Shown here piece after piece: positions 1 through 64,000 of a stretch of DNA of 64,000 bases. The DNA is from Lachnospiraceae bacterium (GTDB lineage Bacteria; Bacillota; Clostridia; Lachnospirales; Lachnospiraceae). Under the pieces are notes generated by a model. The model searched no databases. It was not told the origin of the DNA and saw only the letters and a program-made list of their open reading frames with translations. Where the stretch lies: assembly GCA_022510685.1 (NCBI GenBank), contig JAFLTA010000009.1:1-64000 (forward strand), given 5' to 3'. The first letter of the stretch is position 1, and each line of letters starts with the position of its first letter. The position numbers were made by a program, and so were the translations under genes.

Positions 1-7
1 GCAAGGC

Positions 8-48
8 AGATTTTCGACGGTGTAGCGGTGGCTACAGCTAGAAAATCT
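8..48. repeat. stem-loop upstream of the Rpn-family gene
   Basis: AGATTTTC (8-15) pairs with GAAAATCT (41-48); inner TGTAGC (21-26) pairs with GCTACA (31-36). Confidence 0.5.
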
Positions 49-145
49 AACACAGTAGATAAAAATATAGACAAACTTAACTGCAAGAAACTTAGTTTAC
101 GATGTACTAGCGTTAGTCTATGATAAAATCTAGAGTATTGCGTCA

Positions 146-174
146 TTGACATATTTCTATTCAAGTGATATAAT
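146..174 (+). promoter_or_regulatory. sigma-70/SigA-type promoter for the Rpn-family gene
   Basis: TTGACA (146-151), 17-nt spacer, TATAAT (169-174); both hexamers match consensus exactly. Confidence 0.8.
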
Positions 175-201
175 CAATTGATAAGTGGGAGAAAACAAAT
201 A

Positions 202-981
202 ATGAGCATTTCTTATGAAGAACAGGAGAAACAGATTCAACAATTTCGTCCAATAGACGATGCATTTTTTCGGGTGCTGGCGGACGATGTGAAATTTTGT
301 CAGGAAATACTCCGTGTTATTTTGCAGGATAATGAGTTGACAGTGCAGTCTGTAACTACACAGAAAGATGTAAAAAACTTAGCAGGTCGTTCCGTGCGTT
401 TGGATGCATTATGTACACTAGGGAATGATGCGAAATGTAATGTAGAAGTACAGCGTTCTGATAATGATGACCACTTGAAACGAATCCGCTACAACTCTTC
501 TTGTATCACTGCCAGCGAAACAGAACCGGGAGAAAAGTTTGAAAATGTACCTACTGTAACCGTAGTGTATATTTCGGAATTTGACTTCTTGAACGAAGGT
601 AGGACAATTTATCATATCGACCATGTAATAAGAGAAACCGGAACCGTGGTTGATAATGGCTTATATACCGTTTGTGTGAATACTAAGATTAATGACGGGT
701 CAGACATTGCAGAGTTAATGCAATGTTTTACCCAAACGGAAGTTGACAACAAAAAATTTCCAGTATTTTCTAATAGAATGTATTATTTAAAACATTCGAA
801 AGGAGGGTCAAAAATCATGTGTAGAGTGATGGAAGAATATATACAGGACATTATGAACGAAAAAATCAAAAATGCTTTGAACAAGGGCTTTACTCCGGAA
901 TTGATTGTTGATTGTTTAGATGTGCCCTTGGAGCAAGTTCTTAAAATACAGGAAAAAAATCTTATTAAAAAAACAATATAG
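202..981 (+). CDS. Rpn family recombination-promoting nuclease / PD-(D/E)XK nuclease family transposase
   Basis: ORF 178..981. N-terminal DDAFFRVLADD and RLDALCTLGNDAKCNVEVQRS (D...ExQ) motifs typical of Rpn proteins. ATG at 202 preferred because the TTG at 178 lies at the predicted transcription start. Confidence 0.8.
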   Translation: MSISYEEQEKQIQQFRPIDDAFFRVLADDVKFCQEILRVILQDNELTVQSVTTQKDVKNLAGRSVRLDALCTLGNDAKCNVEVQRSDNDDHLKRIRYNSSCITASETEPGEKFENVPTVTVVYISEFDFLNEGRTIYHIDHVIRETGTVVDNGLYTVCVNTKINDGSDIAELMQCFTQTEVDNKKFPVFSNRMYYLKHSKGGSKIMCRVMEEYIQDIMNEKIKNALNKGFTPELIVDCLDVPLEQVLKIQEKNLIKKTI

Positions 982-998
982 CCGGCATAAAACATTAC

Positions 999-1028
999 AA
1001 AAGAGGACTTGTATTCAAGTCCCCTTTT
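999..1028 (+). terminator. probable terminator after the Rpn gene
   Basis: AAAAGAGGACTTG TATT CAAGTCCCCTTTT inverted repeat with one mismatch, just after the stop codon. Confidence 0.55.
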
Positions 1029-1088
1029 ACGTTAATTAAATTCATTACATCTGCCAATATTTTTTCATGTATGTGATGGGATATTATA

Positions 1089-2288
1089 TCACTGCACAGT
1101 CCGTCTGGAAAAATACCTCTCATACATTAAATGCTCGAAGTCGATAGTCCAGCCATCGTCACTCATAATGATAAAGCTTGGAATTCCATTCTCTGCCTTT
1201 CTGAAAAATTCTAAAAAGTCCTCCTCATCGATAACACCATTCAAGTAGTCTTCCCAGAAATTTTTATGTGCGGCAAATCGCAGATTCTGATCGTTTCCTG
1301 CGCTGTCCTGAGCATCAAATTTACCGATAAATTGCAGTATCTTCTCATAATCATCCGGATGTTCGTACGGCATTTCCCATACCGGCTCCTTTTCTCCGAA
1401 GCGTTTACAAACGATTCCCTCCTCCGTATAAAAAATCTGGTAGGTAATCTCTTGTGCGCCTTCATCATCCGGATATGTACATTCGCTGGATTCTGCCGCT
1501 AATAACAGACCTGTATCAATAGAGGATTTTACTGCTGTATCTTCCAGAGATTGTACAGGAATATCATCTGTCACACTTCTATCGACTTCCAATGCTTTTT
1601 TTGCCTCTTCTTCTGAAGCCATCTTCATTGCTTCAATGGCAAGGTCTATCTGCTCCAAAAAATCTTCCCACTCCTCCTCAGTGAAGGACAATAATCCGAT
1701 GGGGAATGTGGGTGCAACTGGCATTCCTTCTTTCAGATAAGTGTTATTGATAATTTCACTCAGCATTTCCCGCCGTTCTTTTGTCGACATCGTAGAAGTG
1801 CCTGTAAACACTTTGTCTGTGTCCTCGCCGTCAGAACCGGATGGCGTGTCAGCATTTTTTGCCAATGCATTTGTCTTCGATGTTCCATTAGAGCTACCGG
1901 AATTAACAACATCGCCACTTTCATTAACGATAGTCGACGGATGATAGCGTAGTTCCCCGTACATTCGTCCAAACCTGGGGGCTCCGTTAATTTGATATTT
2001 AGAACAGCCATCATCTACCAGCACACCTTGAATCTCAAATAAGTCTGTGTCCGTTTCATGAAAGATACGTCCCTCCCAGCCTTTTGTAGAGAAGAGATTA
2101 ATCATATTCTCCAAATCGATTTTTGCTGCTCTGTCATACTGGGATATCTGTGCCTGTTCCTCTTCGCTTAATTCTTCTCCATTGAAAAACTTTGCAAAAA
2201 GGTCATCCTCTCCATTTTTTGTTGATAACTTTCCCGTCTGGGCATTGTACCAATAGGTAAATGAAGAACCTAAACCTTGAATTGCCAT
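1089..2288 (-). CDS. hypothetical protein, no family recognised
   Basis: Long ORF (1089..2336); start moved to MAIQGLGSS at 2288, preceded by AAAGGAGG on the minus strand. Confidence 0.7.
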   Translation of the reverse strand: MAIQGLGSSFTYWYNAQTGKLSTKNGEDDLFAKFFNGEELSEEEQAQISQYDRAAKIDLENMINLFSTKGWEGRIFHETDTDLFEIQGVLVDDGCSKYQINGAPRFGRMYGELRYHPSTIVNESGDVVNSGSSNGTSKTNALAKNADTPSGSDGEDTDKVFTGTSTMSTKERREMLSEIINNTYLKEGMPVAPTFPIGLLSFTEEEWEDFLEQIDLAIEAMKMASEEEAKKALEVDRSVTDDIPVQSLEDTAVKSSIDTGLLLAAESSECTYPDDEGAQEITYQIFYTEEGIVCKRFGEKEPVWEMPYEHPDDYEKILQFIGKFDAQDSAGNDQNLRFAAHKNFWEDYLNGVIDEEDFLEFFRKAENGIPSFIIMSDDGWTIDFEHLMYERYFSRRTVQ

Positions 2289-2585
2289 ATGGTCAAACCT
2301 CCTTTTACAGTAAATCTTTGCATGAATGACACCCATGCATTTTTACTATACAGGAAACGATTAGTTTCCCATTCCCTTCTGTGCTACAGTCCTTCCGGCA
2401 ATCGGGACTGCCCTGCTCTCCATATGGTCCAAGCAGATTTCACAGAAATAGATTCTTCCTGCCTCCTTTCTTCTGTATTTGGGAGTATCCTAATTAAAGA
2501 AAAAAACGGATGACAAATAATAATTTGCCATCCGTAGCGTGTTACTCTCCCATGTGAATTATATCGGTAATTTCTACTATTTTCT

Positions 2586-3380
2586 TTAATCCCACCAGAA
2601 ATACCAAATCTTTGAGCCCGGAATCCCTGCCGCCACTTCAGAAATAGTTCCGGAGCCTGTACACTGGTCTACCCTGTCTGCGCAAAATGCATAATGCTCC
2701 TTTGCAATATCCATCTTCCCGGATGCATCAATATTGTCCGGCACATAAAACTCCAAAACATCATGGGTAAACAAAGCAGGAAGCGCACCATAGGCTTCAT
2801 ACCAGTATTTACATACTGCAATCATATCCTCAGGAGCCGGACAGTCATTCCAGCCTCCCATCGGAATCCATGCAATGATTTCCCAAGGATTTTCAACTGG
2901 TATCTTTAGCAGCAGGCAGTCATATTCTAATTTACCTTTCATATTCTCATCATAACCTAAATATCCGGTAAAATGAGAGATAACCTCCCCTTCGTGCTCC
3001 TGCCCTTCCCCAATGAGTTCTTTCAGCTCCTCCTCCGTGTAATCCTCAGAAGTTTCTGTATACTCATCATATCGCTCATTTAAGATTTTCTTACCATCGC
3101 CACAACCGGAAATCAGTTCTTCCCGCACAAGATTATCCTCTTCAATAATTTCAAGCCATTCATCCACATACTCATCGCAGACAAGAATAGCAGGAATATA
3201 TCCTTTGCCCTTACAATCTGAAATCAGTTTCATATATTCTTTTTCCAGACTTTCTGCATCACTGCCTTTTGCATACACTGTATATTCGCAGTCAAACCTC
3301 GCTGCTATGGACTTTGTCAACTCATTTACAGATACGTCCTCTGCATTCGCTTCTTTGTTCTTCTTTCCAAATCCGAACAT
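2586..3380 (-). CDS. DUF4253 domain-containing protein
   Basis: C-terminal region with W-rich ending KIWYFWWD and LLLKIPVENPWEIIAWIPMGGWNDCP, resembling the DUF4253 family. Confidence 0.6.
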   Translation of the reverse strand: MFGFGKKNKEANAEDVSVNELTKSIAARFDCEYTVYAKGSDAESLEKEYMKLISDCKGKGYIPAILVCDEYVDEWLEIIEEDNLVREELISGCGDGKKILNERYDEYTETSEDYTEEELKELIGEGQEHEGEVISHFTGYLGYDENMKGKLEYDCLLLKIPVENPWEIIAWIPMGGWNDCPAPEDMIAVCKYWYEAYGALPALFTHDVLEFYVPDNIDASGKMDIAKEHYAFCADRVDQCTGSGTISEVAAGIPGSKIWYFWWD

Positions 3381-3403
3381 AGTCTCTCCTCCTGCTCAAA
3401 ATA

Positions 3404-6373
3404 TCACTCTTTTTTGTCAGCTTTCTTTTTGAGCTTTTGTTCTGCTTTTTTTCGATTGTAAGCATCAATTCGCACTGTCACTCTTTTGTCTATCGGAAAA
3501 TGCGGTTCCTGGAAAAATGTCGTCTTCATGATAACATCATCCCTGTACTCGGTTGCCTCTATTTCCATAAGCTTATCATAAACGACATCTGCCGCTTTTT
3601 CAATACTTTTATCGTTTACATCGGCTGTCATTCCCAGCAAAACAACCGTACAGAAATCTATGGTATCCATCACTGCTACAGCCTTAAATGCATCATTTGA
3701 TATTTTTTTCGGTACATGGTATTTCTTAAAATATTTTGACACCGAATCATAAAAATCAGGACGTCCTAAAAGTTCATATATACTATTATAGCGTTTTGCC
3801 ATCATGATAAAGGCATCAGGTCGCGTGTCTAAGTTGCGTACACTCTCCGGTATTCTTGACTCCAATACCAGCGACAGCAAAGTGTCGGATTCTAATTTCA
3901 GAATTTCCTCCGGGAATTGTAACGCTGCAAGTCTCTCTTCGGCGGTATTCAGATATCTGAAATCTTTGTCATATCTTGAAAATGGAAAATGATAGCTTCC
4001 GTCATCTCCTTTCCACTGGGATACGTCCCGTATCAATTCCGGATACTGTTCTATCACCTGCGGAAACTCCAGTTCGTTTTCATCCGGCAAATAGATATTG
4101 ACAGATGTCTCCTGTTCCACATGGTCCGCCTGTGGCTCGATATACTCCACCTTGAGATTCAACTGCTTGGCATAAACTTCGGCAGTGCTCCCCTTATAAC
4201 ACCGGATAGTGAGTCTCGTATTGGGCACGACCTTCAGCGTTTCGTCTTCAACCACTTCTTTGTCAAATACTGCCTCATTCTCTACATCCTCAGGAAATTC
4301 CATATTCGGATTTAAGACAGTGACCGTCTCCAATTTACAACCACCAAAGCATCTCCCGCCTACTTTTTCCACAGAGCTTGGAATTGTAACTTCCTTCAAT
4401 GGTTCACACCAAAAAAATGCATTGCGCCCTATTTCCTTCAATCCCTCCTGCATAGTAATCTCTGAAAGCGGGCTATGCATAAATGCACACTCTCCGATTT
4501 TTTCCAGATTGCTTCCTTCTTCCATCTCCAATCTTTCCAGCGAAGAAGCCAGAAAAGCAGAGTTACCGATTTCTACAATCGTATTCGGTATGGTGACTGT
4601 TTTGGTCATTGAAATATTATTGCTAAACGTTGACTCAAGCGCTGTTGCCTCCTTAGGTAAAAGGACTTCTGCCTGTGTATAGTACGACAAACTCTCTGAA
4701 TGTTGAACCAACAATTTCCCGGACTGCGTCATGACAAAATACGGTTCTCCATACACCTGTCTGATATCTTTTGGTGTATACTCAGAGTCCTCAGGGTCAT
4801 ATCCATAGGAAGTAAGTTCTTTAATCATTTTCTGTTCTTCCGGTTTAGAATCCAGTTTCTGCCATAGCACATCTTCTCTCGAGTTATATTCTTTTACACG
4901 AAATCCGTTTTCCTGAAAGTAATCCCATACGTAACTGTCCTTTGCACAATATACCACCATATCCTTCGGACAGCCCTCAAACGCATTGTCATCAATTTCA
5001 TCAATATTAACCAGCTCATCTATAATTAATGTCCTTAAATTGGTACAGTTTGAAAAAGCATTTTCTTGAATACTGTAGGTTTCATCTAAATTATAATAGG
5101 AAAAGTACATTTTATGAAGCAGATGCCCGCGCACAAAATCCACCACATTTCCCTTATCATCCACTACCATCGCAGGAAACCCTTCCGTTTCCGTGATAGC
5201 CCAGTGAATATCTACATCAGAGACATCATTACTGTTAAGGGAATCCGGAAAAGTGGATAACAGTGTGACTGCCATTCCAATCACGACAAAAACAGCGGCA
5301 CTAAGCCATCTCGTCCCCTTCTGTGCAATACGCTCTATCCTTTTCTCTACACTACGTTTACTTCCGGACATTTGCGTGGAAAGGTTCATATAACCGCTGC
5401 TCCATGCCTGCTTTTTTATAACCGAAAGTAATGTCTCTCCGTAACCCATACGATGATATTCTCCCAGCAGGGCAATCACACGCTCGTCACAGGCAAGCTC
5501 CGCATCATTTTCCGATAAGCGGGCACAAAGCCATACCAACGGATGATACCAATACATGACCAGACATAAATTTCTTATGACAGACCAAAACACATCTCCC
5601 TGTTTGAAATGACAGATTTCATGAGCCAGACAATATTGCAGTGATTTTTTATCCTGCATCATTTCCGGTGCAATATAAATATTTCTGCCAAAAAGAAATG
5701 GCGAAGCTGCCTGTTCCAGTAGATATACCTTTCCCGGAATATGTTTAACGGGAAGTCCTCCCTCATACGAAACCCGGACCTTTCTCAACGAAAGATAAAA
5801 AATGAGATTGCGGAGTAAAATCACTAAAATCATGACACAGACACCGCTACCATAAACCACCATAAGAATCTTTGTGATACCGGATTGTTTCTCTACACCA
5901 GTAGTATCCTCTGCCCCGACAGCATTCTTTTTCTCTGAAATACCGGCAATATCTGCCTGCTCCATAGATTGCTTTCCATCGTCAGACAGGGTTTCTGCCA
6001 GTCCGTCCTCCACTGCGATTTCACTGTTTACCGGAGTTTTGCTGTCTGATGCAATCCCATTGTCTTCAGATAGTTTAATATCCGTTGCTGTACCGTTGTC
6101 TGTTAGACTGTCGCCTTCTATTGCATCCGTATGAACAAAATCCTGTGCCATCTGTGTAAATGTTCCCACAGATTCTCTAATCAAAGGTAAGATGGAAATA
6201 CTGCTATCCGGCATGGGAACCCATGCAAACAGAAGGCGTACTGCCACAATCAGCCAAAGTGCATACTGAAATCTGGCAGAAATTCTTCCGTCAACAATGC
6301 GCCGCAATCCCAAAAACATAAGCAATAAAAATGTTGTTAATGCAACTGTCTCCCACATAATAAATCCCCCCAA
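3404..6373 (-). CDS. BlaR1-like M56 family metallopeptidase with BspA-type leucine-rich repeat ectodomain
   Basis: N-terminal TM segments, HEICH zinc motif (LAHEICHFKQGD) and ENDAELACDERV typical of M56; repeats such as IPNTIVEIGNSAFLASSLERLEMEEG and IGRNAFFWCEPLKEVTIPSSVEKVGGRCF are LRR_5/BspA-like. Confidence 0.8.
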   Translation of the reverse strand: MGGFIMWETVALTTFLLLMFLGLRRIVDGRISARFQYALWLIVAVRLLFAWVPMPDSSISILPLIRESVGTFTQMAQDFVHTDAIEGDSLTDNGTATDIKLSEDNGIASDSKTPVNSEIAVEDGLAETLSDDGKQSMEQADIAGISEKKNAVGAEDTTGVEKQSGITKILMVVYGSGVCVMILVILLRNLIFYLSLRKVRVSYEGGLPVKHIPGKVYLLEQAASPFLFGRNIYIAPEMMQDKKSLQYCLAHEICHFKQGDVFWSVIRNLCLVMYWYHPLVWLCARLSENDAELACDERVIALLGEYHRMGYGETLLSVIKKQAWSSGYMNLSTQMSGSKRSVEKRIERIAQKGTRWLSAAVFVVIGMAVTLLSTFPDSLNSNDVSDVDIHWAITETEGFPAMVVDDKGNVVDFVRGHLLHKMYFSYYNLDETYSIQENAFSNCTNLRTLIIDELVNIDEIDDNAFEGCPKDMVVYCAKDSYVWDYFQENGFRVKEYNSREDVLWQKLDSKPEEQKMIKELTSYGYDPEDSEYTPKDIRQVYGEPYFVMTQSGKLLVQHSESLSYYTQAEVLLPKEATALESTFSNNISMTKTVTIPNTIVEIGNSAFLASSLERLEMEEGSNLEKIGECAFMHSPLSEITMQEGLKEIGRNAFFWCEPLKEVTIPSSVEKVGGRCFGGCKLETVTVLNPNMEFPEDVENEAVFDKEVVEDETLKVVPNTRLTIRCYKGSTAEVYAKQLNLKVEYIEPQADHVEQETSVNIYLPDENELEFPQVIEQYPELIRDVSQWKGDDGSYHFPFSRYDKDFRYLNTAEERLAALQFPEEILKLESDTLLSLVLESRIPESVRNLDTRPDAFIMMAKRYNSIYELLGRPDFYDSVSKYFKKYHVPKKISNDAFKAVAVMDTIDFCTVVLLGMTADVNDKSIEKAADVVYDKLMEIEATEYRDDVIMKTTFFQEPHFPIDKRVTVRIDAYNRKKAEQKLKKKADKKE

Positions 6374-6379
6374 TCCACA

Positions 6380-6760
6380 TTATCTGTTAGTCTTTGTCTT
6401 TGCCCTCTCCAATATGGCACTCAATTCCTCCAACTCCTCAGCAGAAAAACTTTGCCGCTCTACCATTGTATGTAGCATCAAGCCGAATTTCCCGTGATAT
6501 ACTTTTTTTAAAAAATCCTCCGTCTCCTGCCGCTCGGCATCTGCTTCTGAAATCAACGGATAGAACTGTTTCGTCCGTCCGTCCGTCTCATGTCTGACAG
6601 CCCCCTTCTCCTCAATGCGTTTCAAATAGGAAATAATGGTGTGTTTCGTCCATCCGGTCTGCTTTTCCATAGCTTTTGTCATTTGCGTAATCGTTTGTGG
6701 TGCATCCTTCCACAATAACTGCATCAGTTTCCATTCTCCATCCGATAATTTCATGTGCAT
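6380..6760 (-). CDS. BlaI/MecI/CopY family transcriptional regulator
   Basis: Winged-helix repressor sequence LSDGEWKLMQLLWKDAPQTITQMTKAMEKQTGWTKHTIISYLKRIEEKGAV; adjacent to the BlaR1-like gene. Confidence 0.9.
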   Translation of the reverse strand: MHMKLSDGEWKLMQLLWKDAPQTITQMTKAMEKQTGWTKHTIISYLKRIEEKGAVRHETDGRTKQFYPLISEADAERQETEDFLKKVYHGKFGLMLHTMVERQSFSAEELEELSAILERAKTKTNR

Positions 6761-6856
6761 TCCTCCCCACTGCGTATTATAATTGTCATATACCCTAAAT
6801 TTGCCACTATAAATATATGAAGAAAAAAGGTTGACGCCTGCTTACCTAATGCCAAT

Positions 6857-6885
6857 AGTATAGCATTTTGGTAAACGTGTGTCAA
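6857..6885 (-). promoter_or_regulatory. blaI-blaR1 promoter embedded in a nested dyad (candidate BlaI operator)
   Basis: Minus strand TTGACA (6880-6885), 17-nt spacer, TATACT (6857-6862); flanked by GGTTGAC/GTCAACC and TTACC/GGTAA inverted repeats. Confidence 0.7.
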
Positions 6886-6930
6886 CCACAATTACATTGT
6901 TTTTACCATGTGCCATTTCATACACTAGTA

Positions 6931-6962
6931 TAACGAATATTAAGTTGTTGATATATTCGTTA
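6931..6962. repeat. 10-bp perfect inverted repeat
   Basis: TAACGAATAT (6931-6940), 12-nt loop, ATATTCGTTA (6953-6962). Confidence 0.55.
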
Positions 6963-6979
6963 CACCAGGCAATGTGTCA

Positions 6980-8317
6980 TTACTTTTCTTCCCAAATTTT
7001 TCCGGTTACAATATCGTAGTAAAAATGAAACTCTCCCTCATCGTCCTCCCAACTAAAACCAACCTGCCCATTATCATCTATGTAGTCTATTACCGAAGAA
7101 GTATCTACCGTATTTTTGATATCCGTTTTATAGTAGGAATCGTGATTGTTTTCACAATCGTCGAACATCCCATTGTTAGGTTCTATATGATTTAGCATAA
7201 ACTCAGCCAGTGTATTGTCCAGTTTCCATTCACCGAAATCGTTAACGTCTGTTGAAAGCAAAACATATCTCGTATGTCCGTTTTTTACAGTTTCTCCTTT
7301 ATGCGGACCTTCCACCCACTTCTCATTAGAAGTCCATTCTATAGATACATCAACATAAAATCTTCCATTTACTACGGAAATATCCTCCATATATATACTA
7401 ATACCTAACGCTTTTTTATCAGTCAGATTCATTTTTTTGATTATTTTATCGAATGTTTCTTTTTTTAAGAGACATGTCACTTTATCTCCATCAAATTTAT
7501 AGATGTTTTCATTATCCGGTACGAAATAAAGCATTCCGTCATATTCTGATAATGAGATGATTTCTTCCACCTCATTATCAGAATATATTTTCTTGTATTC
7601 CATACTATCGAGAGAAACAGAATATATTCCATCAAAATCAAAATCTCTATACAAAAAGAAATGATTCCCCGCAACTAATGGCAGGTCACTGTGGTTGTAT
7701 ACAATCTCACATCCTGTAATCTCCGGCTTAAATACAAGTGTATTTTTCCGGGTAGTTAAATCATACCGATAGCCGTAATATTTGGATGTCTCAAGATCGT
7801 ATCCAACATAGAAAACATAGGAGTCTGTTATCATTAAATCTGCAATTGGATATGTATCTTCTATTAAGATTTCCGTCTTGTCTGTATCAAATATCGGTTG
7901 CGTTTTATGTTTAACCGGGATACGACATAACGTATCTCCGGATTTTTCCGGGAAGGAATAATACATCCAATCATTCGTCAGCCACCAGACCTTAAAATCC
8001 TCCTCCTTCATTTTTATCTGCTGCTTTCCCGTTCCATCCAGATTTTCCTGATACCATTCACTATCATCTGTATCTGTTATACTTTCATAAATGTAAATAT
8101 AATCATTTTGCAGTGGGTCTGTTTTCGCAGTAGTCTCACTGTTTTTAAATACGGCTGATACCGCAGAACCATTTGCCACGTCCACTGTCTTTTCCGATGT
8201 TTTATTATTCTCCGTAGACCGTACACCACAACTGCACAAAATCATAAGTAACAGTATTGGTAATAGGAATAACGCATTACGTTTCATGATGATTTCCCCT
8301 CTCTTTTCATTTAACAA
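6980..8317 (-). CDS. lipoprotein with DUF5050-like/beta-propeller-type repeats
   Basis: Lipobox LLLMILCSCG; SETTAKTDPLQNDYIYIYE segment shared with the neighbouring paralogue. MKRNALFL at 8287 is a likely alternative start. Confidence 0.65.
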   Translation of the reverse strand: MLNEKRGEIIMKRNALFLLPILLLMILCSCGVRSTENNKTSEKTVDVANGSAVSAVFKNSETTAKTDPLQNDYIYIYESITDTDDSEWYQENLDGTGKQQIKMKEEDFKVWWLTNDWMYYSFPEKSGDTLCRIPVKHKTQPIFDTDKTEILIEDTYPIADLMITDSYVFYVGYDLETSKYYGYRYDLTTRKNTLVFKPEITGCEIVYNHSDLPLVAGNHFFLYRDFDFDGIYSVSLDSMEYKKIYSDNEVEEIISLSEYDGMLYFVPDNENIYKFDGDKVTCLLKKETFDKIIKKMNLTDKKALGISIYMEDISVVNGRFYVDVSIEWTSNEKWVEGPHKGETVKNGHTRYVLLSTDVNDFGEWKLDNTLAEFMLNHIEPNNGMFDDCENNHDSYYKTDIKNTVDTSSVIDYIDDNGQVGFSWEDDEGEFHFYYDIVTGKIWEEK

Positions 8318-8357
8318 TACACATTTTTCTGTTTTCCGTCAAAGTATACATTCGCTA

Positions 8358-9746
8358 TTAAAGATTATCTTGCCCTAAAGTAACTTCCCATTTATACCAT
8401 CCATACCGATAATCAGCATTACAATTAGATACCTCATCAATTTCTCCACTTTCAATATCGTAGATATAAAACGAGGTTTCATCCAAGCTATCATTGTATA
8501 TTCTGAAAAACACTTTATTATTATACATTGTAACTAAGTCAAAAACCGCATCTTCCGCTCGGACATTGTAAGTAATATTTTTTAGGTCAGTGATACTGTA
8601 TACGGTTTGAATCGAATTTTGAATAATATAATTATGTAATTTATCCTCCAGGCTCCACTTAGCTAAATTATCTAATTTTGACGAAAGCAATAGCTCTCTG
8701 CGGTGTTCAATGGTTATCACGTCTCCTTTATGCGATCCCCCCTCTGCAACTTCTTCTGACAGCCATGATGCATAAACACCCATATAAATTCTGTCATTCC
8801 ATATACAAATCGAGGTTATATAACCATCATCATCACATTTTTCATCTATTATATTTGTCTCACGTATGATGATTCCAAGTGCTTTGCTATCCAGAACACA
8901 GGTCACCTCGTCCTTATCTCCATCATATTTCATCATACCATTCTTTCCATAATAAGTGTAAGCCAGAAAATACAGAGCATTATCGGCTATACATGCAGAC
9001 GCCATATCTCCATCTGATAAACACAAATCACCGGAATATATTTTCTTTTTCTCCAACGTATCAAAGGATACACGGTATAGGCAGTCTTTACCTTCCGGGT
9101 CGGATTCGTCATATTCGTATGTAAAAAAAGTATTTCCCATAGTTAGAGGCAGCAGTGTTGCTTGATCTAGTACGAAAGAAAAATTACACTCTTTCTTTAT
9201 CTGTGTCGATTTCTTTGTTTCAAAGTCATATTGATAAACGACGCTATCATCATCTTTCAAATTATCTTTTACATATATCATATTAGAATCTGTTATCATA
9301 AATTCATCACACGTTATACTAATAATATATTTCATCTTTACTAAGATTTCTTTATTTTTAGTGTCGAACACAGATACACCATTGTAATGAAACGGAATAC
9401 GGCATATTTCTCCGCTGTAATCATCATGATGTACCATATAGTACATCCAATCGTTTGTCAGCCATAATGCATCAAAATCGCTCTCTCCTATCGACAACTT
9501 TTCCATTCCTGTTCCGTCAACACTTTCCTGCACCCATCCGGTTCCATTGTTCCAGATTCGTATATAATCGTTTTCAAAACGGTTCTCCTTGGCAGAAGTT
9601 TCACTGTTTTTAAATACTGTTGATGCTGATATAGCAGAACCTGTTGACACTACAGAAACGTCATAGGGTGCCTCACTTTTTGAGCCGCAACCGGATAAAA
9701 CCAGTAATCCAAGTAACGATAGAATCAGCATACTTTTCTTCTTCAT
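8358..9746 (-). CDS. lipoprotein, paralogue of 6980..8317
   Basis: Lipobox LLVLSGCGS; VFKNSETSAKENRFENDYIRIWN matches VFKNSETTAKTDPLQNDYIYIYE in the neighbour, as does the ALWLTNDWMYY block. Confidence 0.65.
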   Translation of the reverse strand: MKKKSMLILSLLGLLVLSGCGSKSEAPYDVSVVSTGSAISASTVFKNSETSAKENRFENDYIRIWNNGTGWVQESVDGTGMEKLSIGESDFDALWLTNDWMYYMVHHDDYSGEICRIPFHYNGVSVFDTKNKEILVKMKYIISITCDEFMITDSNMIYVKDNLKDDDSVVYQYDFETKKSTQIKKECNFSFVLDQATLLPLTMGNTFFTYEYDESDPEGKDCLYRVSFDTLEKKKIYSGDLCLSDGDMASACIADNALYFLAYTYYGKNGMMKYDGDKDEVTCVLDSKALGIIIRETNIIDEKCDDDGYITSICIWNDRIYMGVYASWLSEEVAEGGSHKGDVITIEHRRELLLSSKLDNLAKWSLEDKLHNYIIQNSIQTVYSITDLKNITYNVRAEDAVFDLVTMYNNKVFFRIYNDSLDETSFYIYDIESGEIDEVSNCNADYRYGWYKWEVTLGQDNL

Positions 9747-9769
9747 GGTACCTCTCCTCCCCTTCTCAG

Positions 9770-9860
9770 TATGATGGCGCTAATCCAAATTACGTCAGGT
9801 CATACCCACAAGTAACATGGGGCGCTAATCTGAACCTTGTTTAGTCCCCGGCTATCATGC
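9770..9860. repeat. structured repeat element, copy 1
   Basis: GTATGATGGC/GCTATCATGC outer stem (two G-T pairs); contains ATCTGAACCTTGTTT (9828-9842), shared with copy 2 at 22438-22452; GGCGCTAATC occurs twice (9776, 9821). Confidence 0.5.
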
Positions 9861-9976
9861 TAATACGAATTAATTTCGCACTAATTCTATCACATTGTTT
9901 TTTTGATAGCAAATTAAGTTTCTGTTACGTTTTCATAATATTTATTACGAAACTGTTACGATGGTATGATAAAAAT

Positions 9977-10026
9977 AACCTCATTTACTTATGATATGGT
10001 TATCCATATCAGGTGCAAATGAGGTT
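9977..10026 (-). terminator. nested palindrome downstream of the toxin-antitoxin genes, probable terminator
   Basis: AACCTCATTT/AAATGAGGTT outer and TGATATGG/CCATATCA inner arms; minus-strand product followed by ATTTTTATC. Confidence 0.6.
9987..9999. repeat. att-like direct repeat, distal copy of the rlmH 3' end sequence
   Basis: ACTTATGATATGG, identical to 12347-12359. Confidence 0.6.
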
Positions 10027-10088
10027 TTAGCCCTATACAAAGTTACCAGTTCTGCCATAGTCGACAAAACTGGTAACAAAATTTCTAT

Positions 10089-10349
10089 CTAATCCTCATA
10101 ATGCCCCTTGCATGAGGCAATAATAATAGTTCCCTCTTTTTCCCGATAAACAATTCTATTTGTTTCATCAATACGCCTACTCCACCATCCACTATGATTT
10201 CCCTTTAACGGCTCTGGTTTCCCGATTCCATCAAAGGAACATCTTTGAATATCCTTTAGCAACGTATTGATTCTTTTCAACGTTTTCTTATCCTGTGTCT
10301 GCCATGAGCAATAATCTTCCCATGCGTTTTCTTCCCACAATAACCTCAT
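10089..10349 (-). CDS. yoeB: Txe/YoeB family toxin
   Basis: MRLLWEENAWEDYCSWQTQDKKTLKRINTLLKDI...GIGKPEPLKGNHSGWWSRRIDETNRIVYR...CKGHYED is a full-length YoeB signature. Confidence 0.95.
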   Translation of the reverse strand: MRLLWEENAWEDYCSWQTQDKKTLKRINTLLKDIQRCSFDGIGKPEPLKGNHSGWWSRRIDETNRIVYREKEGTIIIASCKGHYED

Positions 10350-10624
10350 TCGTCTACCTCGATGATATCATGTTCAACCAACTTTGCTCGCCCTTCGTCA
10401 ATATCAGATATTACTTTTTCGAGATACTTCATATTACTTTCAGAATAAAACGGATCTGCCGATAATTCAAAAGGTATCCGCCTCTCTCTGCTGACCTTCT
10501 TGGCAAAAATAGTAAATGCTGTTGTCAGATTAATTCCTATATCAGAGCAGACCTCTTCCATGCTTTTTTTTAGTTCTGCATCCATGCGGAAATTAACATT
10601 AACTACCTGAGCCATATGCAACAC
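10346..10624 (-). CDS. RelB/DinJ family antitoxin
   Basis: VNFRMDAELKKSMEEVCSDIGINLTTAFTIFAKKVSRERRIPFELS; 4-nt overlap with yoeB. Confidence 0.92.
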   Translation of the reverse strand: MLHMAQVVNVNFRMDAELKKSMEEVCSDIGINLTTAFTIFAKKVSRERRIPFELSADPFYSESNMKYLEKVISDIDEGRAKLVEHDIIEVDE

Positions 10625-10645
10625 CTCCTAATCTATAATATGTAT

Positions 10646-10674
10646 ACTATAGCAAATATTAATGAAATGTGCAA
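10646..10674 (-). promoter_or_regulatory. promoter of the relB-yoeB operon with palindromic -10 region
   Basis: Minus strand TTGCAC (10669-10674), 17-nt spacer, TATAGT (10646-10651), next to TATAGTATACATATTATA. Confidence 0.65.
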
Positions 10675-10741
10675 CATTATTCATTACGCTATCATTATTT
10701 TGCATGACTAATTTACTCAACAAAGCATTTCGGATTTTACG

Positions 10742-10924
10742 TTATATATCCATATCCAGATCCACTACAGGGATTCCTAAACTTATCAGTGCGTTATCTG
10801 ACGGAATGCTCTTTACCGTGCTTTCCCCTGTACCATTAAGAAACTGAACCAAATCATCAGTCAGCTTTAGGTGAATGCAGTCGATTTCATTCCGTTTATC
10901 TATAGTGATTTCCTCTATCAGCAT
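10742..10924 (-). pseudogene. C-terminal remnant resembling a serine site-specific recombinase tail
   Basis: MLIEEITIDKRNEIDCIHLKLTDDLVQFLN; the frame continues upstream as TSAGDSIEKGLKKQLLH and runs into the end of the neighbouring lipoprotein gene without a catalytic domain. Confidence 0.35.
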
Positions 10925-10970
10925 ATGGAGTAACTGCTTTTTAAGCCCTTTCTCTATACTATCACCAGCA

Positions 10971-12170
10971 CTAGTCTTTTTCCCCCTTCTTGATCTTTTT
11001 CTTCAACTCATCTGCCCATTCTCCTTCATAAACCTTATCGACAGTATTGCCCTCCAAGTCAATTTGATAGATTTCATCATGCATTGAGCCGGCATAAGTC
11101 TTAATATATATTTTGCCATCCAGCACATTAATTCCACCAATACCATCACAGTGTTTCACCGTCATGATTTTTTTTATTTCATCATTATTCGCCCTATATA
11201 TCTTTTTTCCCTTAAAAAACAGGATACTGTCATCTACAAAATTCAGACCATCCACCTCATCTTTGGAGATTGTCTCTACCGTATTATCCTTTATGTTCAA
11301 TCTCTGAAAATCGGGAGAATTAAAATACACAAAGCCGTTATTAATAGAGATCCGTCCATACAAACCACCAGAATCAGCCAATTGAAGATTGTCATAAACA
11401 TCCACTGCATGGCTTGATAGGTCTAACTTCCCCAGTTTCCATATATCATCGTCATTCCCGAAATCACTATAGGTAAACCAGATTGCATCCTGATAGAAAC
11501 ATATATCTTCCACGCACACATCTAATGCATATAACTGCCGGCTTTCTTCTCCTTCATAATCAGCCCTGCCAATATAGCTGGCATCCTCATCCTCGTCCAC
11601 GTCTAAATAATAGATATAGTCCTCTGTCAAAGTAACATCACGAGTAAAACCAACATTACATTCTATAATATCCGTTTCTTTCCCATTCTGCCACCGCTTC
11701 ACGTATGATTCATCATAGTAGTAAATAGAATCATCAAAACTATACAAAATGTAATAGTCCATGCCATCCGGAAAATCTTCACATTCCGAAAGTTGTCCCT
11801 GGCTGTCTCTATAAAAGAAAACCTCATCCGGCCCGTCTATCTCCGGTTTTTGAACCGCATAAAAATATCCATCCTTATACGAATGAAGAAAAAAATATTC
11901 TGCTAGATTATTATTAATCCGCACATAGTCATCTTCCTCCGATGCAGCAATCTCTGACAATTCTGTTTCGGTCACAGAAATTTTATTCGCAGAATCCTTG
12001 ACATTGATACTGAGCGGTTCTTTAGACGCATTACTTTTTACTGTACTATCTTCCGAAATCATCACGCTGTCGGCTTTACTTTCTGTCTGTTTTTCTCCAC
12101 TCTGCACTCCACAACCTGTGCTTCCAACACACATCATAAAAGCAAACGCCAAAATTAAATATCTTTTCAT
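10971..12170 (-). CDS. lipoprotein, DUF5050-like
   Basis: Lipobox MMCVGSTGCGV; repeated YxxDxxIYYYD-type blocks. Confidence 0.6.
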   Translation of the reverse strand: MKRYLILAFAFMMCVGSTGCGVQSGEKQTESKADSVMISEDSTVKSNASKEPLSINVKDSANKISVTETELSEIAASEEDDYVRINNNLAEYFFLHSYKDGYFYAVQKPEIDGPDEVFFYRDSQGQLSECEDFPDGMDYYILYSFDDSIYYYDESYVKRWQNGKETDIIECNVGFTRDVTLTEDYIYYLDVDEDEDASYIGRADYEGEESRQLYALDVCVEDICFYQDAIWFTYSDFGNDDDIWKLGKLDLSSHAVDVYDNLQLADSGGLYGRISINNGFVYFNSPDFQRLNIKDNTVETISKDEVDGLNFVDDSILFFKGKKIYRANNDEIKKIMTVKHCDGIGGINVLDGKIYIKTYAGSMHDEIYQIDLEGNTVDKVYEGEWADELKKKIKKGEKD

Positions 12171-12344
12171 TTACTTTGCCCTCCTCTTTGATAGTATTGT
12201 TTTATTTGTTTATTATTTAATAGTATATCATATTCACTGCGCATGATTTCAGCGCATATTGATTTCCATTTCCGAAACCTCTTTTTCCGTCTGCTCCAGA
12301 CTGATTTTTTGACGTTTTTCCAACCTAATCTTAAAAAAACTCCC

Positions 12345-12824
12345 TCACTTATGATATGGCTCTCCCGCCATAATTTTTTCTGCCCTGTATATCTGCTCCA
12401 GCAGCACCACCCGCATCAACTGATGGGGAAAAGTCATTTTTGAAAAACTAAGTCTCTCATCTGCCTCCTGCAAAATATTTTTATCCAAACCAATAGAGCC
12501 CCCGATTATAAATATCAGGTGGCTCTCTCCGTTCAGTCCCAAATCATGGACACGTCTGGAAAATGCTTCCGAAGAATACTGCGTTCCGTCAATGGCAAGT
12601 GCAATGACATATGCGCCCTCTTTTATGTATTTTCTCAGACGTTCTCCCTCTTTGGCACGAATCAAATCTTCCTCATGTTCACTGGCATTATCCGGTGTCT
12701 TCTCATCTGCCACCTCAATAATCTCCAGCTTACAGTAACGGCTTAACCGTTTGGAATACTCCTCAATCGCTCCCAGGAAAAACTTTTCCTTTATTTTTCC
12801 CACTGCTAATATTGTAATTTTCAT
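12345..12824 (-). CDS. rlmH: 23S rRNA (pseudouridine(1915)-N(3))-methyltransferase RlmH
   Basis: MKITILAVGKIKEKF...FIIGGSIGLDKNIL...LSFSKMTFPHQLMRVVLLEQIYRAEKIMAGEPYHK. Confidence 0.98.
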   Translation of the reverse strand: MKITILAVGKIKEKFFLGAIEEYSKRLSRYCKLEIIEVADEKTPDNASEHEEDLIRAKEGERLRKYIKEGAYVIALAIDGTQYSSEAFSRRVHDLGLNGESHLIFIIGGSIGLDKNILQEADERLSFSKMTFPHQLMRVVLLEQIYRAEKIMAGEPYHK

Positions 12825-12874
12825 GGGGTCACCCTCATTTCCTTCTTATGTGAATTTGTCCTGCCTACGACAAA

Positions 12875-13231
12875 CTAATCATCAATCGCCAGACTGATGC
12901 AAAGTGCCCTGTCGATTCTTCGCAAAATGTCATCATCCAGGTGGCACACCTTTTCCCGCAGCCTTGACTTATCAATGGTTCGTATCTGTTCCAGCAAAAT
13001 TACCGAATCCTTACTTATGTTATATTTCTTCATTTCCAATGATATATGGGTCGGCAGTTTTGCCTTATTCATCCGGGATGTAATCGCTGCGCAGATAACC
13101 GTTGGACTATGTCGGTTCCCCATGTCATTTTGTATAATGAGAACCGGGCGGATACCGCCTTGTTCAGAGCCCACTACCGGTCGCAAATCTGCGAAAAATA
13201 TGTCTCCACGTTTAATAATCAAAACGTTCAC
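12875..13231 (-). CDS. mazF: type II toxin-antitoxin system PemK/MazF family toxin
   Basis: [51 protein letters not shown] at 13222 is better spaced from GGAG than the listed GTG. Confidence 0.95.
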
Positions 13232-13322
13232 GCTCCATTTCCATGAAATTTAGTGGTTCTTTTCCTATCTTTACCAATTTTTCCGAAAGTATTCGTAAAC
13301 GCTTATTTGTTTTATAACTCAA
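13212..13322 (-). CDS. candidate 36-aa small protein between alr and mazF, possible antitoxin
   Basis: Minus-strand TTG...TAA frame: [36 protein letters not shown]; overlaps the mazF start. Below the ORF-track length cutoff. Confidence 0.45.
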
Positions 13323-13330
13323 ACATATAA

Positions 13331-14497
13331 TTACGGTTCCGGATAATAATCCTTCGTGCCCACCACTTTTCCGTCTCTATAATAAACCCGTGGCACCCGT
13401 TTTCCCACGTCACAGACAAATTCATAGTTAAAGGAGCCGGAAAGTTCCGCAACCTCCTCTACCGGCAACCATTCTTCTCCATCTCTGCCAAACAGAGTTA
13501 CCATATCGCCCTCCCGCGTCTCCGGAATGTCAGTCACATCTACCATAAACTGATCCATGCACACTCTGCCTATGATGTTTGCCCTTTTCCCATGAATCAG
13601 GACACATCCTTTATTGGAGAGGGAGCGGGGATACCCGTCTGCATACCCCACCGGTATGGTAGCCACAATCGTCTCCCCGGAAGTGCTATATGTACCGCCA
13701 TATCCGATTTCCACACCGGCAGGCAAAGTCTTTACAAATGACACCTGTGCCTTCCACTCCATGGCAGGGGTCAGGGGCAGATGCTCCTTTTGTACCTCTT
13801 CGGATGGATAGAGTCCATACAGGGAAATCCCATCCCGCACCATATCCAGATGCACTTCCGGCATCTCCATAATTCCGGCGCTATTGGATATATGTTTTAT
13901 GGGAATGTCAATTCCCTCCTGCTCCATTTTTTCTACAAAGTCAGTAAATTTAGCAAACTGTTCTTTCGCTTTGGTTTTATCCCTTTCATCCATGCGTGCA
14001 AAATGAGAAAAACATCCCTCAATGAAAAGACCCGGTAATGCAGAAATCCGTTTTATAGTCTCTAAACTCTCCTCTGTCAACGAAAAGCCAATACGGCTCA
14101 TCCCCGTATCCAGCTTAATATGAATCGTCGCCTGCTTTCCCATATCCACCGCCGTATCGGATATTTTTTCAGCCATATCATATTGGAATACTGTCGTTGC
14201 AATATCGTACCGTATCATATCTTCGTAAAGAGGTTCCGGAGTAAAGCCGAGAATTAAAATCGGCTTGGTGACACCGGCACGCCGAAGTTCAATACCTTCC
14301 TCTAATATGGCAACACCATAATAATCTGCCACCGGCTCCAGCACTTCTGCCAAAGGCACCGCACCATGACCATAACCATCTGCTTTAATCACTGCCATAA
14401 ATTTCGTTCCCGATTTGGTCAGGTTCTTGGCACAAACTGCATTTTGATAAATGGCATCCAGATTTATTTCTGCCTGTACCCGGTGATACGTTTTCAT
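13331..14497 (-). CDS. alr: alanine racemase
   Basis: INLDAIYQNAV, FMAVIKADGYGHGAVPLAEV, IGRVCMDQFMVDVT. Confidence 0.97.
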   Translation of the reverse strand: MKTYHRVQAEINLDAIYQNAVCAKNLTKSGTKFMAVIKADGYGHGAVPLAEVLEPVADYYGVAILEEGIELRRAGVTKPILILGFTPEPLYEDMIRYDIATTVFQYDMAEKISDTAVDMGKQATIHIKLDTGMSRIGFSLTEESLETIKRISALPGLFIEGCFSHFARMDERDKTKAKEQFAKFTDFVEKMEQEGIDIPIKHISNSAGIMEMPEVHLDMVRDGISLYGLYPSEEVQKEHLPLTPAMEWKAQVSFVKTLPAGVEIGYGGTYSTSGETIVATIPVGYADGYPRSLSNKGCVLIHGKRANIIGRVCMDQFMVDVTDIPETREGDMVTLFGRDGEEWLPVEEVAELSGSFNYEFVCDVGKRVPRVYYRDGKVVGTKDYYPEP

Positions 14498-14574
14498 ATG
14501 TTCCTCCATTCTGCAAACTAGTCAAATCATTTTTGCATAAGCAAAATTTTACTCGGTCATTCTACCGTTTTTTG

Positions 14575-16137
14575 TCACTTCTTTATACTTGCCAAAACCT
14601 CCGGCAGCATTTCCAGAATATCTCCGGCAAGCATAGAGTGTGGTAAAAACTTTTCCGTATACTGCTCTGCCGCCAGTCCATGCAGGCAAACACCCAGACT
14701 TGCTGCCTGAAAGGGTATCATTCCCTGCGCCAGCAGTCCACCTATGATCCCGCTCAAAACATCTCCGGAGCCACCGGTGGCAAGACCACTATTTCCACTG
14801 GTATTAATATAAAGGCTTGCACCATCACTCACTAACGTTCTGGCATCCTTCAAAACCACTGTGGCACCGCCCTGTTGTCCGGTAACGGTTTCTATCATAT
14901 TTTCCGAAATCTCGTCAATCTCCTTACCTGTCAGCCGGCTCATCTCCCGCATATGCGGTGTCAATACAAATTGCTTTCCCAGTGTATGATATTCCCCACG
15001 CCCCGACAGGATATTCAAGCCATCGGCATCAATCACTACCGGTTTATTAGGCATTTTACTTAGTTCACGTAATGTAATATCCACCAAACGGTTTGCCCCT
15101 TCGCTCTGTCCCAAACCGGGACCTATCACGACAGCAGCTGCACTTTGAATCCCTGCCACCAGTGCTTCTTCCTCATCTTGTGTCACAGCCTCCGACCAGG
15201 TTGTAACGATTGCCTCCGGAAGTTTCGTACGGATTACCACCGCATTTTCACTGGCAGTTACGACCTGAACTAAACCACATCCCATGCGATAGGCAGCTTT
15301 GGCTGCCAAATAACAGGCACCACTCATATCCGGCGAACCGGCAATCACCAACGTTTTGCCATAACTGCCTTTATGAGAACGACGCTTTCTGTCCGGAAGG
15401 TAATTTCCCACCGTTTCCTTTTTGAATGTAAAAGCTTTCGGAGATACTTCGGCAACTGCTTTTTGCGGAAACCCGATATCTGCCACAATGACCTGTCCTG
15501 CGTATTCCATTCCCGGATACAGCAGTAACCCGCGTTTTGTATTTCCAAAAGTAACCGTCACCCGCGCATGTACAGCTTGCCCGAGCACCTTTCCGTTATC
15601 AGCGTGAATTCCCGATGGAATATCCACAGCCACAATATCTCTGCCACTTTGATTCATAGCCTGAATATACCGGGCAATCTTTCCTGTCACCGGCCTTGCC
15701 AGTCCTATCCCAAAAATGGCATCCACGATAATACTATATTCCCTAAGTCTCGTCTCTGTGATTGTCATTTTTGAAACGCCGTTGTTCTCTGCATCTTCGG
15801 CAAGGTTGTCCCAAAACACGGGCACATTCAATTGTTCTGCAATCTTTATTTGCTGCCGCATTTCTTCTGTACAGCGTTCTTTCTGTCCCAAAACAAGTAC
15901 AGACACATCAAAATCCGATTCTTTTAAGAGCCTGGCTGCGGCAACACCATCTCCGCCGTTATTGCCGGTGCCGCATACAGCCAAAACACGGTCTGTAAGC
16001 GAATCTGCCTCTGCCATAATACAACTTGCCACCGCCATGGATGCCTTTTCCATCAGAACCATGGATGGAATACCGATTTCCTGAATCGAGATTCTGTCTA
16101 TTTCTTTTGCTTCCTTTGCATCAACTATATATTCCAT
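14575..16137 (-). CDS. nnr: bifunctional NAD(P)H-hydrate epimerase / ADP-dependent NAD(P)H-hydrate dehydratase
   Basis: YjeF-N motif VCGTGNNGGDGVAAARLL plus C-terminal kinase-like domain with NSGLATGGSGDVLSGIIGGLLAQG. Confidence 0.95.
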   Translation of the reverse strand: MEYIVDAKEAKEIDRISIQEIGIPSMVLMEKASMAVASCIMAEADSLTDRVLAVCGTGNNGGDGVAAARLLKESDFDVSVLVLGQKERCTEEMRQQIKIAEQLNVPVFWDNLAEDAENNGVSKMTITETRLREYSIIVDAIFGIGLARPVTGKIARYIQAMNQSGRDIVAVDIPSGIHADNGKVLGQAVHARVTVTFGNTKRGLLLYPGMEYAGQVIVADIGFPQKAVAEVSPKAFTFKKETVGNYLPDRKRRSHKGSYGKTLVIAGSPDMSGACYLAAKAAYRMGCGLVQVVTASENAVVIRTKLPEAIVTTWSEAVTQDEEEALVAGIQSAAAVVIGPGLGQSEGANRLVDITLRELSKMPNKPVVIDADGLNILSGRGEYHTLGKQFVLTPHMREMSRLTGKEIDEISENMIETVTGQQGGATVVLKDARTLVSDGASLYINTSGNSGLATGGSGDVLSGIIGGLLAQGMIPFQAASLGVCLHGLAAEQYTEKFLPHSMLAGDILEMLPEVLASIKK

Positions 16138-16166
16138 TTCAATCCTCTCTGAGTTATTTCCTTATA

Positions 16167-16571
16167 TTATTCCTGCACACTACTTCCCATGCCACTGCTC
16201 TTGTACTCTCTGATTGCTATGGCATAGGCGATTGCTTGTTCCTGCGTATCCGACAGGGATATTTTAATCTCGGTAACTCCTAAGCTTTTCGCCAGCTTCT
16301 GTGCACCTCCGGTAAGCTTTACAATCGGTGTCCCTTTCTCGTCGCGTAGTATGGATATATCTGCCGGCGAAACGCCTGTAAATCCGGTTCCCAGCGCCTT
16401 CACCACCGCTTCCTTTCCGGCAAACGCACTGGCGCACCGGGCAATTCTTTTTTCGATTAGTGCTCTCTCTCCCTCAGAAAAATACTTATTACGGAAGCTT
16501 TCTTTTTTATATGCTTTCGTAACCCTTTCTATCTCGATAATATCCACACCAATTCCTACAATATCACTCAT
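16167..16571 (-). CDS. acpS: holo-[acyl-carrier-protein] synthase
   Basis: MSDIVGIGVDIIEIERV, FAGKEAVVKALGTGF. Confidence 0.96.
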   Translation of the reverse strand: MSDIVGIGVDIIEIERVTKAYKKESFRNKYFSEGERALIEKRIARCASAFAGKEAVVKALGTGFTGVSPADISILRDEKGTPIVKLTGGAQKLAKSLGVTEIKISLSDTQEQAIAYAIAIREYKSSGMGSSVQE

Positions 16572-16627
16572 TTCCGTCCTCATCATCCATTTTGTTATTA
16601 GGTTAACCGTTAAAACAAAATTTCATG

Positions 16628-17413
16628 CTACTCCTCGGAATCCGCTTCCTCAGACTTTCTCGGCTGGATACTGTCATCCAATTTGTTTTCTTCCATATTA
16701 CCACGCCATACACGGTGTTTTCTGTCAAACACCTCAACCACCTCGGCTCCCAACAGATTATGCATATACTTATACACTTCCGTATTGCGCATTTCCAAAT
16801 CCTGTTTCCGAAGAATATGGTTTTTCACTTCTTCCCGTAATTGACGTATCTGAGACTCACGCTCCTCTATCTCCACGGTATTGTCCTGCAATTCTTGATA
16901 GCACACCCGCATACAGGCAATTAATAACTGCGAGTTTTTGGCGGTAATCTCTCCCGGAAGCTGTTTTTGCAATTCCTTTGTCTCTGCAATTTTAGCATTT
17001 AAATCGTTAATCAGTTTCTGGTTTTTCTCCTGCTTACGTACACGGAGGGGACTGTCCGCTTCATGTCCGTCTGTCATATTATTTACGATATTCTGCATCA
17101 AAACCTTTTTTGCTTTTTCATATTCTTTTAAATCATTGTTAGCCTGTCCCTGCTTTTTAATCAGATCATTTAACTCTTTCTCCAGTTGCTTAATCTCATT
17201 TGTTTTCCGAAAATCGGGAAAGAGAGTATGCCATCTGGCATCTATGGATAGCAATGGAACCGACTTTCCCTGTAATGCCTGCATATATGCAATATTCATC
17301 TCTGCTTCCTGTGCCTGTTTTTTCCGTTTGTTCATCCGACCACTCATAGGCTCCACCTCATTTCTGCGTCCAAAAGGACACTTGTTCCTTAAAATTTCTC
17401 GTTTGATATTCAT
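16628..17413 (-). CDS. conserved hypothetical coiled-coil protein
   Basis: Long heptad-rich ORF; no family recognised. Confidence 0.6.
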   Translation of the reverse strand: MNIKREILRNKCPFGRRNEVEPMSGRMNKRKKQAQEAEMNIAYMQALQGKSVPLLSIDARWHTLFPDFRKTNEIKQLEKELNDLIKKQGQANNDLKEYEKAKKVLMQNIVNNMTDGHEADSPLRVRKQEKNQKLINDLNAKIAETKELQKQLPGEITAKNSQLLIACMRVCYQELQDNTVEIEERESQIRQLREEVKNHILRKQDLEMRNTEVYKYMHNLLGAEVVEVFDRKHRVWRGNMEENKLDDSIQPRKSEEADSEE

Positions 17414-17582
17414 TATAATCGCAATCGTATTTTCCGTTACAAATTGCTAACTAAATCTGTTATAATTTCATCGACATAATCCACAAATTTCATTATAAGT
17501 CTGCCGTAAGCATAAGTCAAATTCCACTACCATAAAACGCAGAATAACCTATAACTGAAGCATACTGTATTCAAAACATAAG

Positions 17583-17611
17583 TTGCACCCCTTGTTATTT
17601 TACTGTATACT
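17583..17611 (+). promoter_or_regulatory. promoter for the UDPGP-family gene
   Basis: TTGCAC (17583-17588), 17-nt spacer, TATACT (17606-17611). Confidence 0.7.
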
Positions 17612-17649
17612 TATGGATGAAATATAATGTTTTCGGGGAGGACAATATA

Positions 17650-18876
17650 ATGACAGAAAATGAGGCAAAATCACTCTTGTCCCAGTACGGTCAAGAGCAT
17701 ATTTTAAGCTATTTTGACACATTGACAAATGAGCAGCAACAAGAGTTACTGTCCCAAATTTCGGATACTGATTTTTCAGTGTTAAATCATCTTAAGAAAC
17801 CGAAAAAAACATCGAACACAGGAAAAATTTCTCCCATTCGCGCTCTGCAGTTACCGGAAATCAATAAAAATAAAAATCAATACAGAGATACCGGATTGCT
17901 GGCAATCCGCTCCGGCAAAGTAGCCGCTGTATTGCTTGCCGGAGGAATGGGAACCCGCTTAGGCTCAGACAATCCCAAAGGAATGTATGATATCGGTATT
18001 ACGAAACCCATGTATATCTTTGAGCGATTAATCTGCAATTTGATGGATATAGTTCGGGAAAGCGGTGAATTCATTCACTTGTTTGTCATGACCAGCGACA
18101 AAAATCATGCGGCGACAACAAATTTTTTCAATGAGCAGGATTATTTTGGCTATGAAAAAGACTACATTCATTTTTTTAAGCAGGATATGGCTCCTGCCGC
18201 CGATTACGCAGGAAAAGTATTTATGGAAGAACCTTATCGCCTCGCCACTTCTCCCAACGGAAACGGCGGCTGGTTCTCCTCCATGAAAAATGCCGGACTA
18301 CTGGATATTGTCCACTGTGAGGGAATCGAATGGCTCAATGTATTTGCGGTTGACAATGTGTTGCAGCGCATCGCTGACCCGTGTTTTGTAGGTGCCACTA
18401 TTACAGAGAATTGCAGCGTAGGTGCCAAGGTAGTACGAAAGAACCATCCGGACGAAAAAGTTGGGGTAATGTGTCTGAAAGATAACCATCCGTCTATTGT
18501 TGAATATTATGAGCTTACACCTGAACTTCGAGATACTAAGGATGAACATGGCGAACCCGCATATAATTTCGGTGTCATCTTAAACTATTTATTCCGGGTA
18601 GCGGATTTGGAAACAATCTGCCAGCGACAATTACCACTGCACATTGTAGAAAAAAAGATACCTCATATTGACGAGGCAGGAAATCATATCAAACCGGAAG
18701 AACCTAACGGCTATAAATTTGAGACGTTAATATTAGATTTGATTGAAATGATGGATACCTGTCTTCCTTTTGAAGTAGAGCGGGAAAAAGAATTTGCCCC
18801 CATCAAAAACAAGACAGGTGTGGATTCTGTAGAAAGTGCCCGTGAATTACTGCAAAAAAACAGAGTGACATTATAA
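17650..18876 (+). CDS. UTP--glucose-1-phosphate / UDP-N-acetylhexosamine uridylyltransferase family (UDPGP)
   Basis: VAAVLLAGGMGTRLGSDNPKGMYDIGI, eukaryote-type UDPGP; start preceded by GGGAGG. Confidence 0.88.
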   Translation: MTENEAKSLLSQYGQEHILSYFDTLTNEQQQELLSQISDTDFSVLNHLKKPKKTSNTGKISPIRALQLPEINKNKNQYRDTGLLAIRSGKVAAVLLAGGMGTRLGSDNPKGMYDIGITKPMYIFERLICNLMDIVRESGEFIHLFVMTSDKNHAATTNFFNEQDYFGYEKDYIHFFKQDMAPAADYAGKVFMEEPYRLATSPNGNGGWFSSMKNAGLLDIVHCEGIEWLNVFAVDNVLQRIADPCFVGATITENCSVGAKVVRKNHPDEKVGVMCLKDNHPSIVEYYELTPELRDTKDEHGEPAYNFGVILNYLFRVADLETICQRQLPLHIVEKKIPHIDEAGNHIKPEEPNGYKFETLILDLIEMMDTCLPFEVEREKEFAPIKNKTGVDSVESARELLQKNRVTL

Positions 18877-20319
18877 AAGTCGTTTGAGAATCTCTAAAAC
18901 AAAATCCCAAGTACGTTTCACAGAAGCAATATCCATGCGCTCACCGGGCGTATGGATATCTTTGATTTCCGGACCTATTGATACGCAGTCCAATCCCGGA
19001 AGTTTTCCTGCAAACAAACCACATTCCACTCCTGCATGAATGGCTTCCACTGCCGGTTTTTTGCCATACTGCTCCTCGAATATCTCAACCATGAGATTGC
19101 GCAGTTTTGAATCTTTATTATATTCCCATGCCGGATAGTTTCCCGAAATTTCTATCGTTCCGCCAAAAATCTCCATCAGATTTTTCAAACGGCTGACCAT
19201 CTCCTCCTTCTCGGTTCCCACATTACTGCGTATGGAAAATTTCATGACCATCTCATCCGACCCAGTATCCAGTATGCCCATATTGAGAGAGGTCTGCACC
19301 AGACCCGGAATATCTAAGCTCATACGCAAAACTCCGCATGGAACATTCACCAATGCAGCAATCATATATTTCCGGGAAATACTGTCCACCACCGTATAAA
19401 CACCTTTTTCCCCGACAGATACCGTGAGCGAAAGCTCCGGATCGGTGATATGATATTCTGCTCTATAGATATCATTATACTTCTCTACCAACTCTTTGAC
19501 GGCAGACATATCCTCATATGCAACAACCAGCCCAGCTTCTGCCTCACGGGGAATCGCATTATCCTTAAGTCCACCTGTCACGGAAATCAATTCATAGGAA
19601 ATCAGATTATCCAGTTCATTTAGCGTCCTTCCCAGCAACTGATTGGCATTAGCTCTTCCCTTATGAATTTCCACTCCGGAATGACCACCGGTGAGACCAC
19701 TGATTTTTAAGGTTACGAATGTACCCTCGGTCTCTACACGGCTTAAGGGCAAATGACAGGTGGCAGTTACACCTCCCGCACAACTGACCAGCAAAACGCC
19801 TTCCTCCTCGGAATCCAGATTCAACATAAGCCGCGATTTCAGAGAGGAACAGTCAATAGCTGCCGCTCCTAACATCCCGATTTCCTCATCAACCGTCAAT
19901 ACCACCTCAATGGGCGGATGGGGAATCGTTTCCGAATCCAGTAGTGCCAAAGCCATTGCCACGGCTATTCCGTCATCACCGCCAAGTGTTGTATCCTTTG
20001 CAGATATATAGCCATCCTTCACTTGTAGGGTGAGTCCTTCTGTCTCAAAATCAATGGAAGAGTCCGGTGTTTTTTCACACACCATATCCAAATGTCCCTG
20101 GAGTATCACCGGCGCAGACTGCTCGTACCCTTTCGTCCCCTCTTTCCATATAATCACATTGCCATTGTCGTCCTGAATATAACGCAGCCCGTGCTCTTTG
20201 GCGAAATTTACACAATAATCGCTGATTTGCTTCGTATTCCCTGAGCCGTGGGGAATTGCACAAATTTCTTCAAAATACTTAAACACCTCTTTAGGCGGGG
20301 TCTCCGATAATATTGCCAA
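18871..20319 (-). CDS. pepD: aminoacyl-histidine dipeptidase (M20 family, PepD)
   Basis: VFKYFEEICAIPHGSGNTKQISDY, LQGHLDMVCEK, TLGGDDGIAVAMALALLD, IHAGVECGLF. Confidence 0.95.
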   Translation of the reverse strand: MAILSETPPKEVFKYFEEICAIPHGSGNTKQISDYCVNFAKEHGLRYIQDDNGNVIIWKEGTKGYEQSAPVILQGHLDMVCEKTPDSSIDFETEGLTLQVKDGYISAKDTTLGGDDGIAVAMALALLDSETIPHPPIEVVLTVDEEIGMLGAAAIDCSSLKSRLMLNLDSEEEGVLLVSCAGGVTATCHLPLSRVETEGTFVTLKISGLTGGHSGVEIHKGRANANQLLGRTLNELDNLISYELISVTGGLKDNAIPREAEAGLVVAYEDMSAVKELVEKYNDIYRAEYHITDPELSLTVSVGEKGVYTVVDSISRKYMIAALVNVPCGVLRMSLDIPGLVQTSLNMGILDTGSDEMVMKFSIRSNVGTEKEEMVSRLKNLMEIFGGTIEISGNYPAWEYNKDSKLRNLMVEIFEEQYGKKPAVEAIHAGVECGLFAGKLPGLDCVSIGPEIKDIHTPGERMDIASVKRTWDFVLEILKRLL

Positions 20320-20324
20320 TTGAA

Positions 20325-21416
20325 TTATACCTCTACATCTTCTTTTTCTTCATTTTCTATTTCTTCATCCGTTTCTTCATCTGTTTCTTCTTCCAGATAA
20401 TGCTCCGTATAGAATTTATCTGCAATATATTCCAAAAATGCTACCTGTTCTTCCGGATATTCGTGAATCAGGCTTCTGCGGATATGGGATGTAATTGTCA
20501 AATCATTTTCCATCTCCGTCACAGAATCGTCCGTCCATTTTTCAATGGTCGCCGAAGTAATGTTGGAGGTGAGCCAGCCCGTTATCTGCTCTATCTTTTC
20601 TTTTTCTGCAGGAACCTGAAGTTTAATTTGATTCGCCTTTAACCAGTTCACTATACCGAGAACAATAAATCCGGTAAACAACAGACATATAATGACAAAA
20701 ACAAATGAGTTATAAGAAATAGGAATCACATTTAATTTGCATAATGTCAGATAAATTCCACCTAAAATACCAAATACTATAAAAGTAATACCGGAATATT
20801 TCATGTCGTTATATTCGTCTTCTTTAGTGATATAATTTGCTTCCCCTGCATAGAGAAGTTCTTCCGGTGTCTCGTCTACATTGCCTGAAGAGCCAAGATG
20901 TTCCGCTTCCTCATAATCTTCTTTACTCTCCTCATATGCCTCTTCATCACTGTCAGATTCTTCTGCATCCCAGTCATACTCTTTCTCTGCATCGTCATCC
21001 TCTTCTGAGTCTTCCGAATCAGAATTCTCTGACTGCTCATCATCCTCTGATTGTGCGTCATCCTCTTCTTCTGCAGAAGTCTCCTGTAACTCAGCCATCT
21101 GTTTCTGAAGTTCTTCCTCTTCCTTTTTTTCTGCCGCAACCAACAGAAAACCACGGAACAGTTTTTCAGCCTTCTTTTCCATATCAGCAGGAACTGTTAC
21201 CGTAAAAGTTCCATCCTCATTATCCACTTTCTTTACGGATTTTATCTTAGAATATTCCAAATACTCTATCAGACTGTCTGCTATATCTTCCTCTTTGAAA
21301 GTACAAAGCTCCACCACATCAAAATCTTCTGCACTTCCCTCCTCCAAAGGTCCTCCGCAGTCTGCACAGACGGTAATCCCGTCCCGATATTCCATTTTAC
21401 ATTTTGGACACCACAT
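20325..21416 (-). CDS. zinc-ribbon, acidic, membrane-anchored hypothetical protein
   Basis: N-terminal MWCPKCKMEYRDGITVCADCGGPL zinc ribbon, long Glu/Asp/Ser-rich segment, two TM helices. Confidence 0.65.
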   Translation of the reverse strand: MWCPKCKMEYRDGITVCADCGGPLEEGSAEDFDVVELCTFKEEDIADSLIEYLEYSKIKSVKKVDNEDGTFTVTVPADMEKKAEKLFRGFLLVAAEKKEEEELQKQMAELQETSAEEEDDAQSEDDEQSENSDSEDSEEDDDAEKEYDWDAEESDSDEEAYEESKEDYEEAEHLGSSGNVDETPEELLYAGEANYITKEDEYNDMKYSGITFIVFGILGGIYLTLCKLNVIPISYNSFVFVIICLLFTGFIVLGIVNWLKANQIKLQVPAEKEKIEQITGWLTSNITSATIEKWTDDSVTEMENDLTITSHIRRSLIHEYPEEQVAFLEYIADKFYTEHYLEEETDEETDEEIENEEKEDVEV

Positions 21417-21449
21417 AATTTATTCCTCCTATTGCTCAATATATCTAGC

Positions 21450-21481
21450 GTAATGATTTGCAATTATTACAAAATCATTAC
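21450..21481. repeat. 10-bp inverted repeat upstream of the zinc-ribbon gene
   Basis: GTAATGATTT (21450-21459) / AAATCATTAC (21472-21481), followed by ACACTAGTATA. Confidence 0.5.
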
Positions 21482-21500
21482 ACTAGTATACCAAGTTCTA

Positions 21501-22400
21501 TTACAAAAGACAATGTTCCATATAATTCTTCGCGTCCGTCAAATCTTTCTCCATCTGTGTACGCAAAGCTTCCATATCGGGAAATTTTTGCTCCGGGCGT
21601 TGAAACTTAAGTAACTCTACTTTAATCTCCTCTCCGTAAATTTCCCTGTCAAAATCAAAGATGCTGGTTTCCACCCCCACACGGGTACCTCCAACGGTTG
21701 GCTTTTTCCCTATATTTGTTACGCCACCGTAACGCTTGCCCTGTACGGTTATCCGGGATGTATATACACCTAACTGCGGCAGGATTTTTTCCGGTGCCGG
21801 AATCAAATTTGCCGTAGGTATCTGTAAGCTTCGACCCAGTGCCTCTCCGTGAACCACCTCTCCGAGAAAGAAAAAAGGGGTACCCAGAAGTGCATTTGCT
21901 TTTTCCACATCTCCTCCTTGAAGAAGATTCCGAATCCTTGTACTGCTGATGATGCCCCTCTCATCTGCCAGTTTATTATAAACTTTCAGACGGCAGCCAT
22001 GCTTTTCACAAGCTCTCCGCAGCAGTTCCACATCCCCCTCACGGTTTCTGCCAAAACGAAAATCCTCTCCCACACAGATAAAACGTACATCCATCTTTTT
22101 CCAGAGAATCTCATCAATAAACTTCTCCGGCAGCATGCTCTTCGTCTCCTCATCAAAGGGAAAGAGAACCTCCCTGACAACACCTAAATCCTGTAGCAAA
22201 TGATTTTTTTCCTGCTGTGAATAAATATATCTTTCTGTCTCTCCCGGATTCCTTTCAAAAGTAAACACCGTAGGAACTCCATTCCCCGGCTGCAGAATTT
22301 CTTTTAACAGTAACCGATGCCCCCTGTGAATCGCATCAAATTTTCCAAGAGAGAGTGCACTGTTTTCCATATGGAGTGACAGCCCTCTTTGTATTTCCAT
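21501..22400 (-). CDS. ribF: bifunctional riboflavin kinase / FAD synthetase
   Basis: ALSLGKFDAIHRGHRLLL, SSTRIRNLLQGGDVEKANALLG, GRSLQIPTANLIP, YGGVTNIGKKPTVGG. Start set at MEIQRGLSL. Confidence 0.95.
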   Translation of the reverse strand: MEIQRGLSLHMENSALSLGKFDAIHRGHRLLLKEILQPGNGVPTVFTFERNPGETERYIYSQQEKNHLLQDLGVVREVLFPFDEETKSMLPEKFIDEILWKKMDVRFICVGEDFRFGRNREGDVELLRRACEKHGCRLKVYNKLADERGIISSTRIRNLLQGGDVEKANALLGTPFFFLGEVVHGEALGRSLQIPTANLIPAPEKILPQLGVYTSRITVQGKRYGGVTNIGKKPTVGGTRVGVETSIFDFDREIYGEEIKVELLKFQRPEQKFPDMEALRTQMEKDLTDAKNYMEHCLL

Positions 22401-22421
22401 AGTAATCTCCATTCCTCTCAG

Positions 22422-22472
22422 TAGCATAACGCTCCCTATCTGAACCTTGTTTCGTTCCAAGGCGTTATGCTA
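22422..22472. repeat. structured repeat element, copy 2
   Basis: TAGCATAACGC (22422-22432) / GCGTTATGCTA (22462-22472), 11 bp perfect; loop contains ATCTGAACCTTGTTT. Confidence 0.6.
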
Positions 22473-23360
22473 AAACATTTTCACCACACGATATAGTTTT
22501 CCTCTCTTTTCATAGATTGCCCGAAATCTATCTTTCGCATCATAGACGAGCACTCTGTCTGAAGAAATCTCATTGATTGGGCATAACATATCCGGGGACA
22601 GAGGATTTCCGTTTGCCAAAAATTTTTCTCCCACCGCCCCTTGTATCTGCATTCTGGAATATATCGGAAACAAAGAATCCACCGGCATGAGAAAAGAAAA
22701 ATCCTCTTTACTTACCATGTCTTCTATCTGAGACAGGCGTACAGCGCTGTCCATGGAAAAAACAGATACTCTCGTGCGGAGAAGTTCTGCCATAGCAGCC
22801 CCTGTTCCCAACTTTTCCCCGATATCATGACAAAGTGTCCGAATATACGTACCTTTTGAGCAGGTAACATCCATGGTGAACTCACCTGTCTCCGGATTCA
22901 CAGCAGACACTATAATTTCCGATATAGAAATTTTTCGTGGTTTTCGTTCAATCGTTTTCCCCTCTCTGGCAAGTTCATATAATTTCTTACCATTGACTTT
23001 CAGAGCGGAATACATAGGAGGAATCTGTTCGGTTTCCCCTGCAAACTCCTGTACGGTTTTTCGTATAGCTTCCTCCGTGATTCCCTCATACGAATGCTCT
23101 TCCAAAATTTCTCCCGTCATATCCTGGGTGTCTGTCACCACCCCCAAGTGGCATACTGCACGATAGGATTTATCCGAATCCGTCAACAGTTCACATACTT
23201 TTGTCGCCTTACCGCAGCATACAGGCAACACCCCGGTAGCTGCCGGGTCCAATGTCCCCGTATGACCGATTTTTTTCTGATGCAGGATTCCCCGTAATTT
23301 AGCAACTACATCATGGGAGGTAAAACCCGCCTCCTTGTATACATTAATAATTCCGTCCAT
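22470..23360 (-). CDS. truB: tRNA pseudouridine(55) synthase TruB
   Basis: MDGIINVYKEAGFTSHDVVAKLRGILHQKKIGHTGTLDPAATGVLPVCCGKATK. Confidence 0.98.
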   Translation of the reverse strand: MDGIINVYKEAGFTSHDVVAKLRGILHQKKIGHTGTLDPAATGVLPVCCGKATKVCELLTDSDKSYRAVCHLGVVTDTQDMTGEILEEHSYEGITEEAIRKTVQEFAGETEQIPPMYSALKVNGKKLYELAREGKTIERKPRKISISEIIVSAVNPETGEFTMDVTCSKGTYIRTLCHDIGEKLGTGAAMAELLRTRVSVFSMDSAVRLSQIEDMVSKEDFSFLMPVDSLFPIYSRMQIQGAVGEKFLANGNPLSPDMLCPINEISSDRVLVYDAKDRFRAIYEKRGKLYRVVKMF

Positions 23361-23369
23361 CGCTTACCT

Positions 23370-24332
23370 CTATGCTGTAATTTTATTTTTCAACTGCGCC
23401 TCAATATGCTCCGTAATATTGTTTATCACATCGTGTACGGAGCCCCGCATAGTACAACCTGCCGCCCTGACATGTCCGCCACCGGAAAAATATGCCGCAA
23501 TCCTACTCACATCCACACAGGAATTGGAACGCATACTGACTTTATACTCCTGATTGCCGATTTCGTGAAGCAGGATTGCCACCTCAACACCTTTTGTCAC
23601 ACGGAGCTGGTCGATAATTCCTTCAATATCTTCTGTTTTTGCCTCATAAAATTCCATCATACGCCTCGTAATGGTTGCCACAATACATTGTCCATCCATC
23701 AACCGCATACTTGTCAGCAGAGTTCTTCCCAGTAGCTGTGTCTGTATATAGGAACGCTGATGAAAACACCGGTCAATATATTCCCAAAAAGGAATTCCTG
23801 TCTCCATAAGTGCCCCGGCGATTTCCATTGTCTTTTTCGACGTATTGGAGTACGAAAAACCACCGGAATCAAAAATTATCCCTATGTACAGTGCCGCTGC
23901 TGTTTCACGACTGATGGTTTCCTGCATCAGACCGTACAGCACTTCACAGGTAGAGCTTGCATCCGGCAGAGTCACATTTTCCATGGCATATGCCTCGTTG
24001 CTGATATGATGATCGATACATAATGTACGTTTTGCATCATAAAAGTACGATTCCGCCTTGCCAAGCCTGTCACTGGAGCTACTGTCTAACGCAATACATA
24101 AATCATAGTGTTCCAGAGCAATCTCCTCGGAAATAATGGTGCGATTCTCATCCAAAAATTCAAACCGTGCCGGCAAGGTTTCCAGATAAACATGAATGCA
24201 TTTGTCAGGATAACCGTCTTTTAAATAATGATAAGCAGCCACACAGGCACCCACACAGTCTCCGTCCGGTCGTAGATGTCCTGCTATCAGAATATTCTGT
24301 GCGTCTTTCACCAATTTTCTCAAATCACTCAT
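23370..24332 (-). CDS. nrnA: DHH family phosphoesterase (bifunctional oligoribonuclease/PAP phosphatase NrnA-like)
   Basis: NILIAGHLRPDGDCVGACVAAYHYL, CIDHHISN, FSGGGHVRAAGCTM. Confidence 0.93.
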   Translation of the reverse strand: MSDLRKLVKDAQNILIAGHLRPDGDCVGACVAAYHYLKDGYPDKCIHVYLETLPARFEFLDENRTIISEEIALEHYDLCIALDSSSSDRLGKAESYFYDAKRTLCIDHHISNEAYAMENVTLPDASSTCEVLYGLMQETISRETAAALYIGIIFDSGGFSYSNTSKKTMEIAGALMETGIPFWEYIDRCFHQRSYIQTQLLGRTLLTSMRLMDGQCIVATITRRMMEFYEAKTEDIEGIIDQLRVTKGVEVAILLHEIGNQEYKVSMRSNSCVDVSRIAAYFSGGGHVRAAGCTMRGSVHDVINNITEHIEAQLKNKITA

Positions 24333-24356
24333 AATTTTATATATCTCCTGCACATA

Positions 24357-24399
24357 ACAGGCTGGTTTCAAAAGTACCAACTCTTGCCACCAGCCTGTA
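24357..24399. repeat. 10-bp inverted repeat upstream of nrnA
   Basis: ACAGGCTGGT ... ACCAGCCTGT. Confidence 0.5.
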
Positions 24400-24421
24400 T
24401 GAAATTATTTTTATAGTTTGG

Positions 24422-24527
24422 GGGTCAAAAGCCCCTTCGGGGCTATAACCACATTGAAATATATACCCGCAAGCAAGCTTGCAGTACACATTCCAAATGC
24501 GGTTGGTGCTTCGCACCGCTTTGACCC
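24422..24527. repeat. multi-hairpin element between rbfA and nrnA
   Basis: Outer GGGTCAAA/TTTGACCC; inner AGCCCCTTCGGGGCT, GCAAGCAAGCTTGC and GGTGCTTCGCACC hairpins. Confidence 0.6.
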
Positions 24528-24536
24528 TCAAGCCCT

Positions 24537-24902
24537 TTATGATTCCTCATCCTTATGGTTTAGTTCGTCAATTCTCTTTGACATATTTACGCCATACTCA
24601 ATGGAATCATCTATTACAAAATGCAGCTCAGGTGTATTGCGCAAGTTCAGCGACTTCGCTAACTGGGAGCGGATATGGGACGCCGCACTGGCAAGCCCCT
24701 CTCTCGTATTTTCTCTGTCCATTTCATCTCCCAGTACACTGACATACACCTTTGCAAATTTCAAATCCGGTGTAACCTCCGCAGAAACTACGGAAGTCAT
24801 AGGATGAATACGGGGGTCCTTTATCTCCCTGGATATAATCCGGCTAAGTTCCCTCTGAACTTCTCCATTCACCCTGGAATACTTAATACTGTTCTTTTTC
24901 AT
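24537..24902 (-). CDS. rbfA: 30S ribosome-binding factor RbfA
   Basis: INGEVQRELSRIISREIKDPRIHPMTSVV-type N-terminus, LAKSLNLRNTPELHFVIDDSIEYG. Confidence 0.97.
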   Translation of the reverse strand: MKKNSIKYSRVNGEVQRELSRIISREIKDPRIHPMTSVVSAEVTPDLKFAKVYVSVLGDEMDRENTREGLASAASHIRSQLAKSLNLRNTPELHFVIDDSIEYGVNMSKRIDELNHKDEES

Positions 24903-24923
24903 ATATCCTCCATTTTAGAAAGC

Positions 24924-27503
24924 TTAGGCACGAGGTATCTCAACCATGATATAAGCCTCAATTTGATCCTCTACCTGTATATCATTAAATCCTTCAAACA
25001 CGAGACCACACTCGTAGCCCGCTGCCACTTCCTTAACATCATCCTTAAAACGCTTCAAGGATGCCAAATCGCCCTCAAAGATTTGCTCGCCCTCACGGGT
25101 AATGCGAACCTTACTGTCGCGGACAATTTTACCATCCAGTACATAGGAGCCGGCAATCATGCCCACACCGGAAGCTTTAAATGTCTGACGAACTTCTGCG
25201 TGTCCGGTCACTTGCTCCTCATATTCCGGATCTAACATACCCTTCATCGCAGCTTCCACATCCTCAATCGCGTTGTAGATTACCTTGTACAGTCGCAGAT
25301 CTACCTTTTCTCTGTCAGCTATTTCCTTCGCCGTATTATCCGGTCTGACATTGAAACCAATGATAATCGCATTGGAAGCACTCGCCAGAGAAACATCAGA
25401 CTCGTTGATAGCACCAACACCGCCGTGGATAATCCGAACGGCAACTTCTTCGTTACTCAGCTTCAGGAGACTCTGTTTTACAGCCTCTACGGAGCCCTGT
25501 ACATCCGCCTTGACGATAATATTTAATTCCTTGATATTTCCTGCCTGAATCTGTGAGAACAGTCCATCCAGAGTGAGTTTAGACTTGGTATCGTCTAACA
25601 GTTTCTCACGACTCTGGTTAATATATGTCTCTGCAATATTTCTGGCTTCTTTATCGTTTTCTGTCGCCATAAAGATTTCACCGGCATCCGGCACGGCATG
25701 CAAACCAAGAATTTCTACAGGTGTAGAAGGCGTTGCTGTCTTTACTCTCTGTCCCGTATCATCCATCATGGCACGAATTTTACCATAAGCAGCACCGATG
25801 GCAATATTATCGCCTACATGTAGGGTACCTTTTTGTACCAATACCGTAGCAACCGGACCTCTACCCTTGTCAAGCTGTGCCTCGATAACCACACCACGGG
25901 CTTTGCGGTTTGGATTGGCTTTCAGTTCTAACACTTCTGCCGTCAACAGAATCATTTCCAGAAGCTGGTCAATACCCTCCTTTGTATGGGCAGACACAGG
26001 AACAAATACCGTACTGCCGCCCCAATCTTCCGCAACCAATTCATACTCCATCAATTCCTGCTTTACTCTCTCAATATTTGCACTTGGCTTATCTATCTTA
26101 TTTACTGCTACGATGATTTCCACGCCTGCCGCTTTCGCATGGCTGATAGCCTCAATGGTCTGCGGCATGACACCGTCATCTGCAGCGACTACCAGAATGG
26201 CAATATCCGTAGATTGTGCACCACGCATACGCATGGAAGTAAACGCCTCATGACCCGGTGTATCTAAGAACGTAATCTTTTCACCGTTTAATTCCGTTAC
26301 ATACGCACCAATATGCTGGGTAATTCCACCTGCCTCGCGAGAGGTAATATGTGTCTCTCGAATGGCATCCAGAAGGGAAGTCTTACCATGGTCAACGTGT
26401 CCCATAACGCAGACTACCGGAGGACGTTTCTTCATTAATGCCTCATCCTCCTCATCCTCTTTGAGAAGTTCGGCAACTAAGTCTATCTTTTCCTCCATTT
26501 CGGCAATACAGTTGTACTCTAAGGCAATTTCTTCTGCTTCCTCAAAGGTAAGTTCATGGTTCATTGTCACCACATTGCCCTTCATAAACTGTGCCTTAAT
26601 CAAAGATGCCGGTGGAATTTTCATTGCATCTGCCAGTTCTTTTACTGTCATTTTCTCCGGCAGTGTAATCGTACGAATTCCGTCTTCCGGTTCAGCCGGC
26701 TTTGCTACCGGCTCCGGCTTAATGAACGCACCCTTGCGGTTCGGGTCTTTTTTCTTTCTTGCGTTCTTTTGCTGGAACATATCATCATCGTAATCGTCAC
26801 GGTTTCTATCCCTGCCATAGCGCTTTGCATTGCGGGAATCCTTGTTGGCGCGCTGTTGACGGGACTGTTTCACCTCTGATTTCATGGAATCCACAGGTCC
26901 CTGACCGCGACCGCCTCCAAAACCGCCTTGAGCGCCACGATTTCCTCCACGGTTTCCGCCGTCCCTGCGCTCATTTCCACGAGCTGAGCTGCGCTCTCCG
27001 CGATTTCCTCCGTCTCTGCGGAAATCTCTGTCACCGCCACGACGATCATCATTTTTCGCACTTTCCTGATTTACAGGCTTTTGCTGTCTCTTAGCAGGCT
27101 TCTTTGCCTCATCCTTTTTCTCTTGTTTTTTTGCAGGACTTTCCGATTTTGCGGCCTTTTCTTCCGCTTTCTCCGGCTTCGGCTTTTTCGCTTCTTCCTT
27201 CTTTTCTTCTTTTCCTGCAGCCTTTTTCTTTTCTGCTTCCTTTTTGTCCGAGGCAGGTTTCGATTTGGGTTCTGCCTTTGTCACAGGAACAGTATATGCA
27301 GGCTCGTCATCCTTCTTTGGAGCTGCCGGTTTTCCATGGAAGTGATTTAATAGAAAACCAATAGCGGCATCCTCGATACTGCTCTGGGCACCCTTTGCCT
27401 CAAAGCCGTTTTCCTGAAGGAGTTGTACCAGATCTTTGCTTTTTATATCCGGATACCTCTCCTGCAAACTTCTTGCTATCTCATATATTTTCATTTTAGC
27501 CAT
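24924..27503 (-). CDS. infB: translation initiation factor IF-2
   Basis: [48 protein letters not shown]. Confidence 0.99.
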
Positions 27504-27517
27504 ATATTACCCGCCTC

Positions 27518-27820
27518 CTAGTCCATTTTCTTCATAATCGCCTGTGCCAGTCCCTCATCATTTACCGCCAAGGAAGCTCTGAATTCCTTTCCCATGGAAT
27601 GTCCAAGTTCATCCTTTGTAGAATAAATCCGTATCGGAACTTCATAATATTCACACATGTTGCGAAACTTTTTTTTCGTGTTGTCAGATGCGTCTCCGGC
27701 GATAATGACCAATGCCGCAGTCCCTGACTTTACTGCATTTTCTGTCATAAATTCTCCACTGGAAACTTTTCCTGCCTTTGTGGCTATTCCCAACATTCGG
27801 AGAGAATTATCCATCTGCAC
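27518..27820 (-). CDS. L7Ae/L30e/S12e/Gadd45 family ribosomal protein (YlxQ)
   Basis: LRMLGIATKAGKVSSGEFMTENAVKSGTAALVIIAGDASDNTKKKF; in the nusA-infB operon. Confidence 0.93.
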   Translation of the reverse strand: MQMDNSLRMLGIATKAGKVSSGEFMTENAVKSGTAALVIIAGDASDNTKKKFRNMCEYYEVPIRIYSTKDELGHSMGKEFRASLAVNDEGLAQAIMKKMD

Positions 27821-28100
27821 TGCTCATCATCTCCTTCTCCAGTTCTTGATACACACTATCCGGAATGGGTATATTTAACGCCCGGTCCAGAGCTTTCCGC
27901 TTTCGGGCTTTCTTAAGGCATTCCACAGAATTACACAGATAAGCTCCCCTTCCGTTTTGTTTCCCGGTGGTGTCCAAGATGGTCTCACCCTCCGGTGTAC
28001 GGATAACGCGTATCAATTCTTTTTTTTCTTTTCTCTCCCCACAACCCATGCATTGACGCATTGGTATTTTTCTAGGGCGTATACCTTTTGCTCCTGCCAA
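27807..28100 (-). CDS. rnpM: YlxR/RnpM family RNase P modulator
   Basis: IPMRQCMGCGERKEKKELIRVIRTPEG...GRGAYLCNSVECLKKARKRKALDRAL. Confidence 0.95.
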   Translation of the reverse strand: MAGAKGIRPRKIPMRQCMGCGERKEKKELIRVIRTPEGETILDTTGKQNGRGAYLCNSVECLKKARKRKALDRALNIPIPDSVYQELEKEMMSSADG

Positions 28101-28191
28101 ATACTGACATCTCCCTTCACGAAATCACTCGTTTCCAAGTTTTACTGTGCCAATAAATTTTACGAAACCGGCATTGCCATTCCCGTGATAT

Positions 28192-29271
28192 CTATTCACA
28201 CTTAATATCTATCTTATATCCTGTCAACTTTGCGGCTAACCGGGCATTCTGTCCTTCTTTACCAATTGCCAGGGAAAGCTGATCCTCCGGCACGATAACC
28301 CGTGCAGTCTTTTCCAACTCATCAATAGTAACCGACATAACAATCGCCGGGCTCAATGAATTCTCTATAAATAATTCCGGCATATCACTCCAATTGACGA
28401 TATCGATTTTCTCGCCACGAAGCTCCTCCACAATAGCATTGACACGGTTTCCGTTCATACCTACACAGGCTCCCACAGCATCCACATTAGGATCTGTTGT
28501 ACTTACGGCAATCTTAGTACGGGAACCCGCTTCCCGGGCGATACTCTCAATCGTGACAATCCCATCCTGAATTTCCGTAACTTCTTCTTCAAACAAACGC
28601 TTTACTAACTCAGGATGTGTCCGGGATACAGTAATACGTGGTCCCTTTGGTGTATCTTTCACTTCAACAACATACAATTTTATATGTTCTGTCGGTCGGA
28701 AATGCTCTCCTTTAACCTGCTCACTCTCCATGAGAATGGCATCCACACGTCCCAGATTAATACATACATTTCTGCCACTATACCGCTGCACGATGCCGGT
28801 AATCACTTCCCGTTCTTTCTCCAGATACTGTACATAGAGAACCTTTCGTTCTTCCTCACGGATTTTCTGAACAACCACCTGCTTTGCTTTCTGTGCCGCA
28901 ATTCGTCCGAAATTCTTCGGTGTTACTTCCGTGCTGACCTTTTCGCCGATTTCTGCCTTTTTGTCGAAACGAAGCTTTGCCTCGGTAATGCCAAGCTGTG
29001 TTACATCATCCTCAACCAAATCATCCTCAACCACTTCATAATCAGCAAATACTTTTACTTCTCCTGTCTGTCTGTCTATGCTGACGCGAATATTTTCTGA
29101 CTTTCCATACTGATTTTTGCAGGCAGCTAACAGAGATGTCTCGATTGCTTCCAAAATAATTTCCTTGCTGATCTGTTTCTCTTTTTCAATCGCATCCAAT
29201 GCCTCAATCAATTCTGTGCGATCCGCTTTCATGCTCTTTGTCTTTTTTGCAGCCATTGCTTTCTCCTCCAA
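28192..29271 (-). CDS. nusA: transcription termination/antitermination factor NusA
   Basis: ELIEALDAIEKEKQISKEIILEAIETSLLAACKNQYG, S1 and KH domains (EDQLSLAIGKEGQNARLAAKLTGYKIDI). Confidence 0.98.
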   Translation of the reverse strand: MEEKAMAAKKTKSMKADRTELIEALDAIEKEKQISKEIILEAIETSLLAACKNQYGKSENIRVSIDRQTGEVKVFADYEVVEDDLVEDDVTQLGITEAKLRFDKKAEIGEKVSTEVTPKNFGRIAAQKAKQVVVQKIREEERKVLYVQYLEKEREVITGIVQRYSGRNVCINLGRVDAILMESEQVKGEHFRPTEHIKLYVVEVKDTPKGPRITVSRTHPELVKRLFEEEVTEIQDGIVTIESIAREAGSRTKIAVSTTDPNVDAVGACVGMNGNRVNAIVEELRGEKIDIVNWSDMPELFIENSLSPAIVMSVTIDELEKTARVIVPEDQLSLAIGKEGQNARLAAKLTGYKIDIKCE

Positions 29272-29273
29272 AT

Positions 29274-29777
29274 CTAAAAATCAATCGTTAATTTGACCGT
29301 AGAAATTTCAGCCCGGTTAATGCTGTATTCCGGTGCAAAATCGGTTTCTATGGTAATGGTTTCCGGAGTGTAAGCAAGCAGAGTGCCTGTTACCTCCTTC
29401 ACCGTAATCTCTTTGCCGTTTTTACCACCGGGAATTTTGCGTCCTTTATAAAAACGGACATCCACATCTTCTCCGATACTTCTCCGGAAATCTTTTTCTT
29501 TTTTCAACTGCCTTCCCAATCCCGGTGAACTTACTTCCAAAATGTACGCATCCTCGATAAAATCCTCCGCGTCCATCATATCGCTCCAGGCACGGTTCAC
29601 CAGTTCACAGTCATCTAAGGTAATTCCACCCTCCTTATCAACATAAGCGCGCAAATACCAGTTACCGGCTTCCCGGACATACTCTACATCCACCAATTCA
29701 AAAGAATGTTCCTCCATTAAAGGGGTAAGCATCGCTTCTGCCCTGGCTTCATATTCCTCTCGTTTTGTCAAAAACAT
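29274..29777 (-). CDS. rimP: ribosome maturation factor RimP
   Basis: ELVDVEYVREAGNWYLRAYVDKEGGITLDDCELVNRAWSD...YILEVSSPGLGRQLK. Confidence 0.97.
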   Translation of the reverse strand: MFLTKREEYEARAEAMLTPLMEEHSFELVDVEYVREAGNWYLRAYVDKEGGITLDDCELVNRAWSDMMDAEDFIEDAYILEVSSPGLGRQLKKEKDFRRSIGEDVDVRFYKGRKIPGGKNGKEITVKEVTGTLLAYTPETITIETDFAPEYSINRAEISTVKLTIDF

Positions 29778-29798
29778 AACCTCTTTTCTTCAAAATGA

Positions 29799-29826
29799 AA
29801 GAGTGGACTTCTTGCAGTCCACTCTT
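29799..29826 (-). terminator. hairpin between the amidase and rimP
   Basis: AAGAGTGGACT TCTTGC AGTCCACTCTT, 11-bp perfect stem followed on the minus strand by TCATTTT. Confidence 0.6.
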
Positions 29827-29915
29827 CATTACCATCTATTACATCGTGTATTTTAACACTCTAATCAAGAAAATGCAAGAGTTTTTGGGAATTTTTTTAA
29901 TTATTATTTATCAAC

Positions 29916-30728
29916 CTATTCCCTCTGTTCACTGATTTCACATTCATTGCCGGTGCATATGATTCTCGTTTCATACCCCGCCAGAAACAGTTTTTCCTCC
30001 ACTTCCTTAGCACTCTCTTTATTTGGAAAACTTCCGTGACAAACACTGAAATAGATTCCTCTTGGTTCGATATAGCAGTCAAATCCGTCTGCCTGCATAT
30101 TTTCTGCCAAAACCTCTGCATTATGTCTATGGCGGAACATACCAAGCTCTATTCGGTAATCCACCGCTTCCTCTGCCACCAATGCTGCTCCCTGCACGGT
30201 CTGAATGATACCGTTTGCAATGGCTTGTGCTATCTCCGGAAACTTTAAGTCAAAAAGCTGATTATCCTGATCCGTGTTTATAAATCCTACCTCTACTAAT
30301 GCCGCCGGCATTCTGGTTCCACGCAACACTGCCAAATTCGGACGTTCCTCCACACCCAGGTTGGCAAACCCTACCTGTGCCAGTTCACGATTGATATTTT
30401 CTGCAAATACTGCCGGTATGCCGCTATTTCGGTATACCAATGTCTCCACACCGGAATAGGTATTAGGGTTTGGACTGGAATTACGGTGTATAGAAATAAA
30501 GTAATCTGCATCACTGCGGTTTGCGATTCCCGCTTTTTCGTTAGGGCTTTGATACACATCTGTGGTACGGGTATATAATACATCTACCCCGTTATTTTCC
30601 AAAATTGTACCCACCGCCAACACCAGATTTAAGGTGTCATTTTTTTCATAGCGGTCTCCATTCACAGCACCGCTATCGTAACCGCCATGACCGGCATCCA
30701 ACATTACTGTTGCCATGTTCTCACTCAT
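29916..30728 (-). CDS. N-acetylmuramoyl-L-alanine amidase (Amidase_3) with SPOR-like domain
   Basis: VMLDAGHGGYDSGAVNG, DADYFISIHRNSS, PAALVEVGFINTDQD; C-terminal SPOR-like repeat. Confidence 0.9.
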   Translation of the reverse strand: MSENMATVMLDAGHGGYDSGAVNGDRYEKNDTLNLVLAVGTILENNGVDVLYTRTTDVYQSPNEKAGIANRSDADYFISIHRNSSPNPNTYSGVETLVYRNSGIPAVFAENINRELAQVGFANLGVEERPNLAVLRGTRMPAALVEVGFINTDQDNQLFDLKFPEIAQAIANGIIQTVQGAALVAEEAVDYRIELGMFRHRHNAEVLAENMQADGFDCYIEPRGIYFSVCHGSFPNKESAKEVEEKLFLAGYETRIICTGNECEISEQRE

Positions 30729-30826
30729 TTCTGCGTTTTGCCGCTTTTTCCTTAGGGGTATTTTATTCCGGTTGGCATATTTTTAGAACTAAAATATTGG
30801 CTCCGGCGCAGATTGCTATATTATTC

Positions 30827-30855
30827 TTGAATCTATCCTGCTTTTCTCTTATAAT
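30827..30855 (+). promoter_or_regulatory. prfC promoter
   Basis: TTGAAT (30827-30832), 17-nt spacer, TATAAT (30850-30855). Confidence 0.75.
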
Positions 30856-30893
30856 GAAATCCGAATATCACTAAATAACGATGGGAGAAAATT

Positions 30894-32489
30894 ATGTCTG
30901 AATCAATCAAACAGGAAATCGAAAAACGGAGAACTTTTGCAATCATCTCTCACCCGGATGCCGGAAAAACCACCCTGACCGAAAAATTTCTGCTCTACGG
31001 TGGTGCTATCAATACCGCTGGTTCCGTTAAGGGAAAGGCAAATTCAAAATATGCCGTATCCGATTGGATGGAAATTGAGAAAGAACGTGGAATATCTGTT
31101 ACTTCCTCTGTGTTACAGTTTAATTATGATGATTTTTGTATTAATATCCTGGATACACCGGGACATCAGGACTTTTCCGAGGACACCTACCGTACACTTA
31201 TGGCAGCAGACTCTGCAGTGATGGTAATCGACGCCTCCAAGGGTGTGGAGGCTCAGACCATCAAATTGTTTAAGGTTTGTGTAATGCGTCACATCCCTAT
31301 ATTTACATTTATTAATAAGATGGATCGGGATGCCAAGGACTCTTTTGAACTACTGGATGACATTGAATCCGTTCTCGGTATCCGGACTTGTCCCATCAAC
31401 TGGCCAATAGGCTCCGGAAAACGATTCAAGGGAATCTATGACCGCCGTGCTAAGACAGTTCGTACCTTTGAATCCGTATCCACAGGTGGCTCGAAATCTG
31501 CTGCTGAGACAGACTATGACATAGAAGACCCCGCACTGAAAGAACTTGCCACAGAAGAATTATATGAACAATTAGTAGAGGAAATTGAACTTCTGGACGG
31601 TGCCAGCGATGCCCTTGATTTAGAGTTGGTCAGAAAAGGGGAACTTTCTCCGGTCTTTTTCGGTTCGGCATTAACTACATTCGGCGTGGAAACTTTCCTG
31701 CAATATTTTCTGGAAATGACCACATCCCCTCTGCCAAGACTGTCCAATGAGGGAGAGATAGATCCTTTAACCAATGATTTTTCCGCCTTCGTATTTAAGA
31801 TACAGGCAAACATGAATAAGGCACACAGAGACCGTATTGCCTTCCTGCGTATCTGCTCGGGAAAATTCGATGCGGAGAAAGAAGTGTACCATGTACAGAG
31901 CGAGCGAAAACTCCGCCTCTCCCAGCCACAACAGATTATGGCACAGGACAGACAGGTTATCAGCGAAGCTTATGCAGGAGATGTCATCGGTGTTTTTGAC
32001 CCGGGAATCTTTTCTATCGGTGATACTGTTACAATGCCGGGTAATAAATTTGAGTACGAGGGGATCCCAACCTTTGCACCGGAACATTTTGCCCGTGTGG
32101 TACAGCTCAATTCCATGAAACGCAAGCAGTTTGTCAAAGGAATCACACAGATTGCCCAGGAGGGTGCCATCCAAATCTTCCAGGAGTTTTCTGCCGGTAT
32201 GTCGGAAATCATTGTGGGTGTCGTGGGTGTTCTGCAGTTTGACGTGCTCAAATACCGTCTGGAAAATGAATACGGATGTGAAATTCGATTGGAATCTTTA
32301 CCATATGGCTTCATCCGCTGGGTGGGTGACCCCTCCACGGATGTTACTAAATTAAAACGTATGAATAACGTAAAAGCAGTAAAAGATATGAAAGGAAATC
32401 CCCTCCTTCTCTTTGTAAATGACTGGATGATACGTATGGTGCTGGAGGATAATGAAGGTCTGGAACTGCTAGAATTTAAGAAAAATTAG
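30894..32489 (+). CDS. prfC: peptide chain release factor 3
   Basis: RRTFAIISHPDAGKTTLTEKFLLYGGAINTAGSVKG..., FIRWVGDPS; full-length RF3. Confidence 0.97.
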   Translation: MSESIKQEIEKRRTFAIISHPDAGKTTLTEKFLLYGGAINTAGSVKGKANSKYAVSDWMEIEKERGISVTSSVLQFNYDDFCINILDTPGHQDFSEDTYRTLMAADSAVMVIDASKGVEAQTIKLFKVCVMRHIPIFTFINKMDRDAKDSFELLDDIESVLGIRTCPINWPIGSGKRFKGIYDRRAKTVRTFESVSTGGSKSAAETDYDIEDPALKELATEELYEQLVEEIELLDGASDALDLELVRKGELSPVFFGSALTTFGVETFLQYFLEMTTSPLPRLSNEGEIDPLTNDFSAFVFKIQANMNKAHRDRIAFLRICSGKFDAEKEVYHVQSERKLRLSQPQQIMAQDRQVISEAYAGDVIGVFDPGIFSIGDTVTMPGNKFEYEGIPTFAPEHFARVVQLNSMKRKQFVKGITQIAQEGAIQIFQEFSAGMSEIIVGVVGVLQFDVLKYRLENEYGCEIRLESLPYGFIRWVGDPSTDVTKLKRMNNVKAVKDMKGNPLLLFVNDWMIRMVLEDNEGLELLEFKKN

Positions 32490-32535
32490 ATAGAGTCTAC
32501 TAATAGGAAACGAGAAATTTTCTAATAAAGTAAAA

Positions 32536-32564
32536 GAACCTGTAGCTACGCTACAGGTTCTTTT
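32536..32564 (+). terminator. intrinsic terminator of prfC
   Basis: GAACCTGTAGC TAC GCTACAGGTTC followed by TTTT. Confidence 0.85.
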
Positions 32565-32592
32565 CGGGTTGGGCTGTTTCATAAACAGTCAA

Positions 32593-32664
32593 CAGTCTGT
32601 AGGGGAATCGAACCCCTGTTTTCGCCGTGAGAGGGCGACGTCTTAGCCGCTTGACCAACAGACC
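32593..32664 (-). tRNA. tRNA-Glu (anticodon CTC)
   Basis: Minus strand GGTCTGTTGGTCAAGCGGCTAAGACGTCGCCCTCTCACGGCGAAAACAGGGGTTCGATTCCCCTACAGACTG folds as a 72-nt cloverleaf with a CTC anticodon. Confidence 0.93.
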
Positions 32665-32797
32665 AATTTATGTTGTTTTTTACATCAACAAATAGAAGTA
32701 TACACTACTATCAACAAAAAAGCAAGTATTTTTTTTGCCCGCCATCATCTCCAAATAACAGATATTTTTTTAATGTATGAAAATGTGTCCTATCGTT

Positions 32798-33115
32798 TTA
32801 TGCTTGCTCTGAATTTGCATTTGGCATATCATGATTCGGTTTATTTCCCACTAATTCCACAGCGCGGCATACACAGGCCGTAATTTCAATATCTGATTGC
32901 TTCGTCTGTGTATCAAACCTATGTAGAATAGTTCCCTTTTCTGAAGTCACATATCGTGTTGGTAAATGATTTAGGGAATAGCAGACAATGTCCTGTCGGC
33001 ACTTATTGCACTTACAATAATTTGTCTCTCCCCATACCTGATTCAATTTTTGTATGACGGTCTCTTCCATCAAATTCACTAATCCTAATCCTTCCATATA
33101 ACACCCACCTTTCAT
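32798..33115 (-). CDS. late competence development ComFB family protein
   Basis: LVNLMEETVIQKLNQVWGE...CKCNKCRQDIVCYSLNHLPTRYVTSEKG, ComFB-like cysteine cluster. Confidence 0.8.
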   Translation of the reverse strand: MKGGCYMEGLGLVNLMEETVIQKLNQVWGETNYCKCNKCRQDIVCYSLNHLPTRYVTSEKGTILHRFDTQTKQSDIEITACVCRAVELVGNKPNHDMPNANSEQA

Positions 33116-34104
33116 TAATAGCCAAAATATGCATCGATTCCATTTGCCATTCCAGCCGCCATCTTCTTTTGGAAGGTACTCTTTTGCATTTTGCGGTCCT
33201 CTGCAGGATTACTCAAAAATCCTAATTCTATTAATGTAACCGGAATTTTACTCCAGTTTGTTCCTGTCAAATCATCCCTCGCACTGGCTCCCCGTTTTTT
33301 AATTCCCGTCTTTTTACAATATGCATTAAGTACCTTTTGGGTCAATTTTTTTGAAGGCTTACTCAATCGCGCAACATATTTATTTCTACCGGAAGGATAA
33401 AAGGCACTGGCTCCTTTTACACCGGAATTACCGATACTATCTCCATGCAGACGTATATAAATATCTGAGCCGCTTTTGTTTGCCAATTGCGCACGCTTTT
33501 TGTTGCTGATGTTTACCTTGTTCGTAGTACGTATCATATATACATCATACCCACGATTTATCAGTTCCGTTCTTAATTTCTTGGCAACAGATAATGTGAA
33601 CTTATACTCCGGAACTTTACTTGCCACACCGGTTGCACCACCGGCAACCTTTGCCTTTCTCACGGAGGAACCCGGTCCTACCGGCTCCGTAGCGGAGTTT
33701 CCTTTTGCCTGATGTCCTGCATCAATGGCAATCTTCTTCCTCCCTACCACTTTGATTTTACAACTCAAAGTCTGGCTTCCCGCTTTGGCTTTCACGGTGA
33801 CTGTACCCATGCGTTTACCGGTTACTACTCCACGATAATTTACGGTGGCATACTGATTAGAAGAAGCCTTCTGAGGCGTTGCCACGTTGCCGTTTGATAC
33901 AGACCACTGCACATTCTCCGGTTTTATATTCACAGATAATGTGATTTTCTTCCCCACTTTCACTTTCGCAGGACTCTGTAACCATTCCAAAGTCTCCGTC
34001 TCAGCGGATGCAGTAAACCCTACCGCCACGCCTGCCATAGCAAAGATAAATATAAACAGTGCGATTCCGTTTTTTAATATTTTATTGTTTTTCAAATGTA
34101 TCAT
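33115..34104 (-). CDS. secreted N-acetylmuramoyl-L-alanine amidase with Ig-like (Big_2) domain
   Basis: Signal peptide, Big_2-like KVKVGKKITLSVN region, IAIDAGHQAKGNSATEPVGPG, DIYIRLHGDS, LIELGFLSNPAED. Confidence 0.9.
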   Translation of the reverse strand: MIHLKNNKILKNGIALFIFIFAMAGVAVGFTASAETETLEWLQSPAKVKVGKKITLSVNIKPENVQWSVSNGNVATPQKASSNQYATVNYRGVVTGKRMGTVTVKAKAGSQTLSCKIKVVGRKKIAIDAGHQAKGNSATEPVGPGSSVRKAKVAGGATGVASKVPEYKFTLSVAKKLRTELINRGYDVYMIRTTNKVNISNKKRAQLANKSGSDIYIRLHGDSIGNSGVKGASAFYPSGRNKYVARLSKPSKKLTQKVLNAYCKKTGIKKRGASARDDLTGTNWSKIPVTLIELGFLSNPAEDRKMQKSTFQKKMAAGMANGIDAYFGY

Positions 34105-34159
34105 CTCTTTTCTCTGTATTGGTAATGTCCGTCATTGTCAGCACATATCATTTAGTATC

Positions 34160-34876
34160 TCAGTCAAAAGTACCGAATTTCTTAAACGGATATATTCGAA
34201 GGATCGCTTTTCCCTCAATATTTTTCCGCTCTACCAGTCCTACATCTTCATAGCGGCTGTCTCTGCTCACCTCCCGGTTGTCACCTAACACAAAGAATTC
34301 ATCTTTGCCCAGAGTCAACGGTTCTTCTGCAAGACCAGCATAGTCAATAGGATCTTTCCCGTAATTTTCTTCTAATTTTTCATCATTGATATAAATGTCA
34401 CTTCCCTTTATCTGCACAGTCTCTCCCGGCAGAGCAATTACCCTCTTTATGAAGTAATCATCATATTCCCTGCCGTACGGATAAAATACAATGACATCAA
34501 ATCTCTTTGGGTCACTGAAACGGTAGGAAACTTTTTCAACCAGCAAATTTTCCTCATCCTTCAATGTGTTCATCATAGACGAACCATCTACAATCGTTCG
34601 CTGCATAACATAACGCGGAACAAAAAAGATACAAAGCAGGATAATCACTGCATAAATACCAATCTCAATTAGTATATTACGAATTTTTTTGCGCCGGTTT
34701 TCAGGTGTCTGCTCTTCTGCATCCTCTTCAGTATCTTCGCTTTTTTCTCGGGAAGACTCCTGCTCATCGGCTTCCGCATCATTATCATCCGGCACATCTG
34801 CCTGTCCTGATTCCGGTAAATCCTCATATACTTCTTCACTGTCAATTTCTTTACTCATAATCTCCTCGCTTCCCAC
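34160..34876 (-). CDS. lepB: signal peptidase I
   Basis: DGSSMMNTLKDEENLLVEK, FIKRVIALPGETVQIKG, FFVLGDNREVSRDSRYEDVGLV. Confidence 0.96.
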   Translation of the reverse strand: MGSEEIMSKEIDSEEVYEDLPESGQADVPDDNDAEADEQESSREKSEDTEEDAEEQTPENRRKKIRNILIEIGIYAVIILLCIFFVPRYVMQRTIVDGSSMMNTLKDEENLLVEKVSYRFSDPKRFDVIVFYPYGREYDDYFIKRVIALPGETVQIKGSDIYINDEKLEENYGKDPIDYAGLAEEPLTLGKDEFFVLGDNREVSRDSRYEDVGLVERKNIEGKAILRIYPFKKFGTFD

Positions 34877-34893
34877 AGCATTTCACGCAAAAA

Positions 34894-35217
34894 TTATTCT
34901 GCCGCCTCTTCAAAAGAAAATGTCTCATTGCCCATTTCTTCGTTCTCTCTCTTTTTTGCTGCCCTGCGTGCGTCTGCTTCAGCTGCCTCCTCCTCGCTGA
35001 GAATGCGGATTTTAGAACTATATAACTCATCAATTGCCACAGATAAAGGCTTCGGACAATCGGATTTGCTCATCGGTTCCACACCATCAATTAACTGACG
35101 TGCCCTTTTTGAGGTTGCTAAAACTATAGAATAGCGGCTGTTGACAACAGGTGCCTCCCCGCTTTCCACTTCGCTGTTTACCAACTTCATCAAATCTGTG
35201 TAAGATGGATGTAACAT
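34894..35217 (-). CDS. rpoZ: DNA-directed RNA polymerase subunit omega
   Basis: MLHPSYTDLMKLVNSEVESGEAPVVNSRYSIVLATSKRARQLIDG. Confidence 0.9.
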   Translation of the reverse strand: MLHPSYTDLMKLVNSEVESGEAPVVNSRYSIVLATSKRARQLIDGVEPMSKSDCPKPLSVAIDELYSSKIRILSEEEAAEADARRAAKKRENEEMGNETFSFEEAAE

Positions 35218-35289
35218 GATTAATAATCCCCTTTCTATCTTCCATATCTTCTATAAATAATATCTTCAAATTTTGCCGGTGATATCATT

Positions 35290-35910
35290 TTATATATTTT
35301 CAGCAAAACTTTCTTTCATTTTTTGAATATGTCCCTGTTGATTCCGCCTTTCTAAATGAATTGACTGAATCAACCTATGTATCTGTTCCACACAATCGTC
35401 CAGATTATCATTGATCACTATATAGTCATATTCATCCATGTAGAGACATTCCTCAGCAGCTCTCCGTAAACGTTTCTCGATCACATCCTGACTCTCTGTG
35501 CCCCTGCCCTCGAGACGCTCACGCAACACCTTTACATCCGGTGGCGAAATAAATACGAGGGACACATCCGGAAAGTCTTTCTTGATTTTCAATGCTCCCT
35601 GCATCTCAATTTCCAGAAGCACATCCTTACCCTGATCCCGTTGCTGCATCACATATTCTTTCGGAGTCCCATAGTAATTATCCACATACGGAGCGTATTC
35701 CATAAGTTCTCCGTCTGCAATCATCTTTTCAAATTGTTCTTTCGTCTTAAAAAAATAATGAACGCCCTCTTTTTCCCCCGTGCGCGGTGCCCGGGTTGTG
35801 GCAGAAATGGAAAGTGCATAGCCATACCGTGTCACCAATCCATTGACAACGGTTCCTTTTCCGGCTCCCGAAAATCCGGAAATTACTGTTATAATTCCTT
35901 TTTCATTCAT
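35290..35910 (-). CDS. gmk: guanylate kinase
   Basis: GIITVISGFSGAGKGTVVNGLVTRY, SISATTRAPRTGEKEGVHYFF; start set at MNEKGI. Confidence 0.97.
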   Translation of the reverse strand: MNEKGIITVISGFSGAGKGTVVNGLVTRYGYALSISATTRAPRTGEKEGVHYFFKTKEQFEKMIADGELMEYAPYVDNYYGTPKEYVMQQRDQGKDVLLEIEMQGALKIKKDFPDVSLVFISPPDVKVLRERLEGRGTESQDVIEKRLRRAAEECLYMDEYDYIVINDNLDDCVEQIHRLIQSIHLERRNQQGHIQKMKESFAENI

Positions 35911-36163
35911 CTTCTTTTCCTCCCCCGGAAGGATTCTCAACAACACGGTTTTCAATCGTCTCCGGCTGCAGTGCCGAAAGCACCATATGTCCGCTTTCCA
36001 TAATGAGCACACATTTCGTCTTACGCCCACAGGTGGCATCCACTGCCTGATTGTTGTCCTTCGCCATCTGCACCATCCTTTTAATCGGTGCTGCGTCTGC
36101 CCGGACAATACTTACCACCTTATCCATATTCACAATATTTCCATATCCGATATTCACTAACAT
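35903..36163 (-). CDS. remA: extracellular matrix/biofilm regulator RemA family (DUF370)
   Basis: LVNIGYGNIVNMDKVVSIVRADAAPIKRMVQMAKDNNQAVDATCGRKTKCVLIMESGHMVLSAL. Confidence 0.94.
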   Translation of the reverse strand: MLVNIGYGNIVNMDKVVSIVRADAAPIKRMVQMAKDNNQAVDATCGRKTKCVLIMESGHMVLSALQPETIENRVVENPSGGGKEDE

Positions 36164-36217
36164 ATTCTTTCCTCTTTGCATGAACTTACCGCTATGCAAT
36201 GAGCGTAGCCACCACTG

Positions 36218-37096
36218 TCATTCTATATTTTGTATTTGCTCCCGGATTTTCTCAATCTCGGTTTTCAAATTTATAGCAATAGATGAAAGTTCTCTGTCAT
36301 TCGCCTTGGAGAGAATGGTGTTTGCCTCCCGGTTCATCTCCTGTGCAATGAAATCCAGTTTACGACCAATTGACCCCTGCTTCTCCAACGTTTCCGACAT
36401 GGAATCAATATGACTGCCGAGGCGAACCGTTTCCTCATCCACACAAACCTTGTCCGCATAGAGAATCAACTCTGTCGCCAACACACTTTCATCCAGTTTG
36501 CGGTCACCAAGCAATTCCTGTACCTTATCCATCAATTTCTGACGATGCTCCTCCAACATTTGGGGAGAGCGTTTTTCCACTTCTGCAACCAGAGAATTTA
36601 CATACTCTAATTTATCTTTCAAGTCTTTATATAGCTGAGCTCCCTCCCGCTCTCTGGCAGCAACAAATTTTTCTCCTGCCTGCTTCAATGTATCTTCTAC
36701 AACATGAAAAACATCCGTCAAATCAGCATTTTCCTCCTCAATGCTAATTACATCCGGAAAACGAATCAATCCGGTAGCAGTTATGGCATCCGAGATGGAA
36801 AACTCCTCCGCTGCCTGCTTTGCAGCACGAATATACTCTCCGGCTATCTGTGAATGATAATGCACATGCGTCCCCGCCTGGGCGTAATCCTCATAACCGA
36901 TATAAATATCTATCTTTCCTCTTTCAGCATACTCTTTCATGGCAGTACGCAACCGGCTCTCTATCTCATAAAACTTCTTGGGTAATTTAAAATTCATGTC
37001 ACAATAGCGATGATTCACCGATTTGATTTCTACGGAAATCCGATACTCCTCTTTCACGGTCTCATAACGACCAAAACCCGTCATACTTTTAATCAT
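36218..37096 (-). CDS. YicC/YloC family endoribonuclease
   Basis: MIKSMTGFGRYE...IEIKSVNHRYCDMNFKLP...GRKLDFIAQEMNREANTILSKAND. Confidence 0.96.
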   Translation of the reverse strand: MIKSMTGFGRYETVKEEYRISVEIKSVNHRYCDMNFKLPKKFYEIESRLRTAMKEYAERGKIDIYIGYEDYAQAGTHVHYHSQIAGEYIRAAKQAAEEFSISDAITATGLIRFPDVISIEEENADLTDVFHVVEDTLKQAGEKFVAAREREGAQLYKDLKDKLEYVNSLVAEVEKRSPQMLEEHRQKLMDKVQELLGDRKLDESVLATELILYADKVCVDEETVRLGSHIDSMSETLEKQGSIGRKLDFIAQEMNREANTILSKANDRELSSIAINLKTEIEKIREQIQNIE

Positions 37097-37213
37097 GTTG
37101 TCCCTCCAACATCAAATAACCCTCTCATATTACAAAATCAATCATTTTATTATAATACATATTCAACTATCAGTCAAGTTTCTTGTATGCTTCCATTCCT
37201 GTTGCTATATGGT

Positions 37214-38686
37214 TTACTCTTTTTCTTTTTGTTCTTCTACAGATAACACATCTTCCTCCTGTATGTTTTCCTGCGGATTCGCTGTCTGCGATTTATCTTT
37301 CCATACATGACGCAAACTCTTCATAAAATCACTTTCTTTTTTAGGCGATTTCGTCATTTTGCCAATCAGCTCACTCTCTGTGTATTTTACAAAAACAAAA
37401 CCATCCTCTCCGGTAATAATCTCTTTCAAATCCTTATAATGTTCTGTCTCTGTAGATAATTGCCGGCGACGAAGTCCTGCATTGACCACATCTGCGATAA
37501 TTCGATAAATAACGGCAAATAACGGCACACCTACCAGCATACCCACAAGTCCCCACAGACCACCAAACAATAAAATGGCAAAAAGAACCCAAAATGCCGA
37601 CAACCCTGTAGACTCTCCTAAAATGGTTGGCCCGATTATATTACCGTCTAATTGTTGTAATATTATGACAAATATCAAAAAATATAATGCCTGTATGGGA
37701 TTCACCAGTAATATCAGGAAAAAACTCGGTACTGCCCCAATATATGGTCCAAATACCGGAATAATATTGGTAACACCCACAATAACGCTGACTAACAAAG
37801 GATAAGGCCATCTAAAGAGGGACATGACCAAGAAACAAATCACTCCGATAATGGTGGAATCTACAATTTTCCCTACAATAAAACCGCTGAACATCTGGTT
37901 GGTCAACTGAACATAATGTACCACCACATCGGCGTAATCTTTACGAAATATACTGTATAAGATTTTTTTGGACTGTGCCAGAAACTGTCGTTTCCCACCC
38001 AACAGATAAAGAGCTACGATAACTCCGATAAAAAGATTGTACAACACATTAAAAAAGCTCATAACACCGTTGGCAAATTGTTTCGCGTAGGTGTTCATAT
38101 TGGGAATCAACACTTGTTGCAGCCACGGGAACAATTCCGTATTTATCTTGCCGTCTAAATAGTCTGTAATTTGCAGAAGCCCCTCTTGTATCCGATTTGC
38201 AATCATAGGATTCCCCTGCACCCAGTCTGTCAGTTTTTGATAGTAAAAGTTTGCCTGATTCGGCAGAGTATCTACCATGGCAAGAACGCTGATATAAATC
38301 TGCGGCAGGAGCAGCCAGCCTAACACAAGAATAATAAAAATACCCGTGATCAATCCGAGAGCAATACATACGCTGTCAATAATGCGCTTCATCTTGTCAG
38401 AAAGCTCCTTCTCCCCATTTTGAAAAGGCTTGCGCAATAAACGCTGATAAAATTTACACAGAGGATTTACCAGATATGCTATCACCGCACCGTAAATAAC
38501 CGGTTTTATCAGTTTTAGAAAAACGATTCCTACGTGCCATATCTTTCCAAAATTGGTTATCACCAGATAGACAATAATGACAGCCAGTAAAACCAAAAGA
38601 AGTCCTGCCCAACTCAAAAAAGCTTCCTTCAGTGAAAAACGACTCTTTGTTGTTTGCTCCTCGTTCATGTTGTTCTCCATTTCCAA
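37214..38686 (-). CDS. AI-2E family transporter
   Basis: Multi-TM; PLLVSVIVGVTNIIPVFGPYIGAVPSFFLIL and LDGNIIGPTILGESTGLSAFWVLFAILLFGGLWGLVGMLVGVPLFAV. Confidence 0.92.
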   Translation of the reverse strand: MEMENNMNEEQTTKSRFSLKEAFLSWAGLLLVLLAVIIVYLVITNFGKIWHVGIVFLKLIKPVIYGAVIAYLVNPLCKFYQRLLRKPFQNGEKELSDKMKRIIDSVCIALGLITGIFIILVLGWLLLPQIYISVLAMVDTLPNQANFYYQKLTDWVQGNPMIANRIQEGLLQITDYLDGKINTELFPWLQQVLIPNMNTYAKQFANGVMSFFNVLYNLFIGVIVALYLLGGKRQFLAQSKKILYSIFRKDYADVVVHYVQLTNQMFSGFIVGKIVDSTIIGVICFLVMSLFRWPYPLLVSVIVGVTNIIPVFGPYIGAVPSFFLILLVNPIQALYFLIFVIILQQLDGNIIGPTILGESTGLSAFWVLFAILLFGGLWGLVGMLVGVPLFAVIYRIIADVVNAGLRRRQLSTETEHYKDLKEIITGEDGFVFVKYTESELIGKMTKSPKKESDFMKSLRHVWKDKSQTANPQENIQEEDVLSVEEQKEKE

Positions 38687-38771
38687 TATCTAATATTGTG
38701 TCTCAATTGCTTCCATTGTGCTGATTAATACAAATCTTAATCAGTATACTTCCTTTTCTCTGATTTTGCAA

Positions 38772-38805
38772 CAAAGAGGATTGCAAGTTCTTGCAATCCT
38801 CTTTG
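38772..38805 (-). terminator. intrinsic terminator of glutamine synthetase III
   Basis: CAAAGAGGATTGCAA GTTC TTGCAATCCTCTTTG, 15-bp perfect stem. Confidence 0.8.
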
Positions 38806-38835
38806 CTTTTCATATATCGGGAAACAACTGACCTA

Positions 38836-40956
38836 TTATACTTCAAACAACAACTCAGCATAAGTCGGTACCGGCCAGAATTCCTCGTCCACAATCATCT
38901 CCAGTTCGTCAATTGGTGCACGAAGTTCATTCATTGCCGGAATAACCACATCCTTAAAGAACAGAGCCTGTTCCTTTCCTTCCTCTTTGTCAGCAGCTTC
39001 TGCCGTTATTTTTTCCAGGTTGGTCAATCCCTTTTGAGCACTTGCCAACAAAGAAGAACACTTTGTGAGGAGTTCTGTCTGTACTGTAACATCTGCCGAA
39101 GGACAAGCACTGGTAATACTATTGACAGAATCAGCCAAAGAAGTTACATACCCTATGATGGACGGAATATACTGCTTTCCTGCCATGTCAATCATGGCTT
39201 TTGCTTCTATGTTTATACTCTTGGAGTAAGATTCATAGTTCATTGCCACTCTAGACTCAAGTTCCACTTTCGTCAAAACGCCCTGTCTCTCAAACATTTT
39301 AACTGTTTTATCTGTTGCAAGATACGGAATTGCCTCTACGAAGGATTTCACATTTGGCAGACCGCGCTTTTCAGCTTCGGCAACCCACTCATCGGAATAA
39401 CCATCACCATTAAAGATTACCTTCTGATGCTCTGTGACCGTTCTCTTGATCAAATCCTTCACAGCTGTATCGAAATCGTCAGCCTTTTCCAGTTCATCGG
39501 CAAAATCCTGCAGTACATCAGCTACCATAGTATTTAATGTAAAGTTTACACCGGAGATGGACATGGAGGAGCCCAACATACGGAACTCAAATTTATTTCC
39601 GGTGAATGCAAACGGTGATGTACGGTTACGGTCTGTGGCATCTTTATGGAGTACCGGAAGAACATGCACACCGGTATCCAGATTACTTCCATGGATGGAG
39701 GAAGATAAGTGCCCGCTGACAATCTGTTCTATAATATCCTCCAACTGCTCTCCTAAGAAAATGGAGATAATTGCCGGAGGTGCCTCGTTTGCACCCAGTC
39801 GGTGGTCGTTACCCGGGTTAGATGCGGACAGGCGGAGAAGCTCTGCATGCTCATCTACCGCTTTGATAACGGCTGTTAAAAACAGAAGGAATTTCGTATT
39901 CTCATGAGGTTTCTTACCCGGATCCAACAAGTTGATACCGGTATCCGTAACGATGGACCAGTTGTTATGCTTACCGGAGCCGTTGACGCCTGCAAAGGGT
40001 TTTTCGTGAAGCAGACATTCCATACCATGTCTATTTGCTATTTTTTTCATAATCTCCATAACCAGCTGGTTATGGTCTGTAGAAATATTGGCAGTAGAAA
40101 AAATCGGTGCCATCTCATGCTGTGCCGGTGCAACTTCGTTATGCTGGGTCTTAGCCAAAATACCCAGTTTCCAAAGTTCTTCATTCAAATCCTTCATGAA
40201 TGCAGCGATGCGCTCTTTAATCGTACCAAAGTAGTGGTCATCCAATTCCTGACCTTTTGGTGCCGGTGCACCGAACAGAGTACGTCCGGAGAAAATTAGG
40301 TCTCTGCGCTGCAAAAATTTCTCTCTGTCTACCAGGAAGTACTCCTGCTCCGGTCCTACTGAACAGGATACTTTTTTCACATCATCATAGCCGAACAGTT
40401 TCATAATCCGGACTGCCTGTTTGCTGACTGCCTCCATAGAGCGTAAGAGAGGTGTCTTTTTATCCAGCGCTTCTCCTGTATAGGAGCAAAATGCAGTGGG
40501 GATACAAAGGGTTACGCCTGCTGCATCCTCCTTTAAGAATGCCGGAGATGTACAATCCCATGCCGTATATCCTCTCGCCTCAAATGTAGCGCGGATACCA
40601 CCGGAGGGAAATGAGGATGCATCCGGTTCACCTTTAATCAGCTCTTTACCAGAAAATTGTAATACTGGTCTGCTCTCAGATGCCGGACTTAAGAAAGAAT
40701 CATGTTTCTCTGCAGTCACACCGGTCATCGGCTGGAACCAGTGGGTATAATGGGTTGCTCCATGCTCCAAAGCCCACTCTTTCATTGCGTGTGCTACGAC
40801 ATTGGCAATATCAACGTCCAAGTCCTCGCCGTTTTCCAACGTCTTTTTCCATGACTTGTAAACATCCTTCGGAAGTTTTGCCTGCATCACATCATCGTTG
40901 AATACGTTTTTCCCATAAACCTGCTCGATTACATTGTTTTCCATTGTTCTTACCAT
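38836..40956 (-). CDS. glutamine synthetase type III
   Basis: 706 aa; [66 protein letters not shown]. Confidence 0.97.
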
Positions 40957-41001
40957 CCTTTCATAACAATATATGTCATTTGCAATGAGAATTGCATGTT
41001 G

Positions 41002-41093
41002 AAAAACATTGGTGGAATGTTTTTACTGTATAAGAAACGAGAAGTTTCCTAAATACAGTAAAAAAGGCGTACTCAAACTAAATTGAGAACGCC
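41002..41093 (-). promoter_or_regulatory. structured leader of glutamine synthetase III with internal intrinsic terminator
   Basis: Minus strand GGCGTTCTCAATTTAGTTTGAGTACGCC-TTTTTT (41066-41093 plus U tract), then TACTGTAT...ATACAGTA and AAAAACATT/AATGTTTTT hairpins, all between two divergent genes. Confidence 0.65.
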
Positions 41094-41125
41094 TTTGTTC
41101 TTACTATTATCTTTCAACACGAGAT

Positions 41126-41154
41126 ACTATAGCATATATTTTTGAAAATGAAAA
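41126..41154 (-). promoter_or_regulatory. candidate promoter for glutamine synthetase III
   Basis: Minus strand TTTTCA (41149-41154), 17-nt spacer, TATAGT (41126-41131). Confidence 0.5.
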
Positions 41155-41368
41155 GACTTTTTTTGATTTTTTTTCATTTTTTTGATTGAAACGATATTTT
41201 ATTACATTTTTTAATCTTATTTTGAAAAAAGCTTTCTTTATTATGTTTACCTTTAAGTTACATATCCCCGATTTATACCCTATAGGTTCCCGACAAACAG
41301 CTATCCGGTTGATTTTCAACCTATGTCATGGTAAAATTGTGAAAAAATCAGGAAATGAGGATGTATAT

Positions 41369-42304
41369 ATGAATACAAAAAAAATAGTTGTGGCTTTGGG
41401 ACATAGTGCATTAGGAAAAACGTTTCCCGAACAAAAAGAAGCTGTTAAAAACGCTGCAAACGCCATAGCCGATTTAGTTCAGGCAAAGTATCAGGTAGTC
41501 ATAACCCACAGTAACGGTCCGCAGGTGGGCATGATTCACTCTGCCATGACGGAATACAGCCGTTTAGAACCAAGCAACACCGTGGCACCCATGTCTATCT
41601 GCAGTGCCATGAGCCAAGGCTATATCGGATACGACTTGCAAAATGAAATCCGTACTGAATTACTAAACCGTGGTATCTATAAGCCGGTATCCACATTGAT
41701 CACCCAGGTGCGTGTAGACCCGTTTGATGCTGCTTTCAACCATCCTTCCAAGGTGATTGGACGCTATATGAGCCAGGAGGAAGCCAGAAAAGAAAAGGAA
41801 AAAGGAAATCATGTCATCTCTGTGGAGGACAAAGGTTATCAGCGTATTATTGCTGCTCCGCGTCCCATGGAAATTTATGAATTGGATGCAATTAAGGCAC
41901 TGCTTGACGCAGATCAAATTGTGATTGCTGCCGGCGGAGGCGGCATCCCCGTATTACAGCAGGGCACCCGCTTAAAAGGCGCCAGCGCTGTCATTGAAAA
42001 AGACCTGACAAGTGCTTGTCTGGCAGAAGGCTTAAATGCCGATATTCTTCTACTGCTCACCGGTGTAGAAAAGGTTGCACTCCGTTTCGGTACACCGGAG
42101 GAAACTCCTCTGGATACCATGACCATAGAGGAAGCTACGAAATATATTGCAGAAGAACAGTTTTCCACCGGTGCCATGCTGCCAAAGGTGGAAGCCGCCG
42201 TTTCCTTCGCATCTATCGGCAAGGAACACAAAGCAATCATAACAAGCATTGATACCGCACTGGCGGGCGTGCAGGGAAAGACCGGTACGGTAATCACATG
42301 CTGA
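41369..42304 (+). CDS. arcC: carbamate kinase
   Basis: IVVALGHSALGKTFPEQKEAVKNAA, VITHSNGPQVGMIH, VIAAGGGGIPVL; start at ATG 41369. Confidence 0.95.
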   Translation: MNTKKIVVALGHSALGKTFPEQKEAVKNAANAIADLVQAKYQVVITHSNGPQVGMIHSAMTEYSRLEPSNTVAPMSICSAMSQGYIGYDLQNEIRTELLNRGIYKPVSTLITQVRVDPFDAAFNHPSKVIGRYMSQEEARKEKEKGNHVISVEDKGYQRIIAAPRPMEIYELDAIKALLDADQIVIAAGGGGIPVLQQGTRLKGASAVIEKDLTSACLAEGLNADILLLLTGVEKVALRFGTPEETPLDTMTIEEATKYIAEEQFSTGAMLPKVEAAVSFASIGKEHKAIITSIDTALAGVQGKTGTVITC

Positions 42305-42350
42305 TAACTGGTAAAAAATATTTGTTCATTTATTATAAGTAAACCAAAAA

Positions 42351-42382
42351 GGGACAAGCCATTTTGCCTGTCCCTCTTTTTT
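42351..42382 (+). terminator. intrinsic terminator of arcC
   Basis: GGGACA...TGTCCC followed by TCTTTTTT. Confidence 0.75.
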
Positions 42383-42428
42383 CCTTAAAGAAACTTCTTA
42401 ATATTCACACATTATGTTCTTAATCCTC

Positions 42429-44474
42429 TTAAGAATCAAACTCCGGTTGGGTTGCCGATATATGCAAAGTCGTCTCCCCCGGATTTCCATACACAAGAGA
42501 TACAGCAATATAATAGGTATTTCCTGCCTCACATTCGTAAGACAAATAATAATTACTGGAAACCCCCGCATCATCATTAGATTTTATTTTTTCTCCCTTT
42601 GAATTGCACAATGTTCCATAGGTATCCTTATCTCCTTCACTCCAGAAATAATATATTCCCTTTGTTTCCGGTGTAAAAGAATATGTTTTGGTAATACTAT
42701 CTACCGTTATTTTCAACGGTTCATCTTCTTTCATGGCTCCGACTACTGCACTCTCACCGCTCACTTTAGCAGTAGCAGAAACCGTATTGGCATTCACCGT
42801 AACATCCAATATAGCCGTAGCGTTCAAGATATAATTGGTAAAATCACTCCGCAAGTGATATGTACCCTGTTTTAAGTATAATCTCGCTCCACTGCCATAA
42901 TTATTCCCTTTGTCATCCACCCACTTTCCAAAGAAACTGGAGCTTATCGCTTCATTGTCAGATTGAATGGCAATAGGATAAACCGGCATGTTAAAATTAA
43001 TTACTCTGGATGCCGTCAACTTTACGGTAATCGTTTCACTTATGAGATTTCCCTCACTGTTGGTAACATAGATATCATAGGTCCCCGGTAATACCTGCTC
43101 TGAGTACATTCCGGCAGTTTGTGCATATCCGCTACCCATGGAATAATAGCGGTTAGCTTTATCTTTATTTTCAAAGTTCACACGGTTATAGCCGCTTACA
43201 AAAGGATTTCCCTTTGCATCATAAATCATACCGGAAACAGCTACTCCCTGTTTTATATCAAGGACATATTCAAATGTTGTTGTTAAAGAAGGGTTATTGT
43301 CATCTGTAACTTGAACTTTTATTTTGTAATTACCGGCAGCCGGCACAGTACCTTTCATATATGGACCACTATTATCGGTCGCAACCTGTATACCATGAGA
43401 CTGTCCTTCGATGTCACATGTATAGCTTCCGCTTCCTCCCGCAATCTGAATTCTTTGTGTATACACCGTAAAATCACCGCGTTCACTCAGAAGTCCGTAT
43501 GTTGGATTCATTCCGGCTGCAATATAATCCTCACTTCCCACCAGCCATTTTATATTATAAGTATAACTATCGCCCAATTCATCTTTGGTCACAAGTTTAA
43601 CTGGATATACGCCCGCTTTCATCGCCTTTCCGGAAAATTTGATATATCCCCATTCATTCTCCATTTCTGCTGAGAGTCCCTCAGGTAATCCGGATACTGT
43701 ATAGGTGCTATATCCAAAACCGGATAAATATAAATATTCAGATACAGATGCACCCTTTGTTGTCTTATAGATTGTATCAGATGCATATTGATAGGTCCCG
43801 GCTTTGAAAAATACTGCCTTGGAAACCGTACCGGAGCCTTTCAAACCTTTTACGGTCACCTGTACATAAGTCCCCTCCTCAATACCACTACCGGCTCCTA
43901 ATGTAATTTTGTAAGTACGCTTATCTGATGTGGAAATACTCTCAATCGTTTTTGTGATATTATAATTACCTTTTTCATGAACTTTAGCCTTAACTGTAAA
44001 GTTTGCAGCGGAAATTGACTGTGCCGCACTTAACCCTACCTGGACTGTATAGCTGTTCAAAACGGAAACCGAAGATACCGTAATATTTGTTGTCTTGTTG
44101 GCAGACGTCTGTTTCTTCTTCACCGTCACCTTACATTTCAACTTTTTCTTTCCGACTTTAGCTGTAATAGTTGTTTTGCCGGCTTTTTTCGCCTTAACTT
44201 TTCCCTTTTTATCTACAGTTGCCACCTTCTTTTTAGAAGAAGACCACTTTACTTTTTTCTTCGTGTTTTTTACTTTGAGTTTCGTAGTCTCTCCCACATA
44301 TAGCGTTGCTTTGGTCTTGTTAAGTTTTATCTTCTTTTTGGTGGTTTTCGCCTGTACACTGACATTAGACACGGAAAGGCTCATGACCAAAGAAAAAGCA
44401 AGTAACATGCAAAATACTCTTTTCTTAACCATCTGCTTTTTACCTCTCTTTCGAATTTCAATTAACCGATACAT
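42429..44474 (-). CDS. secreted protein with Ig-like (Big_2), carboxypeptidase-regulatory-like and pre-peptidase C-terminal-like domains
   Basis: Signal peptide; KIKLNKTKATLYVGETTKLKVKNTKKKVKWSSSKKKVATVDKKGKVKAKKAGKTTITAKVGKKKLKCKVTV (Big_2). Confidence 0.8.
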   Translation of the reverse strand: MYRLIEIRKRGKKQMVKKRVFCMLLAFSLVMSLSVSNVSVQAKTTKKKIKLNKTKATLYVGETTKLKVKNTKKKVKWSSSKKKVATVDKKGKVKAKKAGKTTITAKVGKKKLKCKVTVKKKQTSANKTTNITVSSVSVLNSYTVQVGLSAAQSISAANFTVKAKVHEKGNYNITKTIESISTSDKRTYKITLGAGSGIEEGTYVQVTVKGLKGSGTVSKAVFFKAGTYQYASDTIYKTTKGASVSEYLYLSGFGYSTYTVSGLPEGLSAEMENEWGYIKFSGKAMKAGVYPVKLVTKDELGDSYTYNIKWLVGSEDYIAAGMNPTYGLLSERGDFTVYTQRIQIAGGSGSYTCDIEGQSHGIQVATDNSGPYMKGTVPAAGNYKIKVQVTDDNNPSLTTTFEYVLDIKQGVAVSGMIYDAKGNPFVSGYNRVNFENKDKANRYYSMGSGYAQTAGMYSEQVLPGTYDIYVTNSEGNLISETITVKLTASRVINFNMPVYPIAIQSDNEAISSSFFGKWVDDKGNNYGSGARLYLKQGTYHLRSDFTNYILNATAILDVTVNANTVSATAKVSGESAVVGAMKEDEPLKITVDSITKTYSFTPETKGIYYFWSEGDKDTYGTLCNSKGEKIKSNDDAGVSSNYYLSYECEAGNTYYIAVSLVYGNPGETTLHISATQPEFDS

Positions 44475-44555
44475 TGCAATCTACAACATATTATATCAGA
44501 ATATATATCGGGTAGCAACTTTCGAAATTATTACCAACATAGTCCGGCAGCGCAA

Positions 44556-44580
44556 AAGGTGCAGAAAAATTCTGCACCTT
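44556..44580 (-). terminator. intrinsic terminator of the VanW family gene
   Basis: AAGGTGCAGAA AAA TTCTGCACCTT inverted repeat, followed by TTGCG on the minus strand. Confidence 0.65.
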
Positions 44581-44591
44581 ACACTTGACAT

Positions 44592-45938
44592 TTACTGCTC
44601 CTCCTGATATCTATCAGTATGCAGTAGTATCGACTTTTCCTTTTTTCCCTTTTTATATACATCCAGATAAGCCTTGGCACTTAAACGGGATAACTGCACT
44701 GCTCTCGGTTTGTAGCTGTAGTCTCCCAATGCATTTTTATACGATTTAATCTCAAAACTCAAAACATTTTTCTTTGTCTTTGCCAGAATCAGGATTGGCA
44801 CGTCCAACGTATTTTTAATCACCAGGTCTTTCACTCCTTCGGAGATAGCAGCATCTAATCCCAAAGGCACATAATGTACCGGCATACTGTGCGGGAAACG
44901 TTTCTCCGGCAAAATACCGGCACGCAGTATGGCATTATAGGCTGTGGTAGAAATCTGACAAATACCACCACCATCACTCTGTACCACCTGTCCCTGTAAA
45001 TACGAATTGGCTTTACGAAACTTCTTGCCGTCAGAATTATCATGAACCCGTTCATCAAAAGAAACACTCTCTCCCGGAAGCAGACAGATTCCATTGACCC
45101 GAGATGCGCCCACTTGTATATTATGTCCCCGGGCAGTCGTATACACAAAAGTTGTCTGAAAAGATGCAATCACTGTATTCACCTTTTTTAAATTCTTTTT
45201 GGTCCACTGTGGTTCTACAACTGTAGTGGAATAATTTCCATAAAAACCGTCTGTCGTATCGCTGTTCAAATAGGATTTCAATTCCCTTTTTATGGTGTCC
45301 GTATCTAAATTTTGTCCGTTTTTCGTTTTCGATATTTTCCCCTTTGCATCGATATGGGCATTGGTAACAGGTATGATATACTTTTTTTGCAACTCCTCAA
45401 TCACAGCATTCAAAGCTTTTTTAGAATAAGAACACGTTATCTCTACCTTTTCTTCTGTTGCCGGAGTTTCTCCCAATATCATCAGATACTGTTCCTCCAC
45501 AGATAACTCCTTATCAATACCAATCAGTTTTGCCGCCAGTTCTTTTTCTTCTCCCGGAGAAAACTTCGTCCCGTCACTGCAGACATAACGAATTTTTTCC
45601 TTTAAATCTTCCATGGTATAGGTGCTTTCCTCACCATCCACCGTCAGAGATACCAATCTATCCTGATACTTTGCCAATTCTTCCTCAAAAATGGCAGTCA
45701 TTTCATCGGCATTCATACCGGATACTTCCCGGTCCATAATCCATTTATCAGAAAAAGCCTTGTCCGCGTAAGATGCAACTTCGGCTTCATGCTCTTTAAT
45801 AATCCGCGCCTCTTGCTTAACCGTATTCTCCTTTTGGTATTTTTCAACTAAATAATAAACACCTCCGGCGGCTGCCACTACTGCCGCTGCTACAACCCAG
45901 CCAATGGCATGCTTATAAAATTTCCGCATATACCGCAC
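44592..45938 (-). CDS. VanW family / YoaR-like peptidoglycan-binding protein
   Basis: N-terminal TM; GASRVNGICLLPGESVSFDERVHDNSDGKKFRKANSYLQGQVVQSDGGGICQISTTAYNAILRAGILPEKRFPHSMPV. Confidence 0.9.
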   Translation of the reverse strand: MRYMRKFYKHAIGWVVAAAVVAAAGGVYYLVEKYQKENTVKQEARIIKEHEAEVASYADKAFSDKWIMDREVSGMNADEMTAIFEEELAKYQDRLVSLTVDGEESTYTMEDLKEKIRYVCSDGTKFSPGEEKELAAKLIGIDKELSVEEQYLMILGETPATEEKVEITCSYSKKALNAVIEELQKKYIIPVTNAHIDAKGKISKTKNGQNLDTDTIKRELKSYLNSDTTDGFYGNYSTTVVEPQWTKKNLKKVNTVIASFQTTFVYTTARGHNIQVGASRVNGICLLPGESVSFDERVHDNSDGKKFRKANSYLQGQVVQSDGGGICQISTTAYNAILRAGILPEKRFPHSMPVHYVPLGLDAAISEGVKDLVIKNTLDVPILILAKTKKNVLSFEIKSYKNALGDYSYKPRAVQLSRLSAKAYLDVYKKGKKEKSILLHTDRYQEEQ

Positions 45939-45964
45939 TCCTTCCTGTATCTATCGCATGATAG

Positions 45965-46031
45965 CACTAATCACCAGCTACCATGGTTTGTTATTGTAAC
46001 ATAAAAATGTTACAATTATTCTTCATTAGTG
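45965..46031. repeat. nested inverted repeat upstream of the VanW gene
   Basis: Outer CACTAAT/ATTAGTG; inner ATTGTAACAT AAAA ATGTTACAAT. Confidence 0.5.
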
Positions 46032-46084
46032 TTAAATCTTTGTGAAATTTTATTCCTATACAGGTGAGAGCAAATATTAAAAAA

Positions 46085-46141
46085 GAGTTTCGCTTGCGAA
46101 ACTCTCCGCTAAAGAAAAAAGCATCATATATTTATGATGCT
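46085..46141 (-). terminator. tandem terminators of rplS
   Basis: AGCATCATA/TATGATGCT followed by TTTTTT, then GAGTTTCGC/GCGAAACTC followed by TTTTTT on the minus strand. Confidence 0.75.
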
Positions 46142-46164
46142 CTTTACATTTCTGTAATAAATGA

Positions 46165-46512
46165 TTATTTTACAATTTCTTTTACCTTTGCAGCCTTACC
46201 TACACGCTCACGCAGATAAAAAAGCTTTGCACGTCTTGCTTTACCCTTACGTACAACCTCAATCTTATCAATGATCGGGGAGTGTAACGGCCATGTCTTC
46301 TCTACACCAACTCCATTGGAAAGCTTTCTCACTGTAAATGTCTCACGTGCACCACCGTTCTGTCTCTTCAAAACAGTTCCCTCATACACCTGAATACGCT
46401 CTCTGGAGCCCTCAATAACCTTTGCATATACCTTTACGGTATCACCTACATTAAAATCTGCAATGTCGGATTTTAACTGCTCATTTTCAATTGCCTTAAT
46501 AATGTCGTTCAT
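46165..46512 (-). CDS. rplS: 50S ribosomal protein L19
   Basis: [60 protein letters not shown]. Confidence 0.98.
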
Positions 46513-46600
46513 ACAGAACCTCCTTCTTGATGTTGACATTCTTAATACTTATGTGCATTCGCAACCGTAACAGCGGAACATCTCTACTCACAACTTCAAT

Positions 46601-46629
46601 AGAATAACACACTACAAGATAAAATGCAA
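46601..46629 (-). promoter_or_regulatory. rplS promoter
   Basis: Minus strand TTGCAT (46624-46629), 17-nt spacer, TATTCT (46601-46606); ~85-nt leader to the start codon. Confidence 0.65.
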
Positions 46630-46685
46630 GCATAAAACGGAAAAGATTCAAACAAGATTCAAAATCCATCGTATGCATGCAAAAA

Positions 46686-49600
46686 CTAGTCGGCAAACAA
46701 CTCCCGAATTTCCTCCATTGTCAATTGACTGACGAAACTCTCCCCCGCTTGAATCAGTTGGTCGGATAAGTGTTTTTTCCGTTGCTGCAGTTCATATATT
46801 TTTTCCTCGATGGAGTCTTTCATCACATACTTGATAACCTGTACCTTCTTTTTTTGCCCGATGCGGTACGCACGGTCGGTAGCCTGATCTTCCACTGCCG
46901 GATTCCACCATGGGTCAAAGTGAATCACCGTATCCGCACCGGTGAGGTTTAAGCCTGTCCCGCCTGCTTTCAGAGAAATCAAAAACACTTTCACTTCCCC
47001 GCGGTTAAACTCCTTGACCTCCCGTTTACGCTCCTCCGCACTGGTGGAGCCAGCCAGATAAAAAAACGGAATCTCTCTTATGCGCAGCTCCGCGGCAATC
47101 AATCCCAACATAGATGTAAATTGAGAAAAGACAATGACGCTGTGTCCACCCTCTAAAATATCCGGCAACTGTTCCATCAATAAGTCCAGTTTTCCGCTGC
47201 CGCCCCCGTAATTATCTACAAAAGTTGCCGGATGGCAACAGATTTGCCGTAACCGTGTAAGAGCCGCCAGCACTTGAATTCTATCCTGTCCTTCCATCAA
47301 TGAATCATTTTCAGACAGCTCGGTCTGTATCCGCGCCAAATAGGAATTATATATTTTTCTCTGTTTTGCTCCCATCTCCGCCATCCTGCGCGTCTCAATT
47401 TTATCGGGCAATTCCGGAAGCACATCCCTTTTCATTCTCCTGAGGATAAACGGGCGGATTTTTTTCTGCAATTTCTGCATTTTCTGCTGATTATGCTCCT
47501 TTAATATCGGCTTTTCATACTCCTCCGAAAAATTACGGTATTTCCGTAAAAAACCCGGCATCATAAAATCAAAGACGGACCAAAGTTCCGACAAAGTATT
47601 TTCAATAGGTGTGCCCGTAAGAGCAAACCGGTGATTTGCAGTGACCGTCTTGACCGCCTTTGCACCTAGCGAAGAAGGATTTTTGATAAACTGCGCCTCA
47701 TCAATAAAGAGATTGTCAAAGGTAATTTCCTTGTATAAATCGATATCCTTACGCATCAGGGGATAGGTAGTAATCCACACCTCCGTATCACCCTCTTGCG
47801 TTAAAATTTCAGCTCTCTCCCGGGGATCCCCTGATACAATCTTTGTGCGGATTTGCGGGGCAAATTTTTCAAATTCCTCCTGCCAATTATACGCCAGAGA
47901 AGTAGGACAAACAATTAACGTCCTGCTACCCGGATTTGCAGCAATGTAGGCAATCGCCTGCAGGGTTTTGCCCAAACCCATATCATCAGCCAGAATGCCA
48001 CCCATACCGTATTTTGCCAGAGTACATATCCAGCGGTATCCCGTCTTTTGGTAAGGACGCAAAATATCCTCCAACCCTTCCGGCAGTTCCCGGGATGACT
48101 CACCGGGATTACGTAAATCATATAGCATTGTCCGGTATCCCTCATCCCTTACAATGCGCTGATTGTTTGGAAGCAGTTCGTCCACCTCCATCACTGCCAT
48201 CCGGGAAAATGTCATAGTATTTTCCCCTGATACCTCCCCTATGGCAAGAAGATGACGCAAATCTTCCAGCTGTCTATCCTGCGCCAGCAAATCAATAAAA
48301 GCACCGTTTTTCAATCGATAGTATTTCTTTTTCAATCGAATGGCACGAAAAAAATCCTGCAATTCCTCTTTCGGAATATGACCATAATCCAATTCTAATT
48401 CCAACAAATTAATATCGGTATTCAAACGGATTCCTGCAGATAGCAGTCCCATTTTTTGTACAGAGCAAGCCTTATATTCTTTGGAATAAAACACCTCAAA
48501 ATTACCGGTAAGCACAGGCATATACTCTGTCATCAGCCGATATATATCTTCCTCCCGGTGCAGAATAAAAACATCTTCCCGCACCGAAAAATGCAAATCA
48601 TACATACTGCGGATCAGACGCTCTTCTTCCTCTTTATCACGCACCAGAATATATGCACCGGTTCCCTCCTCCTGCAGAGGATTAATCTCATGATTTCCAT
48701 AAGAAAATATCATCTTTGCCAGCAGTGCCGGGCGCTGCCTATTTCGAGTCATATCCAGATACAGCTTGGGCACAATTGGCTCAACCACATAATGATCTTT
48801 TATTTTTTCCGGCACCTGTATATCCATCGTCTTTTTCACCACGGGGAGCACTTTCTCAATGAAGTTGCCCATATTTTCCCCGCGAAATTCGATGCCGGAT
48901 TCCCTGCCGCCAAAAAGTGCTGTAAAGAAAGGACGTAAATCCGCCAGATACTCTTTATCCGGTAGGAACAATTTTCCCTGATAGCACAGAATGGAACCAT
49001 CTCCGCAAATAGATATCATCGGCTCCTCTTTCACATTCTGTAACCGTAACATTTCCTCTTCCATTTGGATTTCCAATGATAAGTCCGGATTTCCACATAC
49101 AATTTCTAAATTATCCAACACTCTCCCGCAAAAAATAACACGGCACTGCAAACCTTCCGCTAACCCCAGTAATTTGCACAACATATTTTGAGACACTACC
49201 AGCTCCTGTCTGTTAAACAGATTAGAATAATAAGTCTTACCTAATGTCTCCTGTATTTCATAGATTTCCGTCAGATAACCCAAGACTCCTTCTGAAATCG
49301 GCTCAAAGCTGCACTCTCCCGGAATATAATGAAATTCTTTTCCCAGGCGAATAACCTGATTATGATAATATTCACTGATAAATTTCTTTGTATTAGATAC
49401 CTTATACAGCTTACCGGAACCGGCATAAAGACTGACAAATGCTTTTGCGTTCCTGGCTTGCAATGGTTCATTGACGCTGATTTGCAACATAAGCCGAAAA
49501 TAACGGGGCGTCAGCCGGCGGTATTCCCGTTTGCGAAAATATTCTATAATTTCATATGCCGCCTGGTCTTCCTTTCCCATATGTTCCATGGCATCTTCCC

Positions 49601-49889
49601 GCTGCTGATAATCCGAGACGAACAACAGAGTGGCGACGACATGTTTACACGCCCCCGTATACTTGACATGAGCCGGACAATTACAGCTATATTCTATCTC
49701 CCCCTTATCATCGACTCCTACGGTCACGTCATAAACATTATTCCCCTGAACAAAAGCATGATACTGTTTTGCGGACTCATTCCATGTAACTTTGGAAACC
49801 GCATGGGCGGCATAATAGCGCATTCCCCGGAAATATACAGTATCCGACGCTGCAAGTATCCTGATTGCCTCTCTTGTTATTTTATACAT
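46686..49889 (-). CDS. SNF2-family DEAD/DEAH box helicase with N-terminal SWIM zinc finger
   Basis: SWIM CNCPAHVKYTGACKH; Walker A DDMGLGKTLQAIAYI; DEAQ; C-terminal DPWWNPAVEDQATDRAYRIGQ. Confidence 0.95.
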   Translation of the reverse strand: MYKITREAIRILAASDTVYFRGMRYYAAHAVSKVTWNESAKQYHAFVQGNNVYDVTVGVDDKGEIEYSCNCPAHVKYTGACKHVVATLLFVSDYQQREDAMEHMGKEDQAAYEIIEYFRKREYRRLTPRYFRLMLQISVNEPLQARNAKAFVSLYAGSGKLYKVSNTKKFISEYYHNQVIRLGKEFHYIPGECSFEPISEGVLGYLTEIYEIQETLGKTYYSNLFNRQELVVSQNMLCKLLGLAEGLQCRVIFCGRVLDNLEIVCGNPDLSLEIQMEEEMLRLQNVKEEPMISICGDGSILCYQGKLFLPDKEYLADLRPFFTALFGGRESGIEFRGENMGNFIEKVLPVVKKTMDIQVPEKIKDHYVVEPIVPKLYLDMTRNRQRPALLAKMIFSYGNHEINPLQEEGTGAYILVRDKEEEERLIRSMYDLHFSVREDVFILHREEDIYRLMTEYMPVLTGNFEVFYSKEYKACSVQKMGLLSAGIRLNTDINLLELELDYGHIPKEELQDFFRAIRLKKKYYRLKNGAFIDLLAQDRQLEDLRHLLAIGEVSGENTMTFSRMAVMEVDELLPNNQRIVRDEGYRTMLYDLRNPGESSRELPEGLEDILRPYQKTGYRWICTLAKYGMGGILADDMGLGKTLQAIAYIAANPGSRTLIVCPTSLAYNWQEEFEKFAPQIRTKIVSGDPRERAEILTQEGDTEVWITTYPLMRKDIDLYKEITFDNLFIDEAQFIKNPSSLGAKAVKTVTANHRFALTGTPIENTLSELWSVFDFMMPGFLRKYRNFSEEYEKPILKEHNQQKMQKLQKKIRPFILRRMKRDVLPELPDKIETRRMAEMGAKQRKIYNSYLARIQTELSENDSLMEGQDRIQVLAALTRLRQICCHPATFVDNYGGGSGKLDLLMEQLPDILEGGHSVIVFSQFTSMLGLIAAELRIREIPFFYLAGSTSAEERKREVKEFNRGEVKVFLISLKAGGTGLNLTGADTVIHFDPWWNPAVEDQATDRAYRIGQKKKVQVIKYVMKDSIEEKIYELQQRKKHLSDQLIQAGESFVSQLTMEEIRELFAD

Positions 49890-49896
49890 AATTCCC

Positions 49897-51540
49897 TCAA
49901 TCTTTCAACAAATGAAAACGGTCTGCCACCACTGACATTCTTCTTCCCATAGGAAATTCACACAATTCCCGTCTGGTGAGTCCCTGTAATTTCAGCACAA
50001 AAACAAAGTAGCTCGCCACAGCGACGATAAATGCCGGAATAATGGCAATGTAAATACGATGACTTACCAGGAAAAACATCTGATAAACCACAAACGTAAA
50101 TACCCCCATTGTCACGGATGACAAAAAGGGAACACAAAAAGTCTTTACCATTTCCTGCTTAAACCCTAAATGCTTTCTGACAGAATGTCCATTGAGAATA
50201 CAAACCACCAGTGGATACGTGACATTTCCAAATACCAGGGCATACGCACCCAAACCGGTATATCGAAGCAATAAAAAGACCGCCACGATATGAATTACTA
50301 AGGATATCAGTGAATGAATCACCGGAAGATTCATCTTGTCAATACTCTGCAACACACCACTGGTCACAGTAGACAAGGCATAAAATATAATACAGGTGGA
50401 GCCTGTCATCAACATCATGCCACCGGTAATATAGTCGGACGCCGGAAACAACAAACGGATAATCGGCTGTGCCAAAACCGCCAATCCCACTGCAGAGGGA
50501 AATGCAATAATCATATTGAACTTTATCGCCATCGTTATTTTTTCCTTGACAGCCCGTCCGTCCTTTCTCGTAAAAGATGCCACGAGGCTTGGAATCATGG
50601 ATGAGGCAATCGCAGTGGAAACAGCGATAGGAACACTGACAAGCAAGCGGTATTTCGTACTGTATATACCCTGCAGTGTACTGATTACCGTACCTTTCAC
50701 TCCCCGCATCCCCATGGCATAATTAAATATTGTCACATCCACGATACCACTGAGCTGGTAAACTGTCTGGCTGAGAATAATGGGAATCACTGTCCAAAAA
50801 ATCAACCGATAGGAATCCCCAATGGATTCCGGCCGGGTAACTTTATCACGCCGTGCCTGTTTTTTCAACACAGGAAGATAAAAAACATATATGAACAACA
50901 AAAAACCAAACGCTGTCAATGCCCCCATAAAAGTACCCATGGTTCCTCCGGCAGCTCCCCATGCAGATAATTTCTTAGATGCACTGTGATCCTGCATCAG
51001 ATAGTAGGCGGCAACAATGCTGACTACTGCATTTACTATCTGCTCCAAAATCTGGGATACCGCTGTGGGGAGCATCGTATTTTTCCCTTGAAACAAACCA
51101 CGAAGTGTTCCCATCACTGCAACGACAAAAATAGTAGGCGCCAATATCCTCAGTGGTATTGCGATACCATGAAAACTGGAAAAGAAATTTGCCTCTATCC
51201 AATTGGCACCAAAAAAGACAAACAGTGCCATCAGTCCACCGGACACAAAAGAAAATATCATGGAATAGCGAAATATGCGGTATGCCCCACGATATTCCTT
51301 TTTCGTACACTTGGCAGACACCATTTTGGACACTGCCATCGGCATTCCGTAAGCAGATAAAATCAGTAAAATATTATATACTTCAAAGGCAGCAGAATAA
51401 ATACCGTTACCCTCATCTCCGATAATATTTGCCAGAGGAATCCGGTAAAACATACCTATTACACGCACCAGAATTGATGCTGCAGCAAGAATACTGCCCT
51501 GTTTCAGGAATCCTCCCGCACTACTTTTGTTCTCATCCAT
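49897..51540 (-). CDS. polysaccharide biosynthesis/lipid flippase protein (SpoVB/MurJ-like, MATE superfamily)
   Basis: GGFLKQGSILAAASILVRVIGMFYRIPLANIIGDEGNGIYSAAFEVYNILLILSAYGMPMAVSKMVS. Confidence 0.9.
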   Translation of the reverse strand: MDENKSSAGGFLKQGSILAAASILVRVIGMFYRIPLANIIGDEGNGIYSAAFEVYNILLILSAYGMPMAVSKMVSAKCTKKEYRGAYRIFRYSMIFSFVSGGLMALFVFFGANWIEANFFSSFHGIAIPLRILAPTIFVVAVMGTLRGLFQGKNTMLPTAVSQILEQIVNAVVSIVAAYYLMQDHSASKKLSAWGAAGGTMGTFMGALTAFGFLLFIYVFYLPVLKKQARRDKVTRPESIGDSYRLIFWTVIPIILSQTVYQLSGIVDVTIFNYAMGMRGVKGTVISTLQGIYSTKYRLLVSVPIAVSTAIASSMIPSLVASFTRKDGRAVKEKITMAIKFNMIIAFPSAVGLAVLAQPIIRLLFPASDYITGGMMLMTGSTCIIFYALSTVTSGVLQSIDKMNLPVIHSLISLVIHIVAVFLLLRYTGLGAYALVFGNVTYPLVVCILNGHSVRKHLGFKQEMVKTFCVPFLSSVTMGVFTFVVYQMFFLVSHRIYIAIIPAFIVAVASYFVFVLKLQGLTRRELCEFPMGRRMSVVADRFHLLKD

Positions 51541-51558
51541 ACTCCTCTATGTATCCTC

Positions 51559-52071
51559 CTAATTTCTCGTAATCCCCAGGGACTCCAGTATATCCGACTG
51601 CTTTTTCTCCATGCGCAGCCGTTCCTCATCTTCTATGTGATCATACCCCAATAAATGCAGCATACTGTGGGCTACCAGAAAGCAAATCTCTCTCTGTTCA
51701 GAATGACAGTATTCCCGCGCCTGCTCCTGTACCCTGTCCAGAGAAATAATAATATCCCCGAGAAGAAGCTCTCCGGTTTCCGGGTTAAAACAGGAAATTT
51801 TAGCCTCATCCGTCTCCAGACAGGAAAAATCTGCAGGATTCTCATAATCAGTCATCGGAAACGACAACACATCCGTAGGTACATTCAGCTCCCGAAACTC
51901 TCTGTTGATTTCCCGAATCCCCTCATCATCCGTAAACGTAATATTTACTTCACACTCATAGGGACACATTTCTGTCTGTAAAATTTCCCGGATAACCGTC
52001 TCCATATCCTCCCGATACTGTTCCGGCAGCTCACTGTCTACATCCTGTTCCATCAATACCGTCATAGGCAC
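51559..52071 (-). CDS. ybeY: endoribonuclease/rRNA maturation factor YbeY
   Basis: INREFRELNVPTDVLSFPM, FLVAHSMLHLLGYDHIEDEERLRMEKKQ. Confidence 0.95.
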   Translation of the reverse strand: MPMTVLMEQDVDSELPEQYREDMETVIREILQTEMCPYECEVNITFTDDEGIREINREFRELNVPTDVLSFPMTDYENPADFSCLETDEAKISCFNPETGELLLGDIIISLDRVQEQAREYCHSEQREICFLVAHSMLHLLGYDHIEDEERLRMEKKQSDILESLGITRN

Positions 52072-52110
52072 CTCCGTTCTGTCAGGAATGGGATACTATC
52101 CCTCTTTCAC

Positions 52111-53493
52111 TCATGCATCCTTTGCTTTCTCATCAGACATATAATACTGCTTTATATAAAACATTCGAAGCTTCTCTATATCCTCATCACTCATACCGGA
52201 CTCCGACAAATTTCCTTTGGAAATACGATCCTTAAAAATCATATCCACCAGTTTATCGTCCGAAACAGCACCCCGTTTTCCACTGCGCTTCAAATACTCA
52301 TCCGTGGAAATAATATTATCTGTAAACATAACGATTACCGCCTCCAACGATTGAGGTTTCTCATACTTTAAGCTATGTTGTCTGATAACAGCAGTTAAAT
52401 CCTCCGGAAAATCATTTTCCTCCGTCAGCTTTATACCGGCTGCCACATAATCCTTTTCTCTGGTGATTCGACCTATCTCATGATAGAGACCACCTGCCTG
52501 GGCGAGCTGTACATTTCCTCCCATATACCTTGCCGCCTGTGCTGATACACTGCTGATTCGCATGGAATGCACAAACAATTGTGCAGAATATTCCTGCAAC
52601 CGCAGAAACAAACTGTAATCAGCCTGCAAGATATCCGTAAGACGACTATATAAATCATCCGAATCAGGCAGATTATTTTCTGTTTCTTCCGTAGTTGTTT
52701 CCTCAACAATTGCTTCTCCAACATTTGCTTCTTCGTCAATTGTTTCTTCCACTGTCGTTTCTTCATCTATTGCTTCTTCGTCATCTGATTCTTCAACATA
52801 TTCTTCTTCGTCATATGCTTCTGCATAATTTTTATTGCGATAACGCACATATACGCAGGCAAACACAAACAGCAGCGCTACACTACCTGCTTCTAATGCA
52901 ATATACAGCTTGTCTATCCTGATGGCAGACAAGGAAAAACGATACCGCAAAATTTGCAGAACCCCGTCTACCGCCAACATAATAATTCCTACATATGGCA
53001 GAATTTTTCCGGAAAGTTGTTGAATCATAATCCATATACACACAAAGCCGTAAATTGCCACAACCAGAAGCTCTCTGGCAGAAAAAACATCGCTGTGCAG
53101 CAGTACGTTTTGTGCCGAAAGGGCAGCAAAAACGACGATTGCCTGTTCTGCACCACTGCCAATTGCCACCATCACAACCGGAAGAAGCCATAAATACCCA
53201 TAAAACTCCTGATTTGCTACAACAAACAGCATATTGGCAATGAAAAACAGAATCAAAAACAATCTCTCATTCTGTATACTCCTATCGCGATGCGATTGAA
53301 TATACTTTACATAATGATTCAAAATATATGATAACAGAAACGATATGATAACGTCTGTAAAAATCTCATTAATCGGTGCAGATGTAAAAATCCCGTGACA
53401 AACACTTCCTGCAATCAGAGAAAAATAAATTCCTATCGTAAACAAAATAGAATGATTTTTCATACTTCCTCCTATCGGTTTCCTTTTTTCCAT
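52111..53493 (-). CDS. membrane HD-domain protein in the PgpH/YqfF position, with acidic repeats
   Basis: About six TM helices; acidic tract EEYVEESDDEEAIDEETTVEETIDEEANVGEAIVEETTTEE; LFVHSMRISSVSAQAARYMG...LYHEIGRI...IRQHS HD-like motifs; between phoH and ybeY. MKNHSILF is the likely start. Confidence 0.7.
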   Translation of the reverse strand: MEKRKPIGGSMKNHSILFTIGIYFSLIAGSVCHGIFTSAPINEIFTDVIISFLLSYILNHYVKYIQSHRDRSIQNERLFLILFFIANMLFVVANQEFYGYLWLLPVVMVAIGSGAEQAIVVFAALSAQNVLLHSDVFSARELLVVAIYGFVCIWIMIQQLSGKILPYVGIIMLAVDGVLQILRYRFSLSAIRIDKLYIALEAGSVALLFVFACVYVRYRNKNYAEAYDEEEYVEESDDEEAIDEETTVEETIDEEANVGEAIVEETTTEETENNLPDSDDLYSRLTDILQADYSLFLRLQEYSAQLFVHSMRISSVSAQAARYMGGNVQLAQAGGLYHEIGRITREKDYVAAGIKLTEENDFPEDLTAVIRQHSLKYEKPQSLEAVIVMFTDNIISTDEYLKRSGKRGAVSDDKLVDMIFKDRISKGNLSESGMSDEDIEKLRMFYIKQYYMSDEKAKDA

Positions 53494-54518
53494 CCTTCTC
53501 CCGTTTTCCCGCCTTTATTTCCTTTTTGCTCATCCTTATTTTTGCGTTTTTCCTGACGCCTCTCATAATCGTCATAGGCGGTAACTATCTGTTGCACAAG
53601 AGGATGACGTACCACATCCTGATTCGTCATATAAGCCACACCGATATCTTCCACCTTTTTTAACACATCCAATGCCTGTTCCAGACCGGACTTCACTCCA
53701 TAGGGCAAATCCTTTTGCGTCAGGTCTCCGGTAATAATCACTTTTGAGCCAAAACCAATACGTGTTAAAAACATTTTCATCTGCGCCGGTGTAGTATTTT
53801 GTGCCTCATCCAGAATGATGAAGGAGTTGTCCAATGTACGACCACGCATATAGGCTAACGGTGCCACCTCTATCAGCCCCTTTTCCACATTGCGTAGATA
53901 ACTCTCTGCCCCCATAATTTGATGCAATGCATCATAAAGCGGTCTCAGATACGGGTCTACCTTGCTCTGTAAATCTCCCGGCAGAAATCCCAGTTTCTCT
54001 CCGGCTTCGATTGCCGGTCTCGTGAGGATGATCCGGCTTACTTCATCACATTTAAAAGCTTCTATCGCCATCGCCATGGCAAGATAAGTCTTACCGGTAC
54101 CGGCAGGTCCAATACCAAACACTATCATCTTTTTGCGTATTAAATCAATATATGCCTTTTGTCCGGCTGTCTTCGGCTTCACCGGCTTTCCCTGGATTGT
54201 GTGACAGATGATGTCGGAATCGATAGATACCAAATCCGGAGTCCGATGCTCAAGCACCATTCCCAGTGCATAATTTACATTTTGCTCTGTGATGGTATTT
54301 CCCCTCTTTGACAGCTCTAATAACTGCATGAGCACACTGTCTGCCTGCTTGACATCTGCCGCTTCACCCACTAATTTCAGGCTGCCGTCCCGTGCCACCA
54401 TTGTCACATTCAGAGCGCGCTCTATTTTTTTCATATATTCATCCAGCTTGCCAAATACATTCGCCTCGTGGACTGCCGGAATATCAATGATTGTCTCCAT
54501 GATTGCCATTGGTTTCAT
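53472..54518 (-). CDS. PhoH family protein
   Basis: [84 protein letters not shown]. Confidence 0.97.
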
Positions 54519-55767
54519 TTTCCTCTTTCTGCTTTTGCTTATATTTCTGTATACTTTCCTGAGATATCTTTCGATATTTTTCCTGATTGCGACGCCAGGT
54601 AATCGTATCCTCCAACAGATAGCTGTTTTTCAGTTTACGGATTTTGGGCTTCGTCTTTCTGATACGGTACCCCGCATCTTCTTTCTTTTTCAAATACTCC
54701 CAGTGTTTTATCTCTAAGCGTTCTACCGCTTCCCTGCGAGTATATGTCTTTTTCTCGTAGTCAACCTGTCTGTAGGTGGTAATCTTCCAGTACAGTGGAA
54801 ATCGCAAAGATAAATCAGGGCATAATCGTCCATCTTCAGCAATTATATCATATTTTTTCTCAGTTTCCAAACGATTTAACGGATTATGCCAAAAAAAGCT
54901 CTTATCCTCAAAAGACACGCTGTATATTTGTTTTTCATTTCCGGTATACCGCTTTTTCTCATAGGTGACGGGAAGCTCATTTCGGTACTCCTTTTTACTC
55001 TCCACCACAACCGTCCCGCCGGCACGCACAAATCGGGTTTCCATCACTTCCCCGCTATCTCCCACAATTTCCACTTTACCAGAAATGAGTACATCTCCCT
55101 TTTTTACCGTATCACCGGCATGAACCTTTGCCGTACCCTCTCTGGTCACGATGGAAATCACTTTACCTGACTGACTTGCCACTAAACTGGCGGGTGCAGT
55201 GTCTTTCTCCTCCTGTTGCTCAATCAGTTTTACCTCCTGCAGACGAACAAACAATTTGCTGCCTCGTTTTTCCGCTGACACCCAGCCGATATCCTGATAG
55301 CCCTTGCGGATAGAATCCTCCAGCTTGGCACAGGAAATCGCCTTCGCACTGACGCCTCCATAGACTCCGTTCTGCTCTAAATACACCAACAGACTCTCTT
55401 TCGTGTGATATCTTTCCCCATAAAACGTAATCCCCCATATTCGGGTAGAGAAAAATAAAACCAGTCCTAAAAAAAGGACAAGACCAACGAAAAAGCTTGC
55501 CCTTCTCCTCATTTTCTGCACAATAAAAGGACCTCCATGTCGTTCTACAACCAGAGGTACAACGTGGGTTTTTCGTGCCAGAGAGCGCAATTTCCAGAAA
55601 TTTTTCAGAGAAATATTAGCGTATATCTCTTTTTTATCTTTACTCCAGTACATCTGCCAGAGAATCATCCCCTTATGCCGGCACATATTGACAAAACGCT
55701 CCAGTTCTTCTCCCCTAAGCCGCATGGTCACATAGCCAAACAGCCAGCCGATTATTTTATGTATCAA
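54484..55767 (-). CDS. yqfD: sporulation protein YqfD
   Basis: GYVTMRLRGEELERFVNMCRHKGMILWQM...IGWVSAEKRGSKLFVRLQE...ASQSGKVISIVTREGTAKVHAGDTVKKGDVLISG. Confidence 0.93.
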   Translation of the reverse strand: MIHKIIGWLFGYVTMRLRGEELERFVNMCRHKGMILWQMYWSKDKKEIYANISLKNFWKLRSLARKTHVVPLVVERHGGPFIVQKMRRRASFFVGLVLFLGLVLFFSTRIWGITFYGERYHTKESLLVYLEQNGVYGGVSAKAISCAKLEDSIRKGYQDIGWVSAEKRGSKLFVRLQEVKLIEQQEEKDTAPASLVASQSGKVISIVTREGTAKVHAGDTVKKGDVLISGKVEIVGDSGEVMETRFVRAGGTVVVESKKEYRNELPVTYEKKRYTGNEKQIYSVSFEDKSFFWHNPLNRLETEKKYDIIAEDGRLCPDLSLRFPLYWKITTYRQVDYEKKTYTRREAVERLEIKHWEYLKKKEDAGYRIRKTKPKIRKLKNSYLLEDTITWRRNQEKYRKISQESIQKYKQKQKEENETNGNHGDNH

Positions 55768-55779
55768 GTATCCTTCCTC

Positions 55780-56121
55780 CTAGTGATATTCAATCCCCTG
55801 AATCTTTCCTACGATGCACATACTGTCATCCCTGTAATAGGCTATAACAAGTTCCTCGCCCCGCACATGGATTCTTCCGGTCTTCGTCTGAATGCGGATA
55901 AGATTTTCGGTATATTCTATAATATTCCGGTAATTCTCAATACATAACCTCGTTCTGCCATACCCCATAAGGAGTGGTTCACCGGCAATAATATCCTCCG
56001 ATATTTGAAACTTTCGGGAGATGCCACCGGCAATACGCGGCTCGTCTCCTGTAGGCTTGGTTGGCGGTTTGCGATGATGCTTCTTTCTATCTGTGCGCAC
56101 TCTCGATTTTCCTCCTTCCAT
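55780..56121 (-). CDS. YabP/YqfC family sporulation protein
   Basis: GEPLLMGYGRTRLCIENYRNIIEYTENLIRIQTKTGRIHVRGEELVIAYYRDDSMCIVGKIQGIEY; start set at MEGGKS. Confidence 0.85.
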   Translation of the reverse strand: MEGGKSRVRTDRKKHHRKPPTKPTGDEPRIAGGISRKFQISEDIIAGEPLLMGYGRTRLCIENYRNIIEYTENLIRIQTKTGRIHVRGEELVIAYYRDDSMCIVGKIQGIEYH

Positions 56122-56278
56122 TTCCTGCCTCCTGCCCGGATTTAAACATTCATCCCTATACGATACTGGAGTCTTTTGGGGCATGACTGACGGTGCCAAT
56201 TGATACAAAGTCCCTTTTTCACCCTAATATCATGATATGCACCTGTCTGTAAATGTTGCAACGCAAGTTTTCTTTTCG

Positions 56279-56307
56279 TTGCGGATTTTGTCCGGATACG
56301 CTATACT
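56279..56307 (+). promoter_or_regulatory. promoter for the DUF1836 gene
   Basis: TTGCGG (56279-56284), 17-nt spacer, TATACT (56302-56307). Confidence 0.6.
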
Positions 56308-56328
56308 AATAAATGAAAGTCCGAAAAT

Positions 56329-56976
56329 ATGGAGGAAAATATGCACGAAAAATATGACCGGGATATGATTGACCTCTTGCGCAGTATTCAGAGCATTGAT
56401 TACATCAAGCCGGAGGAGATTCCCAATATTGATTTGTACATGGATCAGATTACCACTTTCATGGATGAGCATCTGCAGTCCTCGAAACGGTTTGACGATG
56501 ATAAAATATTGACAAAAACCATGATAAACAATTATTCCAAAAATAATTTGTTACCGCCTTCGGATAAAAAGAAATACTCTCCCGAACACATGGTACTATT
56601 GTTGTTTATCTATTATTTTAAAAACTTTTTGTCCATCAGTGATATTCAAAGTATACTGACTCCAATCACAAACCGGTTTTTCCGTTCGGATTCCGGCAGG
56701 GATTTAAATACCGTATACGAAGAAATCTTTGAACGGCAGTTTGAAAATATTGACTTTGAAGTACGGGATATTATCCGTAAATTAAGAGATTCCAATAAGG
56801 CATTTGCTGATATTGAAGATGAACAGGAACGCAAGCTGCTCAGTAATTTTGCTTTTATCTGTGCACTATCCTTTGATATCTGGGTTAAAAAAAGTATCAT
56901 TGAATCCATGATTGACAAGGATATCATGAAGCACAGACAGGACACAAAGAAAAAATCAGACGAAAAAAAGAAGTAA
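56329..56976 (+). CDS. DUF1836 domain-containing protein
   Basis: LTKTMINNYSKNNLLPPSDKKKYSPEHMVLLLFIYYFKNFLSISDIQSIL; start likely ATG 56341. Confidence 0.85.
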   Translation: MEENMHEKYDRDMIDLLRSIQSIDYIKPEEIPNIDLYMDQITTFMDEHLQSSKRFDDDKILTKTMINNYSKNNLLPPSDKKKYSPEHMVLLLFIYYFKNFLSISDIQSILTPITNRFFRSDSGRDLNTVYEEIFERQFENIDFEVRDIIRKLRDSNKAFADIEDEQERKLLSNFAFICALSFDIWVKKSIIESMIDKDIMKHRQDTKKKSDEKKK

Positions 56977-56998
56977 ACGTAAAAGTTTACTTCTTTTT
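56970..56998 (+). terminator. intrinsic terminator overlapping the DUF1836 stop codon
   Basis: GAAGTAAAC / GTTTACTTC followed by TTTTT. Confidence 0.75.
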
Positions 56999-57036
56999 GC
57001 TTTATGCGCATACTGAGAACGCAGTTCTCACAAGAT

Positions 57037-57055
57037 AAACGCACAATGTGCGTTT
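57037..57055 (-). terminator. hairpin adjoining the scpB stop
   Basis: AAACGCAC AAT GTGCGTTT perfect inverted repeat. Confidence 0.5.
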
Positions 57056-57056
57056 A

Positions 57057-57626
57057 TTATATGTCCAACTCCAGTTGAACTTCTTCTTCTGCCTCAATCT
57101 TAAAGTCTTCGATTTTCTCCGGATTCACTACCGGAAGGTCATCTAAGGACTCAATCCCAAAATTTCTTAAAAATTCTTCCGTAGTAGCAAAAAGAATCGG
57201 TTTGCCCGGCGCATCCAGTCTGCCAACTTCACATACCAGATTATACTCCACCAGTTTATTGACAGAATGATCAGATTTCACTCCCCGGATATGCTCTATT
57301 TCTACCTTGGTAATAGGCTGTTTATAAGCAATGATGGATAGTGTCTCCAACAGAACGTCTGTCAGAACGTGTTTCTTCGGCACATGGGCTATGCGGACAA
57401 TCGCCTCATACATTTCCGCACGGGTACACATCTGAAACGCTCCGTCCAGCTCAATAATCTGGATGCCACGCTCTGCATCTGCGTACTTGTCCATCAGACT
57501 GCGTATGACTTTCCGGCAGGTGTCTTCGTCCTGATCCGTAGCCGCTGCCAAGCGCTCTAATTCTACAGCTTCTCCCATCGTAAACAGGATAGCTTCGATT
57601 TTTGCTTCTAACTCCGAAAGTTTCAT
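57057..57626 (-). CDS. scpB: SMC-Scp complex subunit ScpB
   Basis: LEAKIEAILFTMGEAVELERLA...LLETLSIIAYKQPITKVEIEHIRGV. Confidence 0.96.
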   Translation of the reverse strand: MKLSELEAKIEAILFTMGEAVELERLAAATDQDEDTCRKVIRSLMDKYADAERGIQIIELDGAFQMCTRAEMYEAIVRIAHVPKKHVLTDVLLETLSIIAYKQPITKVEIEHIRGVKSDHSVNKLVEYNLVCEVGRLDAPGKPILFATTEEFLRNFGIESLDDLPVVNPEKIEDFKIEAEEEVQLELDI

Positions 57627-57695
57627 ACTACGTTACTCCCTTTCGATTTTTCTGTAAAATGCCCTTGGTATCCGAAAACCTTGATGGCTATGGTG

Positions 57696-58490
57696 TCAGT
57701 CTTCACTGGACGGCACCAATTCCCCTTCATATTTTACCGTATTGTCATAGGTTATGTAAATGTCATCAAAAGTATTTTCCTGGACAATTTTCAACTTTCC
57801 AACCTTCATCAATTCCAGAATCCCCAAAAAACTCACAATAATCATGGTCTTTGAAGGCTGGCTTTCTAACATCTGGCGAAAAGAAAATTTTTGATGCAGC
57901 ATGGCATATTCCTCAATATACAACAAACGGTCTGCCAGGCTGATGGTCTCTTTCTCAATTTTGCCAAACTTGCTTCGGATGGGGTCAATTTTATCCACCT
58001 GTTTTTTCATGACAGAATGGAAAATAGACTGCAGCTTTGAAAGAGTTACGTCTGACAACAGTTCTTCCACATCCACCTCATCCTTGATGTCGGCAATACT
58101 TTCCGGAATCGTGGACTCCTTAAACAACAGCCTCGCTGCATCCATCTGCTTGTCCTTCAACTCATAAGAAGCGTACTTGTATGTCTTGTACTCCAACAAA
58201 CGTGCCACCAGTTCTGCACGGGGATCTTCCTCCTCACCTTCTTCTGTCACCTCAGCAGGAAGGAGCATTTTGGATTTTATCTTCAATAGTGTTGCCGCCA
58301 TGACGAGAAAGTCACTCATAACATCCATGTCCTTTTCGTCCATCTCGGCTATAATCTCCAAATACTGCTCAGTAATCTGTACTATTGGTATATCAAAAAT
58401 ATCTATTTTATTTTTTTCAATCAGATGCAACAGTAAGTCCAAAGGACCGTCAAAAGCATCTAACTTCACAGAAATCACACTGGAATCCAT
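57696..58490 (-). CDS. scpA: segregation and condensation protein A
   Basis: VKLDAFDGPLDLLLHLIEKNKIDIFDIPIVQITEQYLEII...MAATLLKIKSKMLLP. Confidence 0.96.
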   Translation of the reverse strand: MDSSVISVKLDAFDGPLDLLLHLIEKNKIDIFDIPIVQITEQYLEIIAEMDEKDMDVMSDFLVMAATLLKIKSKMLLPAEVTEEGEEEDPRAELVARLLEYKTYKYASYELKDKQMDAARLLFKESTIPESIADIKDEVDVEELLSDVTLSKLQSIFHSVMKKQVDKIDPIRSKFGKIEKETISLADRLLYIEEYAMLHQKFSFRQMLESQPSKTMIIVSFLGILELMKVGKLKIVQENTFDDIYITYDNTVKYEGELVPSSED

Positions 58491-58587
58491 AATTTTCTCC
58501 CATTGCATTGCCAAACGGAAATTTCATATGTCAATTACAAACATCCTGTTTTCAAATCTTGTATGCTTTCATTCCGTTTACTTGTCT

Positions 58588-59877
58588 TTACTTGTAATAG
58601 TCAAACTGCAGCCCGTACATACGCACGGTGTCTCCTTCTTCAATCCCCATTGCCTCCAGTTCATCTAAGATACCACTGGTCTTTAGGAAGCGTTGGAAAA
58701 ACTGGAACCCCTTTTCCGAATCCAGATTAGTATATCCTAACATTCGCTCTACACGTGGACCCTCTACCACATACATTTTTTCTTTTTCATCGTATTCCAC
58801 GGTATAGGGTTCATCCGGAAATGTCCTGTCTTCCACCACATACTCCCGCTCAAAAACAGTAGGCTCATCATCCATCTCATCAAGCTGATTTTTCACATAA
58901 TAGAGAAGTTCCTTCACCCCTTTTCCACTGACCGCAGATATGGGAAATACTGGAATACCCTGTGGCTCAAACTCCTCCCGCAGCAGAGTGATCACCGTCT
59001 CCTCCTCCGTGCCATAAAACACATCTGTCTTATTGGCAGCGATAACTTGAGGACGGGAAGCTAATTTCTCACTGTACTGTTTCAACTCGTCATTAATGAT
59101 TTTAATATCATTGAGGGGGTCTCTGCCCTCTGTGGAAGCCGCATCCACCATATGGATAAACATCTTCGTTCTCTCTATATGCCGAAGGAATTCATGTCCT
59201 AAACCAATACCATCTGCCGCACCCTCAATGAGTCCGGGGATATCGGCAATGACAAACCCATCAGCACCTTCTAAGTCTACCACACCCAGCATTGGCTGCA
59301 ACGTGGTAAAATGATAGTTGGCTATTTTCGGTTTTGCATTACTGACACGGGATAAAAACGTGGATTTTCCCACATTGGGAAATCCCACCAAACCCACGTC
59401 GGCAATTGTTTTCAATTCCAGAATTACATATAGTTCCCGACCGGGTTTTCCCGGCTGGGCGTATTTGGGTACCTGCATGGTAGGTGTGGCATAATGAGAA
59501 TTTCCCTTGCCGCCCCTGCCGCCTTTTAGGATGACTTCCCGTTTGCAATCGTGGGACATATCTACAATCACCTTACCGGTCTCTGCTTCCTTGACCACCG
59601 TACCCTCCGGCACCTTGACAATCAAGTCGTCTCCGTCGGCACCGTGACAGCGTTTTTTACTGCCCGGTTTGCCGTCGCCGGCACAGTATTTGCGTATATG
59701 CCGAAAGTCGTTCAGTGTATTCATGCCCGGGTCCACCTCAAAAATCAGGTCTCCCCCGCGACCGCCATCCCCTCCGTCGGGACCGCCTGCCGCCACATAT
59801 AACTCTCTGCGAAAGCTGACATGACCGTCACCGCCCTTGCCGGAGCGGATATATATTTTCGCACTGTCTGCAAACAT
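58588..59877 (-). CDS. obgE: GTPase ObgE/CgtA
   Basis: MFADSAKIYIRSGKGGDGHVSFRREL, DVGLVGFPNVGKSTFLSRVSNAKPKIANYHFTTL, C-terminal OCT domain. Confidence 0.98.
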   Translation of the reverse strand: MFADSAKIYIRSGKGGDGHVSFRRELYVAAGGPDGGDGGRGGDLIFEVDPGMNTLNDFRHIRKYCAGDGKPGSKKRCHGADGDDLIVKVPEGTVVKEAETGKVIVDMSHDCKREVILKGGRGGKGNSHYATPTMQVPKYAQPGKPGRELYVILELKTIADVGLVGFPNVGKSTFLSRVSNAKPKIANYHFTTLQPMLGVVDLEGADGFVIADIPGLIEGAADGIGLGHEFLRHIERTKMFIHMVDAASTEGRDPLNDIKIINDELKQYSEKLASRPQVIAANKTDVFYGTEEETVITLLREEFEPQGIPVFPISAVSGKGVKELLYYVKNQLDEMDDEPTVFEREYVVEDRTFPDEPYTVEYDEKEKMYVVEGPRVERMLGYTNLDSEKGFQFFQRFLKTSGILDELEAMGIEEGDTVRMYGLQFDYYK

Positions 59878-59975
59878 GAAACCACCTCTTTTCTACATCT
59901 GTAGTAACTTACTTAAACCAATACGCTGCAGTTTCCCTTTAGAGCCACTGCATAACAAGCAGTTTTCTACTTAAA

Positions 59976-60004
59976 ATAAGAGGCTGTACACGACAGCCTC
60001 TTAT
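59976..60004 (-). terminator. terminator of the rplU-prp-rpmA operon
   Basis: ATAAGAGGCTGT ACACG ACAGCCTCTTAT, 12-bp perfect stem, minus strand followed by TTTT. Confidence 0.75.
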
Positions 60005-60032
60005 ATCGGCACCGGTTTTACCGGTTCAAAGA

Positions 60033-60320
60033 CTATTTTGCTTCTACTGGATATACGGAAGCCTGCTTTTTGTTTCTGCCTTTTCTCTCGAAACGAACGA
60101 CACCGTCTACCAGTGCGAACAATGTATCATCTCCACCACGACCTACATTAACACCCGGGTGAATCTTAGTTCCACGCTGTCTGTAAATGATATTACCGGC
60201 AAGCACGAACTGTCCGTCTGCTCTCTTTGCTCCTAATCTCTTGGACTCGGAATCTCTACCGTTCTTTGTAGAACCCATTCCCTTTTTATGAGCAAACAAC
60301 TGAAGGTTCATCTTTAACAT
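60033..60320 (-). CDS. rpmA: 50S ribosomal protein L27
   Basis: [54 protein letters not shown]-terminal MNLQLF extension cleaved by Prp. Confidence 0.98.
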
Positions 60321-60324
60321 GGTT

Positions 60325-60660
60325 TTACACCTCCTGCTTTCTCTTAAACTTAATCTTCAAATATCGGTCTCCATATTCGCTCTGTATGCCCTGTAAACCC
60401 AAGACAAGCGAATGGAGTAACAACTGGGCAGCAGAACTGACAGGCTGTGACTGTACAGTCATAACAACCAAATCCGGCTCCGTGACAGTTTCTATCCGGT
60501 CACCGGCAAATTGCTCTATGGAGTTAATGGTATTAATCACCAGAGCAGATACACCGGCACAGACAATATCCTTGCCGTGCTTTGCATATTCTGCATGTCC
60601 CTCCATGCGAAAACCTGTATACTGATTCTCCTGCACTTGATAAATCGTAATATTTATCAT
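60325..60660 (-). CDS. prp: ribosomal-processing cysteine protease Prp
   Basis: [33 protein letters not shown]; between rplU and rpmA. Confidence 0.95.
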
Positions 60661-60671
60661 TGTGTCACCTG

Positions 60672-60977
60672 TTAAGCATTGATTTTGTCAATTTTAACTT
60701 GTGTGTAAGGCTGTCTGTGACCGTTCTTTTTATGATAACCGGTTTTTCTCTTATAACGGTAAACGATTACTTTCTTAGCCTTGCCTTCCTTGACAACGGA
60801 TGCGGTAACGGTAGCATTTGCTACGTCTGCACCAGCCTTCAGGGAGCCATCGCTAATAGCAACCACATTATCGAATGTGACAGTCTCACCGGCGCCGGCA
60901 GCAAGCTTCTCAACGTTAATTACATCGCCCTCAGAAACTTTGTACTGCTTTCCACCTGTTGCAATAATTGCGTACAT
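60672..60977 (-). CDS. rplU: 50S ribosomal protein L21
   Basis: [38 protein letters not shown]...[24 protein letters not shown]. Confidence 0.98.
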
Positions 60978-61062
60978 ACTCTCTTCCTCCTTCATTATTA
61001 CTCGCTAACTGTGGCGTCCGAATCAATCACGGAACTTCAAGGAGCCTCGTTAAGCGGCACAC
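60978..61062 (-). ncRNA. candidate L21 mRNA leader
   Basis: ~85-nt leader between a strong promoter and rplU; position consistent with L21 autoregulatory leaders, not structurally verified. Confidence 0.4.
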
Positions 61063-61068
61063 TAGGTT

Positions 61069-61097
61069 AGTTTAGCACGAGAGGATTTTATTGTCAA
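61069..61097 (-). promoter_or_regulatory. promoter of the rplU-prp-rpmA operon
   Basis: Minus strand TTGACA (61092-61097), 17-nt spacer, TAAACT (61069-61074). Confidence 0.75.
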
Positions 61098-61108
61098 ATG
61101 TTTTTTTC

Positions 61109-61378
61109 CTAATCCTCCTCCAGCACCTGTATCTCCAGATAGTCAAACTCGATTTCCTCCACGAAGGAATCTTTGGTAAAACGGGTCTTATCCCGTCTCT
61201 TAAAATCCCGGATATTGCTCTCCAGCCAGATAGGCTGTCCCAAATCAAAGGCATAGCAGATTTCTTCCAGTGCATCAAACACCTTCTTCGTACGGTTTTT
61301 ATCCTGTGCATCGTCGCAAATGGTAATGTCCTGCAGCAAATGATTATCTCTCCATAATTTCCCCCATAGCCGGAACAT
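61109..61378 (-). CDS. conserved hypothetical protein
   Basis: 89-aa intact ORF in operon context; the overlapping 61072..61311 ORF is rejected. Confidence 0.65.
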   Translation of the reverse strand: MFRLWGKLWRDNHLLQDITICDDAQDKNRTKKVFDALEEICYAFDLGQPIWLESNIRDFKRRDKTRFTKDSFVEEIEFDYLEIQVLEED

Positions 61379-61393
61379 AGCCTGCCTCCTATC

Positions 61394-62401
61394 TTACTTC
61401 GTCAAAATTTTATTGATATTTTTGATTAATACCGATGTGGTTCCATCTGCATTCGTGATAAACTCCACCTGATTGATATCCTGATACTGCTCCATGGGAA
61501 TATTGATTTCTATCCCTGTGTCCGTCTTTAGGTACTGTTTCTCGAATTTTTTGGTGGTCTGCTCGCTCTGTGGTTTTACCTCTGCTTTTTCCATATGGTA
61601 CTTTTCCATCTTAGCGTCAAATTCTTCCTTGATTTCCGGTGTATTTCCGTAAATCTTTTCACTGATGGCTTCCACACGGATGCCGCCGTTATCTTCCATT
61701 TCCTGCTTCAGGATACTCTTTGCCTCCATCTGCTTCACCGGCTCTTCGGAGAAATGTTTTTTATTGACCTGCTCCACAGCACGAGTCACAACAGCCAGTT
61801 TCGTCTTGTCAGACATCGCTGCATGACACTGCAGAAATAACTCCGACAAATAGTTGATTTTTTCCCCGTTAACCTCATATTTTTTCTCTACGATACGGAC
61901 GGAAAAATCCTGCAGATTGATAATCACTGCCTCAGACAGCTTAGTGCCCGCTCCCGGCAGTGTGGAACGGTAACGGATTATGTTGTTTACGTTTCCTGTC
62001 TCCTGTGCATTTGTCATATGGACAAAGCTTTCCTTATAGTTCATCTTTAGCAGAGACAAGTATTTCTGCCCTGCAGTCTGAAACGTCACTACCGCTAAAT
62101 CTGCAGAAGGTATGGATACATTGGCATTCATAATCCGGTACAATTCATCGGCTATGCGCTTGCTGTCCTCCACCATGTTTTCCTCACGGAATTCCTTGAC
62201 AATCGTATAGACCGGCGACTCCTCCGCTTCTGAAAAACTGCATTTTTTCATATCATCTCCGGACATCAGCTTAACTATGTGGGCACGAAAAAAATCATTG
62301 CAGTCCGGAGACAGCTCCAACTCCTGCTCCGAATATACCGGATACCCCAGTTCTCCATCCAGAATATGTACGATTCCCCTGCGGATAATAATATCTTCCA
62401 T
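61394..62401 (-). CDS. nucleoid-associated protein (NdpA/YejK-like, 37-kDa family)
   Basis: MEDIIIRRGIVHILDGELGYPVYSEQEL...VSIPSADLAVVTFQTAGQKYLSLLKMNYKESFVH; NdpA-like architecture. Confidence 0.75.
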   Translation of the reverse strand: MEDIIIRRGIVHILDGELGYPVYSEQELELSPDCNDFFRAHIVKLMSGDDMKKCSFSEAEESPVYTIVKEFREENMVEDSKRIADELYRIMNANVSIPSADLAVVTFQTAGQKYLSLLKMNYKESFVHMTNAQETGNVNNIIRYRSTLPGAGTKLSEAVIINLQDFSVRIVEKKYEVNGEKINYLSELFLQCHAAMSDKTKLAVVTRAVEQVNKKHFSEEPVKQMEAKSILKQEMEDNGGIRVEAISEKIYGNTPEIKEEFDAKMEKYHMEKAEVKPQSEQTTKKFEKQYLKTDTGIEINIPMEQYQDINQVEFITNADGTTSVLIKNINKILTK

Positions 62402-62468
62402 CCGTATTTCCTCCCGATTTGTATTCTCAGACTATGTTTTTCAAACTTTCACACTGATATTCACAAAT

Positions 62469-63557
62469 TCAAAACAATCTCTCTATCTGCTCTCTGTCCA
62501 CTGCCACGGGCACAGCCTCCAGCTTGCGCTCCGATGCCATGATTTCCCCAATCATTGCTTCTCTTTCTGTGTCTGACAGTTCTAATTTCCCAATGCATTC
62601 CCGGATAAATCCCCGAAACTGTTCCGGACTTCCAAACCCCATGCTTCGCAAAAACATCATCACTTCCACATCCATTTCCTCCGCAAACAGCTCCAAGTAT
62701 CCCGGCAGGAAATATCCTACTGCCTTACCGTGCGGAATGTGTTTATGATAGGTGAGATAATAGCTCATACCATGGGGCAGGGAAGTTCCCGTGTGAGCGA
62801 TTGCCATACCCGCCAGACTGGATGCCAACATGAGATTCTCGTAAGTCTCCCGCTCCGGCTCCATGCCAAGCAGCACATTCCGGCACATTCCCCATACCTC
62901 TACCCCCGTCATACAAATCATACGACTGTACTCACCGGCATTATTATTAAAATAACTTTCAATTAAGTGTCCCAAAGCATCGATTGCCGTATTGGTAATC
63001 ACCTCATCAGATGCCGTCTGCAAATATTTCGGGTCCACTAAAGCCAGCTCCGGAAATATTTTGTGAGGGATACTTTGTTTTGTCTGTAAATCATCTCTGG
63101 TCAATATGGCAAAGGGAGTCACTTCCGAACCGGTACCACACGTTGTAGGCACTGCCACTACAGGTAAAGCGCGGAGTGGTATGGACTGATACAGCACCTC
63201 GCTTGAAGTATCACGGTTTTGAATCATGAGAGCAATCGCTTTGGCAGCATCCAGAGGAGAACCGCCTCCCACACCAACGACAAAATCCGCTCCCTGTGTC
63301 CGACCCAACTGTGCCGCATCCATCACCATATCAATGGTCGGATTTTCGTCAATCTGATCGTACACCAGATAATCTGTGCCATACTGCGTAAGAGCCTGTC
63401 TCACATCCTCCAAAGAACCGTTTTTCTTCGAGGAATTTCTCCCCGTTACTATCAATGCCTTTTTGCCAATAGATGCCAGCTCCCCGGCATGATTTTGCAC
63501 TGCATTCCATTCCTGGTAAAGTTTTGTGGGCATATAAAACTGACTTTTCATCTCCAT
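62469..63557 (-). CDS. iron-containing alcohol dehydrogenase
   Basis: FVVGVGGGSPLDAAKAIALM, VPTTCGTGSEVTPFAILT, GMAIAHTGTSLPHGMSYYLTYHKHIPHGKAVGYFLP. Confidence 0.94.
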   Translation of the reverse strand: MEMKSQFYMPTKLYQEWNAVQNHAGELASIGKKALIVTGRNSSKKNGSLEDVRQALTQYGTDYLVYDQIDENPTIDMVMDAAQLGRTQGADFVVGVGGGSPLDAAKAIALMIQNRDTSSEVLYQSIPLRALPVVAVPTTCGTGSEVTPFAILTRDDLQTKQSIPHKIFPELALVDPKYLQTASDEVITNTAIDALGHLIESYFNNNAGEYSRMICMTGVEVWGMCRNVLLGMEPERETYENLMLASSLAGMAIAHTGTSLPHGMSYYLTYHKHIPHGKAVGYFLPGYLELFAEEMDVEVMMFLRSMGFGSPEQFRGFIRECIGKLELSDTEREAMIGEIMASERKLEAVPVAVDREQIERLF

Positions 63558-63605
63558 ATTACGTCATCCTTTCATCATAGTACATTACACTATTTCGTTT
63601 TGCGC

Positions 63606-64000
63606 TTAGGCATCCTTATCCTGTAACTGTTCATATAATGGCTTTCGCAATTTTTTACGTGTCAACTCCACCAATCCCAATGCCGTCATGTCTACAACTG
63701 TAGTCTGGACGGAATCCTTCGCCACTTCCTGCCGCAGTATTTTCATCAGTTCTTCCTTATTAGCGACATTTTTCATATCAATAAAATCCACCACAATCAT
63801 ACCGGACAGATTCCGCAGCCGAAGCTGCCTTGCAATCTCCTTTGCCGCCTCTATATTCACATTGAAATATGTTTTCTCTACATCCTTTTTCTTGGAAATG
63901 GCTTTACCGCTGTTGACATCAATGGCAACCAATGCTTCTGTCGGCTGAATCACCAGATAAGCACCATTCTTTAACCATACTTTCGGGCGCATTGCCCGTT
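63606..64000 (-). CDS. ribonuclease E/G family protein, truncated by the window edge
   Basis: VWLKNGAYLVIQPTEALVAIDVNSGKAISKKKDVEKTYFNVNIEAAKEIARQLRLRNLSGMIVVDFIDMK; N-terminal part lies beyond 64000. Confidence 0.93.
   Translation of the reverse strand, partial: RAMRPKVWLKNGAYLVIQPTEALVAIDVNSGKAISKKKDVEKTYFNVNIEAAKEIARQLRLRNLSGMIVVDFIDMKNVANKEELMKILRQEVAKDSVQTTVVDMTALGLVELTRKKLRKPLYEQLQDKDA

Follow-up and report, generated by a model that had tools for sequence, protein, structure and literature searches.

Rpn proteins of Escherichia coli are toxic anti-phage nucleases inhibited by internally translated small proteins, as the original prediction for the present locus had stated and as the published work bears out (PMC10327210). 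The small protein, RpnS, is translated separately, binds the full-length nuclease, RpnL, and blocks DNA cleavage and toxicity (PMC10327210). Separate translation is established for five E. coli genes and one C. difficile gene, the latter yielding RpnS in an E. coli host (Zhong et al. 2023, PMC10327210). RpnP2 lowers phage plating, and rpn genes have been argued not to be transposases (PMC10327210).

A gene of similar layout lies at one end of the window, the 64,000-nucleotide stretch of a Lachnospiraceae contig analyzed here. It is probably, at a likelihood of about 80%, an rpn-type (RpnL/RpnS) gene-within-gene toxin–antitoxin unit from the PDDEXK_2 branch of Lachnospiraceae. The features of the locus are as follows.

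146–174, forward strand: promoter of the rpn-type gene, TTGACA, 17 nucleotides, TATAAT, with TG before the −10 box; 12/12 match.
202–981, forward strand: putative RpnL-type gene for a 259-residue PD-(D/E)XK (PDDEXK_2) nuclease with a C-terminal RpnS domain; assigned from PF12784, TIGR01784 and motif residues.
799–807, forward strand: internal Shine-Dalgarno (SD) sequence AAAGGAGGG, the strongest of 402 internal sites and conserved beyond amino-acid constraint.
817–981, forward strand: internal ORF, ATG at 817 to stop at 979–981, for a 54-residue RpnS-like putative antitoxin; homology to RpnA-S (7TH0).
841–852, forward strand: region of the long first helix that carries extra repeats in paralogues from the same genome (8 residues on contig C48, 8 on C22, 4 on C35), none of them in the window gene.
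997–1030, bidirectional: intrinsic terminator 3′ of the rpn gene, with hairpins at 1005–1022 (forward) and 1030–997 (reverse).

The locus has in common with the RpnL/RpnS genes of E. coli and C. difficile (PMC10327210; 7TH0) a PD-(D/E)XK nuclease, an internal SD and ATG giving the C-terminal domain alone, a small protein predicted here to have three helices, four-residue repeats that vary from copy to copy, and a scattered, multi-copy distribution. The main ORF runs from the ATG at 202 to the stop at 979–981 and stands alone between its own promoter, a perfect extended −10 sigma-70 promoter, and its terminator. TTGACA–17 nt–TATAAT-like boxes also precede the paralogues on C48, C22 and C35. An inverted repeat, AGATTTTC...GAAAATCT, occupies positions 9–49, where the contig begins, 5′ of the gene.

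The encoded nuclease matches PF12784 (PDDEXK_2) above the cut-off, with an E-value of 7.5e-9. The match to TIGR01784 (NCBIfam, “Rpn family recombination-promoting nuclease”) has an E-value of 7.6e-12 and a score of 45.6 bits, below the cut-off of 52.1, and covers the nuclease domain only. That cut-off is an annotation threshold, not a biological feature. The window nuclease, a PDDEXK_2 protein just under the TIGR01784 threshold, differs in this from E. coli RpnL. A further difference, from whole RpnA, is that the profile match is limited to the C-terminal domain of the window protein; the nuclease part has no profile match to RpnA, which counts against the RpnL/RpnS reading. The catalytic residues of the PD-(D/E)XK domain are intact: all of 15 aligned homologues have D68, E82 and Q84, as expected for this motif, and the internal M206 is just as invariant. 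In a Foldseek search with an AF2 model of the full-length protein, matches were weak overall, the top one being the restriction enzyme EcoT38I (E 5.8e-4, low TM-score). A PADLOC search of the window gene gave no hit, which counts against the RpnL/RpnS reading, as does the score below the TIGR01784 cut-off. The N-terminal domain belongs to the sequence family of the PDDEXK_2 and TIGR01784 “putative transposase” proteins; that name implies transposition, whereas the window gene sits between its own promoter and terminator. We know of no biochemical data for the PDDEXK_2 branch, and a literature search of partial coverage found no later paper extending the RpnL/RpnS arrangement to PDDEXK_2 genes of Lachnospiraceae.

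The internal start was located exactly where the original prediction had placed it, with AAAGGAGGG at 799–807, an in-frame ATG at 817 and a 54-residue ORF whose translation is identical to the one given. Within the SD, GGAGG at 802–806 lies 10 nucleotides from the ATG at 817–819, and because 817 − 202 = 615, or 205 codons, the ATG is in frame and encodes residue 206. SD strength was scored as the duplex energy with the anti-SD ACCUCCUUU over nucleotides −20 to −5 before an ATG. The scoring covered 402 in-frame internal ATGs from 49 predicted genes of the window, and the SD at 799–807 came out strongest, at −12.4 kcal/mol; the mean is −2.7 kcal/mol, and only 1.7% reach −9. It also exceeds the start of the rpn gene itself (−7.3) and about 98% of the presumed gene starts in the window. 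A near-consensus SD inside a coding sequence had been called unusual, and as the strongest of the 402 it proves to be so.

E. coli rpn genes also have an internal transcription start. In the present family, internal −10 boxes are not enriched relative to synonymously recoded sequence (z 0.2 and 0.8), which counts against the RpnL/RpnS reading, and the idea of a conserved internal promoter behind a short transcript was rejected on these values. The window gene contains a single 9/12 promoter-like match, at 757–786.

Conservation of the start was assessed in 126 homologues collected from the genus, the family and the phylum. Two groups carry Met at the internal-start site: class A, with 56 members and the pattern ..KGG/EGG/KGV..MC/MS.., and class B, with 28 members and the pattern ..KWRxEYMT... 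The ATG is kept in all 84 of these relatives, each with a complete C-terminus. The SD is written in the codons AAA GGA GG or GAG GGA (K-G-G or E-G-G) in class A and TGG AGG (W-R) in class B. When the eight codons upstream of the ATG were recoded synonymously, using codon usage from the genes themselves, class A had an observed SD energy of −10.02 against an expected −8.10 (z −5.8, n = 40 after clustering at 80%), and class B had −8.92 against −5.49 (z −6.9, n = 24). The excess persists in classes A and B under clustering at 50% identity (z −4.1 and −6.2) and at 40% (z −3.0 and −4.8). Individual codons are skewed in the same region, with AGG used for the Arg after Trp in 12 of 13 class B genes (16% usage) and GGA for the Gly at −4 in 38 of 53 class A genes (35% usage). 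Homologues that keep the protein while losing the SD or ATG were looked for and did not occur, and the proposal that both are conserved beyond amino-acid constraint was borne out.

A third group, class C, comprises 33 homologues, mostly stricter TIGR01784-like proteins. The start is absent from the class A and B column, and an SD and ATG lie about 28 residues upstream instead, as in GAGGAGGAATTTGATATG, with an observed energy of −9.97 against an expected −5.82 (z −7.3, n = 23). Since classes A, B and C all carry an SD and ATG, the internal start persists in three branches, in one of two positions. In class C genes such as L082, L080 and L118, the start falls at M-V/I-A-x-x-N and the predicted small protein is roughly 90–130 residues long. 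The proven E. coli rpnA start, M244, is likewise the top-scoring internal ATG of its gene (−8.3). Taken across these comparisons, the recoding statistics show selection on the SD and ATG of the internal start in the Lachnospiraceae PDDEXK_2 family.

Could the SD be a by-product of the encoded Lys-Gly-Gly and of codon usage? The residues of class A alone do give a fairly strong SD, the synonymous mean being −8.1, but the observed class A sequences exceed even that (z −5.8), class B reaches its SD through Trp-Arg with mostly AGG, and class C uses yet other residues. Other conserved Met columns, which served as controls, show no SD excess (z −1.4, +0.3 and +2.7). With these values, an origin as a by-product is scarcely credible. 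Selection might instead act on an SD-like sequence that initiates nothing and slows ribosomes at a domain boundary while the nuclease folds. A pause would be plausible at this site, between the nuclease and the C-terminal domain. It would not need an ATG 6–10 nucleotides downstream, however, and all three classes retain an SD paired with an ATG, at two positions and over different amino acids. Both also survive in two remnants described below (L040 and L188) that have no in-frame upstream fusion, and in E. coli the corresponding site has been proven to initiate translation (PMC10327210). A folding pause is thus very unlikely, and initiation at the internal ATG is the preferred explanation.

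Homologues also occur on contigs deposited as phage. Of five such unannotated faecal contigs, four (L238, L239, L241 and L242; MT835957, MT836987, MT837179 and MT838048) have an internal SD and ATG in the homologue. Several genomes of the genus contain an interspersed hairpin repeat of about 50–60 bp with the core ACGTCCRGTGGACGT....GCGCGGACCGRANCGGAGNGGAG, of which one genome has 18 copies. In about five rpn genes (L018, L155, L192, L193 and L196) a copy separates the nuclease part from the internal start, and further copies lie elsewhere in L208–L236.

The small protein itself resembles RpnA-S. A profile built from 18 of the small proteins matches RpnA-S, PDB 7TH0, over 41 of 49 residues with an E-value of 5.2e-4, and compared directly with E. 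coli RpnA-S it scores 22.9 bits, the best of 500 shuffles being 8.2. The two are collinear from the start codon to within one residue, so that the start aligns with the proven RpnA start M244. Designed helical-repeat proteins outscore 7TH0 in the PDB profile search and sigma-factor helix-turn-helix segments score too, which makes the fold class generic; more weight falls on the collinearity that begins at the proven start. The AF2 model of the small protein (pLDDT 82) has three helices, at residues 3–22 (long), 27–34 and 38–53, and RpnA-S is described as three helices, the first one long (PMC10327210). In a Foldseek search with this model, 7TH0 was absent from the best 50 matches, which were generic HTH-like bundles; this too counts against the RpnL/RpnS reading, as do the higher scores of the designed proteins. 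At the level of sequence, the profile comparison shows the small protein to be homologous to E. coli RpnA-S. The description of the ORF as a candidate intragenic antitoxin is well supported by the conserved SD and ATG and by the match at M244.

Several relatives share the genome. Full-length copies are found on contigs C48 (83% identity), C22 (80%) and C26 (35%), and a remnant is found on C35. In named genomes, a scan of the genome collection with a single protein as query gave one relative, 68% identical, on a contig of an uncultured Lachnospiraceae MAG. Compared with the window gene, the extra first-helix residues on C48, C22 and C35 are EYA(Q/R/K)E-type repeats. Among homologue pairs more than 60% identical in the nuclease domain, the length difference in this helix is a multiple of four in 56 of the 71 unequal pairs, and in some relatives the repeats form long arrays, as with the many GMKQ units of L056. 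The family thus has a hypervariable number of four-residue repeats, 8–20 residues after the internal Met. Such variation is a hallmark of Rpn proteins, in which a single extra repeat abolished cross-neutralization (PMC10327210).

Some copies have lost the nuclease. The remnant on C35 (L040, positions 469–909) derives from a fourth close rpn copy in the same genome; it keeps the promoter and the first 66–68 codons, the catalytic region is deleted, and the sequence resumes at AAGGAGG. Its small ORF (742–909, 55 residues) is intact with its own SD and is out of frame with the 75-residue N-terminal fragment, and an in-frame TAA lies upstream of the retained GGA, six codons before the small-ORF ATG. 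An independent case in another genome, L188, has a 152-codon N-terminal frame followed by TAA CAG AAA GGA GTT GCG GCT ATG and a 57-residue small protein; its nuclease fragment ends in a different frame. A third, L199, is a small ORF with an SD, upstream of which no nuclease fragment was found; it is apparently a nuclease-less orphan. Pairwise dN/dS between the C35 small ORF and the intact paralogues of the genome is 0.15–0.23, and 0.32–0.39 among those paralogues, the C35 values resting on about 50 codons with near-saturated dS; the low ratio is only suggestive of a retained small protein. Preferential keeping of the small ORF by remnants is not claimed, since the nuclease part makes up about 80% of the gene and random lesions strike it more often anyway.

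These small ORFs lacking an in-frame nuclease (L040, L188 and L199) resemble the separately encoded RpnS of ypaA/rpnE-S (DUF4351). That gene arose by downstream duplication, whereas two of those found here arose by deletion of the nuclease part, leaving the SD and the small ORF. As a tentative proposal, the remnant in this genome and those in its relatives may be stand-alone antitoxins, possibly kept because they neutralize matching Rpn toxins, whether from other copies or from incoming elements. If so, a deletion inside a gene-within-gene toxin would have given rise to an immunity gene that consists of the antitoxin alone.

An internal start that is real might also produce a subunit or chaperone required by the nuclease rather than an inhibitor. 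The comparative evidence for the start is equally compatible with that role, and an internally started protein with a complementary role is on record in Cas11d (cited in PMC10327210), which Cas10d of type I-D CRISPR needs. However, RpnA-S, to which the profile matches, blocks cleavage and toxicity in E. coli (PMC10327210), and small ORFs retained in remnants that have lost the catalytic region, as well as the orphan L199, fit a stand-alone role better. A required subunit is therefore improbable, and an antitoxin of the RpnS type remains the favored reading.

The window rpn gene lies at the end of the contig, leaving one flank for inspection. The neighbors on that flank are a protein with no Pfam match, a DUF4253 protein, a BlaR1/M56 protein and a penicillinase repressor. 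No defense genes were seen next to the rpn gene on this flank, which counts against the RpnL/RpnS reading, and no defense-island context was seen there. The BlaR1-type M56 peptidase (3404–6760, reverse strand, 984 residues), which adjoins the penicillinase-repressor gene, carries BspA-type leucine-rich repeats, an unusual-looking sensor fusion.

The favored reading suggests a mechanism modeled on E. coli. One promoter (146–174) would yield a single mRNA carrying both starts. The ATG at 202, with the weaker SD, would give the 259-residue nuclease RpnL, and independent initiation at the ATG at 817, with its very strong SD, would give the 54-residue, three-helix RpnS. Identical in sequence to the C-terminal domain of RpnL, RpnS would use its long first helix to pair with that domain and would hold the PD-(D/E)XK nuclease inactive. 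The number of four-residue repeats in this helix would set the specificity of pairing, and on this proposal the rpn copies of one genome would consequently not cross-neutralize. Release of RpnS, for instance in phage infection, would free the nuclease. For the window gene, separate translation, antitoxin action, toxicity, neutralization and phage defense are all probable by analogy with the E. coli genes, and in the same sense the locus may form the self-contained toxin/antitoxin defense unit that the original prediction had envisaged. The features of the locus, the selection on its SD and ATG, the homology to RpnA-S and the variation in repeat length between paralogues are direct results of the sequence comparisons.

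The arrangement is already known from E. coli; what these comparisons add is its evolutionary conservation in a distant branch of the family to which the E. coli genes belong. Selection appears to act on an internal antitoxin start across the whole of a large, multi-copy Lachnospiraceae family that is labeled “putative transposase”. Depending on the branch, the start occupies one of two places, and the small ORF can persist in remnants that lack the catalytic region. RpnS-like small proteins of this kind are missed by standard annotation.
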